IMG/VR virus record: IMGVR_UViG_3300046167_000023 | Location: 1-25,764 of that record | Direction: 5' to 3' (one strand) | From: a virus | DNA length: 25,764 nucleotides | In this document: positions 1-25,764 of the stretch, one piece after another | How positions within the stretch are numbered: position 1 is the stretch's first letter | How the letters are laid out: each line of letters begins with the position of its first letter | The notes under the pieces: generated by a model | What the model was told of the DNA's origin: nothing | Database searches by the model: none | The model's input: the letters and a program-made list of their open reading frames with translations, nothing else | Made by a program: the position numbers and the translations under genes

Positions 1-97
1 TCTTGGTTCTGTGGATTGCGCTGTGGACGACAGCCGCCATGCGCTCGTCCACGCCTGACAGCTTATCGCGGCTGCGTGCTGATAGTTTGAACGTCAT
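1..97 (-). CDS. Endolysin N-terminus, M15/VanY-like peptidase (partial)
   Basis: The window holds only the first 32 codons, and the frame runs open off the left edge. The protein starts MTFKLSARSRDKLSGVDERM. Phage M15-family (VanY-like, L-Ala-D-Glu or D-Ala-D-Ala) peptidoglycan peptidases typically begin this way, with a FKLS-xRS-xxxLxGV stretch and a following helix (here AAVVHSAIHR) before the zinc-binding domain. The catalytic His/Asp residues lie outside the window, so the enzyme class rests on the N-terminus and on position. Its ATG overlaps the stop of the holin gene by 4 nt (ATGA), which suggests translational coupling of holin and endolysin. The expected role is to cut the cell wall at the end of infection once the holin lets it through. 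Confidence 0.65.
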   Translation of the reverse strand, partial: MTFKLSARSRDKLSGVDERMAAVVHSAIHRTK

Positions 98-471
98 TTC
101 GTCACCTGTTTAACCTTTTCATATGATCTCATGCCAGCCAATCCGAGCATACCCGTCAGCACCGGCATCATCACCGACATGTCGGCTTGCGGAACCATGA
201 ACCCAAACCCCGCAGCTATTGGCGAGATCAGGAAGTTGACCGCCAGCCCGAGAACGCACACATAGCCGCAGAGCGGCCTCCACGACGCTTGGAACCAGTT
301 TCCAGCTGCCTCGGCTTTGTTGACCTCTATCTGCGCCAGCATGGCCTGCTGAGCTTGCTTGTCGGCAAGCGTGGCCAGCTCGTGCGCCATCTTGGCAGCG
401 GCATCCTTGTCTTGGATAAACTTGCCAGCGAGATCCGTTGCAGGCCCGATCAAGGCGCTCAGGATGCTCAT
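94..471 (-). CDS. Holin of the 3-TM gene-transfer-release type
   Basis: This 125-aa membrane protein begins MSILSALIGPATDLAGKF. It has a polar, helical N-terminal half (residues 10-58), then ASWRPLCGYV at 62-71, a hydrophobic segment at about 67-90 and another at 100-114. It ends in GMLGLAGMRSYEKVKQ. The W-R-P-x-x-G-(Y/W) motif before the first TM and the GMLGL-G-(L/M)R-(S/T)-(Y/F)EK ending are hallmarks of the GTA holin family (Holin_3TMs, PF11351, from memory). It would open the inner membrane at lysis. The ATG at 471 overlaps the upstream stop in ATGA. An in-frame start 33 nt further upstream has no such overlap and would lie inside the preceding gene. The endolysin follows immediately. 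Confidence 0.8.
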   Translation of the reverse strand: MSILSALIGPATDLAGKFIQDKDAAAKMAHELATLADKQAQQAMLAQIEVNKAEAAGNWFQASWRPLCGYVCVLGLAVNFLISPIAAGFGFMVPQADMSVMMPVLTGMLGLAGMRSYEKVKQVTK

Positions 472-665
472 TTCTTGCCCCCGTTCACATATAGACCGAA
501 CCACGCCGCTCCGGCGCCCACGATCACGCTGACAAAGCCTGCCTGCGCGTTGTTTGGCAAATCAAGCGCCATGAACCAGCTACACGTCTGATAAAACACG
601 ACCATGTAACTCAGGATAAGCAGGCGCGGAACAATGCGCCAAGCGTCTAGTTTCTCTGGTGTCAT
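468..665 (-). CDS. Small two-TM membrane protein, lysis cassette
   Basis: The 65-aa product starts MTPEKLDAWRIVPRLL and has two hydrophobic segments, about residues 11-33 and 42-60, with a short lysine-ended tail (GGKK). I remember similar short proteins beginning MTPEKL-AWR from marine phages, annotated as hypothetical. The topology suits a second holin, an antiholin or a pinholin-like partner, but nothing in the sequence decides between these. The ATG at 665 is preferred because AGAGG lies 7 nt upstream. A TTG codon 6 nt earlier is in frame but sits almost on top of that site. The gene sits 2 nt after the preceding stop and overlaps the holin start by 4 nt. Confidence 0.7.
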   Translation of the reverse strand: MTPEKLDAWRIVPRLLILSYMVVFYQTCSWFMALDLPNNAQAGFVSVIVGAGAAWFGLYVNGGKK

Positions 666-667
666 AT

Positions 668-922
668 TCAAACCTCTATGTTGATGTTAGTGCCTTGCGG
701 CCTGTCAGCATTGGTCTTGGTGCCGAACTTATCATAACCGTTGCCCAGATCCAACTTCTGCTCCCGAAGCGCCTCCAAATGCGTGTGGTTGGCCCTATGC
801 TCCTTTGTTACCCTCTGCTCCACCAGATGCGCCTCTATACGCTCGCGCGTCTGCGTTTGCTGGTGTATGTCCGACTGCACGTTGAACGGTGCAGAGCCTA
901 TGCCGCTCACACCGTCAGCCAT
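668..922 (-). CDS. Small hydrophilic helical protein of unknown function
   Basis: The 84-aa protein starts MADGVSGIGSAPFNVQSD. It has a charged, probably helical central part (about residues 20-60, with TRERIEAHLVEQRVTKEH) and a polar C-terminus (DRPQGTNINIEV). There is no TM segment or signal peptide and I recognise no family. The start at 922 forms TGATG with the stop of the upstream TM protein, and GAGG lies 5 nt before it. A longer in-frame start at 1000 would overlap the upstream gene by 79 nt, so it is rejected. Its position among lysis membrane proteins suggests a lysis accessory or minor structural role. That is inference from context only. Confidence 0.65.
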   Translation of the reverse strand: MADGVSGIGSAPFNVQSDIHQQTQTRERIEAHLVEQRVTKEHRANHTHLEALREQKLDLGNGYDKFGTKTNADRPQGTNINIEV

Positions 923-1383
923 CAGCGCCTCACCGCAATCCAGACAAAGCCAAACAGCGCGCCAACGCAAATCAGAAACAGCAGCAAGCCAGCCGCCCAC
1001 GCAATGATCGTTTCCTTGCGCTCGATGCGTTTATACATCGCATCCTTCTGCTTCTGCCGGATCTCGTTTTCCATGCGGATCAGTTCCTGCCACGCAGACG
1101 GGCCAAGCGTTTCGCTAATCATCTTACGCAGCTCGTCGCGCATATTCTCGCGCTGCTTCTTCTGCACAAACAGATCCATCGCCTGCTGCTCGACGCTGCC
1201 GAAGCTCTGATACCATTTTGGGTTTTCTACGCGCTTCGCTGCAAAGTCGAAGTCGCTGATCGCCTTAGACCAGCGCCCCAGATCGCCAGCCATGCCCTCC
1301 AGATCCCGCCCGATCTGGCAGCCCTTGCGTATTGCGTTGAACGCTGTGGACGCTGCCATGATTGCGGTCGCTGGATCTATCAT
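922..1383 (-). CDS. C-terminal single-TM protein of marine-phage type
   Basis: This 153-aa protein has a soluble helical N-terminal domain (MIDPATAIMAASTAFNAIRK; GRDLEGMAGDLGRWSKAISD at 25-44) and an NPKWYQSFGSVEQQAMD segment at 54-70. A charged coiled-coil-like stretch follows (80-125), then a C-terminal TM helix at about 126-150 ending in Arg-Arg. I recall relatives with the pattern DLGxW-(A/S)-x-AxSD-xxF and NPKW-(Y/F) from cyanophages and other marine phages, of unknown function. The tail anchor and position next to the holin suggest a membrane protein acting late, perhaps at lysis (a spanin-like or holin-regulating role). No lipobox or spanin pair is evident. The next gene starts within its stop codon. 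Confidence 0.7.
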   Translation of the reverse strand: MIDPATAIMAASTAFNAIRKGCQIGRDLEGMAGDLGRWSKAISDFDFAAKRVENPKWYQSFGSVEQQAMDLFVQKKQRENMRDELRKMISETLGPSAWQELIRMENEIRQKQKDAMYKRIERKETIIAWAAGLLLFLICVGALFGFVWIAVRR

Positions 1384-1386
1384 GGC

Positions 1387-1620
1387 TCATCGCTCCATTA
1401 GCCTGTCTATTTTCTCTTCGATGCGATCAAAGCGCGCCACGATCTGCGCCATGACGGCTGTGCTGTCTGCCTTGGTGACGTAATCTTTAGCCATTTCTTC
1501 GCGGGTCTTGTTCAGCAGAATATTGAGGCGCTGCATCTCGTCCACAGCGCTCTTCAATACCCAGCCGATCAGGCCCAATCCGGCAGTCAATGCCGCCGTC
1601 CAGAGCATGTCAGCGTCCAT
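1387..1620 (-). CDS. N-terminal TM plus coiled-coil protein (Rz/XhlA-like topology)
   Basis: The 77-aa product has one hydrophobic N-terminal segment (residues 5-23, LWTAALTAGLGLIGWVLK). A charged helix follows, containing LNILLNKTREEMAKDYVTK and ending RFDRIEEKIDRLMER, which reads as heptads and predicts a coiled coil. This topology is shared by phage i-spanins and XhlA-like hemolysin-type proteins. The LNKTREEVA-x-(E/D)YVT-like motif recurs in hypothetical phage proteins I remember near lysis genes. A type II membrane protein with a periplasmic coiled coil is the likely form. Its ATG sits inside the preceding TGA (TGATG), and the next gene starts 3 nt after its stop. The lysis role is inferred. 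Confidence 0.7.
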   Translation of the reverse strand: MDADMLWTAALTAGLGLIGWVLKSAVDEMQRLNILLNKTREEMAKDYVTKADSTAVMAQIVARFDRIEEKIDRLMER

Positions 1621-1907
1621 CAGTAAGACCCTTCCCAGACGCGCATCTTGGCGAACTCGCCTGACATCATCTTGCGCTTGACGACCTCCTTGGCCGCCTC
1701 CGTGTCAGACCATGACACACCGGCCTCCTTGAGCCATGCGCCAAGCACAGCGCCGTCTACGAAGCCAACAAGCCGGTTTTCGCCTGACATGCCTATGCCA
1801 GCGTCTTTCGCTGCCTGCGCGTCTCTGAGCGACTGGCTGACGTCGTGACGCTGCTTGATGACCATGTGGTCATGCTCAAAGTCGATATTTTCCGAAATCT
1901 TCGCCAT
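1620..1907 (-). CDS. Conserved head-region protein of unknown function
   Basis: The 95-aa soluble protein starts MAKISENIDFEHDHMVIKQR and contains ENRLVGFVDGAVLGAWLKEA followed by GVSWSDTEAAKEVVKRKM and a C-terminal GEFAKMRVWEGSY. The pattern WLKEAGV-W-D-TEA-x-x-x-VVKRK-x-x-SG-(D/E)F-x-K-x-R-x-WEG-(T/S)Y is familiar from many podophage genomes, where it lies just after head genes. From memory it has no assigned function; a minor capsid or head-completion role is plausible. No strong Shine-Dalgarno is seen (an A/G-rich stretch lies upstream). The gene starts 3 nt after the previous stop, and the next gene overlaps its stop (TGATG). Confidence 0.75.
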   Translation of the reverse strand: MAKISENIDFEHDHMVIKQRHDVSQSLRDAQAAKDAGIGMSGENRLVGFVDGAVLGAWLKEAGVSWSDTEAAKEVVKRKMMSGEFAKMRVWEGSY

Positions 1908-1910
1908 GTC

Positions 1911-2102
1911 TTATTTCTTCTTGGCGCGTTTCGTTGGTGCGGGTGCAGGCGCTGGCTCAACATCGCCAAGCACTTTCATTGCGTCTGGGCGAACGCGCAT
2001 CAGCGTTTCAACCTCTGCGCTTGGCAGCTCGGCGTTGTCGCCTTTGACCAGCTTGCCAATTGACGTGTGAACCTTGTGGCCTACAACTAAAACTTTTTTC
2101 AT
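1911..2102 (-). CDS. Small DUF7210-like protein downstream of capsid gene
   Basis: This 63-aa protein begins MKKVLVVGHKVHTSIGKLVK, then reads GDNAELPSAEVETLMRVRP. It ends in a Pro/Ala stretch (EPAPAPAPTK) and a basic tail (RAKKK). A short beta-rich start with a (S/T)-x-G-(K/R)-L-x-x-GD-x-x-x-LP-x-x-E core is common in small phage proteins beside head genes, recently grouped as DUF7210 as far as I recall. A structural or head-completion role is possible but unproven. A GAGGG site lies 7 nt before the ATG. The gene lies just beyond the stem-loop that follows the capsid gene, so its transcript is probably readthrough. Confidence 0.7.
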   Translation of the reverse strand: MKKVLVVGHKVHTSIGKLVKGDNAELPSAEVETLMRVRPDAMKVLGDVEPAPAPAPTKRAKKK

Positions 2103-2120
2103 GTCGATCCCTCGTTAAGC

Positions 2121-2146
2121 AGAGGGGGCGTGAAGCCGCCCCCTCT
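2121..2146 (-). terminator. Strong stem-loop after the capsid gene
   Basis: A perfect 10-bp inverted repeat (AGAGGGGGCG / CGCCCCCTCT) with a 6-nt loop lies 10 nt past the capsid stop codon. Neither strand has a real U-tract after it, so it is not a classic intrinsic terminator. In phages a stem-loop here often limits readthrough, or protects the 3' end of abundant capsid mRNA. Both are inferred; the hairpin itself is directly visible. Confidence 0.7.
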
Positions 2147-2155
2147 TGTAGTATA

Positions 2156-3112
2156 TTACGATGTGGTGTTGTCGTAAATCGCGCCGTTGGCTTTCTCGTT
2201 TTTCGAGCAAAGCGCCAGCTCTGTAGTCACCTGACGTGTAGTGTTGTCGCCATTTTTGGCCAAGGCAACGTTCTTGGTTCCACGCAATACTGCGCATTCC
2301 CACATGTTGTCCTGCAGCACGAACACGTCACGGCTACGGTTTTCGCGTGACGGCATGAATTGAACCGTACCCCACGGTGTCACGTAGACTGCAAGCGACT
2401 TGACCACAGTCTCGTCACCGGCTTGTACCGCTGAACGCTGGTTGTTGTTACCAGTGAAGCCCAGAGCAACATTCATCTGGAAGGCTGACAGATATACTGT
2501 ATCTGGCTTGCCGCCTTCTTCCCAGATTGACTGCATAACGTCGTCAAACTTGGCCTGCGAAAACGCAGTTGGTGTGCCATCGTCTGTACGCGCGTCTGAG
2601 CCGTCGCCGGTTGGGTTTGCACCAGAGTTACCAGACTGGAAGTTTACGTTTGTAATCAACCATGATGGTACACCACCAGTTTTACGCGCAGCAGTGTTTG
2701 ACCCTACTACGTTACCTTGGTTGGCAAACAACGCTTTTTCGATGTCGAGCTTCTGCTCTTTAGCGATAAGCAATGTTTGATACGCCATTTCTTTGGCGCG
2801 GCCAGCATTGTCCACCGCTTCATCGGTATCGGAAATAACCACAGCGTTCTTAAAAATCTGGGTTCTCGCTCCGAGGCGCACAGTCGGCGTAACGGCATCG
2901 GCAGATGTCGCGTCACCTTCAATGTGAGCGTTTACGGCTGACGCGCGCAACGCTTGTGTTTGCCACTCAACCAGAGTGTTTTTAGCTTTTGTTTTAGCAG
3001 ACTTGCTGTAAAACGGTGTCTCAGATGGGTCTACATTGTAGATTACATCTGCCAAATCTTCACGGATTCCTACGGAATCATATGTGTCGAATGTATTTGC
3101 CGGTTGGGCCAT
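2156..3112 (-). CDS. Major capsid protein, SU10/DUF5309 family
   Basis: This 318-aa protein starts MAQPANTFDTYDSVGIREDL and continues ADVIYNVDPSETPFYSKSAK. That N-terminal signature (TYD-x-x-G-x-REDL-D-I/VYNI/V-P-ETPF) defines the SU10-type major capsid family formerly called DUF5309, an HK97-fold coat protein. Later segments include EKQKLDIEKALFANQG-like helix sequence (E-loop/spine region), VYLSAFQMNVALGFTGNN, and the C-terminal strands VYVTPWGTVQFMPSRE and DVFVLQDNMWECAVLRGT. The length is normal for the family. It follows the scaffold gene by 20 nt, with AAGGA upstream of the ATG. It forms the icosahedral shell around the scaffold, with the portal at one vertex. I see no N-terminal prodomain protease site. 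Confidence 0.92.
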   Translation of the reverse strand: MAQPANTFDTYDSVGIREDLADVIYNVDPSETPFYSKSAKTKAKNTLVEWQTQALRASAVNAHIEGDATSADAVTPTVRLGARTQIFKNAVVISDTDEAVDNAGRAKEMAYQTLLIAKEQKLDIEKALFANQGNVVGSNTAARKTGGVPSWLITNVNFQSGNSGANPTGDGSDARTDDGTPTAFSQAKFDDVMQSIWEEGGKPDTVYLSAFQMNVALGFTGNNNQRSAVQAGDETVVKSLAVYVTPWGTVQFMPSRENRSRDVFVLQDNMWECAVLRGTKNVALAKNGDNTTRQVTTELALCSKNEKANGAIYDNTTS

Positions 3113-3132
3113 TGTCGTTTCCTTTCAAGGAG

Positions 3133-4116
3133 TTAGCTTTTTAACATCAAGCTCAATGCGTCGTCGATTGAGCCTGTCTTCTGCAAGCGCTGTTGCGCTT
3201 TTTTACGGGTTGCAGCCTGTCCGTCTGGGCGTTTCTTTGCACCAGCTTTGACAACGGGTCGAACGCCATCAGCTTTTGACTGTGACTTCTGCCTATTGGC
3301 AACCAGTTGACGATACTTGCGCGCGTCGTTTAACGCCCGCACATATCTCGCATCAGACACGCCAGCCATTTCCTCCGGCGTGAAGCCGTAGTGAACGCCT
3401 GTGTCTATGATGCCCGCCTTCAGCTTTTCGCCTTTGTCGGGATCTGCGATTTCGGGGATATACTGCTTCAACACTTCCGCTTGCTCGGCAAGGTAGGCTT
3501 GTCTAGCCGCTTGCTGTTGCTGCGCTTGTTGCTGATGCATTCCCCGCAACTGGACTAATTGCTGGTCGTGCGCGGCCTTTGCCTCGTCATATGTGAGCTT
3601 CGCTTCCATGTATCCAATTGGATCTTGGTCAAAAAGCTCTTTCGACGGTGGGGTTGGGGCTTGCAGACCACCTTGCTGGGCTTGTTGATACATAGCCAAG
3701 ACTTGTTGCTGCTGTTGGGCCAATGCCTGAGACTGCTCCTTGTATTTCTTTTCCAAGGCAGCATTTTCCTGCATTTTTTGATTGATGTAACCCTGACCCG
3801 CCGCAGATTGCTTTAACTGATCCAGTGTCCAACGCTCTTCTTTGCCGTTAATTTTAACGGGGATGAGGTTGGTGTCTTCAGCCGCCTCTACTAGGTCGTC
3901 GTCATCAATTTGGTCATCTTCGACATATTCTGCGTCTTCTATGTCTTCGCCGGATGCCTCGACGTCATCATCGCCCTCCGCAACATCTTCAACTGCTTCG
4001 CTCTCAACGTCTTGAGTTGGCGCTTCAGCTGCTTCCACTGCTTCGCTTTGATTTTCTTCACTTGGCTCTGGGGCCAACATTGCCTCTACGGCATTATCTA
4101 GGCTAGTCGCTTCCAC
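3133..4116 (-). CDS. Capsid scaffolding protein
   Basis: The 327-aa protein has the usual layout of phage scaffolds. Residues about 15-85 are very acidic (DDDVEASGEDIEDAEYVEDD). A VKINGKEERWTLDQLKQSA segment lies at 87-105 and a long Gln/Ala-rich helical region at 112-220 (ALAQQQQQVLAMYQQAQQ). A basic C-terminus (275-312) is followed by a short helix ending DDALSLMLKS. The VKI-GKEE-x-x-LD-L-x-x-A-QG-x-x-I-QKMQE pattern is typical of scaffolds beside DUF5309 coat genes. It would direct procapsid assembly and then leave. The start is GTG at 4116, 4 nt after the previous stop, with AAGGA about 9 nt upstream. An ATG at 4080 is an alternative. The next gene is the coat protein, the expected partner. 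Confidence 0.88.
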   Translation of the reverse strand: MEATSLDNAVEAMLAPEPSEENQSEAVEAAEAPTQDVESEAVEDVAEGDDDVEASGEDIEDAEYVEDDQIDDDDLVEAAEDTNLIPVKINGKEERWTLDQLKQSAAGQGYINQKMQENAALEKKYKEQSQALAQQQQQVLAMYQQAQQGGLQAPTPPSKELFDQDPIGYMEAKLTYDEAKAAHDQQLVQLRGMHQQQAQQQQAARQAYLAEQAEVLKQYIPEIADPDKGEKLKAGIIDTGVHYGFTPEEMAGVSDARYVRALNDARKYRQLVANRQKSQSKADGVRPVVKAGAKKRPDGQAATRKKAQQRLQKTGSIDDALSLMLKS

Positions 4117-4120
4117 GGTG

Positions 4121-4363
4121 CTAGTTCCTTCGTTTGCGATCTAAAATGACCTCTGCTGCAATCGCAGCGTCGAGTGCGTCACCGATCTTGTTTAACGCAC
4201 GCAGTATTGCGTGCGCCTCCTCGCGCATCTCTATATCGGAGGCTGCGCTGTTGGCGAAGATACGCATTTGCTCCTCACGAACATCGTCCACGAACGTCTG
4301 AAACGCCGTGTCATTCTTTAGCCGCTTTGCGTCATCGGCTTGTATGCGGATGTCAGCGCTCAC
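4121..4363 (-). CDS. Small helical protein between portal and scaffold
   Basis: The 80-aa, wholly helical and charged protein reads MSADIRIQADDAKRLKNDTA, then FVDDVREEQMRIFANSA, then REEAHAILRALNKIGDALDA, with a basic end (DRKRRN). Similar short proteins with S-x-A-x-LR-x-x-A-E-A-x-RLL-x-D and REEAHA-(I/V)-(V/L)-RAL sit in the same slot in marine podophages, from memory, without a function. The GTG start overlaps the portal stop by 4 nt (GTGA), implying translational coupling; the upstream ribosome-binding site (AGGGT) is weak. A head-assembly or scaffold-accessory role is inferred from position only. Confidence 0.72.
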   Translation of the reverse strand: MSADIRIQADDAKRLKNDTAFQTFVDDVREEQMRIFANSAASDIEMREEAHAILRALNKIGDALDAAIAAEVILDRKRRN

Positions 4364-6452
4364 TGTGGTGTACCCTGAGCCATGCCGCCGATCATGCGAA
4401 CTTTATCCTGCTCGGCCTTGATGCGCGCCACGTCTACGGCAGTGCCGTATTGGCCATATACCTTGGCTGCGTCCACCATGAGATCCTGAGCCATCTGATC
4501 GCGCTTCAGATCGTTGTCGGCGGCTGCTTTCTGCGCATCAAGCTGCAGCTTCATCATGTCTGACTGCATCTTGCCCTGCACCTTGATCTGCTCAGCCTGC
4601 AGGAATGCGGCGTTTGGATCTTGCGCCTGCCCCTGCTGCGCCATCATAGCCTGCTGTTGCTGCTGCATCTGTAGCATCTGCATCTCGATTTCTGGCGTAA
4701 TCGGCGCGAAATAGCGGTCGGCATTGCGTACACCTGACAGCGCCAGACTGTCTGCCAGTGTGTTGCGGATGTTGGTCAGCGATACCAAGCCATTCATCGG
4801 GCCATATTGCTGGTAAACCATCTGCTGCATCTGCAGTGCTTGGTTCAATGCCATCTGCTTTTCTTCTTCGCGGCCAGTTCCAAGCCCGACGTTGATGCTG
4901 ATGTCCATCGACGTATCCCAGACACGCGGATCGACGGGGATATATTGCCCGTTCATCCGCATCATAACCTCTTCGTCCATGTTCTTGTTCATCAGGCGCA
5001 GCATGACGCCAAACAAGTCACGCAGGCCGTCAGCCAAGTTGCGCACCATCACCTCTGTCTGGCCCGCAGCGGCCTGCACAGACGCCTGAACGGCTGCCTT
5101 GGTGGTAGACTGCAGTGCGTCAGGATTAAGCCCCACAGAGGCGCTTGTAACGCCCGTCTTCTGCTCGGTGAGCTGATCCATATACGCAAGCGCAGATAGC
5201 GTCTGACCGGCGACAAACGGCACGCTGAGATCCTGCACAGATCCGGCTTGGCGCATCCGCACAAGTGAGCCAATTTCGTTATTTAGGACATCGTCTATAT
5301 TTACTGCGCCATCCACGATACCAATGCGCGGATTGTTGGTCATCGCCACGTTGTCCAAGATGCCACGCAGAATAGACGTCGCTGCATCTTGGTCGTTTTC
5401 CACCAGTTCAGAAAGGCTGTGTCCGTACCAGCTGTGTGGCTCTGGGTCGATCTCAAACTTGGCAAACGGGATCTCGTCGCACGGCATGAAGTCTAGCAGC
5501 TCGTATGATGTGCCGCCGCAGAGAAACTTGTACAGCACCGGCACGCCGGTTCCGTCAACATCCATACGCATGTAGGCTTCTGTGATGCCCACAAGCTTCA
5601 TGGACGGGTCTAGCTCGTCTTCGTCTGACAAGTCTTCCTCGTAGCCTTGGCGCTCAAGAACCTCTGCGCCAGACATGTCGTTTGTGCCGTCGAAATGGCG
5701 TCAGGTTGGATATGACCTCGAAGTCGAAAGCCCATCTCGACCAGATCGCCGACGCGCATGTCTGTGCGGTGCGCCACGACATATGCGTCATCAAATGAGC
5801 GGCAGTCGCGGTTTACGAAAAACTCTTCCGGCGGGATGCTTTCGATACGCAGCTCGCCCTTCATCTCCGTGCGGCTAATCTTGACCGAATGGACAGGAAG
5901 CTCGATCTGCATGCCCATCTCGTCGATCTCGATGGACATTTCCATGGTATGCTCGATCACGTCCACGTTATCCTCTTGGATCAGAAACGTGTATTCGTCA
6001 TCAGATAGGTCGGTGTAGGTGTAGATTTCCGCAACGGGATAATCGTGCCAATACGCCTTCACGATGCCCTGCTTCTTCACCATGGCGTCTTGGAAGGCGT
6101 CGTTTAGCACGCGGTAGCCGTTCAAACGCGTAAACTCGTGCTGGATGTAGCTGGTGGCCTGCTCAGCCAGCGCAACGTCTTCTGGCCCCTTCGGGATAAA
6201 CTCTACCGGCCTCGCGGTGGACATGAAGATCCGCATCAGGCTTGGCTTCACAGAGCGTACGGTATCCCGTACCTTTGTGGCCACAACCTTGCTCCGACCG
6301 TCTTCGTGGCCAATATCAACCTCGCCGTCGTAGTAGCGCTGCGCCTTGATGCGGTCTTCGCTGATCTCGCTCTCAACGAAGTCAACGGCCTCGCTGATCG
6401 CATTCTGCACGATGCTTTCGATTTCACGACGATCTTTTGGCTGTGGTTGCAT
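4360..6452 (-). CDS. Portal protein, P22-like, broken by two 1-nt insertions
   Basis: The portal is a ring of subunits at one vertex; DNA enters and leaves through it. The N-terminal frame runs from 6452 to residue 242 (RVGDLVEMGF). The remainder starts near MSGAEVLERQGYEEDLSDED and runs to 4360. Removing one A from 5727-5729 and one from 5693-5695 (plus strand) joins them through DFEVISNLTPFDGTND, giving 696 aa; the length matches (2093 = 697 codons + 2). Portal features include IPPEEFFVNRDCRSFDDAYV, then WYGHSLSEL, NNPRIGIVDGAVNIDDVLNN, VGLNPDALQSTTKAAVQ and a Gln-rich C-terminal helix (the barrel). I read the breaks as consensus errors. A single 1-nt deletion past the in-frame TGA is a less natural alternative. 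GGAG lies 6 nt before the ATG. Confidence 0.88.
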
Positions 6453-6453
6453 G

Positions 6454-8415
6454 TTATTCTCCGCTTTGTGCGCCGTAAGTTGTCAGGCCGAAAGTCACAA
6501 GCGCGTCCGTTATCTGTTGCGCGCGTGTTGGGTCTTGAAGCCGCTTGGCCTCTTGTAACAGAACAGGCACCAGTCTGTCACGATCTACGCCCTGCATCGA
6601 CAGTAACTCACCAATCTCTCGATTTAGGTTTGACCGCTTGGCCCCATAAAGCACCTCGTCGATCATACGGTTTACTGGGTCGGCGAACATCCCTTGATAG
6701 GCGCGCGCGATGGGTGACGGTTTGCGCATGCTGTCTGGTTCTCTGATGTCGGCCAAACTTTCTGCAGCCTCTTCTCGGAAAGCAGTTTGCGATCCGGCCA
6801 AAACATCGCCGCGCGTGCCGGAAAACTCTTTTTCGGCAAACAGCCTCTGCGTGACCGCATCCGCGTCCGGCTTGCCAAGCAGAAGCTGCAACTTCTCGCG
6901 GTTCCAAGACTTGTCAAATTGCTGCCACGCAGATGCCGCGTCGCTTCTTGACGTACCCATAAGGGCGGCAATGTATTCTCTCGCGCCTTTCACATATGCG
7001 TCACGCTCAAGCGGCTTCATTTTATCAAGCATTGCCTTCAAGTCTTCTGGCGAAAGCGCGGATGTCGGGCCGCCAGCGAACACAGAACGCCCATTGTCCA
7101 CCGCACGCTCAATCTGTGAGCTTTCGGCGTATCCGGCGCGCGCTGTAGCGTAGTTTGGTATTTCATCAAGACGCCTGTCCATATCATCTAATATGGGCAT
7201 CAACTGCCTGACTTTATTATTCTGCCCAGCTATTCTGGCAGACGTAATCGCGTCGCCCAAGGCGCTGCGGGCGTTGTGCAGCTTAGATGCCGAAACCGGC
7301 CCCTCCTTACCCAGATCACGCAAAACGGCGTTTAAACCGCTTCTGACGTTGGCTGCAGCGTCGTCTGCCATCATAACCAAGCCAGAACGCAACGCGCTGA
7401 CGTCGAACTCTGCGCCGCTCTGCATAGCAGCATCATACATTGGCCCAAGCTCAGAAGACTTGCGCATGGCCTGCGCTGCGCGCTCTTCAGACGCTGCAAT
7501 CGCGGGGCCGATACGCTCAGACATAACTTGTTCTACGCGCTCTCCTGCACCGCCTGCGCGCTGCTCAAGCTGCCTGCGTAAGACGTCTGCGCCCTCGCCC
7601 TGCATGGTGGCCAACCCCTGCGCCATGCTGCGCGGAGATCCTGCAATGTCTGCGACTGTTCCCTCTGGGCCAAGTGAGCGTAAATACGCTTGAATATCTT
7701 GGCCAGCCACCTGTGGCCTCTGCAGCGCACGGCCAACTCTGCGCAGCGCAGCCCCGCTGAATCCCTCTTCGCCGCCGCGTACTATGTTTTGAATGCCTCT
7801 GGTTGTTGCGCCAGCCACGCGACCCGCCACTGGCGCAGCAGCGCCAATCGTTGCTCCTGCTGCTGCAGTAAACGGCGAAACCTCTGCCATGCGTGGCCCG
7901 AAGCCACCTTCGCCGCCAGCGAACTCTGGGAGCGTCGCTGTCGCTGCACCTGTGCCTGCGCCAGTTGCAACCTTCCCTGCCGTTCCTAATCCTCTAGCCA
8001 AACGCATAGACGTGCCAACAGGCAACACTGCACCCGCAACGCCGCCTGCGACTTCGCCTTTAGCAAACTGCTCTGGGGCCAGAAGCTGCGCCGCCTCGTC
8101 GCGCTGGCGTACAAGGTCACGATATTTTGCATATGCTGCCTTTGCGCCTTCAATGTCGCGCTTGCGGATTAACTCGTTTGCCGCTTGGTATGCGCCAGCG
8201 ATCTCGTCAGCCAAACCTAAGCTGACGCCTTTCTGCGCGCCGCGATATGTGGCGATGGTTTCAATTTCAGCCTGCCTTGCTGGCTTGCGTTTTTTACGTG
8301 CAGCGTCCAGCGCCTTCTGGCCGTCTTCGCTTATCGTTCCGGCGGCCTCAAGCTTTTCCAATGCGGCGATCGCCGCTTGAACATTAGAGGCTTCGGCGTA
8401 TGTCATATCAGCCAT
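6454..8415 (-). CDS. Putative internal virion / ejection protein, 653 aa
   Basis: This large, helical, Ala-rich protein has no recognised enzyme motif. Residues 1-115 are charged helices (YAEASNVQAAIAALEKLE; YRDLVRQRDEAAQLLAPE). Residues 120-205 are a Gly/Ala-rich, weakly hydrophobic stretch (GEVAGGVAGAVLPVGTSMRL; AAAGATIGAAAPVAGRVAG) of the kind that may insert into membranes. Residues 225-620 are long helices (LQRPQVAGQDIQAYLRSLG; NIPNYATARAGYAESSQ-like region). The pattern, a large internal protein with an amphipathic glycine-rich centre next to the portal gene, resembles P22 gp16/gp20-type ejection proteins in kind, not in recognisable sequence. GGAGGT lies 4 nt before the ATG, inside the end of the preceding gene. 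The function is inferred from composition and position. Confidence 0.7.
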   Translation of the reverse strand: MADMTYAEASNVQAAIAALEKLEAAGTISEDGQKALDAARKKRKPARQAEIETIATYRGAQKGVSLGLADEIAGAYQAANELIRKRDIEGAKAAYAKYRDLVRQRDEAAQLLAPEQFAKGEVAGGVAGAVLPVGTSMRLARGLGTAGKVATGAGTGAATATLPEFAGGEGGFGPRMAEVSPFTAAAGATIGAAAPVAGRVAGATTRGIQNIVRGGEEGFSGAALRRVGRALQRPQVAGQDIQAYLRSLGPEGTVADIAGSPRSMAQGLATMQGEGADVLRRQLEQRAGGAGERVEQVMSERIGPAIAASEERAAQAMRKSSELGPMYDAAMQSGAEFDVSALRSGLVMMADDAAANVRSGLNAVLRDLGKEGPVSASKLHNARSALGDAITSARIAGQNNKVRQLMPILDDMDRRLDEIPNYATARAGYAESSQIERAVDNGRSVFAGGPTSALSPEDLKAMLDKMKPLERDAYVKGAREYIAALMGTSRSDAASAWQQFDKSWNREKLQLLLGKPDADAVTQRLFAEKEFSGTRGDVLAGSQTAFREEAAESLADIREPDSMRKPSPIARAYQGMFADPVNRMIDEVLYGAKRSNLNREIGELLSMQGVDRDRLVPVLLQEAKRLQDPTRAQQITDALVTFGLTTYGAQSGE

Positions 8416-8416
8416 G

Positions 8417-9994
8417 TTAACCTCCGCTCGGTGGGTTTAGCATTTTAAGCGCTTCTTCTTCTGTCATGGACGGCGTGGGTATATCTGCGCCGCTGCCAAG
8501 AAGACCCCTGACACTCTCAAACGGATCTGGCAGGGCGGCGATAGCCTCTTCTGCCTGCTGAATGCTAAAGTTTGGATCAGTAAGCGCTCTAGACGCGATG
8601 CGTCCTACGCTTTGGTTGTGCTTAGTAATTGCAACCATGCTGCCAATAATAAGCTTGTTACCGTTTGGCTGGTTTTGGATGGCGGGCAAAGACGCCTTAT
8701 ACAAAGCCAAGTCTGCATCCGAAATAACGCCAGAACCGGCTGGCCTCTGCGCTGGCACAAGCTGGCTTATTATGGCTTCCGCTGCCGCCGCAGGGCCGCT
8801 TCTAAAGTCTACGCCAAAATATTGGTTTGCGCGTGACAAGAAACCTGCGCTTAATCCGGTGTCGCTTTCATCAAGCAGGTCGCTTAATAACTCAATTCTG
8901 CCAAGATTAGCTGAAGCATCGCGGCCAGCTGCAGCCATTTCGGCATAATTTCTACCCAGCTCTTTCTGGCCATACTCTTGGAACGTTCCATCACCGCCCA
9001 CATTAACACTTGTCGCGCCAGCTTTGCTGATGGCCGTCTTGTAGTCGAGGAATGTACCCTTGAAACCATCCTTAACAGCTTGAGCATATTCTCTCATGCC
9101 CGCTGTGCTTGTATCCTTCGGCGTCTCCAGCGACTTACTGACCAGCGCATTCATAATATCCTTTGCGCCGATTGCCCCGCTCTCCACGGCATCAGCATAA
9201 TCGTTGTACCCCATCCTGCGCAGATACTCGACCGTCTTGTTCTTCGTTGCAGTCGCCTGCCGCTGCGTGCCGCGCGCCCTGATCGCCTCGCCAGCCCGCA
9301 TCTGCGGCATGATGAGCGGATCGAGCGCCGCAGCAAATTGCTCCGCTCTGCTTAGGCCGGTTGTCGGGCTTTGCTTGCCAAGGTAATCCATGATGCCGCC
9401 TAAGCCGCCTCTGCGCTGCTGCGGCGCTGCCGCTGCCTGCGGGCGATCCTGCCGTAGCGCTGACAGTGGCGCGCGTGGCGCTGTTCGTGGTGCCGTTCCG
9501 CTGGCCAGCATCTGCATGCGCAGCTCTTCTTCGCGCGCCCTATCCATTGGAGTTGCCATGTCTTTTCCTTTCGGCAAAATATCCTCACCAATCATGTTGG
9601 CTATTGATGACAGCTTTGCGCCATAATTTGGATCAGTCGCGTACCCCGACGCGCCCATCGCAGCTATTTGATCGCTTAGCGTTTTGGCCTTCAGCACCGG
9701 CTCATATCTTTTGTTGCCGGTGATGAAGCTGGCGTAGTCGTCAAAGCTTTGCTGCGGGTTCTCGTAAGCCCTAAACTCTGACGGCTCCACAACCATCTTC
9801 CCGTCAAAAAACTCTTCAGACGGGAAAACTTGCCCCGCTCCTTTTATGCCAAAGTAATTGGAGTTTGGCGCAGATTTTCCATAGCCAGTTTCTAATGCAG
9901 ACTGCGCCAAAACCAGACGCGGATCTAAACCCGTGCGCTCGCTTACCCTGCGAGCGTATGGCATCATGGCCTTGAAGAACTCTTCTGGCGTCAT
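8417..9994 (-). CDS. Virion protein with N-terminal glucosaminidase (GH73) domain
   Basis: In this 525-aa protein, residues 1-145 form a FlgJ/GH73-type glucosaminidase domain. It has LDPRLVLAQSALETGYGKSA at 23-42, where Glu35 is the expected catalytic acid, then NSNYFGIKG at 44-52, FRAYENPQQSFDDYASFI at 74-91, and GYATDPNYGAKL at 117-128. The domain cuts glycan strands of peptidoglycan. A long Ala/Arg-rich linker (150-200) leads into a helical C-terminal half (230-525) with no known domain. The gene lies among internal virion proteins, far from the lysis cassette. A wall-piercing enzyme used at DNA entry is therefore more likely than the lysis endolysin. It starts 3 nt after the preceding stop, with GAGG 6 nt before the ATG. 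Confidence 0.85.
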   Translation of the reverse strand: MTPEEFFKAMMPYARRVSERTGLDPRLVLAQSALETGYGKSAPNSNYFGIKGAGQVFPSEEFFDGKMVVEPSEFRAYENPQQSFDDYASFITGNKRYEPVLKAKTLSDQIAAMGASGYATDPNYGAKLSSIANMIGEDILPKGKDMATPMDRAREEELRMQMLASGTAPRTAPRAPLSALRQDRPQAAAAPQQRRGGLGGIMDYLGKQSPTTGLSRAEQFAAALDPLIMPQMRAGEAIRARGTQRQATATKNKTVEYLRRMGYNDYADAVESGAIGAKDIMNALVSKSLETPKDTSTAGMREYAQAVKDGFKGTFLDYKTAISKAGATSVNVGGDGTFQEYGQKELGRNYAEMAAAGRDASANLGRIELLSDLLDESDTGLSAGFLSRANQYFGVDFRSGPAAAAEAIISQLVPAQRPAGSGVISDADLALYKASLPAIQNQPNGNKLIIGSMVAITKHNQSVGRIASRALTDPNFSIQQAEEAIAALPDPFESVRGLLGSGADIPTPSMTEEEALKMLNPPSGG

Positions 9995-9997
9995 GTG

Positions 9998-11098
9998 TTA
10001 CCTCGGCATCCCCATAATTGTCTGGAAGTAATTAAACAGACCCGGAGTGAACGATTCAGTCGTCGTTGACTGATCTGGCGTCTGTCCAAGCGCCGCCAAT
10101 GGCGCTGCGAGCGCTGCCTGCGGTGCGCCTGTGTAGCCTGCATATTGGCCGCGCGCCGCGTCGATAAGCGCCTGCTGCAATCCTTGCTGCATAAGACCCT
10201 GCTGCATCTGCTGCTGCTGGATCGCTTGGCCAGTGCCGAATGCCTGCTGGCCAAGTCCAGCGAGCTGCCCTGCCGCACCCAAACGCGTTCCCATTGCGGA
10301 TTGCTGCGCTGCCAAGTTTTGCGCCTGAGCAGATGCCGCCTGCTGAGCCGCGTATTGCGCAGCAGCGTTTTGCGCCGCCACATTGGATGCTTGAACTTGC
10401 TGGCCGCGAGCAATGTTTGCCGCCTGCGCCTGCTGCAGCGATCCAACGCCAAAGCGCTCGGCAGCTTGACGCGCCGCGACGTTTGCCGCTTCCGTTGCCG
10501 CTCGCTGGCCAATGTCAAACTGAGCCGCGCCCATCGCCTGCTGGAACCCTTGCTGACGTAAACGCGCCGCCGCGTCTGCCGCCTGCTGCCCGTATTGCGC
10601 GCGCGTTTCCGCTTCCGCAACGCCTTGGCGTGACCCGCCAAACGCTCTTGCGCGCTGGGCTTGCGCGCCCTGCACGTTGAGCGCCTTTTCCTGCGCAGAC
10701 GCAATATCGCGCATGGTCATGTCGATGACTTCCTGCTGATACGGCGACTGATACTGGCTGATGTCAGTCGTTGCGAGCTGCTGAGCCGCTGCCTGCGATG
10801 GCTGGTATGCGAAGCCAGTTTGCTGTCCGGCGACGGCTTGCTGGGCTGGCGTATATCCGACCGCCTCGATCTGGCGTGGCGTGAAACCGAGGCCGCTTTG
10901 CGCGGTTCCCATCGCCTGCTGCAATGCGCCAGCCGCTGCTTGGTTTACGTTAAACCCAGCAGTCGGGGCCAATGCAGGCGGCGCGGGCTGCGCTGCCGGT
11001 TGCGCTGTCGGGGCGATTGGCATCATACCGAGCTGCGGCCCTGCGCCTGCTACTGGCATCGCTACCTGACCGCCACCTTTTGCACCTTGTCCAGCCAT
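9998..11098 (-). CDS. Ala/Gln-rich internal virion protein, 366 aa
   Basis: This low-complexity protein is built mainly of Ala and Gln. Residues 1-50 are Gly/Ala/Pro-rich. DISQYQSPYQQEVIDMTMRD at 112-131 and RARAFGGSRQGVAEAETRA at 150-168 are the conserved landmarks, followed by long AAQ-rich helices (GFQQAMGAAQFDIGQRAATE and similar) and an aromatic C-terminus (GLFNYFQTIMGMPR). Proteins with the SPY-Q-x-VID-x-(T/A)-x-x-DI plus AFGGSRQG pair are common in marine phages as unassigned tail or internal proteins, from memory. A helical ejection or tail-tip role is likely. The ATG at 11098 lies in the previous stop (TAATG) with AGGAG upstream. An in-frame start 42 nt earlier would sit inside the upstream gene. 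Confidence 0.72.
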   Translation of the reverse strand: MAGQGAKGGGQVAMPVAGAGPQLGMMPIAPTAQPAAQPAPPALAPTAGFNVNQAAAGALQQAMGTAQSGLGFTPRQIEAVGYTPAQQAVAGQQTGFAYQPSQAAAQQLATTDISQYQSPYQQEVIDMTMRDIASAQEKALNVQGAQAQRARAFGGSRQGVAEAETRAQYGQQAADAAARLRQQGFQQAMGAAQFDIGQRAATEAANVAARQAAERFGVGSLQQAQAANIARGQQVQASNVAAQNAAAQYAAQQAASAQAQNLAAQQSAMGTRLGAAGQLAGLGQQAFGTGQAIQQQQMQQGLMQQGLQQALIDAARGQYAGYTGAPQAALAAPLAALGQTPDQSTTTESFTPGLFNYFQTIMGMPR

Positions 11099-13054
11099 TA
11101 TGCTTCTCCTCGTATTGCGCGGGGCTTGAGCATGCCGCACACGCGGCTAAACGGCTCGCCAATCGCCATAATAATTTTGCCGACCACATTCGGCTTGTGC
11201 TTCTCTGGGCGCTGCCTATGCGCCATCTCTGCCGCCCACGCCTTAACAATGGGCCACATAACTGCGCGAGCGACTTTGGCCCCGCGTGTATCCTTCTGTA
11301 TATACTCAGCCAGTGGAGCAGCCCACGCGTGATAGCCTTCCATAAGCTCAGGATCATTACGGTGCAGCCACACGCCGTAGCGCTGATCTAAGCGCCAGAT
11401 TTCGCGCGGCAAGTATCCGAGGCTGTAATATGCAGAGCAAAGCACGGTGTCTAATCCACCGCCACCGCCACCACCGCCACCGCCGCCGCCAGCTGTAGGC
11501 TTTACGGGAGGGGCTATCGCAGCAGCGGGCGTTCCGGTTAATTCTTCAGCTTCACCCGCATAATCGGTAATCCCTAAAGCGTCTCCAATCGAGCCAAAGA
11601 AGTCTCCAACAGCGCCAAAATCCCCAACACCATCTGCGCCGCCGCCTGATAAAAAATTACCTGAGTCTGAGGCTGGAGTTGATATAATTGGCGTGTCATT
11701 ATCATTGCTTGATGCAAGGTATGCGCCAGTTGACGCGTCATAAACCATGTTTGGCGGCGCTGCGGCAATCATCTCTGCAACGGTCGGGTTTTCAATCGGG
11801 TTATTTACACCACCAACCTGATAGGAGTCATCAAGCAATATCTGACCAAGCAATGTATTCGCCGCCAAGCCAATTAAACCCCCTTCAATATCGCTCATTA
11901 CCTGCTGGCCCATTGACGCTTCGCTTGTGTCGGTTATCCCTTCGGCGGGGTTTGTAATCACCGTGGAAGCCTGCGCATTTGGTGACGGCGAATATGCCGC
12001 CTGATTTGCCGCGCCCAAAGCGTCATAGAGCGGGTCTGACGTAGTGGGCTGTGACACTGGCGTTAAGTATGCTCCGTAGTCTATTTCTGGGGTGGCGGCT
12101 GCTGTGCTGAACTCTCCGGCTTCGCCTATATTATAAACGTCTTGCGGCTCTAACCCCAATATTGCCTGCTCGCCTTCAGCAAGTGGCCTTCCCTCTATCG
12201 GCGTATACCCAATCTCATCTATCGCTGCGCTAATTGCGGGGTCTAATGTGTAGTCGCTGGGAACTGTTGGCGGCAAAAATGCATCAACACCTGTTGCATC
12301 AATTATTTCTGGCGTTATGCCAAGCCCAGTTGACTGCCCTGTCGGATCTTGCGCTGCCTGCGCCGCTTGGTAATCGTAAACGGTTTGAAACGCCTCATTG
12401 TATTGCGGGTTTGTGGGGTCAGTTGCCATTATTTGCTGAGCAATCTGAACCTCTGGCGGCGCGATATTAAATATTTGGTCATTAGGCTGCACAGCCAAAT
12501 TTGGATTGGCAGCAAAGCTTGTAGTCTCAAACGTAACATTTTGCGGCCCCGCAGCTGCCTGCGCCTGTGCAATCGCAAGCTCGTTTGCGCGATCTGCCGC
12601 GCGGATGTCTGCCATCGTACCCATAGTGCTGTAATCCACAGCAGGCTGCACGCGCGTTCCTGCTTGGCCTGTCACTGGATCAATGAAAAAGCTCTCAATG
12701 TATTGCGCCTGCGCTGGGCGCTGCGCGGCAAGCTCGTCAACGGCCTGCTGGTACAATGGAGCTGCGCTATATCCGCGTACACCGCCAGCAAACTGTGTTG
12801 GCTCCGGCATGCCGCCCATAATATCAGCTTGCGTTGTTGGCGTTCCCAACCCAAACGCAGACGCAACGTCAGCGGTCTGCTGGAAGCCAGCCTGCTGGAA
12901 CGGCGTAAACGCGGCAACATCTGGGCCCGTAATATGGCACGTATCCAATCTGGCTGATGCCTTCGGCTTTTGCCAAATTACGGCGCGCAGCCTCTTCAAT
13001 GTATTCTGGGATCGTAACTGATGACGTTGTTGACCCGCCCTTGCCGCCTGCCAT
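11098..13054 (-). CDS. 651-aa virion protein with poly-Gly linker, frameshifted
   Basis: The N-terminus (MAGGKGGSTTSSVTIPEYIE, then NLAKAEGISQIGYVPYYGP) and the body (DVAAFTPFQQAGFQQTADVA onward) lie in different frames. Removing one base in the GGGCCC tract at 12923-12928 joins them after residue 44, and the total length fits 652 codons plus 1 nt. The joined YVPYYGPDVAAFTP motif is what I expect in this marine-phage family, so the frameshift is probably an error. The middle (45-520) is Ala/Gln/Pro-rich and disordered-looking. Residues 522-533 are twelve glycines. The C-terminal 118 residues (SLGYLPREIWRLDQRYGVWL; DPELMEGYHAWAAPLAEYIQ) form a conserved domain of unknown role found at the ends of phage virion proteins. 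The ATG lies in the previous stop (TAATG). Confidence 0.75.
11455..11490 (-). repeat. GGN simple repeat encoding twelve glycines
   Basis: Twelve consecutive glycine codons, a mix of GGC, GGT and one GGA, form an imperfect (CCACCG)n tract on the plus strand. It encodes the flexible linker between the disordered body and the conserved C-terminal domain of the 651-aa protein. Such a tract can slip during replication, so linker length may vary between related phages. Confidence 0.85.
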
Positions 13055-13416
13055 TATTCAAACTCCTTCACATATGAGGCGTGCAGTGGCACCCAGCCAT
13101 GCGCCTTCAGTGGTTTCTTCCAGCCAAACCGGCCCGTCATGGTCAACGCAGAGCATCCTTGCGCTTTTGCCCATGCTATCACATCTTCATGCATTTCTAA
13201 AATCTGATCCAACTCGCCGCCGCCAAGAAACACGTTTAAAACTTTCTTTCTCGGATATACCACTATTTCGGTCACTATGCACCCCCTCGGCGTGGGCCAG
13301 AGCTGCATCGTTCCCTTGTATATACCTTCGGCCACGTCGATGAAGTCATGCGTGCCGCCGGAATACTCCAAGGCAGCCTCAATCCAGTCACGGCATCTCT
13401 CCAGCTCTTTATCCAT
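13054..13416 (-). CDS. Small GNAT-like conserved phage protein, 120 aa
   Basis: The 120-aa soluble protein starts MDKELERCRDWIEAALEYSG. It contains VAEGIYKGTMQLWPTPRGCI, then a beta strand plus VYPRKKVLNVFLGGGELDQI, then EDVIAWAKAQGCSALTMTGR and FGWKKPLKAHGW. The order strand, KVLN-(V/I)-FL-x-G-G, helix, WAK-x-x-GC-x-x-(L/V), GR-x-GW, L-x-x-x-GW resembles a shortened GNAT acetyltransferase fold. It matches a family seen beside tail hub genes in marine phages, from memory usually called hypothetical. No acetyl-CoA-binding R/Q-x-x-G-x-G/A loop is clear, so activity is doubtful. The start overlaps the upstream gene by 8 nt. Its TAA contains the A of the next start (TAATG). Confidence 0.72.
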   Translation of the reverse strand: MDKELERCRDWIEAALEYSGGTHDFIDVAEGIYKGTMQLWPTPRGCIVTEIVVYPRKKVLNVFLGGGELDQILEMHEDVIAWAKAQGCSALTMTGRFGWKKPLKAHGWVPLHASYVKEFE

Positions 13417-14072
13417 GAAGCCTCGTAATTGCTAAGGTTGACGCGGGTATCGCTGGCACCGGCGAAGACGCTGCGGTGTAATTCAGAAAGCCGCTTGTGC
13501 TGTCGATCATGTAATTCACTTCCAAGTAGTCATTCGCCGCAACAGTGAATATCTGCGTGCGCGACGTGACCAGCGTGGCGTTATTCTGGTGCAGCGCAGT
13601 GGTCATGCCGCTGTCTGCCACGTTGGTTCCGTTTACGCTGGGCCAAAAATAGAAGTGAACAGGTGCTGGCTGACGTTGATGATATTTGCGCCGAGAACGA
13701 TACAACATATTGGCCCGCCTCCTCGAACACGATGCGCGACGCTGGCGTGCCTTGCGTGATGCCGTCATTGCCTGTGGGCGCATCATATGTGAGCTTGTAC
13801 GCCGTGTTGGCGGCAACAGGCGTGACGTCAGACGTCAGGATGAAATCAGCGTGGCCATCTTCCAGCACAACTTGCCGCCACTCGCCGTTTTTGCTGACAA
13901 CAGGATACAAGTTTGTGCGATCCCACATCAGCACGCCATCTTCTGCTGCGCTTTCGCTGCCCGTCTGCTGCACAAGCGGTGATCGCGTCTGACCAAGATA
14001 GAGCATCATGCGCCGCGCCCATGACTTCCAGTCATCGCCCTGCGGCTCTGGTGCGCGGTACTGCTGCGTCAT
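13409..14072 (-). CDS. 220-aa beta-rich fibre-like protein, frameshifted
   Basis: The N-terminal frame (MTQQYRAPEPQGDDWKSWAR; DGVLMWDRTNLYPVVSKNGE; VVSFSAQISSTSAS) and the C-terminal frame (VHFYFWPSVNGTNVADSGMT; YLEVNYMIDSTSGFLNYTAA; ASTLAITRLHG) differ by one base. Removing a single A near 13661 (plus strand) gives a continuous SAST-VHFYFWPSVNGTNVADS and a length of 221 codons, so the break is probably a sequencing error. The joined second half, a repeated F-x-x-(S/A)-x-Q and (V/I)-x-(F/L)-W-x-x-x-NG-(T/S)-x-V-x-x-S pattern, is the jelly-roll-like domain common in phage tail or head fibres. Its partner is probably the adjacent hub protein. It overlaps the upstream stop by 4 nt (ATGA). Confidence 0.75.
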
Positions 14073-15550
14073 CTACGTCCACCCGCAACAGTGTCCAGTC
14101 GGTTTATGCCAACGCGCCAGTCGGCAAGCCTTGCCCCGTCAACGCGCATCCGCACCTGACGGCCAGTGAAGCGCATGCTGGTTGGGTTGGCCATGCTAAA
14201 CGGCCCGTATGATCTCTCGGTGCCGTTTGGATAGAAACGCGTCTTAAACGTAGCGCTGACATCGCCTTGCGTTTTTTCGTCTGGGATCATCTCCGTCACG
14301 CTAATGACGTTATCGCCGGTGCCAAGCATAATCGGGCCAGTTTCCGCGAACGGCGTCAGGCCGCCATACTCGAACCCGATCTCATGCTCGTATATCTTCT
14401 TGTCTGACGGATCAAACATCATCGGCTGCCTGAATGTGCCGGAGTCAGATCCTGCCGTGCGCGCCAGCTCGCCAATAGACCACGTGTTCTCGACGTAATT
14501 ATACACGGCGTATCTGTTGTTTTCGTTTGATGAGCTGGACGGGTAGAACCACCATATCTCGCCAAAGTCGCCATTTGACATGGCAAACGCCTTGCTGATT
14601 TGCGCGCGGTTGATGTCGTTAAACACGTAGTCAGACACGTCGCTCTGGATCTCTTGCACGCCGCCGCCGGTGTAGGCGTAAAACGCATGCACGCCCATCC
14701 AGAAGCACCCAGCGTCAACCTTGGCATATGCAAGATTAGCCGCAAGCCCGCAGGCTGCGCCAACGCGCTCAATGCCGTACACATATGGCGGGCCAATATA
14801 GTTGGCCACATGCGCGTCTGTCGTTGTCAGGATAAGCGTCTGCCCGCGAACATTCACGCCAGCCATAATCTGCCCGCTCGTCTGCAGCTCAAGATCGCCA
14901 GCCTCGTTTGTCGCGGCAGGCGTCCACGTCGTATTGTCTTCGCGGTCAGACCACTGCACAAGGCGCGGATTGCCGCCTGCGCCGAGACACATCAAAAAGC
15001 GCTCTGCCGTGACAACAATGCTGCGGTTATTAACTGGCGCGTTGGCGACCTGCGCGGCAATCGTGCCGGTGTTAAGCTGCCATTCGTAAACCTTGCCGTC
15101 GTCTTCGTTATTGGCCAGCAAGTATTCGCCCCACGGCTGCAACGCCCAAGCGGTCGCTGGCTGGATGCGTACAGTGTCTGGCCGCGCAACGCCGTATGCG
15201 TAGCTGCCAAATAAGCCGCCGCCGTATCCAGTAAACGCTATAGCGTCTTCGCGGCCAGCGGTCAGGCCGCTCGGCGTGATGTCGAATTGGTTTCCTGCGC
15301 TGTTGTAGACGTAAAGCTTGTTATACGTTCCGGCAGCAATCCAGCGGTCGCTGCTGTTGTCGATCCACGTTGTCATGCCGCGCGTGATCGCAGCGGTTGC
15401 CGTGTCAGATCTCTTACGCCAACCCTTGACCGGCTGCATCGTGCCGTCGATCCAACGTATCAAGCTTGCATCGCGCCAGCGGCCCATGCTCTGCAAGTCG
15501 GTGCCGTTGCGGTAAACCCCAGCGGGTACGTCTAATCTAATCAGAGCCAT
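14069..15550 (-). CDS. Tail hub / DNA stabilisation protein, P22 gp10-like
   Basis: The 493-aa beta-rich protein begins MALIRLDVPAGVYRNGTDLQ and contains MGRWRDASLIRWIDGTMQPV, TRGMTTWIDNSSDRWIAAGT, and LVQWSDREDNTTWTPAATNE at about 197-216. LILTTTDAHVANYIGPPYVY and CGLAANLAYAKVDAGCFWMG come later. The early 'G-x-x-x-R-WID' modules, the 'VQWSD-x-(E/D)-x-x-TTWTP' motif and the switch to 'NG-(D/E)-x-x-EIWWFYPS-S' are typical of the gp10-like packaged-DNA stabilisation family, which plugs the tail below the adaptor. The start at 15550 has GAGG upstream. A longer frame from 15610 would begin inside the terminator region. It follows a terminator and a promoter-like site, and its gene order (hub, then fibre) fits a short tail. 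Confidence 0.78.
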   Translation of the reverse strand: MALIRLDVPAGVYRNGTDLQSMGRWRDASLIRWIDGTMQPVKGWRKRSDTATAAITRGMTTWIDNSSDRWIAAGTYNKLYVYNSAGNQFDITPSGLTAGREDAIAFTGYGGGLFGSYAYGVARPDTVRIQPATAWALQPWGEYLLANNEDDGKVYEWQLNTGTIAAQVANAPVNNRSIVVTAERFLMCLGAGGNPRLVQWSDREDNTTWTPAATNEAGDLELQTSGQIMAGVNVRGQTLILTTTDAHVANYIGPPYVYGIERVGAACGLAANLAYAKVDAGCFWMGVHAFYAYTGGGVQEIQSDVSDYVFNDINRAQISKAFAMSNGDFGEIWWFYPSSSSNENNRYAVYNYVENTWSIGELARTAGSDSGTFRQPMMFDPSDKKIYEHEIGFEYGGLTPFAETGPIMLGTGDNVISVTEMIPDEKTQGDVSATFKTRFYPNGTERSYGPFSMANPTSMRFTGRQVRMRVDGARLADWRVGINRLDTVAGGRR

Positions 15551-15581
15551 CGTTGCCTCGTTGGTGTTGCGCGCTTGCCGC

Positions 15582-15610
15582 AGTGTAACACATGACCATT
15601 TGATGCGCAA
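15582..15610 (-). promoter_or_regulatory. Promoter-like site before the hub gene
   Basis: On the minus strand TTGCGC (plus 15605-15610) is followed by a 17-nt spacer and TACACT (plus 15582-15587). This is a sigma70-like pair with 4/6 matches in each box, 31 nt before the hub start and directly after an intrinsic terminator. That placement would allow a new transcript to begin. The spacer holds TGACCATTTG (15593-15602, plus strand), which also occurs at 25702-25711. It could equally be chance. Confidence 0.35.
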
Positions 15611-15631
15611 AAGGGCAGCGTTTTGCTGCCC
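15609..15631 (-). terminator. Intrinsic terminator after the fibre-associated genes
   Basis: On the minus strand GGGCAGC-AAAAC-GCTGCCC is followed by TTTTG. The 7-bp perfect GC-rich stem, 5-nt loop and short U-run lie 25 nt beyond the stop of the 68-aa gene and before the hub gene. The reverse orientation has no matching T-run, so it works for the leftward transcript. Confidence 0.75.
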
Positions 15632-15656
15632 CTAGCGTTTTCGTTATGCTGCGCGG

Positions 15657-15863
15657 TTATTCCGCGTCAGGCTCAAGGGCAGCTTTCAGCTCGGCCATGA
15701 AGCCCTGCCTGCCCATCTGAAGCTGCACCAAGTTAAACTGCGCAGAGCCGATCTTCTGGTCTAGCGAATTGATGTGATTTATGCACATCTTTGCAGTGTC
15801 GCTTAGTTGATCTTCGGTGTATTCCACATCGTCAATCGTAATGACCTTTTTGTCTTCAGTCAC
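15657..15863 (-). CDS. DUF6447-like small protein, 68 aa
   Basis: The protein reads MTEDKKVITIDDVEYTEDQL, then SDTAKMCINHINSLDQKIGS, then LVQLQMGRQGFMAELKAALE. It has a short beta hairpin (ITIDDVEYTEDQLS) and then two helices likely to pair as a hairpin. This layout matches DUF6447, small proteins found in cyanophages and other marine phages near tail fibre genes, with no known function; assignment is from memory. The start is GTG at 15863, set by a good AGGAG 6 nt upstream. It lies with the 103- and 83-aa proteins after the tail fibre, so a fibre assembly or chaperone role is possible. That link is inference. Confidence 0.75.
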   Translation of the reverse strand: MTEDKKVITIDDVEYTEDQLSDTAKMCINHINSLDQKIGSAQFNLVQLQMGRQGFMAELKAALEPDAE

Positions 15864-15880
15864 GTTGATCTCCTTTCAGG

Positions 15881-16192
15881 TTATGCTGCCCACGGAACTC
15901 CGTCAGCAGTCGTTGGATTTACCATTGCGTCAATTTTTGACGCTATGGCAGCTTCAGTATCCTCTTGTGATACATGACCCCAGACCCAGCCTTGCGCTTG
16001 AGCCTCAGTAATATCGTCATACGGCGTGAAGTCAGCAGCAGAGGCATCGTAGGTTAGCCCACAAGTGCCATATGAGCTTGCTGTATTGCCATCGTCATCA
16101 ACGCCTGTGCAGCGCCAATGTGCAATGTAAACGCCACCATCTGATGTGTGGCGCTCTAGGGTGGGAATAGTCCAAGTGTAAGTTACAGCCAT
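15881..16192 (-). CDS. DUF7936-like small protein, 103 aa
   Basis: The 103-aa protein begins MAVTYTWTIPTLERHTSDGG and contains VYIAHWRCTGVDDDGNTASS, YDASAADFTPYDDITEAQAQ, GWVWGHVSQEDTEAAIASKI and a Pro-Trp ending (GVPWAA). The order Y-x-W-x-I, (V/I)-x-x-(A/V)HW-R-x-(T/S)G-x-DDDG, F-(T/I)-P-Y-xx-(I/L)-TEAQ-x-x-GWV and a final PW-A is typical of small proteins encoded after tail fibres in many phages (DUF7936-like, from memory), of unknown function. AGGAGGT precedes the ATG by 6 nt. It starts 2 nt after the preceding stop and 17 nt separate it from the next start, so the three small genes form one block. Confidence 0.78.
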   Translation of the reverse strand: MAVTYTWTIPTLERHTSDGGVYIAHWRCTGVDDDGNTASSYGTCGLTYDASAADFTPYDDITEAQAQGWVWGHVSQEDTEAAIASKIDAMVNPTTADGVPWAA

Positions 16193-16194
16193 AA

Positions 16195-16446
16195 TTATAC
16201 CTCCTGTGCTGCTAAGTGTGCGGCATAAGCATCCTTGACCGCCTGAGTGTGAACTGCGTTACAGATGGCTTGTACCTCTGTGCTTTCGCCACTTATGTCT
16301 GCGTCTGGTGCTACGACATGGCGTGAGTAGCCACGGCTGATCTCTGTACCATCACGTTTGATGACTGTGGCAGTGCGTACTTGCACATGCTTGTAGTCAC
16401 CTACGATCTCTATTTTGTCTTGTACTGTTTCTTCTGTTAAGGCCAT
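16195..16446 (-). CDS. Conserved small fibre-associated protein, 83 aa
   Basis: The protein reads MALTEETVQDKIEIVGDYKH, then VQVRTATVIKRDGTEISRGY, then SRHVVAPDADISGESTEVQA with a helical end (VHTQAVKDAYAAHLAAQEV). An E-(T/V)-x-x-DKIE-(V/I)-VG-x-(Y/F)-K-x-(V/I)-QVR-x-A-x-(V/I)-I-x-(R/K)DG-x-E-(I/L)-x-R core is very common in cyanophage and other marine-phage genomes next to fibre genes. No function is known to me. A good AGGAG lies 7 nt before the ATG. It sits 53 nt after the tail fibre stop, beyond a small hairpin. Confidence 0.78.
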   Translation of the reverse strand: MALTEETVQDKIEIVGDYKHVQVRTATVIKRDGTEISRGYSRHVVAPDADISGESTEVQAICNAVHTQAVKDAYAAHLAAQEV

Positions 16447-16477
16447 CGTTTATCTCCTGTGATGGTTGGACTGACTA

Positions 16478-16495
16478 CCCTGTGATCCAACAGGG
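16478..16495 (-). other. Small stem-loop after the tail fibre gene
   Basis: CCCTGT-GATCCA-ACAGGG forms a 6-bp stem with a 6-nt loop just past the tail fibre stop. There is no U-tract, so it is at best a weak terminator or an mRNA end protector. Confidence 0.4.
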
Positions 16496-16499
16496 GTGG

Positions 16500-18887
16500 T
16501 TATAAAACTTCGTATGCAGCAGCGAACTGAAATACGCCAGAGGAAGCTACTTCATTATAGGTAATATTGGTGCCAGTATCTTCCTGAAGAACAAGTCTTG
16601 ACCCTGTAAATCTACAAGCTCTTACCTCTGTAGATTTAGCCCCAAGAAAACTAAAATACCTACCTAGAGTAAACAGAGCAGCCTCACTCCCGCTGCTGCC
16701 TGTAAACGGTAAATCAATTTGGATAGCCGAACTGTCGCTGTCACTGTTACTGACGTCCATATAACCCGTCACATATACTTTTCGACCAATTTTAGTGTAA
16801 GTGCCAGATTGGCTGTTATAAGTTATGTTAGTTCCTACTGCAAACGTAGGCGTCCAAGTCCCCTCCTCATAGTCATCCAGCTTATTAGCCGACCCAGTGC
16901 CGCCAAGGTATACACCGCCAGACAGGTAGAGGTTTCTAAATGCGTTACTATCTGAACCTAAATCAACATGATTATTAGTTGCAGCACCTGTTTGGTTTGC
17001 AGGCAAAAGACCATTTGTTGTGCCACGAATACCAGAGCCGTTTGTTCTAGGATCAAGAACTATATAAGAAACAGCCCCACTTATAGACCCAATACTCCCC
17101 ACCGTTGCGCCGTCTTTGCGGAACAAGGCAATGTCGCCATCCGAATTGCCTACACGGTTCATAATAATGACTGGTGCAGCACTAGTGTTAATATCTAAGG
17201 TTAGGCCATTACGATACACCATACCTTCCTCAGTCGAGCTATCACGAATGTTTTTATTAGTAGTCCCCACCAGCAAGTTACCGCTGCTGTCAATGCGCAT
17301 ACGTTCTGAACCGCCATTAAACGCAACTAAATTTGTTCCATTTGCGCCGACATAGATGTCTGAAGCCGCACTATTTTGAAGACGGATGTATGTGGACGAG
17401 GTGTCATTTCTCAGATGCAACTTAGAACCGCTAGGCGTTGTCCCAATCCCAACATTACCGCTGCTGTCGATGCGCATGCGTTCTGCAACAGGATCACCAG
17501 ACGCACTTCCATCCCTAGTCAGAAATACAAGTTGACTATCTTTTAATGTGCTTCCACCAATAGAACCGATTACAGCAGTACCTGTTCCATTGTCATTTGA
17601 ACTAAGCGCAAGAAACGCACCAGTGTTTGCATCATTGTTCGTATTTACAATATGCTGTTGGTATGTTGCAGAAGAAATACCTGTGCCATCGTAGGCAGTG
17701 CTAACGTCTCCATGTAAACTTAGTTGCGCACTAGGCGAAGTCGTCCCAATTCCAACATTACCGCTGCCGTCGATGCGCATGCGTTCTGAGTTGTTGGTTT
17801 TAAAGCGCAAAGGAATTGCTGTAACTGTATTAATATCGTTGCCTGTAGCATTTCCTGAAATAGTTAATACTCGTGCGCCGCTATCATTAAAGTCAACGAA
17901 ACTTCCAGAAGTATCATCAAGCGTCAAGCCTACAAAGCCACTTGCATTTCTAGGCGAACTTGTGCCAATTCCAACATTACCAGAGCTGTCGATGCGCATG
18001 GCTTCTGTGCCATCAACTTTAAATATTGCAGCACTTGATCCACGATTATTACCAGCATCAATATCAAACGTCATAGCGTTGTTATTGTCAGTAAAGATGC
18101 GTGAATAACCTGATATGCCGCTAGAAGTATCTTCAAAACGAATAGCAGGGTCTGTTGCAGCAATGTGTAAAGGGTCACTTACTGTTGTCGTCCCAATCCC
18201 AACATTACCAGAACTGTCGATGCGCATGCGTTCTGAGCCGTTTACACCTGTTCTTAAACTATTTGTACTGTGGTCATATAAGAAGTAACCAGTAATGTCG
18301 CTATCAGCATCACCAAAGTAAATGCGTGAACTTCCCGTGTTTGAGCTATTATCCAAATAAAGGTATGGCGCACCACCTTGAAGTCGTGCAACCCCATCCA
18401 CAGTCAGCCCATCGCTGGTCAAAGTCCCAGTGATGTCTACACCTGTGCTGGTGGTGGCGAGTTTTAGTGAGCCATTGTAAAATAGTCTTACATCAGAACC
18501 ATCATTGAAAGTTGCGATATTCGCAGTATTGCCAGAGTTGTTTATGACAACATTTGTGCCTAACAGCTTTAAATTACCTGTGCCGCCATCGTAAATAATA
18601 CTATCCGACCCATCATGGTAAATCTGTAGGTCAGACCCTGCGCCGAAGATGGCTTTACCATTATCAGCGAATGTAGCATTTCCAGTTACGCTGATGCCTG
18701 TGCTGGTGGTGGCGAGTTTCGCGCTATCTGCATACGACAGTGTTCCGGCAGCGGTCTTACCGCCGATCGCGTTGATGATCGTGTCGAGGCTGTCGAAGTC
18801 TGTGTTAATCTTCGTTCCCCACGTATCCTCTGACGCGCCTACCTCTGGCTTCGTTAAGCCATATGCCGTTGTTGTCGTATCTGCCAT
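16500..18887 (-). CDS. Tail fibre / receptor-binding protein, 795 aa
   Basis: The N-terminus (TTTTAYGLTKPEVGASEDTW, then GTKINTDFDSLDTIINAIGG) is the common virion-attachment opening of marine-phage fibres. The shaft (85-200) carries LQIYHDGSDSIIYDGGTGNL and FNDGSDVRLFYNGSLKLATT modules. Five copies of a (E/A)(R/A)MRID-S-GN-GIGT element lie at about 218, 294, 367, 468 and 527, a repeat typical of trimeric beta-solenoid fibres. The C-terminus starts KLDDYEEGTWTPTFAVG, includes YTKIGRKVYVTGYMDV and ends in a hydrophobic AAYEVL, a likely receptor-binding tip. No endosialidase-type chaperone motif is seen. The base composition is visibly more AT-rich than the terminase and internal-protein genes, suggesting horizontal exchange. 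GGAGAT lies 5 nt before the ATG. Confidence 0.85.
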   Translation of the reverse strand: MADTTTTAYGLTKPEVGASEDTWGTKINTDFDSLDTIINAIGGKTAAGTLSYADSAKLATTSTGISVTGNATFADNGKAIFGAGSDLQIYHDGSDSIIYDGGTGNLKLLGTNVVINNSGNTANIATFNDGSDVRLFYNGSLKLATTSTGVDITGTLTSDGLTVDGVARLQGGAPYLYLDNSSNTGSSRIYFGDADSDITGYFLYDHSTNSLRTGVNGSERMRIDSSGNVGIGTTTVSDPLHIAATDPAIRFEDTSSGISGYSRIFTDNNNAMTFDIDAGNNRGSSAAIFKVDGTEAMRIDSSGNVGIGTSSPRNASGFVGLTLDDTSGSFVDFNDSGARVLTISGNATGNDINTVTAIPLRFKTNNSERMRIDGSGNVGIGTTSPSAQLSLHGDVSTAYDGTGISSATYQQHIVNTNNDANTGAFLALSSNDNGTGTAVIGSIGGSTLKDSQLVFLTRDGSASGDPVAERMRIDSSGNVGIGTTPSGSKLHLRNDTSSTYIRLQNSAASDIYVGANGTNLVAFNGGSERMRIDSSGNLLVGTTNKNIRDSSTEEGMVYRNGLTLDINTSAAPVIIMNRVGNSDGDIALFRKDGATVGSIGSISGAVSYIVLDPRTNGSGIRGTTNGLLPANQTGAATNNHVDLGSDSNAFRNLYLSGGVYLGGTGSANKLDDYEEGTWTPTFAVGTNITYNSQSGTYTKIGRKVYVTGYMDVSNSDSDSSAIQIDLPFTGSSGSEAALFTLGRYFSFLGAKSTEVRACRFTGSRLVLQEDTGTNITYNEVASSGVFQFAAAYEVL
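17264..18235 (-). repeat. Five dispersed ~45-bp repeats inside the tail fibre gene
   Basis: Near-identical copies lie at 17264-17308, 17441-17485, 17744-17788, 17963-18007 and 18191-18235. They share the core TGTCGATGCGCATGCGTTCTG with few mismatches and encode the RMRIDSSGNVGIGT element. Copies differ mostly at silent or conservative positions. Identity this high between dispersed copies gives short homology tracts for recombination within the fibre. Confidence 0.85.
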
Positions 18888-18897
18888 GTTCTATCTC

Positions 18898-19614
18898 CTA
18901 TGCCGCATCGGCCCAAGTTTCGCTTGAAGCTGATGCCGGTGTCCAATCCGTCGATGTGGGGGATACAGCCGCCCAGCTTTCTGGCGTGCTGCCCGCATCT
19001 TGCCACGTTTTGCTGTTTTCCGCAACAGGCGTCCACGTCTCAGGCGTGTCAGGTTCAGGCTCCCACTTCTTGCGACCATTTGCGACCACAGAAGCCGCGC
19101 AGGCAATAACCGACGCAGCATTCTGCACGCGGTTGCATGTGGCGCTGACAGTTGCTACGCAGGCAGCGGTGGCGCTGTCCTCGAATATCGCAACGGCGCT
19201 TGCCGTTGTGGACGCCTGCACAGCAATCGCAGCAGCGCCATCACGAACCCTCTCAGCAGACGCAGCAACAGATGCAGCAGCGGATATGGACGCGGAGCCA
19301 ATATGCACGCGCTCAGCGGCAGCCGTAACGCTGGCAGACGCCGCAATCGTGGCAGACGCCTCCCTGACGCGCGTGGCAGACGCGGCAACAGATGCGGCGA
19401 CGGCAATGGTGGCGCTGCCCTCTCGAACGCGATCAGCAGCAGACGCGGTGGTCGTAACCGTCTCGATAATCGACGCAGCGCCGCGAACGCGCACAGACGC
19501 AGCGGCGGTGGCAGACGTGACGGCAACAATGGAGGCAGCACCAATAATAGCGCCGTCCAAGCCGTAGTTGTAGCTGCCGTAGGTGCTTCGCCCGTAGCCG
19601 CTGCGATACGTCAT
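18898..19614 (-). CDS. Ala-rich 20-residue repeat protein with a Trp ladder
   Basis: In this 238-aa protein, a Gly/Tyr/Ser-rich N-terminus (MTYRSGYGRSTYGSYNYGLD) leads into about eight repeats of roughly 20 residues (21-180), consensus RVREGSATIAAAASVAASAx. The regular (A/S)(A/T)I and AASV positions suit a beta-solenoid or beta-helical shaft. Residues 184-238 form a second repeat: Trp at 184, 194, 204, 214, 224 and 234, exactly every ten residues, with Pro/Thr/Ser between. W-x-x-V-x-P-S-x-T-type C-termini occur in phage tail proteins, from memory. It lies between the 126-aa fibre-like protein and the tail fibre, so an appendage or adhesin shaft is likely. The ATG lies in the previous stop (TAATG); no ribosome-binding site is evident. 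Confidence 0.75.
   Translation of the reverse strand: MTYRSGYGRSTYGSYNYGLDGAIIGAASIVAVTSATAAASVRVRGAASIIETVTTTASAADRVREGSATIAVAASVAASATRVREASATIAASASVTAAAERVHIGSASISAAASVAASAERVRDGAAAIAVQASTTASAVAIFEDSATAACVATVSATCNRVQNAASVIACAASVVANGRKKWEPEPDTPETWTPVAENSKTWQDAGSTPESWAAVSPTSTDWTPASASSETWADAA
19075..19554 (-). repeat. About eight degenerate 60-bp tandem repeats
   Basis: The DNA behind the Ala-rich section repeats with a 60-bp period, rich in GCAGC/GCAAC runs. Individual units differ by substitutions but hardly in length, apart from a one-codon slip near the first unit and a poorly matching unit around residues 141-160. This points to old duplications that have since diverged under length constraint. 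Confidence 0.7.
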
Positions 19615-19994
19615 TAGTCTAGCGTGATGTCGAGATCGCCCGCAGGAATGCGGAACACGTCGCCGGTGTCAATCGTCTTATTGGCGGTCAGGTTGGCGTA
19701 GGCCAGCAAATTGCCGCCAGATGACGCGTCAAATATGCCGACAGCAACAACGGTGCCATATCCCGCCGTGGCAACAGGCCATTCTTCAGCGGATGTGTTT
19801 GACGCGGTGTTGCCTGACACGGTGAACGCCGTCGCTTGGCGCGCGTAGCCCCCGCCAGATACCTCTGTGCCGCCGCCAGTATCGTCAGGCGCAACAGTGT
19901 ATAGCGCGGTGTGCCACTCGGTCGGGCGTGTCGCGCTGTCGGTGGTGAACGACCATGTTAGAACGGTTGTCTCGAAGGTGTTGGTGAAGCTCAT
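19614..19994 (-). CDS. Tail-fibre-type small protein, 126 aa
   Basis: The protein starts MSFTNTFETTVLTWSFTTDS and holds TEWHTALYTVAPDDTGGGTE, then VSGGGYARQATAFTV, then WPVATAGYGTVVAVGIFDAS, GNLLAYANLTANKTIDTGD and FRIPAGDLDITLD. The order (V/L)-x-(V/A)-ALYT-x-x-P, GTEVSGG-(G/S)YARQ-x-x-x-F, W-x-x-ATA-x-(W/Y)-GTV-x-x-x-GIFDA-x-SGG-LL, I-x-x-GD-x-(F/L)-x-(I/F)-x-AG-L is a well-recognised small beta-sandwich phage family annotated as tail fibre protein. It probably forms part of the short tail appendage. It starts 1 nt after the adaptor stop, with AAAGG upstream. No chaperone or enzyme motif is present. Confidence 0.78.
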   Translation of the reverse strand: MSFTNTFETTVLTWSFTTDSATRPTEWHTALYTVAPDDTGGGTEVSGGGYARQATAFTVSGNTASNTSAEEWPVATAGYGTVVAVGIFDASSGGNLLAYANLTANKTIDTGDVFRIPAGDLDITLD

Positions 19995-19995
19995 C

Positions 19996-20616
19996 TCAAT
20001 ACGCCTTTATCTTCATGCGGCGACCAGACCCGCCGAATTTCGCTTTATCATTGTCTGCGTTTATACCACCAATCGCGTTCGCATACAAAGATGACCACAC
20101 TTGCAGGCGCGCATCGTCTTTCAGATACGGCGCAGAATGCGATAGAGCGCCATACAAATACGCGTCGGGGAAGTATTCCAACAGCCAGTTAGACGTGTTG
20201 CTGTCGGACAGCGCGCCGATCTTGGCGTAGTAATATAGCTCCGTCGCATATGTGCCATCGGGAACGGGGAACACCTCGATCTCGCCAGCCGTAATCGCGT
20301 AGTAGCGTGGCTCGTATGTTGCGTTGGCCGTGCGCTGCTTGCGCTCCAGCAGCTGAAACTGGCTCATAAGCTCAAGCGGCTGCGTGTTGCCGGAGGTAAT
20401 ATACATCCGTATGACCTCGTAAAAGTCAGACGGCACGGCGCTATACTGCGTATCGATGTTGGCCGTGGCGCGCTTCTCCTGACGCCAGTGGCGTATCTGG
20501 CGATTCATGTCTGCCTCAGCCAGCGAAATAAACGTCGGGATGACGCTCGTCAGGTCATCGCGGTCAAGGAAGTCGCCTATGCTGGATTGCAGCTCTGCGT
20601 ATGTTGTTATGGGCAT
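19996..20616 (-). CDS. Head-tail adaptor, P22 gp4 / SU10 adaptor-like
   Basis: The 206-aa protein begins MPITTYAELQSSIGDFLDRD, then LTSVIPTFISLAEADMNRQI, then TQYSAVPSDFYEVIRMYITS and TANATYEPRYYAITAGEIEV. The C-terminal part is helical (ALSHSAPYLKDDARLQVWSS). The (L/I)PTFI-x-LAEA-x-(M/I)NR-x-(I/L)R core, followed by a LP-x-DF-x-E segment and a beta 'FYE-x-x-Y-x-Y' region, is typical of the podophage adaptor ring that sits under the portal and closes the head after packaging. The start at 20616 is supported by AAGG 7 nt upstream. It precedes the fibre genes, matching the order adaptor-fibre-hub. It is one of the better supported non-enzyme calls here. Confidence 0.82.
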   Translation of the reverse strand: MPITTYAELQSSIGDFLDRDDLTSVIPTFISLAEADMNRQIRHWRQEKRATANIDTQYSAVPSDFYEVIRMYITSGNTQPLELMSQFQLLERKQRTANATYEPRYYAITAGEIEVFPVPDGTYATELYYYAKIGALSDSNTSNWLLEYFPDAYLYGALSHSAPYLKDDARLQVWSSLYANAIGGINADNDKAKFGGSGRRMKIKAY

Positions 20617-20667
20617 TGTGTTGCCTTTATCACTGTGTTAACATTCACCCCTACATGGGAGAATAGC

Positions 20668-20814
20668 ATGATTGACGTAGACTTAGCTAGAGAGCTGATC
20701 GTTTTAAAGGCCAAAGACCTTGGTTTGGAAGACGAAAAACTTGACCAGATGGACGAACTGGTGTGCGAGCTTTTAGGTATTGAAAACGCAGACCCGCTCA
20801 TCTTTCCATCCTAG
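20668..20814 (+). CDS. Lone plus-strand 48-aa gene (moron-like)
   Basis: This is the only convincing gene on the plus strand. ATG at 20668 has a good GGGAG 6 nt upstream and runs to TAG at 20812-20814. The product reads MIDVDLARELIVLKAKDLGL, EDEKLDQMDELVCELLGIEN, ADPLIFPS. It is acidic, amphipathic-helical and has one Cys. I do not recognise a family. It fills a 181-nt gap between the 460-aa gene and the adaptor and overlaps the 3' end of the 460-aa gene by 17 nt tail to tail. The opposite-strand frame is Ser-rich and looks like a shadow. No strong promoter is seen (a TTGTTA box at 20604 has no good partner). It could be a moron or antisense regulator, or possibly not expressed. Confidence 0.6.
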   Translation: MIDVDLARELIVLKAKDLGLEDEKLDQMDELVCELLGIENADPLIFPS

Positions 20815-22180
20815 ACAAGTAATCTAATATTCCCTCAAGCACTTCCGGCGTTATTTGCTGCGCTGGCATAATGGTTTTAATTGCATGCGTTTTGTGCGCT
20901 TCATTTAACGCCTGACCGCTTTTGGTTGTTTTGCCTTCCATCGCGTCATACACGTTTCGGAATAATAAGCCTTGCGGAACAGGTGGAAGAGAACCAACAT
21001 AATCACCGGCGATCTGTGTGTTATACGTTGAGTGCGGGACGTTAGCGCGAGGCAAGTTACCTTTAGGCTCGTTGTACATAAGCGGCGCAGACGTATCTAC
21101 CTTTGCGGCCCCAAGGCCAAACATGCCGGCCGGCATATCTCTTTGCGTTGGGTCGGTTACGCTGTAACGCGCCTCCGCTGGGCTTGGGAAGCCTTGCTCC
21201 TGCATAGGCGCGCTTTCCATTAATCGGATAAATGATTTACGTTTCGGCGACGATGTTGACGTAACCCATTCGCGCAGCTTTGGCGAAAGAACGCCGACGA
21301 AATCGGGGTCTACTGCACGCATAACCTTGTCAAACTCTTTAGCTGACTTCTTGGTTATCTTTGCTCCCTTCACAAGCTCAGCCATTGCAGCGCCAGTAAA
21401 TGTGGCAAAGTCATTAGCGTCTGGAGACATGCTGCCCGTGAGGCCAAATATATCTGCGCCTTCAAAGTCGCGTGACGCTTTTTCCGCTTCACTCTCAATG
21501 CGCTTAATAATGTTTTGATTTGACGCCCAAATAGCGCGGTCTTGCTGAGCCGCTGGGCCGCGCATAAAATCAACGCCGCCTTCGGTATATACCGGCTCGT
21601 CAAATTTTAAATCGTTTACGCCTTCAACCAACAAACCGCGTGCTGTGCGGTCGCCGTAAAACGGTAAAACAACTTTGCCTTCCATGTCTTCCCATGACAT
21701 TGGCTGGCGTGGCAAGTTTTCGCCAGTGTCCGACATCTGCACGTCAGTGTCCGAAAGGTAACCGCGCATTTTTGGCTTCTGATAGCCAAGCGGATCAAGT
21801 TCCTCTTTTTTTATTCTAGACATACCACTTCGCAAAGCATCCGCTGGAGCAGTCGCCGTAAGAGATCCTGCGCCAGCCAAGCCAGCCGTGCCAAGCGCTT
21901 CGTTTATCATGTCTTCCTGCGGGATCGTGCCGCGCATTGCGGAGATCGGCGCGTCAACGGCTTTGGCAGCGGGCGTAAGCAGCCCCACAAGCATGTCGCC
22001 AATGCCTTCATACCGCAGCGTGTCGGTGCCATACGTCGGCTCCTTCGACAGCAGCCCGCCAAGCACGGGGCGGCGGCCCTCCGCAGCCAACTCGCTGCGC
22101 TGCTGGCGTGCCATGTCGTACAGCGCAGAAAAGATGCTCTGTTCTTCGCGTAGGCGTCTTAACTCTTCAGCGGTGGCCAT
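20798..22180 (-). CDS. 460-aa virion-associated protein with polyvalent-type domain
   Basis: I recognise no enzyme. The N-terminal 60 residues are helical and Arg/Glu-rich. A Gly/Ala stretch (95-118, LGTAGLAGAGSLTATAPADA) might be membrane-active. Residues 160-340 hold MSWEDMEGKVVLPFYGDRTA, RGLLVEGVNDLKFDEPVYTE, GGVDFMRG and IWASNQN. The order G-x-x-V-x-P-x-x-GDRT, G-V-N-x-L-x-x-PV-x-x-GG-x-(D/Y)-(Y/F)M, WAS-x-x recalls a domain of giant 'polyvalent' phage proteins thought to enter the cell with the DNA, from memory only. The role is inferred as an ejected or internal protein. The ATG at 22180 overlaps the previous stop (TGATG), with GAGGA 7 nt upstream; a GTG one codon earlier is possible. 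Confidence 0.7.
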   Translation of the reverse strand: MATAEELRRLREEQSIFSALYDMARQQRSELAAEGRRPVLGGLLSKEPTYGTDTLRYEGIGDMLVGLLTPAAKAVDAPISAMRGTIPQEDMINEALGTAGLAGAGSLTATAPADALRSGMSRIKKEELDPLGYQKPKMRGYLSDTDVQMSDTGENLPRQPMSWEDMEGKVVLPFYGDRTARGLLVEGVNDLKFDEPVYTEGGVDFMRGPAAQQDRAIWASNQNIIKRIESEAEKASRDFEGADIFGLTGSMSPDANDFATFTGAAMAELVKGAKITKKSAKEFDKVMRAVDPDFVGVLSPKLREWVTSTSSPKRKSFIRLMESAPMQEQGFPSPAEARYSVTDPTQRDMPAGMFGLGAAKVDTSAPLMYNEPKGNLPRANVPHSTYNTQIAGDYVGSLPPVPQGLLFRNVYDAMEGKTTKSGQALNEAHKTHAIKTIMPAQQITPEVLEGILDYLSRMER

Positions 22181-22620
22181 CACATATTCCTCAGAAAATC
22201 AAATATGCCCATGGCCGCGCCTGCCTTGCTGCGGCGGTCGCCCCTAGCAAGCTCGCTCAGGGCGCGCACGCCAGACCGCACGGCCTGACCATAGTCTTCG
22301 ACCCCGTAAAGCTCGCGGGCGTCGCCAAGAAGCCCCTCGGCGCGCATCTTGGACGCGGTGGGGTTTGGTAGGCGAGACTGCGCCATAGATGACAAAACGC
22401 CGGCGCGTGGGCCTTGCTCAGCAAAAAAGCGGTTGGCGGCTTGCTGGTTGCGCGATGCGGTGTAGGGGTCGTCATACAAGCTGCCATGCTGCTCAAGGGC
22501 GCGCCGTATTGTGTTGTCAGAATACAAGAAGCCTTCCGGCCCGTCTTCGCGCATGGCGTAAGCGTTCTTAACGTCGCCCGTTAGTTCAGCATATTGCGCT
22601 CTCAGATCTAGCGTAGCCAT
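22180..22620 (-). CDS. Hypothetical phage protein, 146 aa
   Basis: The sequence begins MATLDLRAQYAELTGDVKNA, followed by DGPEGFLYSDNTIRRALEQH, DPYTASRNQQAANRFFAEQG, then TASKMRAEGLLGDARELYGV and a C-terminal SELARGDRRSKAGAAMGIFD. It is polar and helical, without TM or signal features. I do not recognise a family. It starts 1 nt after the previous stop and couples to the 460-aa gene by TGATG, so the two may act together. A minor virion protein is the most likely reading. That is inference from context. Confidence 0.65.
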   Translation of the reverse strand: MATLDLRAQYAELTGDVKNAYAMREDGPEGFLYSDNTIRRALEQHGSLYDDPYTASRNQQAANRFFAEQGPRAGVLSSMAQSRLPNPTASKMRAEGLLGDARELYGVEDYGQAVRSGVRALSELARGDRRSKAGAAMGIFDFLRNM

Positions 22621-22621
22621 A

Positions 22622-22897
22622 TCAACAATCCCATGCTTTGCGCGACCAGTAATTCGCGCTCAGCTTGCTCGACTTGCCCTTGATGCCGCCGGAGCGTGCG
22701 CAGTATGATGCCTTGCGCTTAGGCTGATCCTTCTTGATGGACATATTGGGATCGCCAAAGTTAACCTTCTTCACCGTGTCGCCCTCAACAGCCAGCACTT
22801 CAAACTTCTTCGGCCCACCGCGTCGCGGCTTATTCACCGCCGTGAACCCGTGGCGCTTCTTCGCTGCTGCGATCTTCTCTGACTTGGTGCGCGCCAT
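22622..22897 (-). CDS. Small basic protein with conserved RKASYCAR...W.C tail
   Basis: The 91-aa, strongly basic protein reads MARTKSEKIAAAKKRHGFTA, VNKPRRGGPKKFEVLAVEGD, GDPNMSIKKDQPKRKASYCA and ends SGGIKGKSSKLSANYWSRKAWDC. The final third, with RK-(A/S)-(F/Y)-CAR and a closing W-(D/K)-C, is like a short module I recall from many marine-phage small proteins near terminase genes. The two cysteines could bind a metal or act in a redox pair, though no zinc motif is complete. The start is 1 nt after the 48-aa gene's stop. The role is unknown; a nucleic-acid-binding or virion DNA-associated protein is a guess from the charge. Confidence 0.7.
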   Translation of the reverse strand: MARTKSEKIAAAKKRHGFTAVNKPRRGGPKKFEVLAVEGDTVKKVNFGDPNMSIKKDQPKRKASYCARSGGIKGKSSKLSANYWSRKAWDC

Positions 22898-22898
22898 G

Positions 22899-23045
22899 CT
22901 ATTTCTTCTTCGCGGTCTTCGCGGCCTTCTTAAACGCCTTCGCGGTGGGCGCGCCCTTGCTGCCTACCTTGCGCATCTTCTCGCCAGACCCAGCAGCGAT
23001 GCGCTTACGCTTCGCGTGAATGTTGGCATATAAACCCTTGGCCAT
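22899..23045 (-). CDS. Conserved basic 48-aa marine-phage protein (MAKGLYANIH type)
   Basis: Translating the minus strand from ATG at 23045 gives MAKGLYANIHAKRKRIAAGS, GEKMRKVGSKGAPTAKAFKK, AAKTAKKK and a TAG at 22899. This is a striking match to a very common small phage protein I recall opening MAKGLYANIHAKRKRI-x-x-GSGE-MRK-GSKGAPTA. It has no assigned function. It is highly basic with a lysine tail, possibly nucleic-acid-binding. AAGGAG lies 5 nt before the ATG. It begins on the base next to the previous stop and is followed 1 nt later by the 91-aa gene. It is below common minimum-length cut-offs and easily missed. Confidence 0.85.
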   Translation of the reverse strand: MAKGLYANIHAKRKRIAAGSGEKMRKVGSKGAPTAKAFKKAAKTAKKK

Positions 23046-23231
23046 CTAAGCTCCTTCGCCCCACTGGACGCATTTATAATCTGTTGCGCGGTACGCAGGA
23101 AACATCTGCCGCGCGTATTCCAGCCCGCTCGGTATGGACTGTATGCACTGGCTCTCGCTCTGCATCACGGGGCTGCCAAACGAAAAGCAGTTACCCTCGA
23201 CGCTGCAAAGCAGGAGCAGCGCCGTCCACAT
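23046..23231 (-). CDS. Small exported Cys-containing protein, 61 aa
   Basis: MWTALLLLCSVEGNCFSFGS opens with a hydrophobic stretch that looks like a signal or membrane anchor (residues 2-9). Cysteines follow at 9, 15, 29 and 54 in a polar body (QCIQSIPSGLEYARQMFPAY, TDYKCVQWGEGA). The C-terminal (Y/F)-x-x-TDYKC-(V/I)-x-W pattern occurs in small marine-phage proteins I remember near terminase genes. It is likely exported to the periplasm or membrane, with two possible disulfides. It could also be a lipoprotein-like protein with Cys9, though no clean lipobox is present. Its ATG overlaps the previous stop (TAATG). The role is unknown, perhaps superinfection-related. Confidence 0.7.
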   Translation of the reverse strand: MWTALLLLCSVEGNCFSFGSPVMQSESQCIQSIPSGLEYARQMFPAYRATDYKCVQWGEGA

Positions 23232-23344
23232 TACTTCTTCTTCTTCGCGTATGACACCTTCTTGCCAGACTTCTTGGCGGCGGCTTTGGCTTTCGCCATG
23301 CCTTTGGGCGTGTACGCGTAGTGCTTCGATCCAACTTTGGGCAT
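23231..23344 (-). CDS. Small Lys-rich protein, 37 aa (MPKVGSKHYAYT type)
   Basis: The protein reads MPKVGSKHYAYTPKGMAKAK, AAAKKSGKKVSYAKKKK. It has Lys/Ala repeats and a lysine-rich end; more than a third of its residues are basic. Similar 'MPKVG-K-x-(F/Y)-x-YT-x-x-G' mini-proteins occur near structural genes in marine phages, from memory. The ATG at 23344 is fixed by GGAGGT 4 nt upstream. An in-frame start 156 nt further upstream would run through an intrinsic terminator, so it is rejected. The next gene starts inside its stop codon (TAATG). Binding to packaged DNA is a plausible but untested role. Confidence 0.78.
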   Translation of the reverse strand: MPKVGSKHYAYTPKGMAKAKAAAKKSGKKVSYAKKKK

Positions 23345-23388
23345 CGTAACCTCCGTTATATCTTCCAGCATAATAACATTAAAACGCC

Positions 23389-23430
23389 AAAAAGAAACCC
23401 CGCGCGCGCAATGGGAGGAACGCGGCGGGG
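23389..23430 (-). terminator. Intrinsic terminator after terL
   Basis: On the minus strand CCCCGCCGCG, a 12-nt loop and CGCGCGCGGGG (one bulged C) form a 10-bp GC stem. TTTCTTTTT follows directly (plus 23389-23397). It lies 100 nt past the terL stop and 45 nt before the next gene. It should end most transcripts from terS-terL, so the structural genes would need readthrough or their own promoter. I see only weak AT-rich -10-like boxes between 23350 and 23385. Confidence 0.82.
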
Positions 23431-23509
23431 CCAAGTTGCGCGAGACAGGGAGGAAACTCGCAATGAAGCATAGATAGCGCGAGCAGGTGCGCTTGTCCAT
23501 GTGGGGGGA

Positions 23510-23527
23510 GCGTAAACGCTTTTACGC
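23510..23527 (-). other. Perfect 7-bp hairpin at the terL stop
   Basis: GCGTAAA-CGCT-TTTACGC forms a 7-bp stem with a 4-nt loop, 2 nt after the terL TGA. There is no U-tract. It may shield the mRNA 3' end, or be a leftover control site. The rest of the 185-nt gap to the next gene, apart from the terminator, holds nothing I can name. Confidence 0.5.
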
Positions 23528-23529
23528 GG

Positions 23530-24930
23530 TCACGCAATCCCCTGCAGGTTGCGCTTGAGCGCGCCACGCCAACGTGACATCGGCCCGCTCAGGGCCGTTG
23601 CCGCGTCTGACGCCATCGTCAGGCACACGGCATCAGCAAGGTCAGGCGAGCGCAGGCCACGCTTGCGCATGGCGTCCTTGCTCTCGGCAGCCATCTTCCC
23701 AGAGGACGTGAACGCGTAGCGGATGCCGGTCAGGTCGGCCAGCAGCTCGTCGTCGCTCGGCAGCTTGCAGCTGCGATCCTCCAGCCACGCCTTGCACTTA
23801 AACCACAGCTCCGTGCGCAAGTTGTTATATGTCTCCTTCATCGACGGCGCCTCGGCAACGTTCACGCCGCGCACGGGGGCGCCAAGCTCGTGCATCCGAT
23901 CCACGACGCCCGACCCTATGCCAATGCTGTCGACAAGGATCTCGCTGGGCTGCTGCGACGGGGGCAGCGCATCATACTCAGCCATCACACGGCCAACGGT
24001 CTGCATCAAATCGAGGCCGCGCCACGACTTGATCTCCGTAATCACGCTGCCCTCGCGCTTGCAGAACGCGGTGCGGTCGGTGCCAAAGCGCGCAGGGTCA
24101 ATCGCCCACACGGCGCGCGTGTTGGGCGCAACCTCGATGTCGCGCCGCATCGCGGCCTCGGCCAAGTGGTACGGCACGATCGTGTCATCATCTGCCAGCG
24201 GAAACTCGCCAAGCACGCGGATGCGGAACGCGTTGCTCTCCTCCCCGTAGCGCGCGCGCATCTCGTCAACGAACTCGTCGCTGACAAGCGGGCTGTCAAC
24301 GCATGACCAGCGGCGCGTCCACCAGCTATTCGCCATGCGCGTCTGGCTCTCGTAAAACGTGCCAGAGGATCGCGTGGGGTTGCTCAGCAGCACCGTGGTG
24401 GCGCTGTGGCCAGACATGCTGCCGGCGGCGGCCTCGAACACCTTCTCCGGCACACCCGACGCCTCGTCGATGACCAGCAAAACATGCTCGCTATGCACTC
24501 CGGCGAGCGCCTCCGGCGTTTCGGCGCGAGACGTGCGGGCCGAGATGAACGCCTCGGACGCGGCAGCGGTAAGCTCAACGCGGTCAGACTTCACCGTGAC
24601 CATGTCCTTCAGATTAGGCGGCAGCTCGTTGATCCACCGCTTCATCTCCGCGAACAACGCGTCAAAGAGCTGGCCAGATGTCGGCGCGGTGACGACAACC
24701 TTATTCGGGAAACGCAGAAACAGGAACCACAGCATCGCCCAGCTGGCAGACGTGGACTTGCCGGTGCCATGCCCAGAGCGCACGCTGATCTTGCGCTCGC
24801 CCGACGCAATGGCAGCCAGAAACTCGGCCTGATATGGCAGCGGGTCGGCGCCAAGCACCTCGCGCACAAAGCGCACGGGGTCGTCGTAATACTCGACAAC
24901 GAAGTCGTCAAACGGGTTGGCTTCACTCAT
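23530..24930 (-). CDS. terL: Terminase large subunit (packaging ATPase-nuclease)
   Basis: The 466-aa protein drives DNA into the procapsid and cuts the concatemer. The ATPase domain shows Walker A RSGHGTGKS at 51-59, Walker B LLVIDEASG at 151-159 (Asp155, Glu156), and a coupling motif LLSNPTRSSGTFYES at 181-195. The RNase-H-like nuclease domain has AIDPARFGTDRTAF at 276-289 (Asp278), EILVDSIGIGSGVVD at 330-344 (Asp334) and SPDLADAVCLT at 428-438 (Asp430/Asp433); all acidic positions are kept. The ATG at 24930 is set by GGAGGT and an 8-nt overlap with terS. A further in-frame start at 24957 would extend into terS and is less likely. An intrinsic terminator follows. The headful or cos mode cannot be told from the sequence. 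Confidence 0.93.
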   Translation of the reverse strand: MSEANPFDDFVVEYYDDPVRFVREVLGADPLPYQAEFLAAIASGERKISVRSGHGTGKSTSASWAMLWFLFLRFPNKVVVTAPTSGQLFDALFAEMKRWINELPPNLKDMVTVKSDRVELTAAASEAFISARTSRAETPEALAGVHSEHVLLVIDEASGVPEKVFEAAAGSMSGHSATTVLLSNPTRSSGTFYESQTRMANSWWTRRWSCVDSPLVSDEFVDEMRARYGEESNAFRIRVLGEFPLADDDTIVPYHLAEAAMRRDIEVAPNTRAVWAIDPARFGTDRTAFCKREGSVITEIKSWRGLDLMQTVGRVMAEYDALPPSQQPSEILVDSIGIGSGVVDRMHELGAPVRGVNVAEAPSMKETYNNLRTELWFKCKAWLEDRSCKLPSDDELLADLTGIRYAFTSSGKMAAESKDAMRKRGLRSPDLADAVCLTMASDAATALSGPMSRWRGALKRNLQGIA

Positions 24931-25414
24931 CCGACACCTCCACATATTCCGCGTCAATCGTGGCGGCTTCGGCGTCGCTGTTCACGCGCTTCATGTCGGA
25001 GCTAAACTTGCGCAGCGCATCCAAGTGCAGATCCCCAATGGAAAGCGTGACATTATTCTGCGGGCGCGTGCCGTAGCGATCCTGATTCATCGAGCCAGCC
25101 ATGAACTTGCGCCACTGCACCTTCTCGCGCGTGGCGGCGATCTCCGTCGGGCTGCTGGCGCCGCTCAACCCGTCAACCATCTCCAAGCCCTGCTCCACCA
25201 GCGCATCCGCAGCCTCGCCGCGAGCCTTGGTCAGCGCAGCCGCATACTCAGGCACGCTGTTCAGGCTCCTGCTAACATAGCTGCGCGTGCAGCCGTATTG
25301 GCGTGCCAACTCGGCGACGGTGATGCCCGACGCGATCTGGTCAAAGAGCCAATCTGCACCGCCGTTGGAGGCGACCTCCGTCAATATGCGCTTGCGTAAC
25401 GCCTTGCCTGCCAT
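24923..25414 (-). CDS. terS: Terminase small subunit
   Basis: The 163-aa protein recognises the packaging site and loads TerL. An N-terminal helix-turn-helix lies at 29-50 (SGITVAELARQYGCTRSYVS). It is followed by an oligomerisation helix region (PEYAAALTKARGEAADALVE, 55-74) and a central motif REKVQWRKFMAGSMNQDRYG at 96-115, seen in many small terminases. The tail is acidic (DAEYVEVSDE), as expected for the part that touches the large subunit. AGGAG precedes the ATG by 7 nt. The neighbour evidence is strong because terL overlaps its stop by 8 nt. The DNA site it binds may be the repeat-rich region just upstream. Confidence 0.88.
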   Translation of the reverse strand: MAGKALRKRILTEVASNGGADWLFDQIASGITVAELARQYGCTRSYVSRSLNSVPEYAAALTKARGEAADALVEQGLEMVDGLSGASSPTEIAATREKVQWRKFMAGSMNQDRYGTRPQNNVTLSIGDLHLDALRKFSSDMKRVNSDAEAATIDAEYVEVSDE

Positions 25415-25448
25415 TGCGTTTCTCCTTGTACGCGGGAAATTTTAGCGC

Positions 25449-25493
25449 GGGGCCATGGGTATGGCAAGCGCGTAGGGGGTGTGGGGCCATGGG
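25449..25493. repeat. Direct repeat GGGGCCATGGG, two copies
   Basis: Identical 11-bp copies lie at 25449-25459 and 25483-25493, 34 bp apart start to start, each containing the palindromic core CCATGG. They sit 35-79 nt upstream of the terS start, where a small-terminase binding site might lie. Confidence 0.6.
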
Positions 25494-25526
25494 GGTGTGT
25501 GCGCTTTTCTATACACACACGCCCCC
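25491..25526 (-). other. GC-rich hairpin in the terS leader
   Basis: GGGGGTGTGTG (25491-25501) pairs with CACACA and CCCCC at 25514-25526, with a CG bulge and a 12-nt loop. There is no U-tract on the minus strand, so it is unlikely to be a terminator of the terS leader. It could be a processing or regulatory stem. Confidence 0.45.
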
Positions 25527-25553
25527 GTCGAAGCGCGAAGTGGGGGGGGTAAA

Positions 25554-25569
25554 TTTGACCAAACGGTCA
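25554..25569. promoter_or_regulatory. Operator-like partial palindrome, copy 1
   Basis: TTTGACCAAACGGTCA includes the perfect inverted repeat TGACC-AAAC-GGTCA. A second, similar site lies at 25700. Dyad symmetry with a 4-nt centre suits a dimeric DNA-binding protein. No regulator gene is in this window. Confidence 0.45.
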
Positions 25570-25699
25570 GGATCTGCAGCTGAAATCGCATAATCGTTAT
25601 TATGTTAAATTTATTATGTAGCAATATCAGCATGTTAGCGTTTTACACCTATCTATGGTTGTATCGTTGGCGATATTGCTGCGCTGCGACATCGCAAAA

Positions 25700-25715
25700 T
25701 TTGACCATTTGGTAA
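25700..25715. promoter_or_regulatory. Operator-like partial palindrome, copy 2
   Basis: TTTGACCATTTGGTAA shares TTTGACCA, a 3-nt variable centre and GGT with copy 1, 146 bp away. The preceding AAA is also shared, giving an 11-bp direct repeat AAATTTGACCA. Its TGACCATTTG also occurs at 15593-15602. Confidence 0.45.
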
Positions 25716-25764
25716 AAAATGCGTATTCGCGCGCGGGCGTCTGAGCGTCGGCGTGTCTGCCGCA

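Follow-up and report, generated by a model that had tools for sequence, protein, structure and literature searches.

What is a gene of 48 codons doing on the strand opposite to the packaging and virion genes that surround it, with its end inside one of them? The question is raised by positions 20668 to 20814 of the window, by which we mean the whole stretch of 25,764 nucleotides (IMG/VR virus record IMGVR_UViG_3300046167_000023) that was analysed. The genes around it read leftward and belong to the terminase large subunit, SU10-type adaptor, tail fibre-like, portal, scaffold and major head protein families. A preliminary description of this DNA had reported a lone rightward gene among leftward ones, and leftward genes do make up the rest of the window; among ORFs of at least 40 aa, length-greedy tiling places 31 leftward and 4 rightward ones, a crude count in which a rightward 99-aa ORF is chosen over a leftward 91-aa gene matching phrog_7595. 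By these genes the nearest named relative is Octadecabacter Antarctic DB virus 2 (MW805364), with 55% identity in the adaptor and 66% in the major head protein, a podovirus of sea-ice Octadecabacter according to excerpts of PMC9239159. The portal gene of the window (4360-6452, leftward) consists of two overlapping frames of 280 and 438 aa, whereas two related contigs (L070, L072) have one uninterrupted ORF of 693 aa there; the frame breaks near 5676-5726, through either an error in sequencing or a genuine frameshift.

Position and coding status of the 48-aa gene

The gene (20668-20814, rightward) has an ATG, 48 codons and a TAG, and its product is MIDVDLARELIVLKAKDLGLEDEKLDQMDELVCELLGIENADPLIFPS. 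A Shine-Dalgarno-like GGGAGA is found upstream of the ATG at 20657-20662, where a ribosome-binding site had been claimed, and a purine-rich GGAG-type site precedes the start in most relatives. An in-frame GTG at 20488 would extend the ORF upstream, but in most relatives the conserved stretch begins at the ATG and not in this extension. Five homologues (L044, L062-L065) start further upstream in the same frame, and the upstream start of L044 has a purine-rich site of its own. The protein has a net charge of -9, and its AlphaFold2 model (mean pLDDT 84) contains two helices, at residues 4-17 and 22-36, so that the acidic helical product described earlier is borne out as a predicted helical hairpin. 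With its last 17 nt (20798-20814) the gene runs into the 3' end of a leftward gene, 20798-22183; this end had been correctly placed, and the length of the overlapped gene, given as 460 aa, is 461 aa by translation.

The 48-aa gene is real and conserved, as dN/dS, the comparison of frames, the structure model and the relatives indicate. Three successive scans of IMG/VR found relatives on 29, then 37, then 63 viral contigs; the lack of frame conservation in relatives that the preliminary description had named as a refutation did not occur. Identity falls as low as 46% in alignment A4, which like A5 is a hand-picked subset (28 and 32 rows, respectively). Nei-Gojobori dN/dS is 0.053-0.175 in the 11 of 21 representative pairs for which it is finite, dS being saturated in the remaining 10. 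The rightward frame is open in 39/39 distinct cores, with a mean BLOSUM62 score of differing residues of +0.59, while all other frames are negative. The claim of a small gene is therefore sustained by purifying selection at the protein level (dN/dS 0.05-0.18), with conservative substitutions in its own frame only.

One candidate that uses the same DNA had to be rejected, namely a 64-aa leftward ORF (20607-20801) that is ATGA-coupled to the 461-aa gene and of which the rightward ORF would be the shadow. This ORF is open with an ATG in all 20 distinct sequences of the first comparison. Codon positions (55/30/91) fit the rightward frame, but periodicity alone is indecisive because the leftward ORF uses the same third codon positions. 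In the first set of 13 sequences the mean BLOSUM62 of differing residues was +0.68 in the rightward frame versus -0.67 in the leftward one, and over the 39 cores the leftward value is -0.83. Moreover, in the wider set the leftward ATG has become ATA in several clades, and the ORF is reduced to 3 aa in L132 and to 29 aa in L151. Lost starts, truncations and negative BLOSUM62 scores rule it out as a gene, and the idea that it is the true one is hardly credible.

The absence of a recognised family, claimed earlier, is matched by the searches: none was found in PHROGs, PADLOC or NCBIfam, and Pfam gave one weak match, for 1 of 12 members of the 48-aa family (E 0.18). Matches to PDB sequences were at chance level, a tblastn search of 50,697 named phage records gave no match at E<=10, and against PDB folds the model found weak hairpin matches only (best Z 3.6).

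A sigma-70-like promoter may precede the gene, with TTGTGT at 20616-20621, a spacer of 17 nt and TAACAT at 20639-20644. It is weak in the window, where a stricter consensus scan found no sigma-70-like promoter, and draws its support from the set of relatives. With a hand-entered sigma-70 weight matrix, the 16 upstream clusters into which 58 loci were grouped have a summed score of 152.7 versus 112.3 for shuffled sequences, a score reached by 0/500 shuffles (110/500 in the reverse-strand control); the window's own cluster has p=0.27. On this statistical ground the 48-aa gene likely has its own promoter in the relatives. A scan for terminators downstream gave one rightward site, 21123-21136, which is 1 found versus 1.4 expected from shuffles, and Rfam and tRNA scans of the window gave no family and no tRNA. 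Convergent genes, a putative promoter and the lack of a clear terminator are what would be expected if a rightward RNA, antisense to the 461-aa mRNA, tuned it and the peptide were secondary. Strong conservation at the protein level, the shortness of the coding overlap (17 nt) and the lack of an Rfam family argue against such a regulatory transcript, which we consider quite improbable.

A cassette tied to one C-terminal domain

The overlapped 461-aa gene (20798-22183, leftward) combines an N-terminal part common to polyvalent-type alleles of the same slot with a C-terminal domain of about 335 aa (20801-21805, leftward). In alignments with relatives the C-terminal 335 or so residues recur, while the N-terminal part varies. 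A search with the domain found 97 viral contigs, from which 80 loci were kept. The 48-aa gene lies on the opposite strand after the domain gene in 58 of the 80, and the tail-to-tail overlap, at 20798-20814 in the window, is exactly 17 nt in 58/58. At the other 22 loci no obvious substitute is seen, and the portal gene comes almost directly after the domain gene; a profile search of nine contigs that have no 48-aa gene at the domain gave no copy elsewhere on these contigs, which may be fragments. These 22 loci count against the reading of the 48-aa protein as a partner of the domain.

Seen from the side of the 48-aa gene the association is tighter. A convergent domain gene, with an overlap of exactly 17 nt, is present on 60 of the 63 contigs; two others end inside the domain gene and one (L240) is without the domain, so that the full pair is present on 60 of the 61 testable contigs and the 61st retains the last codons of the domain. 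On that contig (L240:1363-2416) the 48-aa gene is intact, the domain gene is down to about its last 23 codons, and an unrelated 255-aa open frame adjoins it. An orphan immunity gene and an independent function would both fit this arrangement, and an orphan partner gene is a possible reading. The preliminary description had suggested a moron. The gene is indeed accessory, since it is absent from the named relative MW805364, where gp6 abuts gp7, as well as from the 22 domain loci; it does not wander independently of a particular neighbour, being always found at the 3' end of one type of C-terminal domain of the overlapped gene. No plasmid matched the domain, and scans of genome contigs from bacteria and archaea confirmed no relative, either of the domain or of the 48-aa protein.

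The domain, the 48-aa gene and its promoter form a cassette of about 1.2 kb with exchanged flanks. Domain identity is correlated with 48-aa identity (Spearman 0.80, 1035 pairs of distinct loci) and less so with TerL (0.55, 231 pairs), with the N-terminus of the same protein (0.25, 1540 pairs) or with the adjacent adaptor (0.25, 351 pairs). When domain identity is at least 0.90, the 48-aa identity is below 0.60 in 0/101 pairs and that of TerL in 0/28, versus 62/134 for the N-terminus and 22/62 for the adaptor. An example is L082 compared with L009, in which identity is 84-98% from the start of the domain to just beyond the promoter, falling to 14-54% in the left flank and to mostly 29-72% in the right one. 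The right-hand edge, visible in three pairs of loci (L082/L085, L091/L092, L094/L095), is formed in the window by the downstream leftward gene for a 206-aa adaptor or tail-tubular-type protein (19996-20616; Pfam SU10_adaptor).

The pair occurs in two contexts, upstream of the adaptor as in the window or upstream of the portal. A tree of 58 distinct domain proteins and four CRP-902-like ones requires several changes of context; its label 'adapt' is a default value that L102 and L122 also carry, although no adaptor is seen in them. The loci without the 48-aa gene sit on one side of one branch (support 79/97), which fits a single loss.

The slot itself, which lies between terminase and adaptor, is polymorphic in this group of marine phages. 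The window shares the N-terminal part with four alleles whose C-termini differ (L013, L014, L015 and gp6 of MW805364), and 4/4 of these are without the 48-aa gene and run directly into the adaptor. The coordinates of three of them are L013:2657-4195, L014:3504-4619 and L015:3504-4619, all with effector-like swapped C-termini. That of L013 has LPD23, above the Pfam cut-off, and a putative metallopeptidase; those of L014 and L015 are ART-like by eye, with no Pfam match in L014; gp6 of MW805364 has a ParB-like region and an ART-PolyVal match that, like those in L054 and L108, is below the cut-off. That the ART-like and peptidase alleles apparently do without a partner also counts against the partner reading.

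Predicted fold and likeness to known systems

The model of the domain has a pLDDT of 84 and a pTM of 0.79. In a Foldseek search of the PDB the top 21 rows were all YTH-domain proteins (best E 0.02), and in VIA nearly all of 50 rows were (best Z 6.9, rmsd 3.8, 141 aligned residues); the VIA rows also include 2p5d, an EVE-type protein. The predicted fold thus weakly resembles the YTH/EVE readers of modified bases, a middling match that can serve as a lead. Hallmarks of this PUA-like family are a beta-barrel core and an aromatic cage in which the modified base is bound. EVE and YTH are modified-base-binding domains, as stated in the accessible part of PMC7641849; the window domain differs from them in its middling Z, in a large helical insertion and in the lack of any match by sequence. 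Against viral models there were 16 matches at E <= 0.001, several of them in proteins of more than 1000 residues, among them one named PcfJ-like and one structural protein. The domain is acidic as well (net charge -8), so simple charge neutralisation between it and the 48-aa protein is not suggested and was set aside.

Two kinds of described systems are close to this arrangement. MuF toxins of temperate phages, according to the available text of PMC5576092, are packaging-module proteins with a constant N-terminus and a variable C-terminus. Behind each lies a small ORF for which a role as immunity gene has been proposed, and the C-terminus and the small ORF can move jointly. The window has a constant N-terminal part with an exchangeable C-terminal domain, and a small ORF beside that domain that is exchanged with it. 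However, this ORF is convergent and not downstream on the same strand, it is interlocked by 17 nt and has its own likely promoter, and Pfam gives no MuF match in the 461-aa protein. Nor is there a sign of a temperate lifestyle, as no relative was found in bacterial or archaeal genomes.

The second kind is that of phage polyvalent proteins (PMC5512222, in the part consulted), in which several disparate effector domains are combined in one protein encoded near virion genes. The alleles of the same slot carry LPD23, ParB-like or ART-PolyVal-like domains, an InPase fusion occurs in a distant homologue of the domain, and these are phage proteins, mostly beside packaging genes; the 461-aa protein of the window differs in having no significant Pfam domain. 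A small convergent partner gene is not mentioned in that part of PMC5512222, and the words YTH, EVE and 'immunity protein' are absent from its main text. The homologue fused to InPase is a copy of 27% identity in an 898-aa protein of MW202675 (L079:2795-5491), whose label 'type I restriction enzyme' looks like a misannotation.

Directly after a domain gene of 25% identity in Roseobacter phage CRP-902 (OQ401624) lies a convergent gene of 77 aa, gp71 (L081:4957-5190, leftward). Genes of this type are optional, being present at 11 of the 24 loci examined (CRP-902 itself and 23 of 27 viral loci, four having been dropped where the match stopped short of the C-terminal end of the domain). Like the 48-aa gene, gp71 is small, convergent and optional, and a D-x3-C-x2-L pattern is seen by eye in both; it differs in being separated from the domain gene by a gap of 3 nt instead of overlapping it. 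Profile comparison with the 48-aa family gave P=0.021 and a probability of 2.3%, so that a remote relationship is suggestive only.

The arrangement belongs to a known kind, in which a small gene is linked to a polymorphic effector. The variant lies in the convergent interlock of the small gene, with its own likely promoter, on a polyvalent-type protein. In open-licence PMC papers no description of the pair of 48-aa gene and domain was found.

What the 48-aa protein may do

Since the 48-aa gene and one effector-like domain travel as one cassette, we tentatively favour the reading that the 48-aa protein is a dedicated cognate partner of this domain, in the first place an inhibitor of the immunity type; polymorphic toxins with their immunity genes show the same pattern, for example the MuF toxins of PMC5576092. 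The 461-aa gene would be an allele of an effector of the polyvalent type whose N-terminal part is constant and whose C-terminal part can be exchanged. Its product, encoded among the genes for packaging and the virion, would probably travel in the particle. One C-terminal type, the domain of about 335 aa with a predicted YTH/EVE-like core, would come with the small gene on the opposite strand, which host RNA polymerase, at a host-type promoter, would transcribe apart from the late leftward transcription. By binding the domain directly, the 48-aa protein would keep it from acting in the producing cell before it is packaged, or would guard against incoming copies, the domain being presumably toxic or otherwise active on the host. 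A more specific form of the partner reading, which we regard as unlikely, is that the domain, delivered by the virion, reads modified bases in the new host through its YTH-like fold, and that its helical inhibitor, from its own host-type promoter in the tail-to-tail cassette, silences it in the producing cell.

Nearly as likely as the partner reading, and equally tentative, is a hitchhiking moron whose target, independent of the domain, is the host or rival phages. A single insertion would have brought it to the 3' end of an ancestral domain gene, where the 17-nt interlock has since kept it. The interlock alone could make both genes move together, as interlocked ends would hinder separation, and this weighs against the partner reading. 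The likely promoter in relatives, the 22 of 80 domain loci that manage without the gene and its intact state in L240, where the domain is nearly gone, all agree with a moron. Classical morons, however, are found at varied sites, and this gene was never found away from the 3' end of the domain, even the 61st testable contig having the domain's last codons; nor did the scan of bacterial and archaeal genomes or tblastn against the named phage records find any copy. The 48-aa protein might also be an assembly or packaging partner that helps the domain protein to enter the particle or to stay folded, not inhibiting it. Co-inheritance with the domain in a neighbourhood of packaging genes, and the small helical hairpin that the model predicts, would suit this role; a host-type promoter on the opposite strand fits a purely late one poorly, and the gene is absent from 22 of the 80 domain genes. 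We consider such an escort improbable.

Descriptions of polyvalent and injected phage effectors come mostly from their sequences. If the more specific form of the partner reading is true, the 48-aa gene would confer immunity to an effector of the polyvalent type, convergent and not co-directional with it, in phages for which no copy in bacterial genomes was found. A small gene that tracks one effector domain across different backgrounds offers a handle on how the producing cell survives until lysis, and the case illustrates how a tiny gene on the opposite strand can be confirmed, and a likely function proposed for it, from cassette exchange alone.
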